DNA of 64,000 nucleotides, taken from positions 1 through 64,000 of the forward strand of contig JAJPIQ010000028.1 of the NCBI GenBank assembly GCA_021324685.1. Reading direction: 5' to 3'. Numbering within the stretch: the stretch's first letter is position 1; the number at the start of each line of letters is the position of its first letter. The translations under genes and the position numbers were made by a program. This DNA is from Bacteroidota bacterium. Lineage in GTDB: Bacteria > Bacteroidota > Ignavibacteria > Palsa-1295. This document shows, piece after piece, positions 1 through 64,000 of this stretch. The notes under the pieces were generated by a model that saw only the letters and a program-made list of their open reading frames with translations, made no database searches and had not been told where the DNA came from.

Positions 1-80
1 ATCTGAGCCTGATCAAATCTGAGCCTGATCAAATCTGAGCCTGATCAAATCTGAGCCTGATCAAATCTGAGCCTGATCAC
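1..80. repeat. Tandem repeat, five copies of the 16-bp unit ATCTGAGCCTGATCAA (last copy ends in C); may extend left of the window
   Basis: Read directly at positions 1-16, 17-32, 33-48, 49-64, 65-80. Confidence 0.97.
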
Positions 81-88
81 ATCTCATC

Positions 89-2056
89 TTATCGCTGGAT
101 CACAAATTCGCGGCTCACGCTCGAACCGTTCGATCTCAGGAGTAACTCGTACGCCCCGTCGGCAAGGCCTTCCGTCGGGAGTTCGAAGGTCTCGATCGGA
201 AGTGCGAGCGCGCCGGAGTAGTACGTGCGCAGGTGCCGGCCCAGCGCGTCGTACAGTTCGAGTTCCACGCCCCGGCCGACCGGAGCGCTGAGCGTGACCT
301 GCGCCTGAGCGCGCGCCGGATTCGGGAACGGTTCTCCAAGCGCCAGCGCCGGCGGGACGCCCGGTCCTTCGGAGACCGCACTCGACGAGGTCCCCCAGGG
401 GAACTTGAATGCGCGGTACGTGTAAACGGGCGACGCGATGTGGAGTTCGTACGCGATGGCATTGTTCGGCGTCACTTCCGTAATCGTGGGCTGATCGACG
501 AAACCGGTGACCGGATTGAATGCAAGGCCCCAGTCGATCAGCGTGTTGCCGTTGCTTAAGCGCTGAACGTATCCCATCGCCGTGCTCTGGATCGTCGAAT
601 CGTGATCGTAATGCCACACCAGCGTTGCCATTTTGGAAGGAATATCCAACCGGTATTCACAGGCGCGCGCATACGGAGCGGAGGTAACAATGGTATCATA
701 CGTGGGCGGGACCGTACTGCTATCGATAAAAATGCGCGTCGATTGCACCACATGCCCATAGTTCCCATTATCGAACAGCGTCAGGTCGCCGTTGGCAATT
801 CGGCGCAACGCATGTTGATGGGAAAAATGGATCGCGTCATTGACGAACATGAATTGATTGTGCTTCCCACCGAAGCGCCAGATAAACGACCCATTCGGAT
901 CGTTCCGGTCGATCTTTGAAATCTCGTCCAAATGTCGCGATGAGAGGAGGATATTACCGTCCGTATCGACCTGGATCGCATTCGCATGGACCGCATCGAC
1001 GACGTTGCTCATTAAGTTCACATTTTCATTCTCCGCATCCGTATCGTTGAAATGACCCGGATCCCAGGAGCGCCACGCCCACACCGGATTTTTTTGAGCA
1101 TCTACTTCCTCGATCACGGCGCCCACGAAGAGCGCGTGCGTACTCGCTCCGGGAAGGTCCCGGCTCATATTCCAGCCGGGCAACGTATCGACCCCGAGCA
1201 GCAGCGCATGGCCGTTCGGCAACAGTTCGAAATCGTGAAAATCGGTTGCATAGGAAGCGCTGTCTTGCCGGACGGTGAAACTATCGACGAGGGCGTAGCT
1301 CGAGTCCATGATATAATATTTCGTTCCAGCATCGATAATGGCCTGGGAACCGGCAACATATCCGCCTTCGCAATAGGCCAGGCGTCCATCGGGAAGCATT
1401 TTAAAATCAAAATCGAGCAGGCGCGCCGGTTTGGCATAATAGACCGGGTTCGCCAGAGAATCGAGGATCATTCGATACGCGCTCGTGCTGCCGGCATTGG
1501 TCGCGGCGCTGAAGGTCGCTAAAAAAAGCTTCCCCGGGGCCGGGTGGTCCATAGAGTCGACGTTCATCGCCGGCCAGTCGGACGGCAGCGAGGTCGTAAC
1601 ATCGAGATTGAGCGTCGAGGGCTGTTCCACGAACGGGCTTCGATCGTCGGCGGTCCAATGCTCCGCCGGAGGCGAAATTTGATAGGAGAACACGACCGGT
1701 TGGCCGGATCGCTCTGAAGCCATATCCTGAAAACGGACGCGGACCGTTTCGTTTGGCACAAATGCCGCATCGGGACGAAAAACAAACGTGCGATGATCGT
1801 CCGATAGTGTAACCGTTCCCGAATGGAGGCCCGAAAGCGACCCTGAGACCTGAAACTCCTGGGAGGAGACTTCCGGCGCGCTCAACGCGCTCGATATTCT
1901 GACGATGATCGGCGCTTTTGGCGGCACATAACATGACCCATCCATCGGGAAATGATATTCGACCACGGCGGGGGCGATCTGCTGGGCGCAAAGAGACCCC
2001 GACGCCATCAAAAAAATAAAAACGCTAAGTAATCGAGAGACGCGAAAATGGACCAT
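89..2056 (-). CDS. Aryl-sulfate sulfotransferase (ASST)-like secreted protein with T9SS type-A-like C-terminal domain
   Basis: Signal peptide; ASST-like core (HANAIQVDTDGNILLSSRHLDEISKIDRNDPNGSFIWRFGG...HFSHQHALRR); C-terminus FPNPARAQ...ELYDALGRHL...FVIQR. Confidence 0.8.
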   Translation of the reverse strand: MVHFRVSRLLSVFIFLMASGSLCAQQIAPAVVEYHFPMDGSCYVPPKAPIIVRISSALSAPEVSSQEFQVSGSLSGLHSGTVTLSDDHRTFVFRPDAAFVPNETVRVRFQDMASERSGQPVVFSYQISPPAEHWTADDRSPFVEQPSTLNLDVTTSLPSDWPAMNVDSMDHPAPGKLFLATFSAATNAGSTSAYRMILDSLANPVYYAKPARLLDFDFKMLPDGRLAYCEGGYVAGSQAIIDAGTKYYIMDSSYALVDSFTVRQDSASYATDFHDFELLPNGHALLLGVDTLPGWNMSRDLPGASTHALFVGAVIEEVDAQKNPVWAWRSWDPGHFNDTDAENENVNLMSNVVDAVHANAIQVDTDGNILLSSRHLDEISKIDRNDPNGSFIWRFGGKHNQFMFVNDAIHFSHQHALRRIANGDLTLFDNGNYGHVVQSTRIFIDSSTVPPTYDTIVTSAPYARACEYRLDIPSKMATLVWHYDHDSTIQSTAMGYVQRLSNGNTLIDWGLAFNPVTGFVDQPTITEVTPNNAIAYELHIASPVYTYRAFKFPWGTSSSAVSEGPGVPPALALGEPFPNPARAQAQVTLSAPVGRGVELELYDALGRHLRTYYSGALALPIETFELPTEGLADGAYELLLRSNGSSVSREFVIQR

Positions 2057-2159
2057 AACGTAATAGGCTTTTCGAAACGTAAATAAAACCCCGCCAAATC
2101 GAAATCGTTACAGCCTTATTTTAGGACAGCGCTACCGTCCTGGGCCGGCGTTACTATGC

Positions 2160-2465
2160 TCAGGTCGGCTTTACCATGCTCCCGAGCCGCTCGACATAGT
2201 CGGAAAATGCCTTTTTCCCTTTTTTCGTAAGTCGATAACTGGAAACCGGCTTTTTAGCGACGAATTGCTTCGTTACGCCGATATAGCCGGCTTCCTCCAA
2301 TTTTCGTAGATGGATGCTTAAGTTCCCATCGGTGGCGCCCGTCTTCTCGCGAAGGAAGGTGAACTCCGCTTCGTCCACCGAGATCAGGACGGCCATGATC
2401 GCCAGCCGGATCCGGGAGTGAATGACCTCATCGAGTTCCCGATAATCGAAGGAACCGGCGCTCAT
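2160..2465 (-). CDS. Winged-helix transcriptional regulator (MarR/ArsR-like, HTH_34 type)
   Basis: About 100 aa; pattern LREKTGATDGNLSIHLRKLEEAGYIGVTKQF...SYRLTKKGKKAF. Confidence 0.85.
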   Translation of the reverse strand: MSAGSFDYRELDEVIHSRIRLAIMAVLISVDEAEFTFLREKTGATDGNLSIHLRKLEEAGYIGVTKQFVAKKPVSSYRLTKKGKKAFSDYVERLGSMVKPT

Positions 2466-3106
2466 GCTTCTATCGCCATTCTTTTATATCGGCGTTGAAG
2501 GATCATTCCAGGAACCACCTGGAACAAGATCAGCATCAGGGCATACAGGCCGAGGACGTGCACGGAGGGCCACAGGAACATTACGATGCCTCCGGCCCAC
2601 CAAACAAAGCCCAGGTTCCGAAACCATTTAAGGTCGTTCACGATGCCCGATAAGAAATACGCAATGCCCAGGATCATATTCGAGAAAAAACAGGTGTAGA
2701 ACGGATGGATCGATGGAACTTTCCCGTCCGAAAAATTGACCTGGCTCAGAATTAAAACGATACCTAACCCGAGCGTGCTGCCGCAGGCGCCCCAGATCGC
2801 GCCGGCAATGCGATCGAGAAAGTTTTTTGCGCGTTTTTCCTGCTCGCTCTTTTTTCGCGCATAATAAAAGATCGATCCCCATCCCAGGAGCACGAGCCCC
2901 AGCCAGACAAAGCCGGTATAAAGATCGCGCTGGATGAGCACCGAAATGTAGGTCACCGCCATTCCAACGGCGACGATCAGGCCCCAGAAGATGTAGGGTT
3001 TGCCGTCTTCGACGAAGGCGACACGGCTTTCATCGATAATTTTGCGAATGAATAGAAGCTCCTCTTCCGGTCGGAGAGAAGCTTCTGAAAGATTTGTGTT
3101 TTCCAT
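2462..3106 (-). CDS. Integral membrane protein of unknown function, overlapping the regulator gene start
   Basis: Several hydrophobic segments; ATGA-type overlap with the 2160..2465 gene. Confidence 0.75.
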   Translation of the reverse strand: MENTNLSEASLRPEEELLFIRKIIDESRVAFVEDGKPYIFWGLIVAVGMAVTYISVLIQRDLYTGFVWLGLVLLGWGSIFYYARKKSEQEKRAKNFLDRIAGAIWGACGSTLGLGIVLILSQVNFSDGKVPSIHPFYTCFFSNMILGIAYFLSGIVNDLKWFRNLGFVWWAGGIVMFLWPSVHVLGLYALMLILFQVVPGMILQRRYKRMAIEA

Positions 3107-3121
3107 GGTGCTTTTAAAAAA

Positions 3122-3859
3122 TTAATTCTCCGTGTGGCATCCGATGCAGGTTGCCGGCGGTAGATCGGAATTTGGTTTGCCGAACTCTTTTGTTTCCAGC
3201 CAATGATTGGCTCGAGTCGCGTATTCGGAACCTTGTAATTCCGTAGTGATGAGACTAAAATACATTTCAGCCCTTTCGGTTTCACCGAGCCTCCGGCAGG
3301 CGTCCGCCATTCCGCCGAGCAGTTCACCGCGCGAATGAACGGAAAGCTTGGAAAAGTAACGAGTTTGGAGCGCGTACGTCCGCTCGTAGTCGGCAAGGCC
3401 TTTTCGTAAAAGAATCGTTCGATTTGGCTCCGGAAGATATGGAGCTGCCGCAAGAATAGCCGCGCCACGGGGAATCCGGACGGCAACATTGTTCGAATCG
3501 AGTTCGACGGCGCGATCCATTTCGCCCATTCCGCTATCGGACAACGCCATTCCTTTCTGAAAATCTCCGGACTGGAATGCTTGCCCGGAAAGATACCAAA
3601 TCGCGCATCCATGCCAGACCAGCGCCTGGGAATGATTCGGATTTGCCCGCAGGGTGTCTTCGCAGAGCGTCATCGCACGATGAAGCGCCGAGGAATCGCC
3701 GCGGAAGCCTGCGAACATGTCTTCGCGCACGAGATAATCGAATCGTTGCGGGGGATCGCTCTCCATGTGCCGAGAAGGCCCATAGAAACCCATGACGCCA
3801 AGGCCCACGGATGCGACCGAAAAAAGAAAGAGAAGGCGGTTGGAAAGGTTGTTTTTCAT
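3122..3859 (-). CDS. Exported TPR-like protein ending in a CXXCH motif
   Basis: Start MKNNLSNRLLFLFSVASVGLG (signal/anchor); TPR-like helices; C-terminus PPATCIGCHTEN*. Confidence 0.7.
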   Translation of the reverse strand: MKNNLSNRLLFLFSVASVGLGVMGFYGPSRHMESDPPQRFDYLVREDMFAGFRGDSSALHRAMTLCEDTLRANPNHSQALVWHGCAIWYLSGQAFQSGDFQKGMALSDSGMGEMDRAVELDSNNVAVRIPRGAAILAAAPYLPEPNRTILLRKGLADYERTYALQTRYFSKLSVHSRGELLGGMADACRRLGETERAEMYFSLITTELQGSEYATRANHWLETKEFGKPNSDLPPATCIGCHTEN

Positions 3860-3972
3860 AATACGGAACATTAGATGAAAAGCACTTTAAATTACAAAGT
3901 ACTTTAACAAGACCATATGCCATTTGTTCCGATGCGATCATTATTTTTTAAGGGTTCGTTGTTGCAACAGGA

Positions 3973-4236
3973 ATGCAAGCTTCCTGTAGCCACCTCGATA
4001 CGATCAAAGATGTTACGCCGATCACGCCCAATGGCTGTGAAGAATGCCTCAAAATGGGCGATTCCTGGGTCCATTTACGGCTTTGCATGGCCTGCGGCCA
4101 CGTCGGATGTTGCGACCAATCGAAAAATAAACATGCGACAAAGCATGCGCATGCGACGGGACATCCGATCGTAAAATCCTTCCAGCCGGGAGAAGACTGG
4201 ATGTACTGCTATCCAGACGACCTTTTTATGGAATGA
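3973..4236 (+). CDS. UBP-type zinc finger domain protein
   Basis: Cys/His spacing CSH...CEECL...CMACGHVGCCDQSKNKHATKHAHATGHPIVKSF matches the zf-UBP pattern. Confidence 0.85.
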   Translation: MQASCSHLDTIKDVTPITPNGCEECLKMGDSWVHLRLCMACGHVGCCDQSKNKHATKHAHATGHPIVKSFQPGEDWMYCYPDDLFME

Positions 4237-4252
4237 TTTTTTTATGGTATAA

Positions 4253-5152
4253 CTATTTCACTGTGCGTTCGAGGAATGCACGGTCCCAATCGCCCAGGTC
4301 CGCGATCGCACGGTAGCTGGTTTCCAGGAATTTCAAGATCGCCCCTTCCGGATCGGGTGAGACACGAACCGTGTCATACGGAAGGATAAATTCGCCCATC
4401 GCCGGGTCCCATTTCGATCCTTCGGGACTGATTCGTTGACCTTCGATCCCCTTCGGCGCCGGATATCCATACGCATAGAATGCCGGCTGAGGGAATTTCT
4501 CATTACCGGGCCAGAACCCGCCGGAAAAATGTTCTTCGTCGCAATCGATGCGCGCCAGACGCGGTGCGTGCGACGGAGCAGAGCATCCCCGTCCCGAGTA
4601 GCGCGTGAGATTAAGATCGAACGATCCCCACCAGAAATGAACGGGGCTCGCCTTGCCCGAAAATCCAGATCGAAATTGTTCGAAGACGCCGGCCACGCGC
4701 GAGAGCAGGTTCCAAAATCGCTCGACCGAAGCCCGATCGTACTGAAAATCTGATGTGTCGACATTCAAGGGAACGGTACTCTCCATTTCCTGCGGCGTGG
4801 GATCGATCGCAACTTCGATATCGAGCTCTTCGAGCGTGGCAAACAGGAGCGCATAAAAATCGGCAACACTTCGATCGCCGAGCTCGAACGAGCGCATTCT
4901 CCCTTTGCTGTCCAGGACCGTGAGGTTATGGCCCAAACAATCGAAGGTAATTTCGAACAGCCGGCCCCGGAAAGGAATGATCCCGGTCGTCAACCCTCGC
5001 GCCCGGGGGAATAACGCCGCATGCCACCACTCATTTAAAAACGGCGAGAGCGCAAGTTTGATCTTGCCCGCGATTTGCGTATAACGGTGCAGCGTCCGGT
5101 ACGTTGGGAGCCATTGTTCATAGGGCAACTGCGGCCAGCCTTCGTGTTCCAT
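4253..5152 (-). CDS. DUF5996 family protein
   Basis: WPQLPYEQWLPTYRTLHRYTQIAGKIKLALSPFLNEWWHAALF... is characteristic of the family. Confidence 0.8.
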   Translation of the reverse strand: MEHEGWPQLPYEQWLPTYRTLHRYTQIAGKIKLALSPFLNEWWHAALFPRARGLTTGIIPFRGRLFEITFDCLGHNLTVLDSKGRMRSFELGDRSVADFYALLFATLEELDIEVAIDPTPQEMESTVPLNVDTSDFQYDRASVERFWNLLSRVAGVFEQFRSGFSGKASPVHFWWGSFDLNLTRYSGRGCSAPSHAPRLARIDCDEEHFSGGFWPGNEKFPQPAFYAYGYPAPKGIEGQRISPEGSKWDPAMGEFILPYDTVRVSPDPEGAILKFLETSYRAIADLGDWDRAFLERTVK

Positions 5153-5165
5153 CGAGAATGTAGGT

Positions 5166-6119
5166 TCAGCGACTCCTCAGCATCTCTTCTTCGAGGTCGA
5201 ACGTCGAAAGGATGCGTAACGCCCGGAACCGTTCGACGATCTCTTCCATCGAAAGATTTTCGATCCCTTCCGTCGAGAACTTCGAGCAGCAGTAACTGGC
5301 AAGGACGGTGCCGTAGATCACCGCGCGCTTCGCGTCTTCATAGGTCACCGCGCCGCGCCGCGCAAGATAACCGATAAATCCGCCCATGAACGTATCGCCG
5401 GCCCCGGTGGGATCGAAAATATCTTCCAGCGGGAATGCCGGCGCGGAAAAAATAAACTCGTCATAGAACAGGAGCGCGCCATGCTCCCCTTTTTTGATCA
5501 CGACGATGCGCGGCGAACCCTCGGCCAGCATGGCCTGCAGTTTTCGTCCGGCGACAATAAGGCTTGGGTGCTCGATGAGCAAACGCGCTTCGCTATCGTT
5601 GATGACGAGCGCGTTCGAAAGACGGAGCGTTCGTTCGAGGCTTTCCCGGTGGCCCGTGATCCAGAAGTTCATCGTGTCGAGCAGAACAAGCCTCGGCCGC
5701 CGGTCCAGTTGTTCGATCACTTGCCGCTGCAGGTCGGGCTGGATATTCCCAAGCACCAGAAAATCAGGCGACGTAAAATGTCCCGGAACGTGCGGTTTGA
5801 AATCGGCAAAGACATTAAGATTGGTCTCGATCGTGTCCCGCGTATTCATATCGTAATGATATCGTCCGTGCCAGGAAAATGTCTTTCCCTCGGGGACGAT
5901 CTCGATCCCGGAAGTATCGATCCCCCGCTGCCGGAAAAGGTCCCATGCGCGTTCGGGAAAATCGTCCCCGACAACGCCAACGACGCCCACTTTTTCTGGC
6001 GCAAAATAACTGGCCGCAAGGGAAATAAACGTGGCGCTGCCACCCAGGGCAAGCTCCCGCGTGGCGAACGGCGTTTCAATGATATCGAGTGCGAGCGAAC
6101 CGACGATGAGAAGTGACAA
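5166..6119 (-). CDS. PfkB-family carbohydrate/nucleoside kinase
   Basis: GGSATFISLAASYF N-terminal and DPTGAGDTFMGGFIGYLA C-terminal PfkB signatures. Confidence 0.9.
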   Translation of the reverse strand: MSLLIVGSLALDIIETPFATRELALGGSATFISLAASYFAPEKVGVVGVVGDDFPERAWDLFRQRGIDTSGIEIVPEGKTFSWHGRYHYDMNTRDTIETNLNVFADFKPHVPGHFTSPDFLVLGNIQPDLQRQVIEQLDRRPRLVLLDTMNFWITGHRESLERTLRLSNALVINDSEARLLIEHPSLIVAGRKLQAMLAEGSPRIVVIKKGEHGALLFYDEFIFSAPAFPLEDIFDPTGAGDTFMGGFIGYLARRGAVTYEDAKRAVIYGTVLASYCCSKFSTEGIENLSMEEIVERFRALRILSTFDLEEEMLRSR

Positions 6120-6268
6120 AGCCTATGAATGATAAGTACTGAAATACTAAAGTGTTCAATTTTGGTATAACCTATAAATTGGCAAAAATGTCATTATCTT
6201 TTAAGAACCCTACGTGTTCATTTGCTGGGAGTTAACTCCCCTTCTTGCCGTGTTCGGCATCAATTCCA

Positions 6269-8827
6269 ATGCTCGCTCGGTTCATCGTCGGCTGTATTTT
6301 GTTGCAGGCAATGTATGCCCGTGCCCAGACAATATTGCCGGAAGCAAAGCGACTTGCGCATCCACCAGCGGTGGCGCTCGTACTTTCGGGGGGCGGGATC
6401 AAGGGCTTTGCTCATATCGGTGTGCTCGAAGTCCTCGATTCGGCACATATCCCGATCGATCTTATTGCAGGAACCAGTATCGGCGCGGTCGTCGGAGGTC
6501 TGTATGCGGCCGGTTACACGCCCAAGCAACTCGAGGAATTTGCGACTTCGATCAATTGGGCCGATGTACTCGAACTCGAGGACCAGTCCCACCGCCCGGA
6601 ACGCGTTCTTTCGCAAAAGGACGATCGCGCGCTGCTCTCGCTCCGCTTCACCGGGTTTTTCAATCCGGTGATCCCACAGGCGATCTCGAGCGGCGAGCGG
6701 CTTACGATGCTGCTGAACGGAATGGTCTTAGGCGCGCCGGCGGGCGTGCCGCGCGATTTTTTGAGGGACATGAAAGTTCCTTTCGTGGCCGTGACCACCG
6801 ATATCGTTCGCGGCGAACGCCGCCTGCTTACGAACGGCGACCTCACCGAAGCGCTCCGGGCCAGCGCCACGCTTCCGCTCCGCTTTAGTCCCATGCCGGG
6901 CGATTCGACGATGCTCATGGATGGAGGGCTGCTCTCGAATATTCCGACCGATGTCGCAAAATCGCTCGGCGCCTCCCGCATTATCGTCTCGAATACGACG
7001 GCAAGTCTTCGTCCTCGCGAAGCACTCAACACGCCATGGGATGTGGCCGATCAGGTCGTCACGCTCATGATGCAGCAGGAAAACGCAAAGGAACTCGCGC
7101 TCTCCGATTACACGATCACACCGGATGTCTCGGGCCTGGACGAAGGCGATTACAGTACGATTCCTGAGATGATCGAGGCCGGACGTGAGGCCGCGAGGCG
7201 AATGCTGGGCGTGCTGCAGCATTCGATCGCCGGGATTTCCGATCCGCCCGAAATATCGATGAAGGACGATACCGTGCTCCGTTCATTGCGCGAGATCCGA
7301 GTCTATGGCACGACCGGCGAGTTCCCGGACACGGCATTCCTTCATGACCGTACGTTCCTCGGAAAGGCACTGTTACGATCTTCGAATTTGAAACTGATCG
7401 AGCACCGGCTGCTGGAAGATTATCGTTCCCATGGCTATACGCTGGTCCGGATCGATAGTGTTGTCCTGCATCCGGGTTTTGGCCGTGCCGATCTCTACAT
7501 GGACGAGGGCCGCATCGGCCGGATCGTCGTCCATGGCGATCCCGGGATCGATTCCGAAGTGGCATTGCACGAGCTTTCATTCGCGCGCGGCGATGTTTTT
7601 CGCGCTTCGGAGGGTGAACGCTCGCTACAGCACCTTACCGGTACCGGCCTTTTCGATTTTGCGGTCATTCAAATTTCCTATGATACATCATGGCCCGGAA
7701 CACAATATGTCTGGCGGCCCGATACGATCGCCTTCCCGCAGGAGCCGCCCTCGCTGGAGCCGGCGGTAATCCTGACGGTCCATGCTCGCAGCCCGAATGT
7801 CTTGCGTCTGGGTGCGCTGGCCGATAACGAATTCGGCGCAGAATTTTCCGCGGAATTTGCCAATGAGAATGTCGGCGGGAGCGGGATCGAATATTCCCTC
7901 ATCGGCAGCTTAGGCGCATTGGCCCGCTCGGCGTCCTTTACGCTCAATGCGCCCCGCCTCTTTCACAGCTTTGGCGTACTCGATGCAAGTATTTATTCCG
8001 GATATCGGGATATTAATGTGTACCAACTCGAGACGGTCGCGCCCGAACATAAAATAGTAAGCAGTGTAACGGACGTCGTACGCGAATCTCGCGACCTCGG
8101 GCTTCGGCTGCAGGCCGGCGGCCAGGTGGAACGCTTGGGAGCGATCACGGCCGAACTGCGCGTGGAACAACAACGATGGTTCAGCACGCGCGATAGCGCG
8201 AACGATCAGGGGACCGACGACCTTCGGGCCCTCCGAGGAGAACTCTTAGTCGATTCGCGCGACGATGGCGATTATCCTCATATTGGAACTCTTATTCGGG
8301 CCTATGCCGAAACCGGCCTTACGCTGTTCGGCCATGGAACGAATTATACGAAATTGTTCGGGGAAATGGAAGGGGCGATCCCGCTGTCGGCGTTGCATAC
8401 GCTCCTTCCGCGCATCCGGCTTGGATTCGGCGATGCCTTGCTGCCCCGGCTTGAAACATTCGCTTTGGGTGGAATGGAATCTTTTTACGGCCTGAACGAA
8501 TATGAGCTCCGTGGGAAACAAATGCTCGAGGGCAGCCTTTCCTATCAGATCGCTATTCCGCACTCGCTCTTTTTCCCGACCTTCGTTTCTATTCGATACG
8601 ATATTGGGGCCGTGTGGCCGGAACCCACGGAAATTAAGTTCGAGTCGCTCTTACACGGCCTTGGAGCACAAATCGGAGTAAAAACGCCCCTGGGTCTTGC
8701 CCGCTTCGGACTCGGAGAAAATTTTCGGTTCGTCGAAACGCCCGGAGTGAAACCTCTGGCACAACCTTCCCAGGTGATCGCCCTGAACTCCCCACACTTT
8801 TATTTTTCGATCGGGTCGAGATTATAA
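6269..8827 (+). CDS. Patatin-like phospholipase with C-terminal Omp85/BamA-like region
   Basis: LSGGGIKGFAHIGVLEVL, GTSIGAVVGGLYAAGY, DGGLLSNIP catalytic motifs; long C-terminal beta-rich region. The upstream TTG at 6245 is a less likely start. Confidence 0.88.
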   Translation: MLARFIVGCILLQAMYARAQTILPEAKRLAHPPAVALVLSGGGIKGFAHIGVLEVLDSAHIPIDLIAGTSIGAVVGGLYAAGYTPKQLEEFATSINWADVLELEDQSHRPERVLSQKDDRALLSLRFTGFFNPVIPQAISSGERLTMLLNGMVLGAPAGVPRDFLRDMKVPFVAVTTDIVRGERRLLTNGDLTEALRASATLPLRFSPMPGDSTMLMDGGLLSNIPTDVAKSLGASRIIVSNTTASLRPREALNTPWDVADQVVTLMMQQENAKELALSDYTITPDVSGLDEGDYSTIPEMIEAGREAARRMLGVLQHSIAGISDPPEISMKDDTVLRSLREIRVYGTTGEFPDTAFLHDRTFLGKALLRSSNLKLIEHRLLEDYRSHGYTLVRIDSVVLHPGFGRADLYMDEGRIGRIVVHGDPGIDSEVALHELSFARGDVFRASEGERSLQHLTGTGLFDFAVIQISYDTSWPGTQYVWRPDTIAFPQEPPSLEPAVILTVHARSPNVLRLGALADNEFGAEFSAEFANENVGGSGIEYSLIGSLGALARSASFTLNAPRLFHSFGVLDASIYSGYRDINVYQLETVAPEHKIVSSVTDVVRESRDLGLRLQAGGQVERLGAITAELRVEQQRWFSTRDSANDQGTDDLRALRGELLVDSRDDGDYPHIGTLIRAYAETGLTLFGHGTNYTKLFGEMEGAIPLSALHTLLPRIRLGFGDALLPRLETFALGGMESFYGLNEYELRGKQMLEGSLSYQIAIPHSLFFPTFVSIRYDIGAVWPEPTEIKFESLLHGLGAQIGVKTPLGLARFGLGENFRFVETPGVKPLAQPSQVIALNSPHFYFSIGSRL

Positions 8828-8829
8828 GT

Positions 8830-9543
8830 ATGCATGTTCTGATAACGGGTGCTTCCAAAGGGATCGGTCTCGCGCTGGCTCAACGGTTTTGTGCCGATGA
8901 TACTCGGATATCGATCTGTTCCCGGTCCAAACATTCGATACGGGAAGCAAAAGCGACGATCGAGCGGTCCTCTCCCGGCGCGCTCGTGTACGCGGCTGCC
9001 TGCGATGTTTCTCAGGAGACCGAAGTAACTCGTTTCCTGCATGCGGCCGAGAGCGCTTTGGGGCCGGTGGATGTACTTATAAATAATGCAGGCTTCGGTA
9101 TTTTTCGCTCGGTGCTCGATATGACCGTCCACGAGTTCGACCGAGTGCTGGCAACGAATCTCCGAGGTGTCTTCCTCATGACGCAGGCTGTCCTGCCTGG
9201 AATGAAGCAGCGTCGATCGGGAGCGGTCGTGACAATCTCCTCGCTGGCCGGCCGAAATGGATTTGCCGGTGGTAGCGCCTATTGCGCCTCGAAGTTCGGA
9301 GTTCGCGGCCTTATGCAATCCCTGTTTCTGGAAGCGAGAGCGTCCGATATTCGAGTTATCACGGTGTTTCCGGGAAGTGTCAATACAGCCTTTTTCGAAA
9401 CCGCGGGGCATCCATTAGGCGAGCGTGCAAAAACGGTCTTAAGCCCGGAAGATATAGCCGATTCCGTTTATGCCGCAGTCCATTTGCCGCCACGGGCAAC
9501 AATCTCAGAGCTCGATATTCGACCGACGAATCCTGCGGGCTAA
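8830..9543 (+). CDS. Short-chain dehydrogenase/reductase (SDR)
   Basis: TGASKGIGLALA; NNAGFG; SSLAGRNGFAGGSAYCASK. Confidence 0.93.
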   Translation: MHVLITGASKGIGLALAQRFCADDTRISICSRSKHSIREAKATIERSSPGALVYAAACDVSQETEVTRFLHAAESALGPVDVLINNAGFGIFRSVLDMTVHEFDRVLATNLRGVFLMTQAVLPGMKQRRSGAVVTISSLAGRNGFAGGSAYCASKFGVRGLMQSLFLEARASDIRVITVFPGSVNTAFFETAGHPLGERAKTVLSPEDIADSVYAAVHLPPRATISELDIRPTNPAG

Positions 9544-9590
9544 AACGAATCCTGAAGGTCCCAAAAAAAAGATTATAATCCAAAATAAGA

Positions 9591-9616
9591 AAGGCCCTCA
9601 ATTACTTGAGGGCCTT
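9591..9616. terminator. Bidirectional intrinsic terminator between convergent genes
   Basis: AAGGCCCTCAA-TTAC-TTGAGGGCCTT perfect stem with T-rich flank on the minus strand. Confidence 0.9.
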
Positions 9617-9637
9617 CTTTGCACGTTTAATCTTGCG

Positions 9638-10612
9638 TTAGTTTTGCTGCGTCAGCGAAACGAGCTGGCGCGTGAAATCCTGTTTGGTGAAGGTCACTCC
9701 ATCGGAGGTGAGGTACCACCAGTCGTATTGGTAGACGGGTCCGATATAGCATCCGAAGTACTTGTTTTCGTAATTGAAGTCCTTATCGGCAAGCTCCTTT
9801 GTGGTCATTCTAATATTAACCGTATGGGGGCTGACCATTGAGGGTAACACAACGAGCGTGTCCTTATTATCGACCGAACAGAACGTCTGCGAGTTCGGCT
9901 CGTTGATCACATCGTAATCCCACTTGCTCTTCCATCCGTTGTTGACAAAATCGCGAGTGAAAATGCAACGCTCTTCGACGATCGGCGCGCCCGGCATTCC
10001 GCCCTGGTGTTCCCAGATGAACGCGGAATCGTTGTGCTCGCTATACCAGATCGTATCGGTCTGCCAGACGTACGCTCCTGTATTCGTAAAATCATCGGCG
10101 CGGGTGCGAATAAGCCCTGCGATACCGGCCAGAATGGTATCGGTCGATACCGGGCGCGGGCGCGTCTGCATGGGAATTGCACCGCCGACGATGGCGCCGG
10201 GAGCGATGAATGCTCCGTGCGTCATATTACTCCTTGTCGCCGGAATGTAGTATAGATCGAACGGCGCTCCACCGGCATAGGCTGCCGAAACGCGGTAGGT
10301 AATCTGATAGCGGAAAAGCGAATCGCCATTCGGCCCGATCTGATCGAAGCCCATCGTCTGCACGATGTCGTTCGCACCGAGGAGCGACTGAGTGATCACT
10401 CCGTTCGAATCGTAAATATTTTCGGTATTCTGGAAGATGTAGGTCCAGCCGGCTTGCTTTTTATAGAAATAGTCGCTCATATTCGGCGAGCCAAGGCTCC
10501 CATGAGAACCACCCAGCGCGGCAGGGCCGTCCGGCGAAACAGAACATGCGGCAAGAATCGCCGACGCAAGTGTGGCGAACGCAAAACGCCACAGGAAATT
10601 ACGGGATTTCAT
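9638..10612 (-). CDS. Lipoprotein of unknown function, copy 1 of a tandem paralogue pair
   Basis: Lipobox LASAILAACS; closely similar along its length to the 11367..12344 product (e.g. MSDYFYKKQAGWTY, RPRPVSTDTILAGIAGLIRTRA, YGCYIGPVYQYDWWY-type blocks). Confidence 0.85.
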   Translation of the reverse strand: MKSRNFLWRFAFATLASAILAACSVSPDGPAALGGSHGSLGSPNMSDYFYKKQAGWTYIFQNTENIYDSNGVITQSLLGANDIVQTMGFDQIGPNGDSLFRYQITYRVSAAYAGGAPFDLYYIPATRSNMTHGAFIAPGAIVGGAIPMQTRPRPVSTDTILAGIAGLIRTRADDFTNTGAYVWQTDTIWYSEHNDSAFIWEHQGGMPGAPIVEERCIFTRDFVNNGWKSKWDYDVINEPNSQTFCSVDNKDTLVVLPSMVSPHTVNIRMTTKELADKDFNYENKYFGCYIGPVYQYDWWYLTSDGVTFTKQDFTRQLVSLTQQN

Positions 10613-10638
10613 AGTATCGTGCAGTGAAGTAGTTGAGA

Positions 10639-10905
10639 TTATTGAGTAATAGAGAAACCGCCCAAAGCGCGAGACGAATCGCATCGCCGGCAAAAGGGGC
10701 TGGCACTAACGCTTGAATTTTGATTGAGTCGAAACACCTTCGAAGCTCCCAGGGGCCAAGAACGCAGGCTCCCGGAGATCGGTAATGCATCACGTCCGGC
10801 AGAAGACCGGCGCGGGCGACCGACTGCAAGATCTGCCTTGCAGAAGGGGCACGTATGCTCACCATCGTTTCCGATGTACGAGCAGGATGGACACGATTTT
10901 AGCAT
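10639..10905 (-). CDS. Zinc-ribbon mini-ORF, copy 1; only the first ~34 codons are conserved between copies
   Basis: MLKSCPSCSYIGNDGEHTCPFCKADLAVGRPRRS, CxxC-x10-CxxC; the tail differs from copy 2. Confidence 0.5.
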   Translation of the reverse strand: MLKSCPSCSYIGNDGEHTCPFCKADLAVGRPRRSSAGRDALPISGSLRSWPLGASKVFRLNQNSSVSASPFCRRCDSSRALGGFSITQ

Positions 10906-11022
10906 CAGAGTAGAGAACGAATTGTTAGAGTAGAGAACAGATTACTTACTCGCACTACTCCCGGAAAACGCACATCCTGAGATTTAGTGCTCTCTTGATG
11001 GTACACAATATAAAACTTATTC

Positions 11023-11039
11023 TGTCATCCGCTCTGACA
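11023..11039. promoter_or_regulatory. Candidate operator dyad TGTCA-N7-TGACA upstream of copy 1
   Basis: TGTCATCCGCTCTGACA; equivalent dyad at a similar distance upstream of copy 2. Confidence 0.5.
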
Positions 11040-11122
11040 CAATGCATTTTTTTTAGAAAGAATTCCAATTGTAGAAATTAAGCAAAAAATGCAATGTTTT
11101 AAAATAAAAGAAGAAAATTTAA

Positions 11123-11137
11123 ATTTCAAAATGAAAT
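11123..11137. promoter_or_regulatory. Candidate dyad ATTTCA-N3-TGAAAT upstream of copy 1
   Basis: ATTTCAAAATGAAAT; its reverse complement ATTTCATTTTGAAAT is present at 12882..12896. Confidence 0.4.
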
Positions 11138-11302
11138 GGTGTTGGACAATGATGTAATAATTTGCAGATGGTGTCCAATAATGATACAGTATCTATTTTA
11201 TACAATCTATTTTCATAATGAAAGCAGAGGTTATATTAGTGTCTCAATTTGAGATATATGTATAAGAACGATACAGTTAAGAAAGGCCTAAAATGAAGAA
11301 AA

Positions 11303-11326
11303 GCCCCCTGGTATTACCAAGGGGCC
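11303..11326 (-). terminator. Intrinsic terminator downstream of lipoprotein copy 2
   Basis: Minus strand GGCCCCTTGGTA/ATACCAGGGGGC stem followed by TTTTCTTC. Confidence 0.85.
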
Positions 11327-11366
11327 CGTTCTTCTCTCTTTCTCTTAAGGAGCTCGCTTGTGTGCG

Positions 11367-12344
11367 TTAGTTGTGAGTTAGTGAGAGCAGCGAGCGTGTA
11401 AAATCCTGTTTCGTGAACGTACTGCCGTCGGTCGTTACATACCACCAATCGTATTGATAGACGGGTCCGATGTAGCAACCGTAGTACTTATCTTCGTAAT
11501 TGAAGTCGTAGTCGGCCAGCTCCGTGGTCGTGAAACCGATGTCCACGGTGTTCGAACTCGTTGTTGCGGGAACGGTCATAGACATGTTCGATGTGTTGAC
11601 CGTGCACGTCGTCTGCGGATTGGGCTCATTGATCACATCGTAGGACCAATGGCTTGCCCAGCCGTTCGTCGTAAAATCGCGAGTGAATATGCAGCGTTCC
11701 TGCGTAATGGGTCCGTTGATTCCGGCATGTTCCCAAATGAAGGCCGAGTCGTTATGCTCGCTATACCAGATGGTATCGGTCTGCCAGACATACGTGCCGT
11801 TATTCGTGAAATCGTTCGCTCGAGTACGGATCAGGCCCGCGATGCCAGCAAGGATCGTATCCGTAGAGACCGGACGCGGCCGCTTCTGCATCGTAATCAT
11901 GCCGCTAACGGTTGAGCTCGGATCAACGAAGGCGCCATGGGACTGGTTAGAGTGCGTCGCTGTGACGTAATTGACCGTCATCTGAGTGCCGTTGGCGTAC
12001 GCAGCCAGTACACGATATGTAATTTCATAACGGAAGAGCGAGTCGCCATTCGAAGCCATTTGATCGAAGCCCTTGCAGACAACTACGTCATTCGAGCCTG
12101 TCAGCGTTTGAGCCACTGAACCGTCACTATTATAAATTTTTTCGACGTTTTGGAACGTGTAGGTCCAGCCAGCCTGCTTTTTATAAAAGTAGTCGCTCAT
12201 GCTGGTCGAGCCGAGGCTTGAATTCTGAGTCCCGTGCGATCCGCCGGGTCCGGCGGGGCCATTTGGACTTACGGCGCACGCAGCCAGCAGCGTGCTCGCA
12301 ACGGATGCTAGTGCAAAACGCCATAATGTGGTAGGGGTTTTCAT
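11367..12344 (-). CDS. Lipoprotein of unknown function, copy 2 of the tandem paralogue pair
   Basis: Start MKTPTTLWRFALASVASTLLAACAVS (lipobox); extended similarity to 9638..10612. Confidence 0.85.
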   Translation of the reverse strand: MKTPTTLWRFALASVASTLLAACAVSPNGPAGPGGSHGTQNSSLGSTSMSDYFYKKQAGWTYTFQNVEKIYNSDGSVAQTLTGSNDVVVCKGFDQMASNGDSLFRYEITYRVLAAYANGTQMTVNYVTATHSNQSHGAFVDPSSTVSGMITMQKRPRPVSTDTILAGIAGLIRTRANDFTNNGTYVWQTDTIWYSEHNDSAFIWEHAGINGPITQERCIFTRDFTTNGWASHWSYDVINEPNPQTTCTVNTSNMSMTVPATTSSNTVDIGFTTTELADYDFNYEDKYYGCYIGPVYQYDWWYVTTDGSTFTKQDFTRSLLSLTHN

Positions 12345-12387
12345 AGGGATTGTGCTGTTTTGTGGAAGTAGTATCGAGCTGGGTCTT

Positions 12388-12675
12388 TTATCGATTAAGG
12401 GAAAACTGCCCAAAACGGGGGCATGGAAATTCAGCCGGCGTCGAGGGTTCATTAAAGGTTCTAAAACAAGTGGACAAACTGGGCCGAAGGCCTCCGGAGC
12501 TCCGCATAGCGCGCGCATGAGTTATACTTCTCATGCTTGTTGAATCCGAACGGCGTGGACGGCCGACGGCTAAATCTGCCTTGCAGAATGGGCAGACGTG
12601 CTCACCATCGTTACCGATGTAAGAGCAGGATGGACATGATTTAAGCATCGTATTCTTCAAAACGATTTTCTTCAT
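12388..12675 (-). CDS. Zinc-ribbon mini-ORF, copy 2 (conserved MLKSC start at 12648)
   Basis: MLKSCPSCSYIGNDGEHVCPFCKADLAVGRPRRS matches copy 1 over this span except one residue. Confidence 0.5.
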   Translation of the reverse strand: MKKIVLKNTMLKSCPSCSYIGNDGEHVCPFCKADLAVGRPRRSDSTSMRSITHARAMRSSGGLRPSLSTCFRTFNEPSTPAEFPCPRFGQFSLNR

Positions 12676-12758
12676 TTTTTCGCCCTTCAGCGTTCGAGAC
12701 CGCTTCCGGTCTCCGGCGCTGTAGTGCGCTCTTCATGCATACAAGATACTTTCCGGTC

Positions 12759-12775
12759 TGTCAAGAGCACTGACA
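12759..12775. promoter_or_regulatory. Candidate operator dyad TGTCA-N7-TGACA upstream of copy 2
   Basis: TGTCAAGAGCACTGACA, extends to CTGTCA...TGACAG. Confidence 0.5.
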
Positions 12776-12879
12776 GAAAAAACTTTTTTTCGAAAAAGAT
12801 GGAAATTGCGGAATTTGAAATGAGAAATCAAATTTTCGACTCAATCTTCATTTTTCTGGGCAATTTGTGACTTCCGACG

Positions 12880-12898
12880 GCATTTCATTTTGAAATGC
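12880..12898. promoter_or_regulatory. Candidate dyad GCATTTCA-TTT-TGAAATGC between the regulator stop and copy 2
   Basis: 8-bp perfect arms with 3-nt centre; shares the 15-bp core of the copy 1 dyad. Confidence 0.45.
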
Positions 12899-12933
12899 TT
12901 GCACGCGATCATTGTCGCGAAACGAGACAGACG

Positions 12934-15900
12934 TTAAGATTCCGATTCTTTTTCAGTAAGAATCGTAAGATTTGTATAGAAAGAACGAAGCTCCTGGGAG
13001 GGGTCACTTCGAAATTCCGTCTTTAATTTTCGCGTGTATTCGTCGAAAATACGGACCATGTTCGTTTTTTGACGGCGCCGAGCATTAATTGTTAGCAGCC
13101 CGCGAAGCGCCTCCTCATCGAATTCATCGTACGATAGCAGCTTTAGACAAATTTCTTCTGCCCGTTCGAGCAAACCACGGTCGAGTTCAGTCTGGATCAG
13201 GCGTACGGCAGCCGTTCGCCGAATGGTGTCCATCCGCGTTCGTAATCCTTCGAGCCATGAAGCATAAATGCCGTCCATAAACGGCCCTCGCGCAGAGATC
13301 TTGAGGATTTGCTCGTAGTGAAAGGTGATCGAAAACAGCGCATTGCGTTTACGAGCCTGTCTGGACTCGTTATAATGTCGAAGGACCGCTTCTGCATCGG
13401 TCTCGACAATGGGCCCCAGCGCATATCCATCTTCATTCAGGACGATGGCGTCCGGTCCGCCTAAAAGTGCGCGCGCGCGCTTAATCGTGGTGTGAAGAGT
13501 ATTTGTGACGTTTGCGCTATCGGAATCGGGCCATAAAAGATCGATCAGCTTTTCGCGACTGACAGCGCCCCTGGCGCGGCCCATACGCGAATCGATGGCC
13601 TCGGCCCGTGAAGCCACTAAGAGTGAAAGCAACTGCCGGACTTTATTATCCCGATGTTTCGGTTCCGACGAAGGACCATTCCTTTTTTCTTCACCATTTT
13701 GGCCAATTTCATTGGCGGGTTCGATGGGTTCGGCAACAAAAGCACCGAATGTATATAGCCGTATGGCCGGTTTGACCGATTCTTCTTCGCGAATTTGTGC
13801 GCCTTTTGTAAGGAGAGCCGCCGACCGCTCGGAGTGATCTCGTTTTGGAAGAATTTCTTCGAATTCTTTGCGGATCTGATCTTCAAGGAGCGGAGCGTCC
13901 CATTTCCTCGCCAGATCGATCATTTCTTCGATATGGAATGTCAGTTTCTGGCGCAGGACCTGACGTTCAGCAACCGTTCGGGCTTTCCCAACCGTAAGCC
14001 ATAGAAGGCGCGACTCTGCAAGAGCGAAGCGAAGAAAATAGGGATTTCGCTCTTTATATTCCGATCTTACAATTTCTATTTCTTTTCGGGCTTCTTCAAA
14101 GCGTCCCATACCGGCATATGCCATGATGAGCGCTGTTCGAGCGGTTCGCTCCGCAAGGCGCTGTTCGCCGGCAAGCTGAACGGAGGTCGTTGCCACAGAA
14201 ACTGCCTCCTCAAATCTGCCCAGGCCGACGAGGGCAAGTGCTTTTTCATTTTGCGCCCATGCCGCGAACGAATCGTGCTGGTTACTTCGTGCAAGCTGTA
14301 TCGCTTCTTCCGCAAATTCGAGCGCCACATGATACCGACCCAGAAAATTCATTGCCGTAGCACGCCCTTCAATGAGTGAAATACGCTGCAACAAATTCGG
14401 CGACTGCGCCACGACACGAGCGTCTTCAACCAAAACCGAAAGCTGCTGCGAACATTCTTTGACTTTATCGGCATCCTGCTGGACACCGGCAATGATCATA
14501 CGCCAAAGATAGCTCATGATCTCGACGAAGCGAATACCGTAACGACGGCCATTGACAATCCCGAGATCGCAATGCTTCGTGGCCGAACGAACGTCGCCCG
14601 TGCTAAAGGCAGCCAGGGCAGCCTGAAACAGGAACATGGTTTCAACGAGCGTATTGCCATGCTCCTTCGCTTCCGCAATGATCTGACTCGTCAGTTGGCT
14701 CGCCTGCTCGTTCTGGTCCTGTTTTAACTTACTGTTTACAGCGAGCCGGTAATAGAGGGAATATTCGTCGAAACGAGATGCTGCCATGAGCCGAGCCACC
14801 GGCATCCCCTCTTCAATGAGCGCGTCCGCTTCCTTGTACCGGCCTGCATTGAGCAAAGCTTCACCCTTGGCCCGTGCGAGGACCGTCAGAAGATGCGCTC
14901 GTTCCATATTCGATTCCGGAACAACCTTCAAAGCACGGCGAGCTTCTTCCGCCCAGCGTTCGAATTCGGCATACGATGTCCGAACATGATGTAAAATCGC
15001 TCGGAGGGTCGCGACACGGCCTTGAGCAATGCCCTTGAATGCGGTCGAATAGATGCTGGATCCTTGAATGAACTTCTCGAGAACGGCCGCGTGCTCCAAA
15101 TCCCGTTCCGCATCGACCGGGGAACCATTCCTCAAAAATGCTTCGACGAGCAGACTATGTAGTTCGATAAGCGCTCCCATGGCCGCTTCGCTCAGGTCAG
15201 GACCGTAACGCCAGGTAATTTCATCGCGCATTGGCCGAATGCCGAGCAGCAACCGAAGGCACTGCTGAGGCTCCTGAGACCAGATCGACTGCACGACTTT
15301 CGATGACCATTGTAAAAAATGCTCGACCCGGCGCAGCATTTCCGGACTTTTCGTCAGCGCGAACGGTGGTGTCGTAACCGAAAGAAAGGCATTGCTATAC
15401 AGCGGCAGGTGCTCGGTGCCGGCGATCCAGACGATGGTCGTGATCAGATCGTGCTCGTGTTCTACCGCCGAACGTGCGCTCTCTAAGATCGTATTCCAAA
15501 AATGGGCGTGAGAAAATTCATAGCACCAATTGCTTTTCTCTTCCGAGGAGGTATGAGTGGAATCGGTCGAAAATGAGATGGATGGCGTCGCACGCCGAAT
15601 GATCGACTTAAAGGTTAGGAGGTCGATCGAGCGTTGAAAAATCTCGTCCGATAGATCCGAATCCCCAAGTCTGTAGCGCAATAATTGACGCAGGAGCCGG
15701 ACGTCGAACTGCTCGCCTAACAGCGCGCCATGCATCACAATGATCTGCTCGTCCTCGTTTAATCGCTCGATTTCGCGCTGGAACCGAGCCAGCACTTCTT
15801 GTTCGCCCGTATCGGGGGCTACTTCATCGAGCACTACCGATCGATCTTCCTGCCAATGTCCTCCTTCGTATGAAAGAACGCCCATCGTGACCAGTTGCCG

Positions 15901-16716
15901 CAGCATGGTCCGAAGGCTGAGCGGGCGACCGGTCGTCCGACTTTCGATCGTATCGATCAGTGCTTTACTCGGCTCAATTTCGAACAAAATTCCAAAAAGG
16001 CGCGTAATATCCCGCTCGCCAAAATCGTCGAGTGTGATGGCGTCGCTGGCGCGTTCTTCGCGGAGGGCAATTTCACGCATCAGATGCTCCGATGTCTGAT
16101 GCCGATTAATTTTCTGCGAAAGTGCAGTGACTCGCTCTGTGAGGACCACAAATTTCGATGCAGAACTGAGACCTAAAAAAAACTGGTCGAAAAGGGGCAG
16201 ATCGTCCATGTTATGGACGTCTTCGAGAATAAGGACGAGGGGAAATCGCTTCGCTATTTCGCTCAAAGAATCGAGCAAGATCTGGAGTGGAGGAGGTCCC
16301 ACTTCTGACCGCCCCGGTTCTGCATGGCCATTCCCATTCGCAGGAATGGAGAATCCGTTCGATTCTGGACGAAGGACACTTCGGCCGCGCAGATAATCCT
16401 TTAAATTGCTCTGCTGGGAAAGGCAGGCATCGAAGGCGTTCGTGATCGGCGTCAGTGCAGCTACGTTGCCTTCCAGATAACGGGCGTGGACAATGACAAC
16501 CGTTTCTCCATATTCTTTGGTCAGCCGTTCTTCGAACTCGCGGACCAGGCGCGTTTTTCCGCCGCCGGACTCCGCGCGGACGAGCACGTATTTCGATTCT
16601 CCTTCATCCAGGAATTCCCGAAATAGCGCGTCGAGACGCGAAAGCTCCGCCTCCCGCCCGACGAACGGCAGGATATTCTGATTCAAATAGCGGTGACAAA
16701 GGGGGTTCATAGCCAC
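12934..16716 (-). CDS. Large STAND-type regulator: N-terminal AAA ATPase, TPR-like middle, C-terminal SARP-type winged helix plus BTAD
   Basis: N-terminal FVGREAELSRLD, Walker A-like VRAESGGGKTRLV, Walker B-like LVLILEDVHNMDDL; C-terminal VSREKLIDLLWPDSDSANVTNTLHTTIKRARALLG and BTAD-like ERAEEICLKLLSYDEFDEEALRGLL. Confidence 0.85.
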   Translation of the reverse strand: MAMNPLCHRYLNQNILPFVGREAELSRLDALFREFLDEGESKYVLVRAESGGGKTRLVREFEERLTKEYGETVVIVHARYLEGNVAALTPITNAFDACLSQQSNLKDYLRGRSVLRPESNGFSIPANGNGHAEPGRSEVGPPPLQILLDSLSEIAKRFPLVLILEDVHNMDDLPLFDQFFLGLSSASKFVVLTERVTALSQKINRHQTSEHLMREIALREERASDAITLDDFGERDITRLFGILFEIEPSKALIDTIESRTTGRPLSLRTMLRQLVTMGVLSYEGGHWQEDRSVVLDEVAPDTGEQEVLARFQREIERLNEDEQIIVMHGALLGEQFDVRLLRQLLRYRLGDSDLSDEIFQRSIDLLTFKSIIRRATPSISFSTDSTHTSSEEKSNWCYEFSHAHFWNTILESARSAVEHEHDLITTIVWIAGTEHLPLYSNAFLSVTTPPFALTKSPEMLRRVEHFLQWSSKVVQSIWSQEPQQCLRLLLGIRPMRDEITWRYGPDLSEAAMGALIELHSLLVEAFLRNGSPVDAERDLEHAAVLEKFIQGSSIYSTAFKGIAQGRVATLRAILHHVRTSYAEFERWAEEARRALKVVPESNMERAHLLTVLARAKGEALLNAGRYKEADALIEEGMPVARLMAASRFDEYSLYYRLAVNSKLKQDQNEQASQLTSQIIAEAKEHGNTLVETMFLFQAALAAFSTGDVRSATKHCDLGIVNGRRYGIRFVEIMSYLWRMIIAGVQQDADKVKECSQQLSVLVEDARVVAQSPNLLQRISLIEGRATAMNFLGRYHVALEFAEEAIQLARSNQHDSFAAWAQNEKALALVGLGRFEEAVSVATTSVQLAGEQRLAERTARTALIMAYAGMGRFEEARKEIEIVRSEYKERNPYFLRFALAESRLLWLTVGKARTVAERQVLRQKLTFHIEEMIDLARKWDAPLLEDQIRKEFEEILPKRDHSERSAALLTKGAQIREEESVKPAIRLYTFGAFVAEPIEPANEIGQNGEEKRNGPSSEPKHRDNKVRQLLSLLVASRAEAIDSRMGRARGAVSREKLIDLLWPDSDSANVTNTLHTTIKRARALLGGPDAIVLNEDGYALGPIVETDAEAVLRHYNESRQARKRNALFSITFHYEQILKISARGPFMDGIYASWLEGLRTRMDTIRRTAAVRLIQTELDRGLLERAEEICLKLLSYDEFDEEALRGLLTINARRRQKTNMVRIFDEYTRKLKTEFRSDPSQELRSFYTNLTILTEKESES

Positions 16717-16916
16717 ATACCCACGGAGCCCGGACGCCGCATTAAATACCGGAATCCACCTCGCATGGCAGAACTAAGCAGAGACGCTCCTTTTGTAACC
16801 GTGAACATACGGTAATTGCTCCCTACCGGCTCTACTAATTGCTCGCCGGTGCCGATTTAACGTGCGTATGACCGTACATTTGGAAGCCTTCCCTAAGACC
16901 ACAACCCGGAAAACCC

Positions 16917-17507
16917 TTAGTCCAACACAATATAGCGCGGGGCGTCCGGCAGATTGGGATCGATTTTAATCGCGATGTCTTCGCGTTGTTCTGCAAACCG
17001 GCTGAGGACACCGATGCCGCCTTCTTCGAGCGGGATGACCACCAGGACGAACCAGCCATCGAATTGCTTGCCACTCGCGGCCGTCATGACATAGCGCACG
17101 AGCGCATCGCCCACCATGCGCGTTTCCATGACCATGCTATAGAGTTGCTCGATCTGCGTGCCCTCGTACTCGCGCTCGAAATAGAGCGATTTGCCGATAA
17201 TTTCCTCTTTATCGACATTCGAGCGCTCCAGGAAAATATGGTTCACGAACGTAATGACCAGGTGCCGATTGCAGACCGTGTAGGCCGTGTCATGGAACAG
17301 TTCCGCAACGGCGGGATCGTCGCGCATGATCGTCTGCACGAGCGAAAGGAGTTCATCGCGTTCCGGCTTGTTCGACATGCGGTAGAGCGTCGCCAGCGCC
17401 GTCTCGATCAGTTCGGCACGCTTGGCAATATCCAGCACGAGCACCTCGTCTCGCGAGGCGCTCTGCGAAAAATGCATTAATTCGCTCCGTTTAATCGAAT
17501 CGGCCAC
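16917..17507 (-). CDS. PAS-like domain protein of unknown function
   Basis: Stretch TVCNRHLVITFVNHIFLERSNVDKEEIIGKSLYFE resembles a PAS fold. Confidence 0.55.
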   Translation of the reverse strand: MADSIKRSELMHFSQSASRDEVLVLDIAKRAELIETALATLYRMSNKPERDELLSLVQTIMRDDPAVAELFHDTAYTVCNRHLVITFVNHIFLERSNVDKEEIIGKSLYFEREYEGTQIEQLYSMVMETRMVGDALVRYVMTAASGKQFDGWFVLVVIPLEEGGIGVLSRFAEQREDIAIKIDPNLPDAPRYIVLD

Positions 17508-17740
17508 GGTGGCTATAGTAACAAATGGTTTCCTCGGAAGTCACGCTTTTCAGAACTTACACTCTTCGGAAGTCATGGGAGGTCACGCTCTGCGATAGGA
17601 AGAATCAAGGGTCGGGCAAAGCAACGCTCCCAAGGGAGGAGCCGGCGACGATGCCCACAGCAGGGTTACAAAGATACAAAAAATGAAACAAATCATGGGG
17701 AAAAAGGTGCGGCGGACCTCCGTGCTCACAATTCCTCTCT

Positions 17741-18856
17741 TTATTGCAGGACAAATTGTTTGCCCGCAATTTGCCGAACGATCGACTTGAGTTCAAGCTG
17801 CAGTAACTGATACAGCAGGTCCTGTACCTCGAACCCCGCTCGAGCGGCGATCGCGTCGATCTGCAGCGGACCGCCCGCTGCTTCCAGTATATCGACGATT
17901 TGAGTTTCGAAAAGGTTTAATGCCGTTCGATCGATGGTCCGCGGACGCGCTTCGGCTCGCCGGCCGATCCAGCCTACATCCGCAAGCACCTGTTCCGGAG
18001 CCGACGCCGGCCGTGCGCTCTTATCGCGAATGAGTTGGTTCGGGCCGCCACTCGACGGCCGATACACATCTCCCGGCACGGCAAAGACCTCGCGGCCCGC
18101 TTCGAGCGCGAGCGCCGCCGTGATCATCGAGCCGCCCTCGGCTTCGCTTTCGACGATGAGCGTGGCGCGCGCAAGCCCGCTCACGATCCGGTTGCGCCAG
18201 GGGAAATGCCGCGCGTCCGGTTTCGTTCCAAGCGAAAGTTCCGATACGATCGCTCCGCGTCCGCTCGCGATCAGTTCTTCGGAGAACGCTTTATTGGTAT
18301 AGGGATAGATCACATCGACGCCGGAACCGAGCACCGCGATCGTTTTTCCACCCGATTCGAATGCCGATTGGTGCGCGATCGTATCGATCCCCTTTGCAAA
18401 ACCGCTTACGACGGCAACCCGCTCCCGCGCAAATCCTTCCGCAAATTCTTTCGCCGCGCGGCGGCCGTAATCGCTCGTTTTGCGAGAGCCGACGATCGCC
18501 AGCATCCGTTCCTCGCTGAGCAGTTCCACATTGCCGCGCACAAAAAGGAGCGGCGGCGGCGCAGAGATCGTTTTTAATAGTTCCGGATATGCCGCGTCGA
18601 AATAGGTCACGATCGCGGTGTCCTCCGGCATCCGTTCGAGCTGTGCGCGTGCTTCCTCCAGCGCCGCCTCGCGCTCGCGGGCGAACTGCCCGGCGACCAG
18701 ATCGCCAACTCCAGGAACCTTCTTTAACTCCCATTCCGGCGCTTGGAACGCCCGTTCCGCGCTTTGGAAATACTCCACCAGCGCGAGCAGCCGCCGCGAG
18801 CCAATGCCGCTCGTACAATGGAGCGCGAGGTAATATGTAAGTTCGAGTCCTTCCAA
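17741..18856 (-). CDS. dprA: DNA-processing protein DprA
   Basis: Rossmann motifs AIVGSRKTSDYGRRAAKEFAEGFA, SGFAKGIDTIAHQSA, AVLGSGVDVIYPYTN, IVSELSLGTKP; C-terminal winged helix. Confidence 0.96.
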   Translation of the reverse strand: MEGLELTYYLALHCTSGIGSRRLLALVEYFQSAERAFQAPEWELKKVPGVGDLVAGQFAREREAALEEARAQLERMPEDTAIVTYFDAAYPELLKTISAPPPLLFVRGNVELLSEERMLAIVGSRKTSDYGRRAAKEFAEGFARERVAVVSGFAKGIDTIAHQSAFESGGKTIAVLGSGVDVIYPYTNKAFSEELIASGRGAIVSELSLGTKPDARHFPWRNRIVSGLARATLIVESEAEGGSMITAALALEAGREVFAVPGDVYRPSSGGPNQLIRDKSARPASAPEQVLADVGWIGRRAEARPRTIDRTALNLFETQIVDILEAAGGPLQIDAIAARAGFEVQDLLYQLLQLELKSIVRQIAGKQFVLQ

Positions 18857-19136
18857 ATTCGATTATTTAATTTGCGAATTTTTTCTTATTAAAAGGAAGA
18901 GTTTGCACGAATTTCGAATTTCGTGGGAAAATTTAAAAAACAACGATAGACAATAAAACGATGCCCATAACATCACTTCCAAAAAGGAATTAAAATCTGA
19001 TGGAACGAAATCTTTTTCAAAAATTGGATGTCAACAGTTTTGATCTCCAAAGTCGTATATTTGTGTCTAACGTTCGTATGAACCGCCTCGCGAGGTGATA
19101 AGCCACTCCGGACCCGGCCCACCCAAACGTCCCGAT

Positions 19137-19161
19137 AATACGCATACAACATCTGCGTATT
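19137..19161 (+). other. Small inverted repeat in the presumed 5' UTR of the 19197 gene
   Basis: AATACGCA-N9-TGCGTATT. Confidence 0.45.
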
Positions 19162-19196
19162 CTTTCCCTGATAACTTATTTTAACTTTTTACGGAG

Positions 19197-20819
19197 ATGA
19201 AAACAAAACTTGCAGTCTTCGCATCGATTCTCTTTCGCTGGTTCGCTGGAAGCGCGCTGATTATTACCTTCACTTTCTCGATCTTCGGGTGTTCGCACTC
19301 GAGTCAGCCGACCCAGCCAGCCTCTGGATTGCTCGATAGCTATTTCGACTCGACTACATCCAATCCCGTAGCCTCGAACATAACTTATACCCGAAAGGAT
19401 GGTGCAACTTCAACAGAGATTGCAATACCAGGTCAAATTACTATCCTGTCGAATTTTGACGCGAATTCCGATTCTGTTGCCAAAGTTATTATTTTAGAGG
19501 GTGGAGACGTTCTCGCACAGGCTCCCGCAGTAGGCTTTTACCTCGCCGGAATCGACTCGACCCGGACATCGGCATTCCTTTCGTCAATGTATAGCAGCAA
19601 CTTAGTATTGGATGCCTTTCCGAATGAGGTCGGAATCGGTAGAAGTAATTATGGAAATCACAATAACATAATCCTCGCAGTTACGAACGACGCAAACGCG
19701 CTCGTTCAAACAATCGATGTTTCTGCGAATATAGGTTGCTCTAAGTATCCTACAGACTCTAATGTCTGGCATGAAGATGGTGTAGGGAGCATCGCAGGGC
19801 AAAATGGAGTGGACGTCAGAATCAATGATGTTACCATACCGATAACTGCACATAGCATTCATGCTAGTGCAACAGGGTGGTCAATGATACATGAACTATT
19901 GTCTTTGATTGCAGCACGAAAAAATGGACCACCACTCATTATCAACTTTTCCATGGGCTCGGATCCAGATAACTTAGCAAACGATTATCATTGGTATGAC
20001 CACTTTGTTTCCGCCGTCCTCAGCGGTGTAGTAAAACGAGATCCCCAAGCTCTGAATAATGTTGTAATCTTCGTGTCCGGTTCTGATATGAACTTAGATG
20101 AAACTAGTTCTTTTAATAACCTCCACGACATCTACCCTAACTCTCCAATTTGGAAGAGCCTATACTTCGTGGGTTCTAGTAACAATGGGTCCGGGTGCAA
20201 TTTGGGGTTTGCTGCTGTTGGTACTCCGAATACCCTTAGCGCACCCGGATGCAACCTCTCTATCCCGAATGCACCATGTCCAGGCAACGGGAACTCCTTC
20301 TCGACCCCCGCTATTGCGAATCTCGTCGGCCAAACTTTCTTAGCAAGTGGAAGCACGCTCAATCTTCAAGTCATCGCCCAAACTTTGTGGCAATATCAAA
20401 CGAACAACAACGGACAACTCCCGAGTCCAACGTTGCTCCTCGCCCTGTGTGGCGGCGGCAATACCGGTGGTGGTGGCAACGGTAGCAACCAATTCGATGG
20501 GACATACTCTGGCTCCCAGACTGGAAACTGGACTTGCCCGCTCGGTGGTCCGTTCAGTGATACTTTTGGTATGGTCGTAAATGGCAACTCGATAATATCG
20601 CTAGCCGAGGGTGGTGAACCAACTACAGTCACTTCTTCACCTATCGACACGAAAGGAAACTTTAGTCTCACGGTTTCATACCAGGGAAGCTACACTACTA
20701 CTATCACATTAAACGGAAAATTCGCTCTTACTGGTAATTCAGCAACGGCGAGCGGTCCTATTACTGGAAATGGGGGAGGGTGTACCCTTGCTGGAACCTG
20801 GACGTGCGCTCGGCAATGA
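19197..20819 (+). CDS. Lipoprotein with divergent subtilase (S8)-like region and C-terminal beta-rich domain
   Basis: Lipobox-like TFSIFGCS; S8-like blocks PLIINFSMGSD, NTLSAPGCN, GNGNSFSTPAIANLVGQ; C-terminal FDGTYSGSQ...GTWTCARQ. Confidence 0.6.
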   Translation: MKTKLAVFASILFRWFAGSALIITFTFSIFGCSHSSQPTQPASGLLDSYFDSTTSNPVASNITYTRKDGATSTEIAIPGQITILSNFDANSDSVAKVIILEGGDVLAQAPAVGFYLAGIDSTRTSAFLSSMYSSNLVLDAFPNEVGIGRSNYGNHNNIILAVTNDANALVQTIDVSANIGCSKYPTDSNVWHEDGVGSIAGQNGVDVRINDVTIPITAHSIHASATGWSMIHELLSLIAARKNGPPLIINFSMGSDPDNLANDYHWYDHFVSAVLSGVVKRDPQALNNVVIFVSGSDMNLDETSSFNNLHDIYPNSPIWKSLYFVGSSNNGSGCNLGFAAVGTPNTLSAPGCNLSIPNAPCPGNGNSFSTPAIANLVGQTFLASGSTLNLQVIAQTLWQYQTNNNGQLPSPTLLLALCGGGNTGGGGNGSNQFDGTYSGSQTGNWTCPLGGPFSDTFGMVVNGNSIISLAEGGEPTTVTSSPIDTKGNFSLTVSYQGSYTTTITLNGKFALTGNSATASGPITGNGGGCTLAGTWTCARQ

Positions 20820-20939
20820 ATTGGGGCAACCTTAACCGCTAACTGGAGCGGGTTATATGCCGCCTTGGGCTTGGCGTTATGTTTTTGATGACTCACTCAA
20901 TTCACTGGGGAAATCATTCCTTATTTTAACTTCGACCAA

Positions 20940-21380
20940 ATGATACAAACACTCGTATACTTCGCTTCGATTTTTTTTCGCCGATTCACAGCAAATGTTG
21001 CGATCATTTTCTTGGCATTTGCTATCTTCGGCTGTTCACACTCCTCATCACCGCCGGTCACTAGCAGCACCGCTACCTATGCTGGAAGTTATCAAGGCAT
21101 GGTATCCGACCAGGGTTCAATGTTTTCCGATAGCTCTGGCTATAGGATTTGGGTAATCGACACTGTGGTATACAGTTCGTACGGAGCCATAGGAAGTGTA
21201 TCCTCGAATGGAGAAGCAACTTTCACAGATCCCGGTACAGGTCATTTGTTTGGTGGAGGTCTGAAGTTTGTCGGAAACATCGGGAGTTCTTTAGCCAGCG
21301 GAACATTTTCTGAAACTGCCTTAGACATCTTCAATCGGCCCGAAAGTGAATCGGGCACATGGAGTTTAACAAGACAATAA
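20940..21380 (+). CDS. Small lipoprotein related to the leader and C-terminal domain of the preceding gene
   Basis: Leader FASIFFRRFTANVAIIFLAFAIFGCSHSS resembles FASILFRWFAGSALIITFTFSIFGCSHSS; both end GTW...RQ. Confidence 0.65.
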   Translation: MIQTLVYFASIFFRRFTANVAIIFLAFAIFGCSHSSSPPVTSSTATYAGSYQGMVSDQGSMFSDSSGYRIWVIDTVVYSSYGAIGSVSSNGEATFTDPGTGHLFGGGLKFVGNIGSSLASGTFSETALDIFNRPESESGTWSLTRQ

Positions 21381-21499
21381 TAACTAACGCATAGTAGTCG
21401 GGCACTACAATAGTTGCGCGACACTTGGCAGTTCAGCACGGATGGTGAAATTGGTGAAGGAATAAATCCCTCCACCTGTCCTCTTCCCAGGAGGGGGTA

Positions 21500-22555
21500 T
21501 TACTCGTTATGATTGACCGCGCTCATCGCCGCGAGTTGCTCTTCGAGCTTTTTTACGCGCTCGATGAGTTCCGGGAGTGAGCGCATCGCGCCTTCGAGCT
21601 TGAGCATGTCGCGGCCGTTGCGGGCGGGGGAACCCATATAGAGTCCCGGCTTCGTGACCGATTTCGACACCCCGGACTGCGCGCCGACGATGACCTGGTC
21701 GGTCGTCTGCAAATGTCCGGTAAATCCGGCCTGGCCCCCGACAATATTTTGGCGTCCGAGCTTGGTCGAACCGGCAATGCCGACCTGTGCGGCCATCACG
21801 GTGTTCTCGCCGAGCTCCACGTTGTGCGCGATCTGGATCAGATTATCGAGCTTGACGCCGCGCCGGATGCGCGTTTCAGCAACGGTCGCGCGGTCGATCG
21901 TCGTGTTCGCGCCGATCTCGACATCGTCTTCTAAGACGACAATGCCGATCTGCGGAATTTTCCGGTAGGTGCCGTCGCCCATGGGAACGTACCCGAACCC
22001 GTCGAACCCGATCACGCTGCCGGCCCCGACCACGACGCGGTTCCCGATCTTCATGCGGTCGTAGATCACGGCATTCGGGTGCACGTCGCAATCGTTCCCA
22101 ATCGTCGTATCCGGGCCGATATACGCGCCATGGCGAATAACGGTATTGGCGCCGACCATGACGCCGGCCCCGATATAGACGTGTGCGCCGATATGGGCCG
22201 TCGCATCGACCCGTGCCGAAGGATCGACCACCGCGCTGGAGTGAATCCCGAGGGACGGCCGCGACGGTGCCGGGCTGAAGAGAGCGAGCGCGCGCGCAAA
22301 GCCGTCGTAGGGGTTCGCGGCTCGCAGGATCGCGGGCCCGTGTCCCAGCTCATAGGGAACCTTCAAGTACTCGCTCACGATCACCGCGGAGGCTTTCGTC
22401 GTCGAAAGAAACCGCTCGTACAGCGGGTTCCCAATGAAGGTCACGGCACCGGGGATGCCGTCCTCGATGGCGGTCGCGCACGTAATTTCCTCGTCGCCGA
22501 GCGCCATCTCGAGCCGGAGCGCTCCGGTCTTCTGTGCTAATTCCCTGATATTCAT
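21500..22555 (-). CDS. lpxD: UDP-3-O-acylglucosamine N-acyltransferase LpxD
   Basis: Left-handed beta-helix hexapeptide repeats; [66 protein letters not shown]. Confidence 0.96.
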
Positions 22556-22610
22556 ATCGTACGTTCTACTATAGAAACCGCCCGGAAGCGGTGGGCCATT
22601 CCATGAGAAA

Positions 22611-22940
22611 TTAATACTGCGGTACGGCGGGATCGATCTCTTTGCTCCAGGCCAGGATCCCACCGCGAAGATTGCGCGCACGCGGAAGGCCATTGCGTCG
22701 CAGGAATTCGACGGCCATCGCACTCCGCCCACCGGAACGGCAGTGGACGACAATGTCCTCGTCCGGGCCGAAGTCCTGTAAATGCGTAGCAAGGGTATTG
22801 AGCGGAATCAGGGTCCCTCCTAAATTCGCGAATGCAAATTCGTCGGGCTCGCGGACATCGACGAGCCGGAACGCCTTTCCGGAATCCCTCCACTCTTTAA
22901 GTTCCTGCACCGAGATCTCGAACGGAATCGATAATGCCAT
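22611..22940 (-). CDS. Rhodanese-like domain protein
   Basis: [40 protein letters not shown]. Confidence 0.93.
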
Positions 22941-23010
22941 AGTGGTCGTAGAACAGCAGTTTTCGAAAAATCGTCAAGGGCGCGGAAAAAATCGAGGAGA
23001 AAAAAAATCG

Positions 23011-24726
23011 TCAAAAATTAAAAAAGCGAATAACGCCGCTCGCAAAGTCGACAAGCGGTTTAAAGTACACGCCGAGCGCGACCGTGGGGACGGCAAGTCC
23101 GAACAGCAAAACGATTGCCGGGATAGAATACCGGATCCGCGTACGGCCGCCCTCTTCGCGCAGAAACGTTTCGGGTATTCCGCTTCCGGCATCGGCTGCG
23201 AGCGCCATTTCGCGGAGCGGCCGTTTAAGGAACATCGCCGCCGCGACGCGAAGATAATAATAGAGTGAAAGCACCGAGTTTAGAATGACCGCCACGCCAA
23301 GCCACATCCACGGATAGGTGTGCGTGATGGCGTCGGGCGTGAGGACGGCCGTGAGCACATAAAACTTTCCGATAAAGCCCGCGGTCAGTGGGATCCCCGT
23401 GAGCGAGATCAGGAAGAGCACCAGCGCGGAAGCGGCCAGAGGCGACCGGCCCGCAAGCCCGCGGTAATCGTCGATCTCCTCCGAACCGATCTTGTTCTCG
23501 ATCAGCATCACCGCATAAAACGCTCCCAACTGGGTGAAAAGATACGTGACAAGATAGATCAGGATCGCGACGACACCGCCAAAATTCGAACTGCGCGAAA
23601 ATGCGACCGGTCCGGCCGCCAGCGCCGCAAGCATGTATCCGGCATGCGCGATCGTACTATAGGCGAGCATCCGCCGCACGTTCGACTGGAGCAGTGCCGC
23701 CAGGTTCCCGAACGTCATCGTGAGCACCGCGAGCACGGCAAGCGCAGTCTGCCAGTCCAGCAGCGGCGCACCTTCGCGCGAAGTAGGAAAGGCAAAGAGC
23801 AGGAACCGAATGAGGACGCCAAACCCCGCGGCCTTCGAGGCCACAGAAAGAAATGCCGTCACGGGCAGCGGCGCACCGTGATATACGTCGGGCGTCCAGA
23901 AATGGAACGGGACGGCGCTGATCTTATACGCCATCCCGACCAGCGCGAGGATCGTCGCCGTCCATAACAAGTACATATTCATTCCCGTGTGCGTGGCGGG
24001 ATTGAGCGCGAGGATCTGGCGAATGGCGATCAGGTTCGTGGTCCCGGTCAGGCCGTAAAAGAGCGAAAAACCATAGAGCATCAGTCCCGAAGCGAGCGCG
24101 CCGAACAGGATATACTTCAGCGACGCTTCGGCGCCATAATCGGTTTCGCGCGAAAAGCCGGCAAGAATATATCCCGCGATCGAAACGAGCTCGATCGAAA
24201 GATAGATCGTCACGAGATCGAGTGACGCCGGCATGAGATAAAGCCCGACCGTCATGCCGAGCACGAGCGAGGTATACTCCCCCAGCCGCCACGAACGTTC
24301 GCGGAGCTCCTTGGAGACGAGCGACATGAGGAGGACAAATATTCCCGCCAGCGACGCGAGCAGTTTAAAGAACACGCTGAAATTATCGACGACCGCCATC
24401 GCATAGCCACGGTCGAGCACGCGGTTATGCGCGATCGGCGCGAAGAGCGTTTGCGAATAGGGAAAGATAAAGTATCCTCCCTGCCAGTCCGGCGTGAATG
24501 GGCGCCATTCGGTCCAGGAAAAAATTCCGGCGAGCGCGAGGACCGCGATCCCGAAAAAAACGCAGAACGTTTTGCGACTTGTCCGCCGCGTGACCGCATC
24601 GAGCAGGACGGCCAGGAGAAATCCGGCCACGAGGACGAGTTCGGGTATGAACCCATTCACACTGAAGGCTGCATAGCCCTGGGCGGCCCGGGCGATCTCC
24701 GAAAGCGAGTGGACCGGGGACGGCAT
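23011..24726 (-). CDS. nuoN: NADH-quinone oxidoreductase subunit N
   Basis: Proton-pumping antiporter-like family motifs; position after nuoM; start at MPSPVHS. Confidence 0.95.
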   Translation of the reverse strand: MPSPVHSLSEIARAAQGYAAFSVNGFIPELVLVAGFLLAVLLDAVTRRTSRKTFCVFFGIAVLALAGIFSWTEWRPFTPDWQGGYFIFPYSQTLFAPIAHNRVLDRGYAMAVVDNFSVFFKLLASLAGIFVLLMSLVSKELRERSWRLGEYTSLVLGMTVGLYLMPASLDLVTIYLSIELVSIAGYILAGFSRETDYGAEASLKYILFGALASGLMLYGFSLFYGLTGTTNLIAIRQILALNPATHTGMNMYLLWTATILALVGMAYKISAVPFHFWTPDVYHGAPLPVTAFLSVASKAAGFGVLIRFLLFAFPTSREGAPLLDWQTALAVLAVLTMTFGNLAALLQSNVRRMLAYSTIAHAGYMLAALAAGPVAFSRSSNFGGVVAILIYLVTYLFTQLGAFYAVMLIENKIGSEEIDDYRGLAGRSPLAASALVLFLISLTGIPLTAGFIGKFYVLTAVLTPDAITHTYPWMWLGVAVILNSVLSLYYYLRVAAAMFLKRPLREMALAADAGSGIPETFLREEGGRTRIRYSIPAIVLLFGLAVPTVALGVYFKPLVDFASGVIRFFNF

Positions 24727-24727
24727 C

Positions 24728-26368
24728 TTACGGCAACAGGGCCGCTTTCGTGAGCGGCGCATTCGTATGCACGATCGAGACCAGCGCGTTCACGCTCGTC
24801 GTCATCAGGTCGACGATCGGGCCGGGATAAATTCCGACGGCGATCACGATCGCGGCGAGCGGCACGAGCGAAACAAGTTCTCGCGGCGTCACGTCCGTGA
24901 GCTGGTTCCACCGTTCCGGAACCGTTCCGAAGAACATGCGCTGGAGCGTGAGGAGGAAATATGCGGCCGTCAGGATCATGCCCACGGCCGAAGCGATCGT
25001 CCACGTCTGCCACGTTTGGAACGAACCTAAGAAGACGAACGCCTCGGACAAGAACATCGAAAATGCCGGGAGCCCGAGCGCGGCAAAAAACGCGATCACG
25101 ACGAGGGCGAAATACCGGGGCATTTGGTTCGCGAGTCCGCCAAATTCGAGGACACCGCGCGTTTGGGTCCGGTCGTAGAGCACCCCGACCAGCAAAAAGA
25201 GCATCGCCGTAACGATCCCGTGATTGAACATCTGGAACACCGCGCCGAGCATCCCCTGCGCGTTAAGCGACGCGATCCCGAGCAGGACATAGCCCATGTG
25301 GCTGATGGAACTGTAAGCAATGAGCCGCTTGAAGTCGCTTTGTGCCATGGCGCACAGCGCGCCATAGACAATATTGATAAAACCAAACATCGCCATATAC
25401 CACGAGAGCGCGACCGCGATCTCGGGAAAGATCCCAAGCGAAAGCCGCAGGATCCCATACGCGCCCATTTTAAGCAATACGCCGGCGAGAATAACGGAAA
25501 TCGCCGTCGGCGCTTCGACGTGCGCGTCCGGCAGCCACGTATGGAACGGTACCATGGGAATTTTTACCGCAAACGCGAAGAAGAGCCCGAAGAAACCGGC
25601 ATAGCGCCAGGCCGTGCCCGCGCCGGAAAAAATACTTCCCGCAACGAACGCGCGCGGATCCATCATCCGCAGCATACTAAACGTGTGATAGAGCTCCGGG
25701 CGGTGCGTCATCGGATTTCGAAGGACCTCATGCGTTCCCGGAATGAGCAACATGACCTCGTTCGAAAAATAGAGCCCGATCATGACCAGCAGCATGAAGA
25801 TGGACCCGAGGAGGGTATACAAAAAGAACTTCATGGCGGCATATTCGCGCCGCGCGCCGCCCCAGATGCCGATCAGGAAGTACATCGGCAGGAGCATCAG
25901 CTCCCAGAAAATATAGAACAGGAAAAAATCGAGCGCACAGAACGTCCCCATGATCCCGATATCGAGCAGGAGGTACATGAGGAAATACCCCTTGATGTTC
26001 CGCTGGATCGAAAAGCTCGCGATCGCCCCCACCGCCGCAATGATCGCCGTGAGCAGGACCATCGTGACCGAAAGGCCGTCGAGGCCCATGAAGTAGTCGA
26101 TGGTAAGATTCCCAAAGACTCCCAGCCCCGAAAGGCGGATCCATGGCAGCCGCTCGACGAACTGGAAACTTTTCGGGTCGTTGATGCCCGCGAGCGAACC
26201 GTTGAAATTCGCCCAGATATAGATCGCGAGTGCGAGCTGCACGAGCGTGACCCCGACCGTGATCGCGCGAATCCAACGGACCTGCTGCCGCGGCACGAAT
26301 GCCGTCGCCAGCATTCCGACCAGCGGGAAAAACGTAATGAAGGTTAGAACCCGAAACTCAGCGATCAT
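24728..26368 (-). CDS. nuoM: NADH-quinone oxidoreductase subunit M
   Basis: NuoM motifs such as FWELMLLPMYFLIGIWGG, VPMVPFHTWLPDAHVEAPTAISVILAG, RLIAYSSISHMGYV. Confidence 0.97.
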   Translation of the reverse strand: MIAEFRVLTFITFFPLVGMLATAFVPRQQVRWIRAITVGVTLVQLALAIYIWANFNGSLAGINDPKSFQFVERLPWIRLSGLGVFGNLTIDYFMGLDGLSVTMVLLTAIIAAVGAIASFSIQRNIKGYFLMYLLLDIGIMGTFCALDFFLFYIFWELMLLPMYFLIGIWGGARREYAAMKFFLYTLLGSIFMLLVMIGLYFSNEVMLLIPGTHEVLRNPMTHRPELYHTFSMLRMMDPRAFVAGSIFSGAGTAWRYAGFFGLFFAFAVKIPMVPFHTWLPDAHVEAPTAISVILAGVLLKMGAYGILRLSLGIFPEIAVALSWYMAMFGFINIVYGALCAMAQSDFKRLIAYSSISHMGYVLLGIASLNAQGMLGAVFQMFNHGIVTAMLFLLVGVLYDRTQTRGVLEFGGLANQMPRYFALVVIAFFAALGLPAFSMFLSEAFVFLGSFQTWQTWTIASAVGMILTAAYFLLTLQRMFFGTVPERWNQLTDVTPRELVSLVPLAAIVIAVGIYPGPIVDLMTTSVNALVSIVHTNAPLTKAALLP

Positions 26369-26428
26369 CTAAAAAAGGCGGCAGTGAAAATCGTCGAAGA
26401 ACGTCGGTCGATAAAAAACATCGGTCCG

Positions 26429-29400
26429 TCAATAGACCGTCAACGCTTGCACCCGGTGCGCTCCGGAAGCGCTCGTGAAGCTCACATAATACGTGCCGGA
26501 GGCAAGCATGCTCGCATCGACGGGCAGGCTGTGAAAGCCCGAAGGCATCCAGCCATCGGCCAGTACCTGCATGCTGCGTCCGATGGCATCGAACAGTTCG
26601 ATCCGCACACGATCGGCCGACGAAATCGAAAACGAAACTTGGGCTCGGGACCGAACCGGATTCGGGCTGATCTCCAACGAAAACGCTGAGATTTCAGATG
26701 GCGCGACGGATGCGGTCGTATCGTCCGCCATGGCTTCCTGGTAGGTTGCGACCCCGTTACTGGCCGAATTGATGCTCACGACAAACTCTCCGTGCCCGCG
26801 AGAAACGCTGATATCGGCGCCATCGGAAATATAACTGACCGGAATTCCGATCGGCGACCACGTGCCACCGAAATCCGTGGTACGATAGACCCCCATATTC
26901 GTCGTGACGATCGCCATATCCGAGTGCGGCACGAAATGGACCGAACCGGGCGCAACGCCCGTCACCGGAAGCGTCTGGAGCGTATCCCACGTTACACCAC
27001 TGTCGTTCGAGATCATGATCCCATTCGTTCCCGTCACACTGCCGCTCGTTCCGGTCGGCCGGAAGCACGCCATGCCGTGCTTCGCGTCGTCATCGAAGGC
27101 GACCGAAAGCGAATGCTGGTAACCCGTTACGACGGTCTTCCACGTCAAGCCGCCATCGGTCGTGCGCCGGATCTGGTGACTGTTCGTTCCGTACCATCCA
27201 TTTTTTCCGACCCAGGCCGTCGCATTGTTCCAGCTGGCCACGCTGCCGGTCGCGATGCTCGGCTTCGAGAGCGGGTTCCACGTTTGGCCTCCATCGTTGG
27301 TGATCCCAATACCCCACCGGCCCGATTTGGGGTCCCCAATTAAAATTCCATTCAGGGGATCGAAAAAGTGGACCGTGTTCACAAAGGCCGCAAAGGACGA
27401 GACGTCGACCGTATTAAAGTTCTTCCCGCCATCCGTCGTGGAGAGCACCGCCGCCGTTCCACCGGGAGGGCCACTGCCAAAAAACGCGGTGAGCGAATCG
27501 AGCGCCGTAACGCAATACGGCGGGTTCGTTCCATCGCTAAGCGTCGAGGTATCGCTCCAGACACTGCCCTGCTCGTTGGCGAACTCGGCATTGTAAATTT
27601 GTCCGTTCGAGGACGCCTGACCGAACGCCGCCCACGCCGCCGTGTTCGAGACCCGAGTCACGCTGGAACCATAAACGCCCCCGCGCTCGAGGACAAAACC
27701 CGGAACGACCGAGAGCGGAATGTAGAGTGTCAGCGTATCGCTATAGAGTGCGCCATCGGTCACCGCAAAACGCACCGGGTAATCGCCGCTGCTGAAGACG
27801 CCGTTGCGTGTGATCTGGAAATCGCCGGTGGCCGTCGCGGACTCGGCCATCGAACCGAGCGAGCCGGAAACGGTCACCAGTTTAGCGCCGAGTTCCGATG
27901 TTGCAACTGCCGAAAGCTTCGTGCCCGCGCCCATGACGTTCTTGAACGTCACTTTCAGATCGTAGGTATGGTTCGCCTTGAGCGAATCGGAAACGACACC
28001 GTCGAGCGAATACGAGCTTACGACGAGCCCCGGCACGAGCGGCGTCGACAACGCTTTTGCGGCATTAAGCCGGCCCCAGTAATCCGGCCGATCGGTTGTA
28101 TTGATGACGTTATCGCACGTGGCAATAAGCTGCCGTGAAATGTACTCTGGGAGCCAGTCCGTATGCATGGACCAAAGGAGGGCCGCCACTCCGCACGCAT
28201 TGGGTGCGGCGAAGCTTGTGCCGTCTTCCGCGCTATAGGCGCTGTTGCCCGGATAGTCGCAACTTTCGATCGATGCTCCCGGAGCCCATACTCCGACCGA
28301 GTGACCGAAATTCGAGAAAAACGTCGCCTGATCGTTTCCGTCCGTCGCGCCGACGCTGAGCACATAGGGTCCATTGGCGGGGTATTGCGGATTTTGATCG
28401 TTGTTGACCCCGGTCACTGTGACCCCCGGAATACCGTTGCCCGCCGCGGCGACGACGAGCGCACCGCGCGCGTGGGCTTCGTCCAAAATAAGATTGGCGA
28501 CCGAAGTATCGAAGCCGGTAATCGGGCCGCCCCAGGAGCAATTGATAATCCGCGCCCCGTGCGTCGAAGCATAATGGATCCCTTCGAAACCGGCGGCGAC
28601 ATTGTCGTAATCCGCGCCGGCCGACTTGATGGGAAGTATTCTGCACCCATACGCGACCCCGGCGATGCCGAGATTATTGTTCCCAGTCGCCGCAATACAG
28701 CCGGCCGTATGCGTGCCGTGGCTCGCACCCGATTCGCGCGGGCGGGGATCGTTATTGGGCTGGAAGGCATCGCCGCCGGAGGCATTCACGTCGCCGACCA
28801 CGTCCCACCCCTCCCAGTTATCGACATAGCCATCGCTATCGTCATCGATGCCGTTCGTCCGTTTATCGTGGCCGTTCTTATCCAATCCGACCTCGCCCCA
28901 GTTGATCTTCACTGCATTTTTAAGGTCTTCATGATCGATATTGATCGCGCAATCGACGTCGGCAATGACGATGGACGTATCGCCGGTCGTCGTATTCCAC
29001 GCGTTCAGAACGTTCATTTTCGTGAGCGCATATTGCGAGGTCAGCAGCGGATCGTTGGGCTGGTTCGAGACCGGGAATAAATAGCGGACGGAACCGGCTT
29101 CGACTTCACCCGTCGCGACGAGCATCGCGACCGCGCGGTGCGGGTCGATCGAAAGATTTTTATAATAGAGGCAGTAGAGACGGTCGATGCCGAGTGCGCG
29201 CGCGATCGAATCGTGGGCATGGGCATCGAAGGGAACGATCTCCAGCACGCCGAGCGTGCGCGCGACACGTTCGAATGCGCCCGCATCGGCGGATTGTAGG
29301 AGTTCACCCTTTGTGCCGATCTTTGAAATTACCGAGCTGCCGGCCTTCCACTGGATATACACGACTCCGGGTGCGCAGGGCGTGATGTGCTCCGGTGCGC

Positions 29401-29494
29401 CGGGGTGCGTGGCGCGATTACGATCGCTCGCAAGGGCGGGAACCGAAACCGAAGCGAAGAGAAGAAGAAGCAGGGCGTTTCTTAAAGTCATCAT
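26429..29494 (-). CDS. Subtilase (S8) with Asp-box repeat region and T9SS type-A-like C-terminal domain
   Basis: S8 motifs IADVDCAINIDHEDL, SHGTHTAGCIAATGNN, DGTSFAAPNACGVAAL; Asp boxes (TNDGGQTW, TTDGGLTW, SNDSGVTW, TTDFGGTW); C-terminus ISPNPVRSRAQ...ELFDAIGR. Confidence 0.93.
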   Translation of the reverse strand: MMTLRNALLLLLFASVSVPALASDRNRATHPGAPEHITPCAPGVVYIQWKAGSSVISKIGTKGELLQSADAGAFERVARTLGVLEIVPFDAHAHDSIARALGIDRLYCLYYKNLSIDPHRAVAMLVATGEVEAGSVRYLFPVSNQPNDPLLTSQYALTKMNVLNAWNTTTGDTSIVIADVDCAINIDHEDLKNAVKINWGEVGLDKNGHDKRTNGIDDDSDGYVDNWEGWDVVGDVNASGGDAFQPNNDPRPRESGASHGTHTAGCIAATGNNNLGIAGVAYGCRILPIKSAGADYDNVAAGFEGIHYASTHGARIINCSWGGPITGFDTSVANLILDEAHARGALVVAAAGNGIPGVTVTGVNNDQNPQYPANGPYVLSVGATDGNDQATFFSNFGHSVGVWAPGASIESCDYPGNSAYSAEDGTSFAAPNACGVAALLWSMHTDWLPEYISRQLIATCDNVINTTDRPDYWGRLNAAKALSTPLVPGLVVSSYSLDGVVSDSLKANHTYDLKVTFKNVMGAGTKLSAVATSELGAKLVTVSGSLGSMAESATATGDFQITRNGVFSSGDYPVRFAVTDGALYSDTLTLYIPLSVVPGFVLERGGVYGSSVTRVSNTAAWAAFGQASSNGQIYNAEFANEQGSVWSDTSTLSDGTNPPYCVTALDSLTAFFGSGPPGGTAAVLSTTDGGKNFNTVDVSSFAAFVNTVHFFDPLNGILIGDPKSGRWGIGITNDGGQTWNPLSKPSIATGSVASWNNATAWVGKNGWYGTNSHQIRRTTDGGLTWKTVVTGYQHSLSVAFDDDAKHGMACFRPTGTSGSVTGTNGIMISNDSGVTWDTLQTLPVTGVAPGSVHFVPHSDMAIVTTNMGVYRTTDFGGTWSPIGIPVSYISDGADISVSRGHGEFVVSINSASNGVATYQEAMADDTTASVAPSEISAFSLEISPNPVRSRAQVSFSISSADRVRIELFDAIGRSMQVLADGWMPSGFHSLPVDASMLASGTYYVSFTSASGAHRVQALTVY

Positions 29495-29502
29495 AGTAAA
29501 CG

Positions 29503-31722
29503 TTACGAGTGGAACAGTGCAAACCGAAGGACGACCAGCGCAACGACGACCGCGGCAACGACCCATGCAAGGTACGTTTGTACGCGGCCGGTCTGAACCG
29601 AGCGCGCCATGAGGCCGAGGAATTGCACCGTCGCTCCCGTGAGCGTAACGATGCCGTCGATCACATACTTATCGAACCATCCGGTAATGTGCGCGAGGAG
29701 AACAGTCGCGCGTGCGGCTAAATTCACGAATCCATCCAAAATGCGGCGGTCGAACCAGGCGGTCACCCGCGCGGTGAGCATAACGGTGTCGACGACGATA
29801 AAATCGTAGATCGCGTCCAGATACCAACCGCGCTGGCTGGCGTTATAGAAGGGGCGGAATGCGCGCCTGAGGGACGCAGACCACGAAGGCCGCCACACAA
29901 AAAGGACGAATGCGAAGAGAAATCCCGCGAGCGCCGAACCCAGGGCTGCCCCTTCTGCCATTCCGGTATTGGCCACGCGTGCGCGTTCGAGCGCGACCTG
30001 GTGGGGCATGGGTGGAAGTTCCCATACATGCGCGCCCTCCTGCGGAGGGGTGATCGCAGCGCCGAACGGCTGGGAAGCAAATTCCTGGGGCGGTGGAACA
30101 TACCCCGCCGGCCGGAACGGCGGTGCGGTCTGCGGCGGAACGACCGAGGCCGGCGTTTTCACCCATTTCGAAAGAAACCATCCGTGCTCCGCACTCAACG
30201 GATTTCGCCCGAACCAGAACCAGACGCAAAAAACAGCGAGCGCAACGAGCGGGACCGTCATGACATACGGAGACTCTCGGATCTTTTCCTGGACCGCCGG
30301 TCTTGCAGGGTTCCCAAAAAACACGAGAAAGACCTGCCGCCACATATAGAGCGCCGTGAGCAACGTGACCGCAAGACCGATCCACGGGATCGCGAGCGCT
30401 ATGCCCTGCTGAAGACCTCCATAGGCCATGCTCCCGGCCAGAATTTCATCTTTCGATAAAAATCCGGCGGTCAGCGGAAGGCCCGTGATCGCAAGCGTCG
30501 CGACGAGGTACGTCCATCCCGTGACGGGCATTCGCCGAAACAGTCCGCCCATGTTGTGAATGTCCTGGGCATCGGTCTCGTGATCGTGAAGATCGTGGAG
30601 CGCGCGGTGCATCGCATGGATCACGGAACCGGCTCCCAGAAAGAGGCAGGCTTTAAAGACCGCATGCGTTACCAAATGAAAAAATCCCGCGGCCACCGCT
30701 CCGGAGCCGATCGACATGATCATCAGTCCCAACTGCGAGACCGTCGAATAGGCCAGGACGCGTTTGATGTCGCGTTGCGTAATCGCGATCGTCGCCGCGA
30801 GGACGCTCGTGAACGCACCGGTGAGCGCAACGATCAGCATGGCATTGCCGGTCAGGATCGGGAACAGGCGCGCCATGAGATAGACACCGGCGGCGACCAT
30901 CGTCGCCGCATGGATCAGTGCGGAGACGGGCGTCGGACCTTCCATCGCGTCCGGCAGCCAGACGTGCAAGGGGAACTGCGCGCTTTTTGCGACCGCCCCG
31001 CAGAAGATCAGGAGTCCGGCGATCGTGAGCGTGGTTTCCGGCGCAAGGCCTAACATGCTGAACGAGAGCGGAAGCCCCTGCTCGATATATCCAAATATTT
31101 CCCGAAATTCAAAGGTCCGAAATTCACTGAAAAGAAGTAAGATCCCGATAAAAAAGAACGCGTCCCCGATCCGGTTGACGATGAACGCTTTTTTCGATGC
31201 GTACTGCGGTCCATGGCGCTCGTACCAGTGGGCGATCAGGGAGTAGCTCGAAAAACCGACGAGTTCCCAGAACATATAGAGCTGGAAAAGGTTACCCGCG
31301 AGGACCACCCCCAGCATAGCAAACGTGAAGAGTCCGAGAAAGGCGAAATAACGGGCGTAGCGAGTGTCCTTACGCATATACCCGATCGAAAAGACATGCA
31401 CGAGGAGGCTCACGCCGGTCACGACGACGAGCAGGATCGCCGTCATGTTATCGAGCAGGATACTATGCCGAATCACGAGCGGCCCCAGGCCCGGAACGTT
31501 CCCAAAGCGGATCCAGTCCGCACTCCACTCGATGGCAAGCAAGCCTGGCGTTCGAACTTTGATCCACGCGACATAGCACGCGAGCGCCGAGCTGAACGCC
31601 ATCGCCGGCAACGCGATCAGGTGCGCCCGGTCCGCCAGCGCCCGCTGATTGAAAATCACGAGCAGGAATACCAGGAGCGGTAGTCCGAGCGCAACGAGCG
31701 AAAGAAGTATGAGTTGGTCCAC
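29503..31722 (-). CDS. nuoL: NADH-quinone oxidoreductase subunit L
   Basis: NuoL motifs FWELVGFSSYSLIAHWYER, WLPDAMEGPTPVSALIHAATMVAAGVYL, RVLAYSTVSQLGLM. Confidence 0.97.
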   Translation of the reverse strand: MDQLILLSLVALGLPLLVFLLVIFNQRALADRAHLIALPAMAFSSALACYVAWIKVRTPGLLAIEWSADWIRFGNVPGLGPLVIRHSILLDNMTAILLVVVTGVSLLVHVFSIGYMRKDTRYARYFAFLGLFTFAMLGVVLAGNLFQLYMFWELVGFSSYSLIAHWYERHGPQYASKKAFIVNRIGDAFFFIGILLLFSEFRTFEFREIFGYIEQGLPLSFSMLGLAPETTLTIAGLLIFCGAVAKSAQFPLHVWLPDAMEGPTPVSALIHAATMVAAGVYLMARLFPILTGNAMLIVALTGAFTSVLAATIAITQRDIKRVLAYSTVSQLGLMIMSIGSGAVAAGFFHLVTHAVFKACLFLGAGSVIHAMHRALHDLHDHETDAQDIHNMGGLFRRMPVTGWTYLVATLAITGLPLTAGFLSKDEILAGSMAYGGLQQGIALAIPWIGLAVTLLTALYMWRQVFLVFFGNPARPAVQEKIRESPYVMTVPLVALAVFCVWFWFGRNPLSAEHGWFLSKWVKTPASVVPPQTAPPFRPAGYVPPPQEFASQPFGAAITPPQEGAHVWELPPMPHQVALERARVANTGMAEGAALGSALAGFLFAFVLFVWRPSWSASLRRAFRPFYNASQRGWYLDAIYDFIVVDTVMLTARVTAWFDRRILDGFVNLAARATVLLAHITGWFDKYVIDGIVTLTGATVQFLGLMARSVQTGRVQTYLAWVVAAVVVALVVLRFALFHS

Positions 31723-31768
31723 GGGTCGGGCGGAAGTGCTATCGCGTTATGAGGTGAAAAGGATTCCG

Positions 31769-32086
31769 TTAATCCCGCAATTGATCGGCCTGCCGAACAT
31801 TGATGGAACCTTGCCGCTTAAAGAGGTTCAGGACGATCGCGAGCGCGACCGCCGCTTCGCATGCCGCCATGACGATCACAAACAGGGCGATCGCCTGCCC
31901 TCCGAGATTGATCGCTCCGTAGCGCGTGAACGCGACGAAGTTAATGTTCGCAGCATTCAAGATCAGTTCGATACCCATCAGCACGGCAATGGCATTACGC
32001 CGCGTCAGCATCGTAAAAATTCCAAGTACGAGGAGTACGGCACTCAGGACCAGGAAATGGGTCAGGCCAACGGGAATGTAATTCAT
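31769..32086 (-). CDS. nuoK: NADH-quinone oxidoreductase subunit K
   Basis: MGIELILNAANINFVAF; MAACEAAVALAIVLNLFK. Confidence 0.97.
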   Translation of the reverse strand: MNYIPVGLTHFLVLSAVLLVLGIFTMLTRRNAIAVLMGIELILNAANINFVAFTRYGAINLGGQAIALFVIVMAACEAAVALAIVLNLFKRQGSINVRQADQLRD

Positions 32087-32706
32087 CGGGAACCCTCCGG
32101 ACGGTTGTGTTTCGCGAGCAGGAATGTTTCTTTTCGTGCGATCATCGCCGCGCCGATCAGTGCGACGAGCAATACGACCGAAACCAGTTCGAACGGCAAC
32201 AGGTAATCGGTGAGCAGCAGCGTTCCGAGTGCCATGGCCGTCCCCTGGCTGCCCTGGTGATCGAGGATTTCACGCGGAGTTCCCTGCACGGCATGCGTCG
32301 CTTGTTCGATCGCGTCCTTATTCCAGGGACTGCGACTCCACGGCATTTGGTCGAACTTCATCCAATGTCCCTCCACGAGAAACGAGCCAAGCAGGCACAG
32401 CAGCGCCAGACAAATGACGAGCGCCGGAATGCGGGACTTGAGCGCCGAGCGAAGGTCGATATTCGTCACGCGGTTCGTCAGCATCACGCCAAACACGATC
32501 AGCACGAGAATGCCCCCGACATAGATCAGGACCTGGCTGATCGCCAGGAAATCGGCCGCAAGCAGAACATAAATTCCCGCGATCCCGAAAAATGTAAAGA
32601 GCAGAGAAAACGCCGCATGCACAATATTGCGCGAAAAACAGACGACCGCTGCCGAGGCCACGATCGCGGCGGCAAAGAGATAAAAGAAGATGTCGAAAAG
32701 AGGCAC
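32083..32706 (-). CDS. nuoJ: NADH-quinone oxidoreductase subunit J
   Basis: HAAFSLLFTFFGIAGIYVLLAADFLAISQVLIYVGGILVLIVFGVML. Confidence 0.97.
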   Translation of the reverse strand: MPLFDIFFYLFAAAIVASAAVVCFSRNIVHAAFSLLFTFFGIAGIYVLLAADFLAISQVLIYVGGILVLIVFGVMLTNRVTNIDLRSALKSRIPALVICLALLCLLGSFLVEGHWMKFDQMPWSRSPWNKDAIEQATHAVQGTPREILDHQGSQGTAMALGTLLLTDYLLPFELVSVVLLVALIGAAMIARKETFLLAKHNRPEGSR

Positions 32707-32716
32707 GGTCTATAGC

Positions 32717-33349
32717 TTAGTGTTTCGGTCCTTTGTTCGCCCACGGCGACGCGGCGGAAGGCGGCGGCGAAGAGGGCGGCGTTGAGGAAGGTGGCCCTGC
32801 CGGCGCGTTCGCGGCGCGGTCCGCCGCTTGTTTGGCACGCTGGACATTGGCCTGCGCCTCGTAGTTCGCCCGGTTTTGTCGGTGGAGTTCGGCCTCGGCT
32901 GCGTCCATCGTTGCGTAGTGGTAGATCAGGTTCTCCCGTTTCGGTTCCGAAAATTCAAACACTTCGGTCATAACAATACACTCGGTCGGGCACGGCCAGA
33001 CGCAGAGCGAACAATAGCAGCACTTCGCCATATCGATATCGAACTTCGTGACCCACAGCGATTTCTTTTTCGCAAAGCGCGTCGTCACTCCGAGATCCTC
33101 TTCGGGAATCGATTTTACCGTTTCGATTTCAATACAATCCACGGGACAGGCACGCGCGCATTTATCGCACCCGATGCAATCGTCCATATTGACATAGAGC
33201 CGGTTCCGCGCGCGTTCCGGAAGGATATATTCGTTCTTTGGCTCCGGATACTGCCGGGTAACTTTTCGACGACCGAGATGACGGATGACGACCGTCAGTC
33301 CCTTCACTGCTGTCGAAAGCCCTCGCGTAATATCGCTGAAGTATCCCAT
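32717..33349 (-). CDS. nuoI: NADH-quinone oxidoreductase subunit I (2x[4Fe-4S]) with low-complexity C-terminal extension
   Basis: CIGCDKCARACPVDCI and CCYCSLCVWPCPTECI; A/P/S-rich tail. Confidence 0.97.
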   Translation of the reverse strand: MGYFSDITRGLSTAVKGLTVVIRHLGRRKVTRQYPEPKNEYILPERARNRLYVNMDDCIGCDKCARACPVDCIEIETVKSIPEEDLGVTTRFAKKKSLWVTKFDIDMAKCCYCSLCVWPCPTECIVMTEVFEFSEPKRENLIYHYATMDAAEAELHRQNRANYEAQANVQRAKQAADRAANAPAGPPSSTPPSSPPPSAASPWANKGPKH

Positions 33350-33416
33350 GAAGTTTCTCTAACACGCGAAACAAGACGAGTAATCCATCTTAAGGAAAAA
33401 CGCCGGCGCGCTATCG

Positions 33417-33704
33417 TTATTCCTCTTCGATATCATCTCCCTCTTCGATATCATCGGGCGTGAGCAGGTTGCCAAACGCACCGATGACCTGCAGGACATG
33501 GCCCGCGAGCGGCAGCCAGACGCCAAACGCGGGCGATACCAGGTCCCTCCACGCGGCATACCAGCCGATCGCTGCAACAATCGTTCCGATACAAAAGAGC
33601 AGCGTATAGACCAATTGCCGGATGCGAAAACGATCGAGCGCGCGGTCCGCATTCGCGCGGCGAAAAAACTCGTGCTCTTCGGGAAGATCGGAATCGAGCA
33701 TCAT
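33417..33704 (-). CDS. Small membrane protein of unknown function inside the nuo operon
   Basis: About 95 aa from [10 protein letters not shown] with two hydrophobic segments; overlaps the nuoH stop at 33701. Confidence 0.65.
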
Positions 33705-34801
33705 TGAATCGCGACCGCAATAACGCTCGCTGCGGCAACGGCCGTGAGCCCGAATGGGATAAGGACTTTCCAGCAAATACGCATCACCTGGTCGACGCGA
33801 AATCTCGGCAGGGTCCACCGGATCCAGATTTGAGCGAAGACGAACGAGAGCCCTTTAAGAATAAACCAGAGAAATCCCATCGCGGGACCGTTCATCGTGT
33901 CTCCCAGGGGCGATTGCCAGCCGCCTAAAAATAAGATCGACGCCACCGAGCCGACGGCGAACATGCTGGCATACTCGCTCAGAAAAAAAAGCGCGAATTT
34001 CATGCCGCTGTATTCCGTATGGTACCCGGCGACGAGTTCGGACTCGGCTTCGGGCACATCGAAGGGAACCCGGTTCGTTTCGGCAAGCGAGCCGATGAAA
34101 TAGATCGCGAACGCCACGAGCATGACCGGGACCAGAACGAAATTCGTACTGCCGCCGAACCCCTCGAGATGTTTGGGACCGCCGAGCAGGAACCAATTAT
34201 TGATTCCCCCCGCCTGAAGATCGGTGATCGTCTGGAGGTCCATCGAACCGGCAATGACGACGACCGTGATCACGGCCAACGCGACCGGAATTTCATATGA
34301 AATGATCTGCGCGACCGAACGCATGGCACCGATCATCGAATATTTATTGTCCGACCCCCACCCGGCCAGCAGGATCGAAACGACGACGAGGGAACCCATG
34401 CTGAGGATATAGAAAATTCCCGTATTGAGCCGCGCCCCGATATAGGCCACCGAAAACGGTAGCGCCGCGAACGCGGCATAGCTGCCGATGAACGCGACCC
34501 AGGGCGCCAGGCGATAGAGCGGTCGATCGGCAGCGCGCGGTGTCGTATCTTCTTTTTGAAGAAGTTTCAGGATATCGGCGATCGGTTGCAGTATGCCTTT
34601 CGGCCCCGTCCGCATCGGGCCGAGCCGGTCCTGCAGCCACGCCGAAATTTTCATCTCCCCTAAGATCGCGACGAGGCCGTAAACAAGGATAAACACAAGC
34701 GGAATGGCTGCGTACACGAGGGTCGTCACGACCAGCGTAATGATGCTCGGCGAAAAAAAACGCGAGATAAATTCGTAAAGGGCCTGATAGATCGCGGTCA
34801 T
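33701..34801 (-). CDS. nuoH: NADH-quinone oxidoreductase subunit H
   Basis: Start [75 protein letters not shown]. Confidence 0.97.
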
Positions 34802-36009
34802 CGGTCCACCTCCCCCAGCACAATATCGATGGAACCTAAGATGACGATGAGATCGGCGACGAGGTAGCCCCGCGAAAGGAGCGGGAGCAGGCTCAGGTTG
34901 GAAAATGCCGGCGAGCGTACCTTCACCCGCCACGGCTTGACATCGCCGTTCGAGACGATATAATATCCCAATTCCCCGCGCGGCGTTTCGGTCCGGGAGT
35001 AGATCTCGCCTTCCGGCGGCTTCAGCCGTTTGGGAATGGCCGACTGCACATCCGTCGCGTCCTGCCGTGGGAATTGTTCCAGGATCTGCTCGATAATATT
35101 CAGGGACTGTTCCCACTCCTGCATCCGGACCCAATGGCGATTGAAGGAATCTCCCGGTTCTCCACGGTCCGAAGAACCGATCGCGACCTCCCACTCGAAG
35201 CGATCGTAGATCGAATAGGGATCGTCCTTGCGGATGTCCCACTTGACTCCGCAGGAACGGAGCATCGGGCCCGACGCACCGCCATTGATCGCGACCTCGC
35301 GGTCCAAAACGCCGATCCCTGCCGTGCGCTCGACGAAAATATGATTGAAGGTCAGGAGATCGTTGATCTCTTGGTGCGTGGCCCGCGATTTTTTCAGGAA
35401 GTCACGGCACATCGGCAGGACGTCCGGGTGAAGATCGTGCGAAAGGCCGCCGACCCACATATAATTATAGAGGAAGCGCGCGCCGCACGTCTTCTCGAAC
35501 ATCTCGAGGATCGTTTCGCGGTCGCGGAAACAGTAGAGGAACGGGGTGAACGCGCCGGAATCCATCCCAAACGTTCCGATCGCGATCAGGTGCGATGCAA
35601 TCCGCTGGAGTTCTGCAAAGAGCACCCGAATGTACTCGACTTTTTCCGGAACCTCGATATACAGGAGCCGCTCGACAGCCGTCACGTAGCCGTGCTCTCC
35701 GGACATCGCCGCAATGTAGTCCATCCGATCGACATACGGCAGGACCTGCGGGTAAGTCAGATTTTCGGCGTGCTTTTCGAAGCAGCGATGAAGATACCCG
35801 ATATGCGGGATCACATCGACGACCACTTCGCCATCGAGCACGACCTCGAGCCGCAGCACGCCATGGGTGGAGGGATGCTGCGGGCCGATATTGAGCACCA
35901 TTTCTTCGGTATGCAGGCGCTTCGGTTCCACGCGGTCGGGCAGATGGACCGGCGCGCTCGCATGCAGGAGCGAATGGCTGTGGATATTCCGTTCTAAGAT
36001 TTCCGGCAT
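34798..36009 (-). CDS. nuoD: NADH-quinone oxidoreductase subunit D
   Basis: [55 protein letters not shown]. Confidence 0.98.
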
Positions 36010-36012
36010 CGA

Positions 36013-36516
36013 CTAATTTGGAACTTTCATTCCGTGATAAAAATCGGGTTCCTTGAAATATTTTCGGAGCGGATGGCCCGGGTAGTCCTCTTCCAGCAGG
36101 ATCCGGCGATGGTCCGGATGTCCTTCGAACCGAATGCCCATCATATCCCACGCTTCGCGCTCCTGCCAGTTGGCGTGCGACCAGACACTCGTGACCGAGG
36201 GGACCCGCGCCTGCGCCATGGGACGCGTGATCTTCAGGACGATCTGGTGACGGTACACCGTCGACTCCAGATGATATACGACAGAAAGCGAACCATCGCC
36301 ATGGTCGACGGAAGAGAGGAGCAGCAAGCTGTCGAAGGCGAGCGCAGGTTCATCCCGAAGAAAAAATGCGAGTTCCAAAAGACGGGCCGGGTCCGATACC
36401 TGAAAAAACGATCCCATCCGCCGCGCATACGCAGACTCGGAGTTGGACGCGTGCCATACCCCCAGCGTTTCGCCAAACGCCGACTGAAGCCGTTCGATGA
36501 TGCCCAATTGCTCCAT
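36013..36516 (-). CDS. nuoC: NADH-quinone oxidoreductase subunit C
   Basis: [46 protein letters not shown]. Confidence 0.97.
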
Positions 36517-36537
36517 TAGTCGATGCTCTGTGGCTCC

Positions 36538-37059
36538 TTACTCGGTGAATTCGATGTCTTTTCCCTGTGCGCGAACTTTTTCCTGCAACTTCATCAGCCC
36601 TTCGAGCAGTGCTTCCGGCCGCGGAGGACAGCCCGGAATGTAGACGTCGACCGGGATCACCCGATCGACGCCCCGGAGCACATGATACCCATACTCCCAA
36701 TAGGGTCCCCCACAATTGGAACAGTTCCCCATCGAAATGACGTATTTGGGGTCGGCCATTTGCTCGTAGAGCATCTTGACCCGCGATGCCATTTTGAGCG
36801 TCACGGTCCCCGAAATAATGATCACGTCGGATTGCCGCGGACTGGGTCGGGGGATCACGCCAAAGCGCATCATATCGTAGTGCGCGGCCGCCGTGGACAT
36901 CATTTCGATCGCGCAGCACGCCAGCCCGAAACTCATTTGCCACAGGCTCGAAAGGCGCGACCAATTGAAGAGCGTGTCCAGGCTCGTGACGATCACATTT
37001 CCTTCCCCGGTTTTATCCGTGGGAAGGACCGGCAGTTCCATATGGTCTAAAAATCCCAT
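36538..37059 (-). CDS. nuoB: NADH-quinone oxidoreductase subunit B
   Basis: [45 protein letters not shown]. Confidence 0.98.
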
Positions 37060-37062
37060 CGA

Positions 37063-37494
37063 TTATGCAATTCCCTGTGGGCGCGTTGGATTCCGGAGCG
37101 CGACCACGTCCTGGAGCCGCGCGACGAACGGCTTCGGACGCGCCCATTCGAGGTCGCCTTTCGACCAGACGTAAACATAGCCGACGCCCAGGATCACGAG
37201 GAAGGTAAACATCTCCCCGACCGCAAGCCACCCCATCGGTTTGTACACGAGCGCCCAGGGAAATAAAAACAAGATCTCGACATCGAACAAAATAAAAATG
37301 AGCGCGACGACATAATAGCGAATGTTGAATTTCGTCCACGCCCCGCCGATCGTGTCCTCGCCGCATTCATACGAGGCCAGCTTGAACCTATTCGGATTTT
37401 TGGGACGCAACAAACGGCTCGTGACGAGCCCGCCCGCGACAAAAAGGATCGCGAGAATAATAAACGCAAAGACGTGGCTGAATTCTGTGAGCAT
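37063..37494 (-). CDS. nuoA: NADH-quinone oxidoreductase subunit A
   Basis: YECGEDTIGGAWTKFNIRYYVVALIFILFDVEILFLFPWA. Confidence 0.97.
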   Translation of the reverse strand: MLTEFSHVFAFIILAILFVAGGLVTSRLLRPKNPNRFKLASYECGEDTIGGAWTKFNIRYYVVALIFILFDVEILFLFPWALVYKPMGWLAVGEMFTFLVILGVGYVYVWSKGDLEWARPKPFVARLQDVVALRNPTRPQGIA

Positions 37495-37571
37495 TCCGAT
37501 CGATTAAAAAACATTCGTAGATCGAAGATAATGCCGAACGGATTATTTCGGACGTGTCCCGGACGCTATCA

Positions 37572-38474
37572 TTATGTCGCATTGCGGACTAAGGCCTTTA
37601 GGACCTTCAGGTTTTCATAGTCCTCCGTCATCTTCTCGTCCTTTGGGGTCTCGAGGATCTTTGGGATTTTTTTAAATCGGGGATCATTCATGAGCCGGCG
37701 AAATCCCTCGAGGCCGATCGTCCCTTTCCCGATGTGTTCGTGCCGGTCCACGCGGCTTCCGAGCGGAGTTTTCGAATCGTTCGTGTGAATGCAGACCAGT
37801 TTGTCAAAGCCAATCCTCGCTTCGAACTCGGCGAACGTTCGCTCCCATGCTTCTTCGGTCCGCAGGTCGTATCCTGCAGCAAAGAGATGGCAGGTATCGA
37901 GGCAAACGCCCATGCGGCGGTCGTCCCTCACGTTTTGAAGGATCGCTTCGAGATGCTCGAATCTATATCCCACGGCCGATCCCTGCCCAGCGGTAATCTC
38001 GAGCACCGTTTTTGTTTTTACTTCCGGGGTCCGCGCGTGGATCCCGTTGAGCGCGCTCGCAATATTCCTGATCCCCTGCTCGATCCCCTGGCCGCCATGG
38101 GAACCGGGATGAAAAACGAAATAATCGATGCCGACCGCATTGGCGCGGAGCAGTTCTTTCAAGAAGCTTTCACGGGACTGCTCCTGAATCTTCGCGTCCG
38201 AAGAACCGAGGTTCAGCAAGTAACAGGCGTGCGCGACGAGGGGGCCGTCCTGCTTCCACGCCTTCCTCCGTGCGCGGAATCCCGCAATTTCTTCCGCGGA
38301 AAGCTCCTTCGGCGCGAACCATTGTTTATTGTTCTTCACAAAGAGCTGGAACGTGTTGATTCCCAACGTTTCTGCGCGATCGAACGCCATGAGGATCCCA
38401 CCGGTCGCGGAAACATGGACGCCCAGCAGCGGGGCGGCCGGCGTGGTAGAAAGTTTCGTCCCGGTCTGTGCCAT
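37572..38474 (-). CDS. nfo: Deoxyribonuclease IV (AP endonuclease)
   Basis: LGVHVSATGGI; FHPGSHGGQG; GVCLDTCHLFAAGYD; HTNDSKTPLGSRVDRHEHIGKGTIGLEGF. Confidence 0.96.
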   Translation of the reverse strand: MAQTGTKLSTTPAAPLLGVHVSATGGILMAFDRAETLGINTFQLFVKNNKQWFAPKELSAEEIAGFRARRKAWKQDGPLVAHACYLLNLGSSDAKIQEQSRESFLKELLRANAVGIDYFVFHPGSHGGQGIEQGIRNIASALNGIHARTPEVKTKTVLEITAGQGSAVGYRFEHLEAILQNVRDDRRMGVCLDTCHLFAAGYDLRTEEAWERTFAEFEARIGFDKLVCIHTNDSKTPLGSRVDRHEHIGKGTIGLEGFRRLMNDPRFKKIPKILETPKDEKMTEDYENLKVLKALVRNAT

Positions 38475-38497
38475 AAAGTTCCAGCGCCTTCCATAAA

Positions 38498-38523
38498 AAA
38501 GGCCGCGAACCGTCGCGGCCTTT
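38498..38523 (-). terminator. Intrinsic terminator downstream of the cyclophilin gene
   Basis: AAAGGCCGCGA-ACCG-TCGCGGCCTTT; minus strand continues TTTTTTATGG. Confidence 0.9.
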
Positions 38524-38543
38524 GAACGCTCGATCGAGCGAGG

Positions 38544-39212
38544 TTAGTCGTTCTCGACGTACATTTTCAGCACTTCGGCAGCGCGGCCGGGATTATTTCC
38601 TGAATTCATATCGTGCGGGCGGCCGGTCACGTCCGGAAGATTGACGATCTTATCGACCACGTCCATTCCCTCGGTCACCTGGCCAAAGACGGTGTATTGC
38701 CGATCGAGGAATCCGGCATCGGCTACACAAATAAAGAACTGGCAGGACGCCGAGTTCGGATCGTTCGTGCGGGCCATGGAAAGGATTCCGCGCGCGTGGT
38801 GAATGTCGTTGAACTCGGCCTTCAGGCGGTTCGAGCCGTTGTTGCCCATGCCGTCGTTCGAATAGTCGTTATCCTTCGTATTCGGGTCGCCGCCCTGGAT
38901 CATGAAACCCGGGATCACTCGATGGAAATAGGTCGAATCGTAAAAATGCGATTTCGCCAGGTCGATAATATTCTGAACGTGGTTCGGCGCGACTTTCTCG
39001 AAGAGTTGCAGTTTAATCGTTCCCTGCTTCGTCACGATGACAAGCCGGCGTTTCGGATGCGATGTGTATTGGTCCAATTTCGTACCGGTGATCGGTGGTT
39101 TGTAAGTCGGGCCGGTGCCCGGAGTGGTTGCAGCAGTGATAGTAAGATAGCTCGCAATGCCGATCATGAACGCGGCCGCGAACATCGAAACAATCTTAAC
39201 GTTTTTTTTCAT
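38544..39212 (-). CDS. Cyclophilin-type peptidyl-prolyl isomerase, exported
   Basis: FHRVIPGFMIQGGDP; RGILSMARTNDPNSASCQFFICVADAGFLDRQYTVFGQV. Confidence 0.95.
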   Translation of the reverse strand: MKKNVKIVSMFAAAFMIGIASYLTITAATTPGTGPTYKPPITGTKLDQYTSHPKRRLVIVTKQGTIKLQLFEKVAPNHVQNIIDLAKSHFYDSTYFHRVIPGFMIQGGDPNTKDNDYSNDGMGNNGSNRLKAEFNDIHHARGILSMARTNDPNSASCQFFICVADAGFLDRQYTVFGQVTEGMDVVDKIVNLPDVTGRPHDMNSGNNPGRAAEVLKMYVEND

Positions 39213-39297
39213 CTTTGAATCTTCGTTGTTAGAGCGAGAAGTAAAATTTCGCAGTTCCTACATAATCGAAAACGGGCGGTTCAGTTCCAGTTTTTCC

Positions 39298-40095
39298 TTA
39301 CCCGATCGTAATCTCTTCCACGGGGCTGTTATAGGTACCGGGTACCGGCGAGCCGTCGGGCGCCGTCAGTTGAAGCCGGACCGTATGCTTCCCGCTCGAA
39401 AGTCCACGGATATAATACGGCTGCCATTTTACGATGTCGGGCATCGCCGCGCCGTCGATCCAGACTTTCACTTTATAGCTGTTCGTGTCGAGCGTTGCGT
39501 TCGAAACATAGAAATCGAGCAACACGCTCGAATCCTCCGTTCCGGTGTAGGACCCTTTGGGCCGGGAATACGTCAGCATCGGGCCGTTCAAATTATTTCC
39601 TGTCGAAGCTTTCGTTTCCTGCCCGACAAAAAACGTCCGCGTTGCAAACGCACCGGGCGATTTAATGCTCTCGTGCCAGGAAAACGAAGGGAATGCGCGG
39701 ACCGTATGCATTCCCGGCGGAAGCACGCCGATATTGAACGGTTGTCCATTCTTATAATCGGCCATGTACGGTTTCTCGTCGACGATCACATGGACGTGCT
39801 GTCCCTGTTTCGAATATGCAATGCCGCGGGTGCTGTCCGCATCGGTATGAGTCCCGAGCTCCGTTCCCGTGACCTGCATAATGATGAAGACGGAATCCTT
39901 CGGATTTTTCAGGACTTCCCCTTCGCGTGGAGCGACGATGGCGAGCTTCGCGTCCGGGTATGGCACCGATGGCGCCGGCACGAGTTCGACGTGACGGGTG
40001 GTGTCGACAGAAGTTTGTGCGCCCTGTTTCGAACAGGAAGCGAGCGCAAACGCAGAGATCAGGAGAAGAAAAGTCGCACGAAAGGTCCTATTCAT
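39298..40095 (-). CDS. Lipoprotein of unknown function with Ig-like/beta-rich regions
   Basis: Start MNRTFRATFLLLISAFALASCS (lipobox). Confidence 0.7.
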   Translation of the reverse strand: MNRTFRATFLLLISAFALASCSKQGAQTSVDTTRHVELVPAPSVPYPDAKLAIVAPREGEVLKNPKDSVFIIMQVTGTELGTHTDADSTRGIAYSKQGQHVHVIVDEKPYMADYKNGQPFNIGVLPPGMHTVRAFPSFSWHESIKSPGAFATRTFFVGQETKASTGNNLNGPMLTYSRPKGSYTGTEDSSVLLDFYVSNATLDTNSYKVKVWIDGAAMPDIVKWQPYYIRGLSSGKHTVRLQLTAPDGSPVPGTYNSPVEEITIG

Positions 40096-40222
40096 AGCTG
40101 CAAAAATATCATAGTCGCAAAAATACGGATATCGCTCGTGCAAAGATACGCATGCCGCTTCACATGGAACGGCATTCGCTTATTCCAGGAATACGGTGTA
40201 AGCCAAACAGCCGAGTTCGCGC

Positions 40223-41191
40223 ATGCCATATTGCAATCCTGTTTATCCATACGATTTTCCCGATCCGTTCGTATTAAAGGTGGGGGGTGAGTATTGGGGA
40301 TATTGCACCGGTTTTCAATCGGACGGAGGTGTTTTTGGGATCATCCGTTCGAGCGACCTCGTCCATTGGCGCCCGGTCGCGAGCGCGATGCAGCCGGTCG
40401 ACAGAAACCTCCCATGCTATTGGGCGCCGGAAGTTACCGCCGAGCCCGATGGATCGTTCCTGCTCTATTACAGCGCCGGCAACGAAGAGACGATGACGAT
40501 TCGCGTCGCCAAAGCCGGCCGGCCGGAGGGACCGTTCCGGGACCTTGGGCTTACCCTCACCAAAGAACCCTTCGCGATCGATCCGCACGTCTTCCTCGAC
40601 GACGATGGCTCGCGTTATCTTTTTTATGCGACCGATTTTTTAACGCACACCCACGTCGGCACGGGTACGGCCGTGGATCGCATGCTCGATCCATTCCGGC
40701 TGGAAGGAAATCCGGAACCCGTCACGCGGGCCCGGTACGAATGGCAGGTGTACGATCCACAACGCGCTTCGAAAGGCGGCGTGAAATGGCATACCGTCGA
40801 GGGGCCGTTCGTCCTGAAACAGAATGGGAAGTATTATCAAATGTTCTCCGGCGGGAACTGGCAGAACCTCACCTATGGCGTGAGCTACGCCACCAGCGAA
40901 AAAATAAAACGGGGCGAAGAATGGACCCAGCATGCCGATGGGGCCACGATCCTTCCCATCCTGCGGACGATCCCCGGCAAAGTGGTGGGACCGGGACATA
41001 ACTCGGTCGTTCGCGGTCCGGACGACCGGCAGCGCTACTGCGTCTATCACATCTGGCACGAAAACAAACGGGCGATGTGCATTGACCGGCTCGATTTTGA
41101 AGGAGACGACCTCATCGTCCATGGCCCCACGACCTCCGAAGAACCCTCTCCGCTCGAATGGGCCGAGCTCGGAGAATCCGTACGCGCCTGA
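40223..41191 (+). CDS. Glycoside hydrolase family 43-like protein, no obvious signal peptide
   Basis: NPVYPYDFPDPFVLKVGGEYWGYCTG; CYWAPEVTAEPDGSFLLYYS; IDPHVFLDDDGSRYLFY; TVEGPFVLKQNGKYYQMFSGG. Confidence 0.88.
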   Translation: MPYCNPVYPYDFPDPFVLKVGGEYWGYCTGFQSDGGVFGIIRSSDLVHWRPVASAMQPVDRNLPCYWAPEVTAEPDGSFLLYYSAGNEETMTIRVAKAGRPEGPFRDLGLTLTKEPFAIDPHVFLDDDGSRYLFYATDFLTHTHVGTGTAVDRMLDPFRLEGNPEPVTRARYEWQVYDPQRASKGGVKWHTVEGPFVLKQNGKYYQMFSGGNWQNLTYGVSYATSEKIKRGEEWTQHADGATILPILRTIPGKVVGPGHNSVVRGPDDRQRYCVYHIWHENKRAMCIDRLDFEGDDLIVHGPTTSEEPSPLEWAELGESVRA

Positions 41192-41192
41192 C

Positions 41193-42596
41193 ATGGGAAC
41201 GATGGAAACGCAATCGAATTCCGCCTCGATGGTCTCGGCGCTTGCAGAGATCCCCATCGCTCCGAACGGCGTTCATCCCGCAACGCCGACCCATGCCCTT
41301 GCAACGAACGATCTGTTCGGGCCAGCTCCGGAGGCCTTCGTCTGGGCGAGTGGGATCGAAAATACGTTTGTCGTTCAGAGCCGGAAAGGCCACCGGCCGC
41401 TCGATGAATACGAGCTGATGGGCCATTACGCGCACTGGAAAAACGATCTTCGTCTCGCGAAAGAGATCGGGTTTCGCGCCCTCCGGTGGGGCGTGCCGTG
41501 GTATCGCGTCGAGCCGAAACCGAATACCTTCGATTGGTCCTGGACGGACGAAGTGATCCCGTATCTGGTGGAAGAACTTGGGATCGTTCCGATTGTCGAC
41601 CTGATGCACTACGGCTGCCCGCTATGGCTCGAAAAAGAGTTTGTCAATAAACAATATCCGGCCCTCGTCGCGCGGTATGCGGGCGCCTTTGCCGAACGAT
41701 ATCGTTCCCTCGTGCGGTATTACACGCCGCTCAATGAACCGGTCGTGAACGCGATCTGGTGTGGCAAGCGCGGCGTCTGGCCGCCCTACCTCAAAGGCGA
41801 CAGCGGCTATATTCGGATCATGCTGCAATTAGCACGCGGGATCCAGGATACGATCGATGCCATCCGCGCCGTCCAAACGAATGCGGTCATGGTCCATGTC
41901 GAAGCGACCGGCCTGAGCCGCGCCGCCAGCGAGGAAGTGAAAACGCTCGCGCTCGAAGATTCCCACAAGAACAATCTCTGTTTCGACCTGCTCACCGGAA
42001 AACTCATTCACGACCATCCTCTGACCTCGTGGCTCATCCGGAATGGCGTTTCGATCAATGAGGTCCGCGAGATCACCGCCCGCGGGCGCCCCTTCGATGT
42101 GCTCGGCCTCAACTTTTATCCACAATGGTCCACGCAGCAGCTCTATATCGACGCGCGCGGCAAGCTTGCCTATCGGGCGCACGAGCAGGACGGGGCCGGG
42201 TTCGGGACGATGATCCACGACCTTTATAATAGTTACCAGTGCCCGATCATGATCACGGAGACGAGCGCGTTCGGGTCCGACGATCTCCGCGCGAAATGGC
42301 TCGCGACATCGATCAGTACGGTGAAGGAACTCCGTGAAAAAGGCGTTCCGGTCCTCGGCTATACCTGGTTCCCACTCTTCACGATGATCGACTGGCGCTA
42401 TCGGTTCGGCCGCGGACCGAAAGAGCAATACCGCATGGAACTCGGACTCTTCAAACTCGGACATTCGGTCGACCGCATGGGCGAGGAAGGGACCGAACGC
42501 GACCGGTGGCACCCGACTCCGCTCATTGCGCGCTTTCAACAACTCATCGCCGACCCGGTCTCGGCGGTGGGAACGTTAAAAATGGCCGCCTCCTGA
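41193..42596 (+). CDS. Glycoside hydrolase family 1-like protein
   Basis: HYAHWKNDLRLAKEIGFRALRWGVPWYRVEP; YTPLNEPVVNAIWC; CPIMITETSAFG. Confidence 0.82.
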   Translation: MGTMETQSNSASMVSALAEIPIAPNGVHPATPTHALATNDLFGPAPEAFVWASGIENTFVVQSRKGHRPLDEYELMGHYAHWKNDLRLAKEIGFRALRWGVPWYRVEPKPNTFDWSWTDEVIPYLVEELGIVPIVDLMHYGCPLWLEKEFVNKQYPALVARYAGAFAERYRSLVRYYTPLNEPVVNAIWCGKRGVWPPYLKGDSGYIRIMLQLARGIQDTIDAIRAVQTNAVMVHVEATGLSRAASEEVKTLALEDSHKNNLCFDLLTGKLIHDHPLTSWLIRNGVSINEVREITARGRPFDVLGLNFYPQWSTQQLYIDARGKLAYRAHEQDGAGFGTMIHDLYNSYQCPIMITETSAFGSDDLRAKWLATSISTVKELREKGVPVLGYTWFPLFTMIDWRYRFGRGPKEQYRMELGLFKLGHSVDRMGEEGTERDRWHPTPLIARFQQLIADPVSAVGTLKMAAS

Positions 42597-42639
42597 CCGT
42601 TTTAAAATAACGCTGAATAAACAACCCTTTAAAGCACAA

Positions 42640-42662
42640 GGGGCACGCCTGTCGCGTGCCCC
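42640..42662. terminator. Hairpin between convergent genes, likely terminator
   Basis: GGGGCACGC-CTGTC-GCGTGCCCC perfect 9-bp stem. Confidence 0.75.
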
Positions 42663-42700
42663 TGAAACTGCATTCGTGCTTGGAAACCGGATGTGAGCGA

Positions 42701-44341
42701 TCACTCGCTGGGGACCCGTAGGGCGTAGAAGTGCGAATCGCCCTTGCTATCGACCACCGTAAGCCCGACGGCTTTACCTTCATTGGCCTTGATGATCTGT
42801 TCGAACGAACCGGCATCTTTCACTTTCTGGTGTGCCGCTTCGGTGATGACGGCATCGCGCCCCAGGCCACGATCGTACGCTTCCGAAGCCGGCTCGACGT
42901 TCGTGATGACGACGCCGTTCGAAACATGATAGTGGTCTTTGTCTTCGGCCGTCGCCGTGCGCACACTGATACCGATGTTATCCAGGGTCGCTGTCTGCTT
43001 CCCGGACTCGTCCTGTGCATTTTCCTGATCGCTCGAATTATCGGAGGAAGTATTTTCCGCAAGATCGGTGCGTGCTTTCAGCGTGACCGTCTTATCGAAC
43101 TCTTTGCCATCGCGCCAGATGTGGAGCGTGACATGGTCGCCCGCATGGTGCATTCCAATGATGCTCTGGAGCTCGTTGGACTCGTTCGTCTCCTGCCCAT
43201 TGACGGAAAGGATGACGTCATTTTCTTTGAGTCCCGCTTCCTCGCCGGCGCCGCCTTTTTGCACCTGGTCGACACGCACGCCGCGCGGACGGTCGAGTCC
43301 CAGCGCCTGCGCGACGGTCTGGTCGACGTTTGCGATCTGCACCCCAATGTAGCCGCGGTTGACCTTACCGTTCTTGATCAGGTCCATCGCCACTTCTTTG
43401 GCCATGTTGATCGGCACGGCAAACCCATAGCCCGCAAAGTATCCGGTCCCGGACGCGATCGCCGAGTTGATACCGATAACTTCGCCTTTGATGTCGAAGA
43501 GCCCGCCGCCGGAGTTACCGGGGTTGATCGCCGCATCGGTCTGGATAAAGTTCGCAATGCCGTAATGGCCCGCCTCTTTCTCATCGAAGATATTGAGCGG
43601 ACGGTGCAGCGAGGAAACAATTCCCTGCGTGACCGTCGATTCGAGGCCGAGCGGATTGCCGACCGCGAGTACGACCTGGCCGACCTGGAGATCGTCCGAA
43701 TTGCCGAGTGCCGCGACCGGAAGGTTCGTTGCGTCGATCTTGATCACGGCGATGTCCGTCGTCGGGTCGGTTCCCACCACATGCGCATCGAAGACGCGCT
43801 TATCGGTCATCTGGACCGTAACGCCGCCTTTTTTCGCGGCATCTTTCACGACGTGATTGTTCGTGAGGATATATCCATCGCTCGTGATGATAACGCCGGA
43901 CCCGATCCCCTCTTCAGGGCCCTGCTGGGGCTGCGGTAACTGGAAATGGAACGGCATATCGCCGCCGCCATTACCATTATCGTCATCGCCGCCACCGCCG
44001 CCGAAGAACCGCTCGAACGGGTTATCCTGATTTTTCGAAGCTTTCGGAGCTTCAGTCTTGACATTGATCTGTACGATCGTTGGCTGGACCGCTTTTGCGA
44101 TCGCGACGAACGAGTTGTTCAGTCCGGCCAGCGATTGGTCGTTCGGAAGGCTCGGAAGCGCACCACCCAGCGCAGGCTCGCTCGCGCCGAAGGCGACGTT
44201 CATCCCCTTCCAGCTACCGAAACCCGTCACTAACGTCGCCCCAAATACCAGCCCCAGAACCACTAAAAATACGGCTGCTAAACGCGGATGATCGCTCATG
44301 CGAAGATGACCGTTCACCCGAAATGGACGTTTTGTTAACAT
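42701..44341 (-). CDS. HtrA/Deg-family periplasmic serine protease with PDZ domains (alternative start 44299)
   Basis: GSGVIITSDGYILTNNHVVKDA; TDIAVIKIDA; QTDAAINPGNSGGGLFDIKGEVIGINSAI. Confidence 0.96.
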   Translation of the reverse strand: MLTKRPFRVNGHLRMSDHPRLAAVFLVVLGLVFGATLVTGFGSWKGMNVAFGASEPALGGALPSLPNDQSLAGLNNSFVAIAKAVQPTIVQINVKTEAPKASKNQDNPFERFFGGGGGDDDNGNGGGDMPFHFQLPQPQQGPEEGIGSGVIITSDGYILTNNHVVKDAAKKGGVTVQMTDKRVFDAHVVGTDPTTDIAVIKIDATNLPVAALGNSDDLQVGQVVLAVGNPLGLESTVTQGIVSSLHRPLNIFDEKEAGHYGIANFIQTDAAINPGNSGGGLFDIKGEVIGINSAIASGTGYFAGYGFAVPINMAKEVAMDLIKNGKVNRGYIGVQIANVDQTVAQALGLDRPRGVRVDQVQKGGAGEEAGLKENDVILSVNGQETNESNELQSIIGMHHAGDHVTLHIWRDGKEFDKTVTLKARTDLAENTSSDNSSDQENAQDESGKQTATLDNIGISVRTATAEDKDHYHVSNGVVITNVEPASEAYDRGLGRDAVITEAAHQKVKDAGSFEQIIKANEGKAVGLTVVDSKGDSHFYALRVPSE

Positions 44342-44750
44342 ATTCTATCGACTCCTTGGAAAAATTGTAGCCCAGCTTGAAAATGTGCCCGGGACAAAGG
44401 TCCGGACAGACTGAACCGGTGATTCTTAACGAATACCAGAAATCCTTGTTTCATCAATGAATTACCTAAAAAAATTCATTTGCAAGGCGTGTGCTAATTC
44501 CCTTCCTCGACGGCTGTTTTTAGGACATCACCTTCCATTATATCGCTTTACATTTTTAAATTCTCCGAATTTAAATTCTTCTCCTAATTTAAATTCAGCG
44601 TTCTGGAATTCGTTAGTTCCTCCTCATGGAGACTCCCGCTGGCCGGCCGTGGCATACCGGTTGCCCAAAATGTCTCGGATATAAGACATATCTGAGGATA
44701 TAACACCTATATCGTAACTATCATATCGCAACTATTTAATTGGAGGAATT

Positions 44751-45065
44751 ATGGCACGAACAATGAGAAGCCGTTCACGGAGCACGCGTTCAGGGAGCAC
44801 GCGCTCGCGTTCACCGCGGGGCCGTTCGCGGCGAACGTCCGGTTCAACGCTCTTCGGAATGCCGATGTGGCTTGGGCTTACGCTCAGCTGCGTAGGACTC
44901 GGTGGGCTTATTTTCGGACTCATGCAGATCGATAGCGTCAGCGACGCGGTCGAACCCGTCGTTCATGACGTCGGCGAGTTCTTCGGTCTGACGGAAGACG
45001 AAGGTATCGACACGTCGAACATCACGCACGATCGTACCTACAGCAACACCTCGATTCGGTCGTAA
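44751..45065 (+). CDS. Small Arg/Ser-repeat membrane protein of unknown function
   Basis: [32 protein letters not shown] followed by one hydrophobic segment. Confidence 0.6.
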   Translation: MARTMRSRSRSTRSGSTRSRSPRGRSRRTSGSTLFGMPMWLGLTLSCVGLGGLIFGLMQIDSVSDAVEPVVHDVGEFFGLTEDEGIDTSNITHDRTYSNTSIRS

Positions 45066-45091
45066 AGGTAAACACCTCGATCCGGTCGTAA
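45045..45091. repeat. Tandem duplication (26-bp period; 20/21 core match) spanning the stop codon of the upstream gene
   Basis: AACACCTCGATTCGGTCGTAA-AGGTA / AACACCTCGATCCGGTCGTAA. Confidence 0.9.
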
Positions 45092-45110
45092 CGACCGTCG
45101 AATACAGAAA

Positions 45111-46094
45111 GTGATCGAAGAGAAGAAATTCGAGGGACTCGAGTCTCTCGTGCTTTCGAATAGCGAGGCCGAGCTCGTCGTAACGACGAGCGTCGGCCCT
45201 CGCATTTTGTCGTACCGCCGGTCCTCCGGCGGAACGAATATTCTCGGCCTTCATCTGGAAGCAAAACAGGAGACCTCCCTCGGCACCTGGAGACCCTATG
45301 GCGGCCATCGGCTCTGGGCCGCGCCCGAAGAAATGCCGCGGACCTACTATCCGGACAACGCTCCCACCCAATTTGAAATTATCTCCGGGGGCTCAGTCCT
45401 CGTTGGGAACTCGGTCCTCGTTGGGAACTCGGTCCTCGTTGGGGACTCGGTCCTCGTTGGGGACTCGGTCCTCGTTGGGGACTCGGTCCTCGTTCGAGCT
45501 CCCGTCGAACGCGTGACCCATCTTCAGAAGGAAATGCGTATTACGCTCGGGCGAGGCACGCAGGTCACGATCGAACACGCGATCCGGAACTGCGGAACGT
45601 CCGCCGTCGAACTCGCACCGTGGTCGCTCACCATCCTCCGTTCCGGAGGGCGCGTGACGATCCCGCAGGAACCGTTCCAGTCGCACGACGAAAATCTCCT
45701 GCCTGCGCGGCCCGTCGTCCTCTGGCATTTTACCGATCTCACCGATCCACGTTTTCATCTGGGGAAAGAAGCGATCGCGCTCGACTGCGATCCGAACTCG
45801 ACCACGCCGCAAAAGATCGGCGTCCTGAACAAGCAGGGCTGGGCGGCCTATCGCTCGGAAGATCTGCTCTTCGTGAAAGAATTCGATTACACGGCCGGCG
45901 CGGCCTATCCCGATTACGGATGTAACTGCGAAGCCTATACCGACGGCGGCTTTTTAGAGCTCGAGTCGCTCGGACCCATGGAACGATTGCAGCCCGGCGA
46001 AGCCGCGACCCATCGCGAACGATGGCAGCTCTTCGATGTCACGGACACCACAGAGCAAGACCGCCCGCCCCGCTTCGCTGCGCTTTTTAAATAA
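45111..46094 (+). CDS. DUF4380/aldose-epimerase-like beta-sandwich protein with internal pentapeptide-like repeat insert (GTG start)
   Basis: TTSVGPRILSYRRSSGGTNILGLHLE; GGHRLWAAPEEMPRTYYPDNAPT. Confidence 0.7.
   Translation: MIEEKKFEGLESLVLSNSEAELVVTTSVGPRILSYRRSSGGTNILGLHLEAKQETSLGTWRPYGGHRLWAAPEEMPRTYYPDNAPTQFEIISGGSVLVGNSVLVGNSVLVGDSVLVGDSVLVGDSVLVRAPVERVTHLQKEMRITLGRGTQVTIEHAIRNCGTSAVELAPWSLTILRSGGRVTIPQEPFQSHDENLLPARPVVLWHFTDLTDPRFHLGKEAIALDCDPNSTTPQKIGVLNKQGWAAYRSEDLLFVKEFDYTAGAAYPDYGCNCEAYTDGGFLELESLGPMERLQPGEAATHRERWQLFDVTDTTEQDRPPRFAALFK
45392..45499 (+). repeat. In-frame 18-bp tandem repeat, about 6 copies, encoding SVLVG(N/D)
   Basis: CTCGGTCCTCGTTGGG(A/G)A units at 45392, 45410, 45428, 45446, 45464, 45482 (last incomplete). 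Confidence 0.95.
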
Positions 46095-46105
46095 AAAAGG
46101 CGCTT

Positions 46106-46134
46106 AAAAAAAAGCACGACCCCGGAGGCCGTGC
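46106..46134 (-). terminator. Intrinsic terminator downstream of ssb
   Basis: Minus strand GCACGGCC-TCCGG-GGTCGTGC followed by TTTTTTTT. Confidence 0.9.
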
Positions 46135-46197
46135 CTGCGACAAAGTTCCTTGTTACTCCGAACGTGTCCCTCGAGAATGAGGCACTCGGGGAAAATT

Positions 46198-46668
46198 TCA
46201 GAATGGAAGATCGTCCACCGGAGCTTCCTGCGGCTCGTAGTCGGGGGTCGCGACCGCCCCGGAGGCCGGCGCAGCTACGCGGCGCGGTTCTTCGCGATAG
46301 CCCGAGTTCGACGAACCGTTGCCCGCACCGGCGGTACGCTCCATCGTCATGACGGTCGAAGCTTCGACCTCGGTGACATATTTCTTGACGCCGTCCTTAT
46401 CGTCATAACTGCGGGTCCGAATGCGCCCTTCGACAAGGACGCGCTTGCCTTTCTTTATATTTTCGTTGCAATATTCGGCGAGCCAGCCCCAGGCGACGAT
46501 ATTGTGCCAGTCGGTCTGTTCCTGTTTCTGGCCGGAATTGCGGTCGGTCCAGGATTCCGTGGTCGCCAGCGTGAATGTTGCGACCGGCTTGCCCGAACCG
46601 GTATATCGTACTTCTGCGTCTTTTCCTGCATTACCGACCAATGTGGCGCGGTTGATACTAAATGCCAT
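46198..46668 (-). CDS. ssb: Single-stranded DNA-binding protein
   Basis: NRATLVGNAGKDAEVRYTGSGKPVATFTLATTESW; C-terminal acidic tip DDLPF. Confidence 0.97.
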   Translation of the reverse strand: MAFSINRATLVGNAGKDAEVRYTGSGKPVATFTLATTESWTDRNSGQKQEQTDWHNIVAWGWLAEYCNENIKKGKRVLVEGRIRTRSYDDKDGVKKYVTEVEASTVMTMERTAGAGNGSSNSGYREEPRRVAAPASGAVATPDYEPQEAPVDDLPF

Positions 46669-46884
46669 GATGATTCTCCTTAAAGATAGGTGCCTGTTTC
46701 AAATAGGTGCCTGTTAAAAAGTAAATAAATATACGACCAAAAAAGAGCCGCGCATAAAAACCGAAAGGGCGGCTTCCGTTGCCTTCCCGGCCGCTTTTAA
46801 TCCCGCCGTTTCGTCACTAATAAGGCCGGTCCGCAGCCATTAAAGTTGCCGCTTTCAGAAGCCGTCTGTAGCCGAAACGACCGA

Positions 46885-46930
46885 TTAACGCGCAATGACC
46901 TCCGGGGTTAACGCGCAATGACCTCCCGGC
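46885..46930. repeat. Tandem 23-bp duplication of the stop codon and last codons of the subtilase gene
   Basis: TTAACGCGCAATGACCTCCGGGG / TTAACGCGCAATGACCTCCCGGC. Confidence 0.92.
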
Positions 46931-49900
46931 GCAGGTGCTCACCCGCAACAAGGACATCGACCGTGTAAAATCCTGAGATCTCGGAGCCGGGTGTAAAATC
47001 GAACGTGCTCCCCGTTACCGCTCGCGCTTCGACGAGGCGGCCGATCGCATCGTAGACCGAGACCGTCGCCGGACCGTTTTCGTTCCACGAAATATGGAGC
47101 GTGTGCGAGAACGGGTTTGGGAACGCTTCCAGAGTCATCGCCGGAGCGTCCGTCCTCCCGACCGACGACGTCTGCTCCCACAGCGCCTGGGCATCGTCGA
47201 GCGTCTGGTAGAGTGCCTGCGGCGTTTCGCCCAGCGCGAAGAGGACCGTCATCACGACCGAGTCCTCCGAGCGGAGCGGCATATTTTTAATACCGAACAT
47301 ATGCGAAATATCCCCGGGCCCCGCATACGGGAAAAATTCCGTGAGGCCGGCCCATTTCTCCCACGTTGGGAACGAAGCGTAGGTATTGATATCGCCCTGC
47401 GAACCGTCGTTAATGATCGCATGGTAGTTGAAGGCCGCACCCGGAGGGAGCGGCGATAGGAGCCGCATGCCGATATAGGGATAGCCTTGTTCGAGGCGGT
47501 ACGTGAGCGCGGCTCGGTGCGCGCTATCCCATCGGGTCACGTTCACCGATCCCGAAAGCCCGACGTCCCAGTCGAGATAGAGCCCGGCCGCCGTCGAATC
47601 GCTCGCGTCGGGAACGTCCTGCCACGTCCCGTGCCGAAAGATATAGTTTGCAACAATGGCGTTCGCCGCGAGGCCTTCGCTAAACGCGTAGGCATTGCAC
47701 TGCGCCTGGACTCCGACCTCCTTGAAGGGGTCCGCAAGGCTGTCGGTGTACGACGCCGATAATTCCTGGACGGTATTGATGTGGTCCGTCGGCGAAACAT
47801 AATGCACCGGCACTTCCGGCGTCAGGTCCGTATTCGGGAAATTTGGATCGGACCCCTCGACGACATCGACGACGCGGTTGGAGTCCGCTCCGACCATGAG
47901 GCCGCCCTGGAACAACAGCGTTCGGCCATAGAGCGAGATCGAGGACGGAGCATTCCGCCACTGGAACCCCGAGCCTTCGCTGTTCTCGAGCACATCGTTG
48001 TATCCAATGCTGCCCATCGAGGAGAACGTGACCGTCAGATTGTTCTTGTTGAGATTGAGGTACGATGGATTGACGATAAAGCGAAGGTAATCGTAGTCCT
48101 GCGCATAGCCGACGGTCGAATCGTAGAAAAAGACCCGGATGAGGACCTCCGTATTCGCCGGAACGCTGTCGGCGACCGAGAGCCGGAACTGCGCCTGGTC
48201 GTTCGAAACGATCTGCATTTTCCCCGCCATGGAGTCGAACGGAACGATCGCCTGGTCGAGCGTGACATAGGGGCTGCCATTGACGACCTGCAGGCGCGCC
48301 CTCAGGTGCGGGAGTGGCTTTAAATAGTTACGGACGTACATCACGATGCCGCCCCGCTCGCCGGGAGCGAAATTGCCCGTGCCGAGGTCGTCATCGATGA
48401 CGAAACTTTCGAGCCGCGCGGAGAACGTGTTCGTGTCCGAAACGGCCGCGAGCGCATCGACCGTCCCGTGCCCGGAGAAAAAGAGCCGGGAACTATCGAC
48501 CCCGCCCGTCGGGAAGACGGTCGTGCGGACCTGCTCCATCGCCTGCCCCGCCGTCATCCACGGGAACCGTTGGCGCACCAGGGCGACCACGCCGGCGGCG
48601 TTCGGACAGGCCATGCTCGTCCCGCTCATCGTCGTGTACGAATTGCCGGGGACCGTGCTCAGCACGTTCCAGCCCGGCGCCGCGACGTCCACATGCGTAT
48701 TGTAATTCGATCCCGTCACGAGATTATTGTTCGCGTCCACCATGGCCACGGAGAGCACGTGTTGGTACGAGCCGGGATAGAATTCCTGGAAGGGATAATC
48801 ATTCCCAAAATTTCCGCACGCGGCGACGACGGCGCAGTCCTTGTCGTACGCATAATCGACCACGTCCTGCTCGGCCTGGGAGAACGTCGGGCCGCCCCAC
48901 GAACAATTGACGACCTTCGCCCGCATGTCCGCGGCGTAGATGATCGCCTGGAACCCGAAGAGGAGGTTTTCGCCCGGATCGTCGCTGATCTTGATCGGAA
49001 TAATGCGCGCGCCGAAGGCGACGCCGGCGATCCCTTTATTATTGTTCCCGACCGCGCCCAGGATCCCGGCCGTGTGCGTGCCGTGCGCCGAACTGCCCGG
49101 CATCGGGTTGTTGTCGGGGGAATTATTATCGGGCCCGGCGAAGTCCCAGCCGTGCCAGTCGTCGATGAAGCCGTTGCTGTCGTCGTCGATCCCGTTGATC
49201 CGTTTATCGATCCCCCTCGCGTCGACGCCGATCTCGCCCGGGTTCTGGTAGATCGCGCTCGCGAGGTCTTCGTGCGTCCAGTCCGTCCCGACGTCGGCAT
49301 CGGCGAGGAGCATCGTCGAATCGCAGCGGACGATGTCCCAGGCCTGGAAACAGTGCATGAGCGAAAGCGAAAATTGGGAACCGACATCCGGATCGTTCGG
49401 CGTGTAACAGGGACGGCGAACGTATTCCGGCTCCGCGCGCTCGATGAACGGGCTCTTGCGGAGGAGCTGGACCGCGCGCTCGTCCGAAATCGAGTCCGAG
49501 AACGAGAGCACGAACCAATGCGCGATCTTATACTCGGTCGCCCGAAGATCGGACTCGGCCGTCCCGATGGGAGCGATCGACTCCGTGGAACGAAAGAGCG
49601 CGGGGTTCGAACGCTCGCGGATCTCTTCGAAGGCGATGCTGTGCGTCGGAATGAACGGCCGAAGGCGAAGCCCGTGCAGGGCGCTGGGAACCGAAAGAAG
49701 GCTCCGAACGGTGCTGTCTGCCGCAAGCACGGCGGAAGCGATGTCCGTGTGGCTGAAGGAGGGATCGCCCGCCGGACGAACGCTCCGGAATGCAGCGCCC
49801 ATCGCGCTGTCCAGGCTGCCGTTTACCTGAACGAGTATCGTTCCGGGCCGCTCCCAGGACGAGAGCGACGCCTGGGCGTGGGCGCCCGGGACGAACGGTA

Positions 49901-49946
49901 ACGAGGCGAACGGTAAAAGGAAGATAACGAAGAGGAGCGACCGCAT
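46908..49946 (-). CDS. Subtilase (S8) with T9SS type-A-like C-terminal domain
   Basis: LADADVGTDWTHEDL; SAHGTHTAGILGAVGNN; SGTSMACPNAAGVVAL; C-terminus LEAFPNPFSHTLHISW...VSVYDAIGRLV. Confidence 0.95.
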   Translation of the reverse strand: MRSLLFVIFLLPFASLPFVPGAHAQASLSSWERPGTILVQVNGSLDSAMGAAFRSVRPAGDPSFSHTDIASAVLAADSTVRSLLSVPSALHGLRLRPFIPTHSIAFEEIRERSNPALFRSTESIAPIGTAESDLRATEYKIAHWFVLSFSDSISDERAVQLLRKSPFIERAEPEYVRRPCYTPNDPDVGSQFSLSLMHCFQAWDIVRCDSTMLLADADVGTDWTHEDLASAIYQNPGEIGVDARGIDKRINGIDDDSNGFIDDWHGWDFAGPDNNSPDNNPMPGSSAHGTHTAGILGAVGNNNKGIAGVAFGARIIPIKISDDPGENLLFGFQAIIYAADMRAKVVNCSWGGPTFSQAEQDVVDYAYDKDCAVVAACGNFGNDYPFQEFYPGSYQHVLSVAMVDANNNLVTGSNYNTHVDVAAPGWNVLSTVPGNSYTTMSGTSMACPNAAGVVALVRQRFPWMTAGQAMEQVRTTVFPTGGVDSSRLFFSGHGTVDALAAVSDTNTFSARLESFVIDDDLGTGNFAPGERGGIVMYVRNYLKPLPHLRARLQVVNGSPYVTLDQAIVPFDSMAGKMQIVSNDQAQFRLSVADSVPANTEVLIRVFFYDSTVGYAQDYDYLRFIVNPSYLNLNKNNLTVTFSSMGSIGYNDVLENSEGSGFQWRNAPSSISLYGRTLLFQGGLMVGADSNRVVDVVEGSDPNFPNTDLTPEVPVHYVSPTDHINTVQELSASYTDSLADPFKEVGVQAQCNAYAFSEGLAANAIVANYIFRHGTWQDVPDASDSTAAGLYLDWDVGLSGSVNVTRWDSAHRAALTYRLEQGYPYIGMRLLSPLPPGAAFNYHAIINDGSQGDINTYASFPTWEKWAGLTEFFPYAGPGDISHMFGIKNMPLRSEDSVVMTVLFALGETPQALYQTLDDAQALWEQTSSVGRTDAPAMTLEAFPNPFSHTLHISWNENGPATVSVYDAIGRLVEARAVTGSTFDFTPGSEISGFYTVDVLVAGEHLRREVIAR

Positions 49947-50036
49947 ACGATTCGAGATGTGCCTGTTTTCGGGAAGTGCCTGTTTTCGAGTTATGCTATT
50001 TTCGAATGTGCAGATTAAAGATATTTACATTCGATG

Positions 50037-50987
50037 CTATTTAACGGCATAAATGCGCATTCCGCTGGAGATATAATGGTTTACAGCGCGTACAGCTTGG
50101 AACACCGCCCGCTTAAAAAGGTTACGCGGCCGCGCGGCGCCGGGCTCCAGAATTCCATTCTTTTTCAGCCACTCCATCAGGAGGTCGCCCTGGTTGGTAA
50201 CGTGCGATTCCCGAAAACCGGCTTTTTTGAGATATTTCTGCATCGTCCGGTTCGAGAAATAATAAAGATGGCCTTCCGGCATAAAGTAAAACCACTCGGC
50301 GCCGCGCAGTTTGCGTTCGGGACCGTCGTAATTACCTGTGGCCATAAATAGAACTCCGCCCGGCTTGAGCCATCTCTGGATCGTACGCAACGATTCGAGC
50401 GGATGCGGCAGGTGCTCGATCACCTCCCGCATCACGATCGCGTCCCACGAATGTTCGGCAAAATTCGCCTCTTCGATCGACTTCGTCTCGACCGGAATGC
50501 CCATGTTCCTCACGAATTCGGCGGCATAACTCGAGAGCTCGAGACCCTGGCACTCGAAACCATGTTCGCGCGCCTTGGCGAGAAAGACTCCCGTCCCGCA
50601 CCCGATCTCTAACAAGGAACGGGGACCCGCATCGCGGGCGGTGGGACGGCGGGCATCGCGGGCGGTGGGACGGCGCCCATGGGTATCGAGAAGTTCCCGG
50701 ATGGTGTCCAGGTCCCAGTCGTGGAGCGAGTAGGCCGTGTTTTCGCCGCTGAACTCGGTCACGTCCCTGACATAGTTGACGCTCGTATCGAAGCCGTGCC
50801 CCTGAAAATAATCGGCATCGTACAGCTCGGCGATCTTCGCGCCTTTGAGGCGCGGGTTCGTATAGACCATGCCGCACCGCGCGCACTGCACGATCGAAAA
50901 ACCACGCTTGCGGTAACGTACCCGGGGCTCGTCCGCACCGCAAAGATCGCAGGGGACGCTCTCGAAATCGCTCGGTAAAAAATTCAC
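50037..50987 (-). CDS. Class I SAM-dependent methyltransferase with N-terminal zinc-binding motif
   Basis: CDLCGADEPRVRYRKRGFSIVQCARCGMVYTNPR; SLLEIGCGTGVFLAKA; VIEHLPHPLESLRTIQRWLKPGGVLFM. Confidence 0.92.
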   Translation of the reverse strand: MNFLPSDFESVPCDLCGADEPRVRYRKRGFSIVQCARCGMVYTNPRLKGAKIAELYDADYFQGHGFDTSVNYVRDVTEFSGENTAYSLHDWDLDTIRELLDTHGRRPTARDARRPTARDAGPRSLLEIGCGTGVFLAKAREHGFECQGLELSSYAAEFVRNMGIPVETKSIEEANFAEHSWDAIVMREVIEHLPHPLESLRTIQRWLKPGGVLFMATGNYDGPERKLRGAEWFYFMPEGHLYYFSNRTMQKYLKKAGFRESHVTNQGDLLMEWLKKNGILEPGAARPRNLFKRAVFQAVRAVNHYISSGMRIYAVK

Positions 50988-51467
50988 TGGCGTGGACTAA
51001 CCTACACAACCCTGAGCCTGTTCCGCGAGGGTAAAGGGGGTAATGCGGTGGCGGAAGAAGCATTGTTTCACCATCCGTCCTATCTGCAGTCAGGGAATAA
51101 CAGGACGACTATAGTTTACCGACCCCATTGTTTCTGCCGAATAAAGGCATTTCCCGGGAACGTTTTTTGAAAATATTTGTTCTAATTTTTGGAAAAATTT
51201 TAAAAAAAGTTCCAAAAGGGCCAGTGGCGGGTTGGGCGGAGGCAAAAAAGAGGTCGAAATTCATGAAAAAAGAGGCCAATTTCATGAAAAATTTCCCCCG
51301 CAGAAATATTTTCCCTTCTCCCCCGATAGAAAAACCTGTGGGATTGAGCGTATTCCCAAAAAAGATAAATGACCGGAGAAAATAAATGGCTGAAAACGAG
51401 ATACAGATCCTTGAAGTGTAAATACAGATGCCTGGAATGGAAATTCGCGATAGATTATTGTACCGCT

Positions 51468-53516
51468 ATGAAATGGCTCGGTACCGCTATGAAATGGCTG
51501 GCATTTGCCATCGTCGGTCTTTGGGCAGGCACGTGCGAGTGCCAGTGGCTGTCCGGGCCTAATACGGTCTCCTTCGCCCGACCTGCTGAAGGAAGGAGGG
51601 TCCATGCGGCGAGCCTTGCGCTTTCGGATCCGGCGCCAGAGTTGCCCTATTCCCTTTTTCAGAATGTGAATATTACGCGGTCCTCCCAGTGGGGCCAGTT
51701 CGAACCGTCCGTCGCGGTGCTCCTCGGGAATTCGCCGCAGAGCGACCGCCTGATCGCCGGCTTTATCGACGACACGGACGAGGCCGACCTCGCCTATGCG
51801 ACCTCTTCCGACGGCGGCCTCTCCTGGAGCCGCGCGCTGCTGCCCCAACGCACCAATGGCAGTTATGACATTGCGACCGATCCTTCGGTCGCCTTCAATT
51901 CGGGGGGCGCTGCGTTTTACGTGAGCGGCTATACGGACCTGCCGGCATTCCCCGCGAACGCCGTCGGCATTTTTCGTTCCACGGACGATGGCGGCGATTG
52001 GACCCAGCGGACCGACCTCTTCGAAAATATGGTCGATACCTCGAGCGACAAATATTATCTTGCGATCGACCGGAACCTCACGAGCCTCTATTATGGAACG
52101 ATCTACGTCGCCTGGGTGGACGAAGGGCCTTCCGGGAGGCCGCGGATCGTCTGCTCCCACTCGACCGACGAAGGGAATTCCTGGTCCGAACGGGTGTACC
52201 TCTCTCCGGAAGGAACGGTGACGGACCCGGTCCCTGCGGTCGAGGAGGACGGATCGGTGCTCGTTACGTACGTCGATTATCTCGACCGGAATCAAATTTT
52301 GGTTACCACTTCCAAAGATGGCGGGGCGACGTTTTCGGCCCCGCGGGAGATCGCTCCGTACCGGAACCTTGGGCCGATGCTCCCGAACGACGACCTCGGG
52401 TTCCAGAATATCGGTCCGCCCGATAGCGCCCTCGCGGTCAACAGCTTTCCGACGATCGCGATCGATGGGAACGAGGCGTATGTCGCCTGGTGCTCGGACG
52501 ATGCGGACCATGCTCCGCATGTCTGGCTCTCCATGAGCGGGGACGATGGCGCGACCTGGAGTTCGCCGCGAGCCGTCGAGACCGATTCGGTTCCGAATGC
52601 ATCGGCGAGATTTTTTCCGTGGGCGGCCATCGATCCGAATACCCACGATGTCGGCATTGCCTATTATGCGGCCTGGATGGACACGGTCGCGAAATCGGAC
52701 GGAACGGACCGGATGCTCGAGGCCGGCCTTTATCTCGCGCATTCCCGCGATAGCGGACGGACCTTCGCTACACGGCGAATTTCGAGCGCGACGTTCGACC
52801 CGATCGTGAACGAAGATTATCGTTCCGTCGAAGGCCAGACGCTCTGGTTCTTTGGCGATTACATTGGGCTGGTGGCGGACCGGGACGTCTGGCGTCCGGT
52901 CTGGTGCGATAGCCGCAGCGGGGAAGCCGAAATTTATACGGCGAACGTCGATCCTTATACTCCACTGCCCGTGACGGACCTCGAGGCCCACGATACGACC
53001 GTGGGCGGACGTCCGGGAACGGTCCTCACGTGGACCGACCCGGTCCGGACCGTCTTCGGGTATCCGATTGCCGGGCCTGTTCTTTATACGGTGTATGTGG
53101 ACAGCACGGAACTTACCGTGCTTGGAGCTTCGGGGTTCGTCGATACGTCATCTTCGGAAGGCCATATCTATCGGGTGTACGACGGTTCGTGGGATTCGGT
53201 GAGGGGAAGCAAAGCGGGCGTGGAACTCGCCGCGCGTTCCGAAACCGTGAGCGTACGCTGGGCATCGGAACCCGCGGTGCTGGACCGCGAGGACCGGCTC
53301 ACGGTCGAGAGCGAAGAGCCGGGGCGCGTCTCCGTCGTGTTTTACGACGCGCTCGGACGCGCGCTCGGGCCGCCGATGAGCGACGATATGGTTTCCTCCC
53401 ACCACGAACTGGTCTTTACCCCAACGCGAACGGGCGCGCAGTTCTTCGTGCTGCAGGAAACGACGTCGCGCGGGGTCCGCGCCATCACCGGGAAGGTCAC
53501 GGTGCTGGCGCCGTAG
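51468..53516 (+). CDS. Secreted Asp-box (sialidase-like) beta-propeller protein with a degenerate T9SS-like C-terminus (alternative start 51489)
   Basis: Asp boxes SSDGGLSW, STDDGGDW, STDEGNSW, SKDGGATF, SGDDGATW, SRDSGRTF; C-terminal VVFYDALGRALG. Confidence 0.8.
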   Translation: MKWLGTAMKWLAFAIVGLWAGTCECQWLSGPNTVSFARPAEGRRVHAASLALSDPAPELPYSLFQNVNITRSSQWGQFEPSVAVLLGNSPQSDRLIAGFIDDTDEADLAYATSSDGGLSWSRALLPQRTNGSYDIATDPSVAFNSGGAAFYVSGYTDLPAFPANAVGIFRSTDDGGDWTQRTDLFENMVDTSSDKYYLAIDRNLTSLYYGTIYVAWVDEGPSGRPRIVCSHSTDEGNSWSERVYLSPEGTVTDPVPAVEEDGSVLVTYVDYLDRNQILVTTSKDGGATFSAPREIAPYRNLGPMLPNDDLGFQNIGPPDSALAVNSFPTIAIDGNEAYVAWCSDDADHAPHVWLSMSGDDGATWSSPRAVETDSVPNASARFFPWAAIDPNTHDVGIAYYAAWMDTVAKSDGTDRMLEAGLYLAHSRDSGRTFATRRISSATFDPIVNEDYRSVEGQTLWFFGDYIGLVADRDVWRPVWCDSRSGEAEIYTANVDPYTPLPVTDLEAHDTTVGGRPGTVLTWTDPVRTVFGYPIAGPVLYTVYVDSTELTVLGASGFVDTSSSEGHIYRVYDGSWDSVRGSKAGVELAARSETVSVRWASEPAVLDREDRLTVESEEPGRVSVVFYDALGRALGPPMSDDMVSSHHELVFTPTRTGAQFFVLQETTSRGVRAITGKVTVLAP

Positions 53517-56500
53517 GAACCGTTCCTTCGCCTTCGTGCAGCCGGGCCTCCGGAGTCTCCATCCGCTTTCGGAACCGTTCCTCGAAGATCGTGTAGAGCG
53601 TTGGAACGAAGAAGAGGGTGAGCAGCGTGGACAGTGAGAGGCCGCCGATCACCGCGATCGCCAGGGGGGCCTGGGTTTTTTCACCGCCCATGCCCATGGC
53701 CATCGGGATCAGGCCGAGGACCGTTGCGATCGAGGTCATGAGGATCGGCTTGAGCCGCGTCCGGCCGCCATCGATAACGGCCCGGTGCAGGTCCTCCCCT
53801 TTCATGCGCAGGTGGTTCGTGTAATCGACTAAAAGAATTCCGTTCGATACGACGATCCCCACCATCACGATAATGCCCTGAAAGCTCGTCACCGAGAGCG
53901 TCGTGCCCGTCAGGAATAGTGCCCAGAGCACGCCGACCAGGCCGAAGGGAACGGTGAACATGATGATGAACGGGTCGAGCAGGGACTGGAACTGCGAGGC
54001 CATCACGACATAGACCAGCAGGATCGCCAGCGCGAACGCCATGGCAAGACCTGCAAACGTCTGCTGCTGCTGTTCGACGTTACCGCCTAACTTCACCTGG
54101 AACCCTGGAGGCAAGGAAATTTTGTCGAGTTTTGCCTGGATGTCCTGCGCAACACTTCCTAAATCGCGACCGCTGACTTCGGCGGTCACATCGATGATGC
54201 GCTGCTGGTACTTGCGATCGATCTCAACCGGCGAAGCCGATTGCTTAATGTCGGCGATCTCGCCGAGTAGGACCTGCTGCCCGGACGGTGTCGTGACCAA
54301 CAATTTTCGAAGATCGTCGATCGAAGAACGATAATTGGTATCGAGCCTGACCAGGATGTTGTATTGATTGCCGTTTACCGGGTCGCTATAGAGCGATGCG
54401 ACGGCACCGTTGATGGCGGCATTGATCGTGTTCGAGATTTGTGCTACGTCGATGCCGAGAATACCGGCCTTTTGCCGGTCGATCTGGATATCGAGTTCCG
54501 GAAGGTTCGCTTCTCTCGAAGATTGTGCGTTCACAGTGCCGGGCGTCGATTTGACGGCTGCCAGTACTTCATTGGCCAGTTTGGTCCCCTGGTCGAGATC
54601 GAACCCGCGAACTTCGATATCGATCGGCGCAGCCGATCCGAAATTGAGTAGAAACCGTAAAAATCCGCTCGGGCTGACGATCACAGAAGCGCCAAGATAA
54701 TTCGAAATCTTCGGCCGGATCGAGTCCATGATCTGGAAAATGGAACGGCTGCGCTCGTCCGGCGATGTAAGCGAAACCTGAATATTCGCTGCATGTTCGC
54801 CGGTATTGCGACCGAAGAAATTCCCGCTCTTGGCCGAGGGAACGCCAACGTCGGAAACCATGGCGGTTATTTCAGGAATATTCTTTCGCATCAGTTCTTC
54901 AATCGCGGCGACGGTCTTCGTCGTTTCTTCGAGTCGCGTTCCGACGGGATCCTTCACCGTGACGGTAAAGACGCTTTCGTCCTGGTCCGGGAAGAATTCG
55001 GTCCCGATAAATTTGAACAGGAAGACGGAGACCGCAGCGATGGCAAGGATGCCGATAATGATCGATTTTCGATGATGAAGCGCCCATTCGAGCGCACGCG
55101 CATAGGCATGGTCGATCGCTTCGATCTTATCGTGGAAAAAGACGCGGAGCCGGTCGGACAGTTTGTTCGACTCGCGGTTCATCTCTTTTTCCGGCGGAAG
55201 GAATTTGAGGCAGAGCAACGGCGTGATCGTCCGCGAAACGAAGAACGACCCGAAGAGCGCCACCGCAATCGTGAGCGTGAGCGGAATAAAGAGGAGCTTC
55301 GCGATGCCCGTCAGGAAGACAACGGGAAGGAATACAATGACCGTCGTCAGCGTCGAAACGAAGATCGGCGTCGCGACCTCGCTCGCGGCGGCAAGCGTTT
55401 GTTGGATCTTCGATTCGCCGGGGCGTGGATGGTTGTAATGACGGCTGATGGCTTCCAATTCGACAATGGAATCGTCCACCAACCTTCCTACGGCCAGCGC
55501 CAGGCCGCCAAACGTCATGATGTTCAATGTAATGTTCCCAAACCGGAACATGATGAACGTGATGAGAATGGACATCGGGATCGCGACGATGATAATGATC
55601 GTACCGCGAAGATTTCGCAGGAAGATCATGATGATCGCCATGGCGAGAATAGATCCGATGAGGGCTTCCCGAGAAAGCCCGTTGATCGTCTGACGAATAT
55701 AGAGCGATTGGTCGAAGGTGAGCGCGATATGAACGTTTGGCGGGACTCCTGTTAAATGAGGAATGGCCTTCATCACATTATCGACCACGGCGACCGTGTT
55801 CGCATTACCCAGTTTCTGCACCCGCAGGACCACTCCCGGTTTCCCGTCGACGCGGATCGTTTCCGTCTGTTCCTGGTAACTATCCTCGACACGCGCGACG
55901 TCCCGAATGCGGACGGGAACCCCTCCGCTGTCCGAAAGGACGATATCGCCGATCGGCTGGACGAGATTGAAAAGACTTTCCGTCTTCAACGCATAATCGA
56001 AGACGCCGCTTTTGAGGTCTCCGGAGGGTACGATCAGATTCGAATTCTGGATCGCCGTTACGACCTTCGCGATCGGAAGCCCAAGCGCCTGAATACGGTC
56101 GCGATCGACCACGACATGAATCTCGCGAATACGGCCCCCGGTTACTTGTGCCGACGCAACGCCATTCAAGTGCTCGAGCTGCGGCTCGATGGTATTGTAG
56201 GCGAGATCGTAGAGATCGCGCTCGTCCATTTGGCCTGAGACCGCGAGGGTAATAACGGGAACGTTCGTAATGTCGAACCGGAGCGAGATCGGCGGCTGCA
56301 CCCCGGTCGGGAGCGTGTTCATCACGCGGTTCAGACGCTGGATCACATCGACCAGTCCGACATCGACATTCGCACCCCAGTTAAAATTGATACGGACCTG
56401 TGAAATTCCCTCCCGCGTTGCCGATTGAATATAATCGACATCGTTTACCGAGCTGACGCCGCGCTCGACAATCTGGGTGACCGATTGCTCCATGTCCATC

Positions 56501-56667
56501 GGTGCCGCGCCGGTATAAAACGTGATCGTCGTAACAACGGGGATCGAAACGTTCGGCAGCAGGTCGATCGGCAATTGCTCGAGCGAAACAATACCGAGCA
56601 CGAAGATCGTGAAACCGAACAGAAACGTCGAGATCGGATATTTAAGAGCAAGCCGGGTTAACCACAT
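53497..56667 (-). CDS. RND-family efflux transporter permease (AcrB/HAE1-like)
   Basis: About 1056 aa; GGLALAVGRLVDDSIVELEAISRH; FPDQDESVFTVTVKDPVGTRLEET; LLVYVVMASQFQSLLDPFIIMFTVPFGLVG. Confidence 0.96.
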   Translation of the reverse strand: MWLTRLALKYPISTFLFGFTIFVLGIVSLEQLPIDLLPNVSIPVVTTITFYTGAAPMDMEQSVTQIVERGVSSVNDVDYIQSATREGISQVRINFNWGANVDVGLVDVIQRLNRVMNTLPTGVQPPISLRFDITNVPVITLAVSGQMDERDLYDLAYNTIEPQLEHLNGVASAQVTGGRIREIHVVVDRDRIQALGLPIAKVVTAIQNSNLIVPSGDLKSGVFDYALKTESLFNLVQPIGDIVLSDSGGVPVRIRDVARVEDSYQEQTETIRVDGKPGVVLRVQKLGNANTVAVVDNVMKAIPHLTGVPPNVHIALTFDQSLYIRQTINGLSREALIGSILAMAIIMIFLRNLRGTIIIIVAIPMSILITFIMFRFGNITLNIMTFGGLALAVGRLVDDSIVELEAISRHYNHPRPGESKIQQTLAAASEVATPIFVSTLTTVIVFLPVVFLTGIAKLLFIPLTLTIAVALFGSFFVSRTITPLLCLKFLPPEKEMNRESNKLSDRLRVFFHDKIEAIDHAYARALEWALHHRKSIIIGILAIAAVSVFLFKFIGTEFFPDQDESVFTVTVKDPVGTRLEETTKTVAAIEELMRKNIPEITAMVSDVGVPSAKSGNFFGRNTGEHAANIQVSLTSPDERSRSIFQIMDSIRPKISNYLGASVIVSPSGFLRFLLNFGSAAPIDIEVRGFDLDQGTKLANEVLAAVKSTPGTVNAQSSREANLPELDIQIDRQKAGILGIDVAQISNTINAAINGAVASLYSDPVNGNQYNILVRLDTNYRSSIDDLRKLLVTTPSGQQVLLGEIADIKQSASPVEIDRKYQQRIIDVTAEVSGRDLGSVAQDIQAKLDKISLPPGFQVKLGGNVEQQQQTFAGLAMAFALAILLVYVVMASQFQSLLDPFIIMFTVPFGLVGVLWALFLTGTTLSVTSFQGIIVMVGIVVSNGILLVDYTNHLRMKGEDLHRAVIDGGRTRLKPILMTSIATVLGLIPMAMGMGGEKTQAPLAIAVIGGLSLSTLLTLFFVPTLYTIFEERFRKRMETPEARLHEGEGTVPTAPAP

Positions 56668-56702
56668 GAGAGAAAATCAGAACGACAATGATCGGAGAGT
56701 TT

Positions 56703-57836
56703 TTATGGACGGTTGGGTGAGGCAGAATGAACCGATGTGTCGATCGGGGCGGCCGTTGAATCGGACGGATTTTTTACGATCATGACCTTCCCGTTCGGGT
56801 GCACAAAGGTTTGGCCTGTGACAATGACCTGTTCCGTCCCGTCGAGGCCGGAAGTAATTTCCAAACGACCGTTTTCCGTTACGCCGATCTGGACATCGCG
56901 CCGTTTCGCAAGACCATTTTCGACGACATAAACGTAGGTCCCATTATTATCGCGAAGAACGGCTTCGGGCGGCAGCGTGAGCGCCGCTGGATTTTCTCCT
57001 AAAATCAATGTGACACGCGCGAACTCACCCGGTTTGATCGTCTCGTCTCGATTGGGAATCAGGATCTCGACCGGCATCGTCCGCGTCGTTGTCGTCAGGG
57101 CTTGCGCGGAGCGCGAAACGAATGCGGAAAATTCACGACCGGGAATCACGTCGACCGTAGCAACGGCCCGCTTGACCTCGGGAATTTTCTGAACGTCGCG
57201 ATCGAGCACATTGACGTCGATCTTGACCGTATCGATGTCCATAATGGTAAAGATCGTGCTGTTACTGTTGCCGACGATCGGATTCGAAGTGACGACGGAA
57301 CCCGGATCGAGCCAACGTTTCGTGACAAAGCCGTGAAACGGCGCGCGGATGATCGAATAGTCGAGCTGAATTCGTGACGCTTCGTAATTGGCCGCCGCCG
57401 TACGAAGGGCTGCAATGGCATTGTCCAGGTCCTGCTGCGAAGCAAGATTCTTTGCTGCAAGATCGCGCTCCCGAGCTTCCGTGGCTTTCGCATTATAATA
57501 GGTGGCTTCCGTCTGCAGTGCCGCCTGATGTGCGGCGCTGGTATCGACAAGGGCGATCACCTGATTCTGACGGACGGTCTTGCCCATATCGGTATAGAGC
57601 GCTTCGAGCAGTCCGGAGACCCGGCTGAACACGTTCGCCTGCAACACGGGCAGCACATCGCCATTGTACTCGAGCTTATAGGTAATGTCCATCCGTTCGG
57701 GCTGCGCGACCACGACCGGTGGAACGGGAGCTTTTTTCGGAGCGGCCGGCTTTGCCGTAAATACTCGAAATAGAACGAAAACCAGGATGAGGAACGCGAC
57801 GGCCCCAATGAGAGAATATTTTATCTTTTTATTCAT
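56703..57836 (-). CDS. RND efflux periplasmic adaptor (HlyD/AcrA-like)
   Basis: ANVFSRVSGLLEALYTDMGKTVRQNQVIALVDTS; IRAPFHGFVTKRWLDPGSVV; start MNKKIKYSLIGAV. Confidence 0.94.
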   Translation of the reverse strand: MNKKIKYSLIGAVAFLILVFVLFRVFTAKPAAPKKAPVPPVVVAQPERMDITYKLEYNGDVLPVLQANVFSRVSGLLEALYTDMGKTVRQNQVIALVDTSAAHQAALQTEATYYNAKATEARERDLAAKNLASQQDLDNAIAALRTAAANYEASRIQLDYSIIRAPFHGFVTKRWLDPGSVVTSNPIVGNSNSTIFTIMDIDTVKIDVNVLDRDVQKIPEVKRAVATVDVIPGREFSAFVSRSAQALTTTTRTMPVEILIPNRDETIKPGEFARVTLILGENPAALTLPPEAVLRDNNGTYVYVVENGLAKRRDVQIGVTENGRLEITSGLDGTEQVIVTGQTFVHPNGKVMIVKNPSDSTAAPIDTSVHSASPNRP

Positions 57837-58016
57837 TTCCTTGCGAAGGAAGTGCACTATTGGTGCACATGAGCACGCGAAAAAAAGATCGACAGGTGAC
57901 GGTTAATCCTTCACAGAGAAGGGCCTGCTTTTAGGCGCTCATGAAACACAGCCTCCTACGCAAGAAAGTCCCGTTTGTTCATAAATGAAGAACAAATCAT
58001 AACTCCTGAGAGTATC

Positions 58017-59873
58017 TTAAGCCTCTTCCACATACGCTTCCATCGCATGGTAATAAGGGAGCCCGAGGTTGTAGAAGCGGCGAGCAGTCGCCGTGTTGCG
58101 GTCGGCAACGCGCTGCCAGAACTCACGCTCGTCGGGACCCGGGAACATAGCGCGGTCCTTTTGGGACTGGTGTTTGAAAATCGCTTCGAGCTTGAGCGCA
58201 AGTTCCGTTTCGCTCATCGGAACTAATATATCCGCTTCGTCGAGCGGCCACTCCTGCCAGGCGCCGCGATAGAGCCAGAGCACAGGCCGATCCGTCCTTC
58301 CTGAGAGTGCCTGCCGGATGATCCACAGGCAGACCCGGTGCGTACCGTGAGGATCGGATAAATCGCCGGCGGCAAGAATTCGGTGGGGCTTTATTTTTTC
58401 GAGCAACGTACGGGTCTGTTCGATATCCGCATTTCCGGGCGGCGCTTTTTCGATCGCGCCGGTCTGGTAGAACGGCAGGTTCATAAAAATGCAGTGGTCG
58501 CGTTTCAGGCCCACGTGCATCGCCGCACTCACCGCTTCGGCTTCGCGAATGTATTGCTTGATGTGACCAACTTCCGGGATATCGATCTCGCCCGGCAATT
58601 TCTCGGCAAGGAATCGCTCGATCTTTTTTTCGATCCCGCGGTGCGCAGCCGGATCGATTCCCACGGCGCTCAAATACTTTCCAACAAAATCGAGATACCG
58701 GAGCACGTCGTGGTCGAAGACCGCGATGTTGCCGCTGGTCTGGTACGCGACGTACACTTCGTTCCCGTTCTCCACGAGTTTGCGGAACATTCCCCCGGCC
58801 GAAATAACATCGTCGTCCGGATGCGGGCTGAAAAGAATAATGCGCTCGCCTTTGGGAAGCTTATGATGATCGCGGACTTTGTGCCCCAATTCCCTTGCTG
58901 CCGAACGATTGAGCGAGTCGGCGCCGGACCGGTGCGGCCCTTCCCGCAGCCCTCCATCGGGTGCGACCACCAGCGACGCGAGCCCATGCGCGATATAGTT
59001 GTCCTCTGAAAGTTCCACGATCGGCTTTTGGAGCTGTTCGGCGAGCCAGATGATCGCCCGAAGTTTTTCCGCGTGGCTTTGGAACGAATAATATTGCTGG
59101 ACGAGCCACGGCGTTTTCACCCGCGTGAGCTCGGCCGCTGCATTGGAGTCGAGATGAAAGCTCGCGTTCGGATGCCCTTGCAGCAACGACGCCGGAAGTT
59201 CTGCGGTGCGCGGCCCTTCGACGGCCCGCCGGACCACACTCGCTTTATTCTCGCCAAGGGCGGCCAGCACGATCTCCCGCGAAGCCAGAATGGTCGCCAC
59301 GCCCATCGTAATAGCTTCCCGAGGCACGTTCGCTTCGCCAAAAAAATCGGCAGCGGCATCGCGCCGTGTGAAGGGATGGATCATGACGAGCCGTGTTCGC
59401 GCTTCCTGCGGAGTTCCCGGCTCGTTAAAACCGATGTGGCCGCTTCGGCCAATACCGAGGACCACAAGGTCGATCCCGCCCGCCTCCGCGATCGCGCGCT
59501 CGTAGGCGTCGCAATACGCTGGAACTTCTTCCCGGGCGAGTGTGCCGTCGGGAATGTGAATGTTCTCAGGCCGGATATTCACATGCCGGAACAGGTGCGT
59601 CTGCATAAAGCGATGGTAGCTTTGCAGCGCTTCGGGGTTAATCGGATAGTATTCGTCGAGATTGAACGTGCGGACCTCCGAAAGGTCGAGACCCTGTTTG
59701 TGCAGGGCAATAAGTTCTCGGTAAATACCTTTCGGGGTCGAACCGGTGGGAAGCCCGAGCACGGCATTCGGCTTCTTTCGTACCAGCGCCGCGATGCGCT
59801 CCGCCACCGCGCGCGCCAGTGTGGTATGGTCCTCGTGGATAATAACTGGAATTTTTGCGGGATCGGTCGTCAT
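58017..59873 (-). CDS. nagB: Glucosamine-6-phosphate deaminase (N-terminal) fused to PIG-L/LmbE deacetylase-like domain (C-terminal)
   Basis: LGLPTGSTPKGIYRELIAL; LVVLGIGRSGHIGFNEPG; C-terminal IILFSPHPDDDVISAGGMFRKLVENGNEVYVAYQTSG. Confidence 0.93.
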   Translation of the reverse strand: MTTDPAKIPVIIHEDHTTLARAVAERIAALVRKKPNAVLGLPTGSTPKGIYRELIALHKQGLDLSEVRTFNLDEYYPINPEALQSYHRFMQTHLFRHVNIRPENIHIPDGTLAREEVPAYCDAYERAIAEAGGIDLVVLGIGRSGHIGFNEPGTPQEARTRLVMIHPFTRRDAAADFFGEANVPREAITMGVATILASREIVLAALGENKASVVRRAVEGPRTAELPASLLQGHPNASFHLDSNAAAELTRVKTPWLVQQYYSFQSHAEKLRAIIWLAEQLQKPIVELSEDNYIAHGLASLVVAPDGGLREGPHRSGADSLNRSAARELGHKVRDHHKLPKGERIILFSPHPDDDVISAGGMFRKLVENGNEVYVAYQTSGNIAVFDHDVLRYLDFVGKYLSAVGIDPAAHRGIEKKIERFLAEKLPGEIDIPEVGHIKQYIREAEAVSAAMHVGLKRDHCIFMNLPFYQTGAIEKAPPGNADIEQTRTLLEKIKPHRILAAGDLSDPHGTHRVCLWIIRQALSGRTDRPVLWLYRGAWQEWPLDEADILVPMSETELALKLEAIFKHQSQKDRAMFPGPDEREFWQRVADRNTATARRFYNLGLPYYHAMEAYVEEA

Positions 59874-59912
59874 GACACTCGGCCATTCAGCAAAGGACGG
59901 GCCTGTTCAAAA

Positions 59913-60416
59913 TTAAAGTTGGAGCGACATGTGGTCCTCGTCATAGCGTTGGCCGTCGTATTGAAGGAACTCCGGTTCGCGGCCCCACGTCACAAAGCCA
60001 TGAGCTAAGTAGAGAGCTTTTGCGGCGCTATTATCGGCCCGGACGCCAAGCTCGATCCGCTCGACACCGGGAATGCAGCGCGCATGAGCGATCGCCGCTT
60101 CCATCAGCGCATGGCCGATTTTGCGGCCTCGATATTCGGGACGTACATAGACGCTCACGATATTCATCTTATGAAGGCGTTTTGAACGTGGTTCATGGAA
60201 GATCGCGATAATGCCGGCGATCTTTTCGGCATCGAATGCTCCAAAGGTCGCATTCTCGGGGCGTTGTGCGACAAATCGCTCGCGTACCATTTCAACAGTG
60301 CGCGGCTCCTCTTCTTCGTAGGAAGAAAGAAAAGATGTCGGCTCATCCCGCAGTGCCGCCAATCGGCAGTCGCGGAACGCTTCGGCATCGCTCGCGGTAA
60401 CTTTTCGAACGATCAT
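59913..60416 (-). CDS. GNAT-family N-acetyltransferase
   Basis: MNIVSVYVRPEYRGRKIGHALMEAAIAHA...ELGVRADNSAAKALYLAHGF. Confidence 0.93.
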   Translation of the reverse strand: MIVRKVTASDAEAFRDCRLAALRDEPTSFLSSYEEEEPRTVEMVRERFVAQRPENATFGAFDAEKIAGIIAIFHEPRSKRLHKMNIVSVYVRPEYRGRKIGHALMEAAIAHARCIPGVERIELGVRADNSAAKALYLAHGFVTWGREPEFLQYDGQRYDEDHMSLQL

Positions 60417-61013
60417 TCAGGGTTTCGGTGCTTCGATTTCCGTGCTGTCGTCGCTCACACTCAGGCTATCGGCCATACTGACACTGTCGAGCATGCGTTC
60501 CAAATCGTGCGGCAGCGTATCGGGATAGAGCGCGTATTGCTGAAGAAAAGCGAAATCGGCGGCATCGGGCTGAGCAAGCACAATATCGGTGTCGCCTACT
60601 CCTCTACCGATCAGGTATCCCACCGCGGCCCCGGCGACCGCTCCGGCGCCAAGACCGATATAGGTCCGGGTATGTTCTTTGGAAGCCATGCTGGAGTCGA
60701 ATCCACTGGCTGCCAGTGCACCTCCGAGCGCACCGATCAGTCCGCCCCAAAACGCTCCCGAGGCGCCCAGGCTTTGGCCCTGAACGACGATGGTGTCGAT
60801 AAGCGAATAGTCGAGCAGGAGCAAGGGGTACTTACGCGCATTCCGGCCGTGATCGAGTACAAGCCAGTCGTCCGTTACAGCGACCAGCCATCCGCCAGCA
60901 TGCGTGCCGTCCGTAAGTGCAATATCCAGATTCGCATTCGGCGGTCCGGCACATCCGGTCGTCACGATCCCGATCGCCGCAATTACCAGTCCGAGGAACG
61001 CGAATCGTTTCAC
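60417..61013 (-). CDS. Lipoprotein with glycine-zipper-like segments
   Basis: Lipobox IGIVTTGCAG; GAFWGGLIGALGGALAASG and GLGAGAVAGAAVGYLIGRGVG. Confidence 0.75.
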   Translation of the reverse strand: MKRFAFLGLVIAAIGIVTTGCAGPPNANLDIALTDGTHAGGWLVAVTDDWLVLDHGRNARKYPLLLLDYSLIDTIVVQGQSLGASGAFWGGLIGALGGALAASGFDSSMASKEHTRTYIGLGAGAVAGAAVGYLIGRGVGDTDIVLAQPDAADFAFLQQYALYPDTLPHDLERMLDSVSMADSLSVSDDSTEIEAPKP

Positions 61014-62569
61014 TATTTACTGAGTACGACAAATTCGACACGCCGATTTTCGGCGCGCCCTTCTTCCGTCCCATTATCGGCAATGGGCGATTCCTTCCCG
61101 TATCCACGCGCGCTTACGCGATTTTTCGGAATACCATTGCGAATGAGATAGTCGCGCACGGCGTTGGCGCGGCGCTGCGAAAGGTCGCGATTGTATTCCT
61201 CGCTTCCAATCGAATCGGTGTACCCGGCGATTTCGACCTGCATGGTGGGAACCGCTTTCATCAGGCGGACGGCGCGATCGAGCTCCGGATAGGAAGAAGC
61301 CGTAAGGTTGGCGCTGTTAAAATCGAAAAAGACGAGCAGCCGCGTGCGTCCGCCGGAGGTTTCACTAAGTTTGATGTCCGGGTGGTTCGCAAGAATACGC
61401 CCCTGGTCATCCACCTGGAAATAGGATGTGCCGAACAGATAGCCGTTCGCATCGGCGGTGACCGAATACCTTCCGGGCGCTTTTACGCGGACACTATACT
61501 TGCCGTTACGATCGGTCTTATCGGTTGCCACCACTTGATTGTTCGTAAGATCGACGACCGTCATCGTGGCATCGACAGGATCCCCGGTCTTCGCGTTGGT
61601 AACGCTTCCCGTCAGCGCCACTTTACCATCCGGCCCGATTCCCTGCTGTTGTTCCGCAGTGGTTGCCTGGGACGGGCTATAGGCGACGGGCTCTTCCTGC
61701 GAATGTGCGAATGGGAACCGAATCCCGACGGTCAAAGAAGCATACCAAAGTCGGGGAAACGTTACGGAAGGTAAATTATCGGCCGTCGCGGCGTCTGAGA
61801 TCGTAGTTTCTCCGGAACTTTGCAGCCAGGCCGTGAGAGGAATACTGAGCAGGAGTTCGGCATCGAGGAGCGTCGATCCGCTTCCGATCGGAAATACCGT
61901 TCCCGCTCCCAACAGCAACCCCGCTCGACTCGACGCAAAGAAATTCGATTGACTCGCGTTGTTTAAGGTCGCCGAAGTATCCGCCGATAACGCGCCGGTA
62001 TTTTGATCGTAATAGGTCCACTGAGCACCGCCATTTTTTACCTGGCTGACATAAAGCCGATTCGCAAGCAGCGAGGAAAAACTGATCCCGCCGGCGGCAT
62101 ACCAGGAATTGCTGAGAGCAAAGTGCCCTAAAATATCGAAGTCGAAATTTTGCAGGAGAAGGTTATAGGAATTCGTAACGGGTTCCGGAGTGGTCGGGCC
62201 ACCCGTAAAACCGCTTAAGTTGATCGGAATATTGTGGCTTTCCGTACTCGATGTATAATTTGTGAGGTACCGAAGCTTCGCTTCGAGGTCCACGGTGTTC
62301 GAAAGGGCAAGCCCTCCTTTGATCCCAAAGACCCCTCCAACGCCGCTGCCCAGGCCATCGAACGAGACCATCGTGGCCACGGTCGCATTATCGGGTTCCG
62401 GGACGATGATCGGCCAGAAAAAATTCGACTCGCCGGAGTACCAATTATAGGTAATCCCAAGATCGCCGCCCCAGTAACTTTGTCCCGTCGCACGGTTTTG
62501 GGAAAAAGAAGCGGCGCTAAAAAGTGCAACTGCAAAAAGGGCGATAAACAGACGAACGAATGTTTTCAT
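61013..62569 (-). CDS. OmpA-family outer membrane protein with internal carboxypeptidase-regulatory-like domain
   Basis: N-terminal barrel-like region; TGSVTNAKTGDPVDATMTVVDL...GKYSVRVKAPGRYSV; C-terminal VEIAGYTDSIGSEEYNRDLSQRRANAVRDYL. Confidence 0.92.
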   Translation of the reverse strand: MKTFVRLFIALFAVALFSAASFSQNRATGQSYWGGDLGITYNWYSGESNFFWPIIVPEPDNATVATMVSFDGLGSGVGGVFGIKGGLALSNTVDLEAKLRYLTNYTSSTESHNIPINLSGFTGGPTTPEPVTNSYNLLLQNFDFDILGHFALSNSWYAAGGISFSSLLANRLYVSQVKNGGAQWTYYDQNTGALSADTSATLNNASQSNFFASSRAGLLLGAGTVFPIGSGSTLLDAELLLSIPLTAWLQSSGETTISDAATADNLPSVTFPRLWYASLTVGIRFPFAHSQEEPVAYSPSQATTAEQQQGIGPDGKVALTGSVTNAKTGDPVDATMTVVDLTNNQVVATDKTDRNGKYSVRVKAPGRYSVTADANGYLFGTSYFQVDDQGRILANHPDIKLSETSGGRTRLLVFFDFNSANLTASSYPELDRAVRLMKAVPTMQVEIAGYTDSIGSEEYNRDLSQRRANAVRDYLIRNGIPKNRVSARGYGKESPIADNGTEEGRAENRRVEFVVLSK

Positions 62570-62712
62570 ATTCCTTATCGAGAATGAGAATGTTGAAAAA
62601 AGGCTTACAAAAATAATATGAGAACCGGGAGCGGGCGGAGAATGAGTTATTTTACATGCATTAAACCGCGGGGTTCCGGTTCTCTCTCATAAGAGACCGT
62701 CTCATACGGACC

Positions 62713-62730
62713 GTTCTCTCGAAAGAGAAC
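62713..62730 (+). other. Perfect hairpin upstream of the sigma factor gene
   Basis: GTTCTCT-CGAA-AGAGAAC. Confidence 0.5.
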
Positions 62731-62762
62731 GAACTACCCCACGACCAGCATTTTATTTTTTC

Positions 62763-63383
62763 ATGGCGTATCGCCCTGAGTACGGAGCGTTATCGGATAC
62801 CGAACTTGTCCGGCTGTTTCAGGCCGGATCGTCCATGGCCGAGCGCGATGCGGCATTTACAACGCTCGTCGAACGCTATCAAAAGCGGCTCTATTTCGCC
62901 GCTCGAAAGATGATGCATGGCAATCACGATGAGGCCGACGAGATCGCGCAGGAAACGTTCGTCAAAGCCTACGATGCGCTAAAAACATTTCGCGGCGAGG
63001 CCAAGCTTTATACCTGGCTATACCGGATCATGATGAATGCCGTGATCCAGCGCTCTCGTAAGCAGAAAGTACGGCAAATGCTGGGCCTCGAAACCGTGAG
63101 CGAACTGGCAGAAGAAGGCGCGCAGGCCGACGAAAGTCTGATGAAGTCCGAGACGACCCGACTGATCGAAGCCGCCATCGAAACGCTACCCCCGAAACAG
63201 CAACGGGTTTTTATGATGAGATTTTATGAAGAATTACCTTATGAGGACATTTCCGAGATCGTCGGGACGAGCGTTGGCGCTTTGAAAGCCAATTATTTCC
63301 ACGCAGTACGAAAAATTGGCGAATATTTGCAGGCGTCAGGCCGAATTGCTCTCGAGGGAATAGTCGAATTAGAGGCCTTTTGA
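62763..63383 (+). CDS. ECF-type RNA polymerase sigma factor
   Basis: DEADEIAQETFVKAYDALKTFRGEAKLYTWLYRIMMNAVIQRSRK; LPPKQQRVFMMRFYEELPYEDISEIVGTSVGALKANYFHAVRK. Confidence 0.95.
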   Translation: MAYRPEYGALSDTELVRLFQAGSSMAERDAAFTTLVERYQKRLYFAARKMMHGNHDEADEIAQETFVKAYDALKTFRGEAKLYTWLYRIMMNAVIQRSRKQKVRQMLGLETVSELAEEGAQADESLMKSETTRLIEAAIETLPPKQQRVFMMRFYEELPYEDISEIVGTSVGALKANYFHAVRKIGEYLQASGRIALEGIVELEAF

Positions 63384-63466
63384 AGTACCGAATTAGTGAC
63401 ATTTTGAAGTACTTTTGAAATTAAACTTAGGCACTCCTCACGCGTCTTAACCTATACGGTGCGATA

Positions 63467-64000
63467 ATGCGAACGAACAACCATAATAGCGATATTCGAA
63501 AGCTCGAAGCAGAACTTCGGAAGCTGGACGCCCCGTACGTTTCATCCGAGCCCGAACCGCTTTACTGGGCAAATTTCCGGGTTCGGCTTATGGACCGGAT
63601 TGAAAGCGAACACAAGCCGGCGTTCAGCCTTCGTGTTAAAGAATTTATCGCTTCGCATATTATGGCTTCGAGCATCGCCGCATCGGCAGCATGCTTGATC
63701 GTTGCTGCCGTGTTTTATTTCCAACCGGCCCCTTCCGAAATTGCAGCCGTCCAACCCGATGCGGCAGCCGTCCAACCGCTTGCGTCGGTGCCTGAATCGG
63801 TTAAACCCGCGTCACCTGTCGTCCAACCGGGAGTGAAAACCGCCCATGTTTCGGAAAGTTTGGCTGACGCGAACGTAAAAAAACATCGGTTAAACAAAAT
63901 GGCAGAACCGATCGACCCGGACATGGCAGCCAACGTGCCGATCGCGACCGATGATGAGCATCCGGTGAGTCTCGAAGAATTATCCCAGCCCGAGCTGGAA
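63467..64000 (+). CDS. Partial ORF (no stop in window): membrane-anchored protein, candidate anti-sigma factor
   Basis: ATG at 63467 opens an ORF to the window end (MRTNNHNSDIRKLEAELRKLDAPYVSSEPEPLYWANFRVRLMDRIE... SIAASAACLIVAAVFYF); codirectional directly after the sigma gene; missing from the supplied ORF track because it is truncated. Confidence 0.75.
   Translation, partial: MRTNNHNSDIRKLEAELRKLDAPYVSSEPEPLYWANFRVRLMDRIESEHKPAFSLRVKEFIASHIMASSIAASAACLIVAAVFYFQPAPSEIAAVQPDAAAVQPLASVPESVKPASPVVQPGVKTAHVSESLADANVKKHRLNKMAEPIDPDMAANVPIATDDEHPVSLEELSQPELE

Follow-up and report, generated by a model that had tools for sequence, protein, structure and literature searches.

A tandemly repeated Cys4 mini-ORF and lipoprotein cassette with a candidate SARP-type regulator in an uncultured soil genus

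The stretch of DNA analysed here (the window; 64,000 nucleotides of contig JAJPIQ010000028.1 from a bacterium assigned to the Bacteroidota) contains two complete tandem transcription units, in each of which a short four-cysteine (Cys4) ORF precedes a lipoprotein gene. The reading that we prefer, with a probability of about 0.55, is that a dedicated SARP-like activator drives the expression of two products together, a zinc-ribbon small protein that acts in trans and an outer-membrane lipoprotein specific to the genus. This reading draws on features evident at the level of sequence: the anatomy of the units, their restriction to one genus, the selection acting on the Cys4 core, the open frame of the tail and the co-occurrence of the regulator, the promoter motif and the cassette. 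The new element is the cassette promoter motif, which was confined to genomes with a gene for the AAA-TPR-BTAD regulator, and the analysis names one specific regulator-site pair that can be tested. If the reading is true, it would place a SARP-type circuit with a compact mapped target far from Streptomyces. The cassette would also exemplify a very short protein whose conservation exceeds that of the gene behind it; gene callers usually miss proteins of this class.

Under the proposed mechanism each copy would be a self-contained, activator-dependent bicistronic unit. The regulator would receive a signal through its AAA/TPR part, bind the direct repeat TGTCAG-N6-TGWCAG at the usual position of the -35 box and bring RNA polymerase to the -10 box, in the manner of AfsR at afsS. 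First on the mRNA would come a small cytosolic protein, in which a weakly constrained tail follows the Cys4 zinc-ribbon core, and the lipoprotein, predicted to be of the outer-membrane type, would be translated second and coupled to the small protein. A more elaborate version, which we put forward tentatively and hold to be well short of even odds, is a one-regulator, one-cassette SARP-like circuit outside the actinobacteria, in which the ribbon protein feeds back on the regulator or on lipoprotein export and a derived lineage tethers the ribbon to the lipoprotein signal peptide.

Anatomy of the tandem units

The regulator gene, copy 2 and copy 1 follow one another in the same reading direction on the minus strand. 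The order within each unit is a palindrome, an activator-type direct repeat with a -10 box, the Cys4 mini-ORF, the lipoprotein gene and a terminator. The features, in window coordinates, are as follows:

12934..16716, minus: large SARP-type regulator, 1260 aa, with AAA_16, MalT-like TPR and a predicted C-terminal winged helix plus BTAD (C-terminal domain at 12937-13764)
12882..12896, minus: palindrome of copy 2, ATTTCAAAATGAAAT (genome-wide pattern count)
12743..12775, minus: promoter repeat and -10 box of copy 2, TGTCAGTGCTCTTGACAG-N9-TATCTT (motif scan, 9 genomes)
12388..12648, minus: Cys4 mini-ORF of copy 2, 86 aa, conserved core at 12547-12648
11367..12344, minus: lipoprotein of copy 2, 325 aa, lipobox LLAAC (ATG 12344, stop 11367)
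11301..11327, minus: intrinsic terminator 3' of copy 2, 12-pair stem
11123..11137, minus: palindrome of copy 1, ATTTCATTTTGAAAT (genome-wide pattern count)
11007..11039, minus: promoter repeat and -10 box of copy 1, TGTCAGAGCGGATGACAG-N9-TATATT (motif scan)
10639..10905, minus: Cys4 mini-ORF of copy 1, 88 aa, conserved core at 10804-10905
9638..10612, minus: lipoprotein of copy 1, 324 aa, lipobox LAAC (true ATG 10612, stop 9638)
9590..9617, minus: intrinsic terminator 3' of copy 1, 12-pair stem

The initial annotation had placed two codirectional mini-ORF plus lipoprotein modules here, with correct coordinates, and the minus strand applies throughout. The module that it described is real; the adjacent SARP-type regulator, the likely controlling element, lay outside its description. 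The relatedness that it saw in the upstream sequences proved more specific than described, a palindrome and a promoter repeat being found in each copy.

The promoter repeat and the SARP-type regulator

A 15-bp palindrome, ATTTCANNNTGAAAT, lies upstream of each copy (11123-11137 and 12882-12896). The pattern ATTKCANNNTGMAAT has three matches genome-wide, two of them at the two modules, and in most copies of the genus the palindrome stands 94–143 bp upstream of the promoter repeat. The cassette promoter reads TGTCAG-N6-TGWCAG-N9-TATMTT, and in the 3.47-Mb window genome the repeat with its -10 box occurs solely at the two modules (11007-11039 and 12743-12775). A scan of nine genomes with TGTCA-N7-TGWCAG-N9-TATMTT, with one mismatch allowed and the reversed motif as a control, gave 13 matches in the six cassette genomes and none in G004, G007 and G008, while the reversed control gave none throughout. 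Eleven of the 13 sites precede cassette copies (including the Cys-less G002x), one belongs to a relic in G003 and one is an orphan in G006; the promoter of G005b exists in a degenerate form only.

Sites bound by SARPs consist of direct repeats spaced at 11 or 22 bp, the 3' repeat lying 8 bp from the -10 box (PMC10936776; PMC10972967 on SARP sites), and the AfsR box is centred at -29.5 (PMC10936776). At the cassette the TGNCAG direct repeat has a period of 12, its 3' repeat ends 9 bp from TATMTT and its centre falls at about -30.5 if TATMTT sits at -12 to -7. This layout is similar to that of the AfsR/afsS promoter, although the period is longer. An ordinary sigma-70 promoter was set aside, the promoter scan finding none at the conserved TATMTT. 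About half of the copies also permit an inverted-repeat reading of the site; a perfect inverted-repeat operator was rejected, as 6 of the 13 sites have the C that it requires before TGTCA and 12 of 13 have the G that a direct repeat needs after it. In G001c, G002b and G002x (L039, L040) the -10 box lies about 5–7 nt before the mini-ORF ATG, which suggests leaderless mRNAs in these three and a leader of roughly 100 nt in others.

An orthologue of the regulator was found in 6/6 cassette genomes and 0/3 of the tested genomes without the cassette, a co-occurrence that covers one genus and may represent a single evolutionary event. The gene is directly upstream of the cassette in G000, G001, G002 and G005 and unlinked to it in G003 and G006. 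The BTAD domain (PF03704) scores 27.9 bits against a cut-off of 22.1, with 24.4–37.2 bits in the orthologues; AAA_16 is recognised at E 1.5e-13 and TPR_MalT at E 1.7e-9, under its cut-off, while Trans_reg_C before BTAD scores 20.9 bits, under the cut-off of 26.2. The C-terminal model has a helix-helix-helix-hairpin arrangement (pLDDT ~85–89 in its best part) and suggests a winged helix and a helical domain. AfsR and EmbR account for its five highest-ranking PDB matches (E 0.005–0.05), although the resemblance in fold is weak (E 0.005, TM ~0.25, model pLDDT 62). The regulator thus combines the nucleotide-binding and TPR parts expected of a large SARP, in a domain order reversed from that of AfsR.

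With the AfsR-afsS system of Streptomyces the cassette shares a large regulator with a SARP domain and nucleotide-binding and TPR parts, a direct repeat just 5' of the -10 box and a first target gene, putative in the cassette, that is a small ORF. It differs in that the SARP part is C-terminal in the window regulator, the repeat period is 12 rather than the usual 11, the small ORF encodes a Cys4 zinc ribbon and precedes a lipoprotein gene, and the host is not an actinobacterium and has no antibiotic genes recognised nearby.

The pho box bound by PhoB consists of CTGTCA-type half-sites, arranged as direct repeats that replace the -35 region. The adjacent regulator may have nothing to do with the cassette, the promoter repeat being read by another factor such as a PhoB-like response regulator of the OmpR family. 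The CTGTCA of the cassette site resembles the PhoB half-site, and direct repeats are bound by OmpR-family and SARP winged helices alike. The pho box, however, has a period of 11 and other targets, no response regulator is linked to the cassette, and a Pho-type site ought to turn up at phosphate genes, whereas the motif is confined to the cassette and is missing from the tested genomes that lack the SARP regulator. We regard reading by another factor as rather unlikely. The pairing of the regulator with the promoter is well supported by co-occurrence, within a genus that affords little phylogenetic independence, and binding of the regulator to the site is putative; the adjacent regulator probably activates the cassettes. 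Autoregulation was not favoured, as by inspection the motif was not seen upstream of the regulator gene.

The small protein and the lipoprotein

The 102-nt cores of the two window copies are 84% identical in DNA and one residue apart (T18/V18), exactly as had been proposed for the first ~34 codons; 13 of their codon differences are synonymous and 1 is non-synonymous. Residues C5, C8, C19 and C22, which form two CxxC knuckles, do not vary among the 8 mini-ORFs aligned and are also present in the two fused copies, and all four cysteines are retained in the ten intact cores. The mean pN and pS over the 45 pairs of these cores are 0.104 and 0.780, against 0.311 and 0.761 for the matching lipoproteins, and the variable core columns are distributed 13/10/32 over the codon positions. 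Judged by these values, the core is under strong protein-level selection, about three times tighter than the lipoprotein, at equal and saturated synonymous divergence, and the view that the peptide was retained by selection on its amino acids is borne out. Gene conversion as the source of core similarity was rejected because the synonymous sites of the core have diverged as much as those of the lipoprotein.

The divergence of the tail, which the initial annotation had set against the conserved core, is real, but the tail is not mere junk. In the closest alignable pair (G001c/G002b) third codon positions are favoured, with 36 of 57 mismatches (P 0.0015), and G000b/G005a show a third-position bias at P 0.027; the bias is absent in 2 of the 4 tail pairs tested. 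The tail is variable and appears weakly constrained. The tail of one mini-ORF in G006 (L041) carries repeated GGATGAT/ATCATCC units and a strong hairpin.

The core resembles the double zinc ribbon DZR_2 (PF18912) at 20.3 and 17.3 bits, under the curated cut-off of 27; they share the CPxC...CPFC knuckles, with residues 4-32 aligning, and differ in that the cassette core is one ribbon only, free-standing, of 34 residues plus the variable tail. We infer that the core is a zinc ribbon that would bind zinc. Metal or redox sensing by the Cys4 peptide, as initially suggested, is possible, and nothing that we found backs it. Anti-TRAP of Bacillus (PMC11255114), a small zinc protein controlling a regulator, may offer an analogy in manner of working; other genes and another taxon are involved, and the likeness carries no claim of homology.

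The two window lipoproteins are 69% identical to each other, and the family has no match in Pfam, NCBIfam, PADLOC or PDB sequences, in agreement with its first description as being of no recognisable family. By inspection they have a signal peptide and a lipobox: a hydrophobic stretch leads to Cys23, which all 8 members in the alignment share (LAAC/LSAC/LASC/TGC/SSC), and an outer-membrane-type location is predicted. The structure model is poor (pLDDT 46.7), and Foldseek matches to LolA-like proteins (TM ~0.14) were set aside. Nothing relevant came from a literature search on pairs of a small zinc-ribbon protein and a lipoprotein.

In 8/8 unfused copies the mini-ORF frame is open until 29–48 nt short of the start codon of the lipoprotein or, in G001c, runs into that codon (ATGA), while the other two frames mostly contain several stops; the joint probability of this in dinucleotide shuffles, ~1e-6, is nominal, as the 48-nt limit was chosen post hoc and related copies were counted as independent. 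Because the frame stays open to the lipoprotein start, the two are predicted to be translationally coupled. In G001a and G002a the mini-ORF, its tail shortened, is fused in frame to the lipoprotein. The G001b lipoprotein retains only a Cys-less peptide remnant and yet is under purifying selection (pN 0.13, pS 0.80); G001 keeps two intact cores elsewhere, and no genome with the cassette is without an intact copy. On this evidence the core is apparently not strictly needed in cis, and the idea of a cis-acting leader required by each lipoprotein finds no support, the G001b lipoprotein being selected without its own core. Since cassette genomes all keep an intact copy while single lipoproteins can lose theirs, the small protein most likely acts in trans, its most plausible targets being the regulator (feedback) or lipoprotein biogenesis.

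Several other roles of the mini-ORF have to be weighed against action in trans. As a cis-acting leader, it would set lipoprotein output, by coupling or attenuation, as ribosomes translate it as far as the lipoprotein start, with the Cys4 peptide stalling or releasing ribosomes in response to zinc or redox state. The frame that is open in all copies though the tail varies, and terminator-like hairpins near the 3' ends of both window mini-ORFs, agree with such a leader, but the survival of the G001b lipoprotein after loss of the Cys4 peptide makes trans action the likelier of the two. Attenuator leaders are, moreover, normally conserved at the 3' end, whereas the mini-ORF is conserved at the 5' end and variable in its tail, the fused copies still conserve the core (pN 0.038) with the tail gone, and the Rfam search for a leader RNA gave no match, a riboswitch or known leader RNA being rejected as the sole hit was a meaningless sub-threshold miRNA. 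We consider the leader doubtful. It is less probable still that the core belongs to the lipoprotein gene as a cytosolic zinc-ribbon domain and became detached from it in most lineages, with the fused form original and no separate small protein: the in-frame fusions in G001a, G002a and, Cys-less, G001b fit this, as does the existence of generic zinc-ribbon plus membrane-helix proteins (e.g., L055), but the fused copies form one clade lacking the tail that all others have, which looks like a derived deletion, and 8 of the 10 intact copies have an ATGA overlap or separate stops. A RiPP-type precursor, with a conserved leader, the variable tail as core peptide and the lipoprotein as immunity or export partner, would account for the conserved N-terminus and variable tail, and peptide or antibiotic clusters are often under SARP control; this is very improbable, as the shared neighbourhood shows no recognisable maturase, protease or transporter, the tails have no recurrent modifiable motifs and the variable stretch stops, in every case, where the next gene begins.

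Distribution, copies and decay

The core and the lipoprotein are both present in 6/7 members of one Kapabacteria-related genus, and both are missing in the seventh (G004). The members are uncultured soil bacteria, represented by metagenome bins that were submitted under the names Candidatus Kapaibacterium, Ignavibacteriae or Bacteroidetes. The G004 site syntenic to the cassette, beside SDR and patatin-Omp85 genes, is occupied by other genes. Core and lipoprotein queries against 100 relatives, and a lipoprotein profile search of 391 genomes of the class, found neither in any further genome; core matches outside the genus are generic zinc ribbons with E above 0.01. Phage and plasmid origins and a defence system were rejected, as viral contigs hold no relatives of the mini-ORF and neither plasmid DNA nor PADLOC gave a match.

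The known copies comprise 11 lipoproteins and 12 mini-ORFs. The lipoprotein tree joins the two from the window as sisters (support 99/97) and G001c with G002b, and it puts G001a, G001b and G002a in another clade; because the tree groups them in this manner, whole units were duplicated more than once, and the initial view of a conserved module duplicated as a whole is supported by copies across the genus. Decay is seen in the Cys-less in-frame remnant of G001b, in the Cys-less mini-ORF without a lipoprotein in G002 (G002x) and in a relic second cassette of G003 (L094, G003:C7:37550-37582) that consists of palindrome-like sequence, promoter, ATG and then terminator. Two observations thought capable of undermining the association were thus partly made: 2 of the 12 mini-ORFs have no cysteines and one lipoprotein has no intact core.

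The orphan promoter of G006 (L102 ~5647-6730, G006:C323:9646) precedes a 328-aa ORF with neither mini-ORF nor lipoprotein; the end of this ORF resembles a type IX secretion sorting tail. An HtrA/DegP-like protease is encoded in the window at 42701-44341 (minus), and in G005 and G006 a related gene is the neighbour of the SARP regulator. The neighbouring window genes at 19197-20819 and ~20940-21380 (plus) have related N-termini with lipoprotein-type signals and are a possible paralogous pair.
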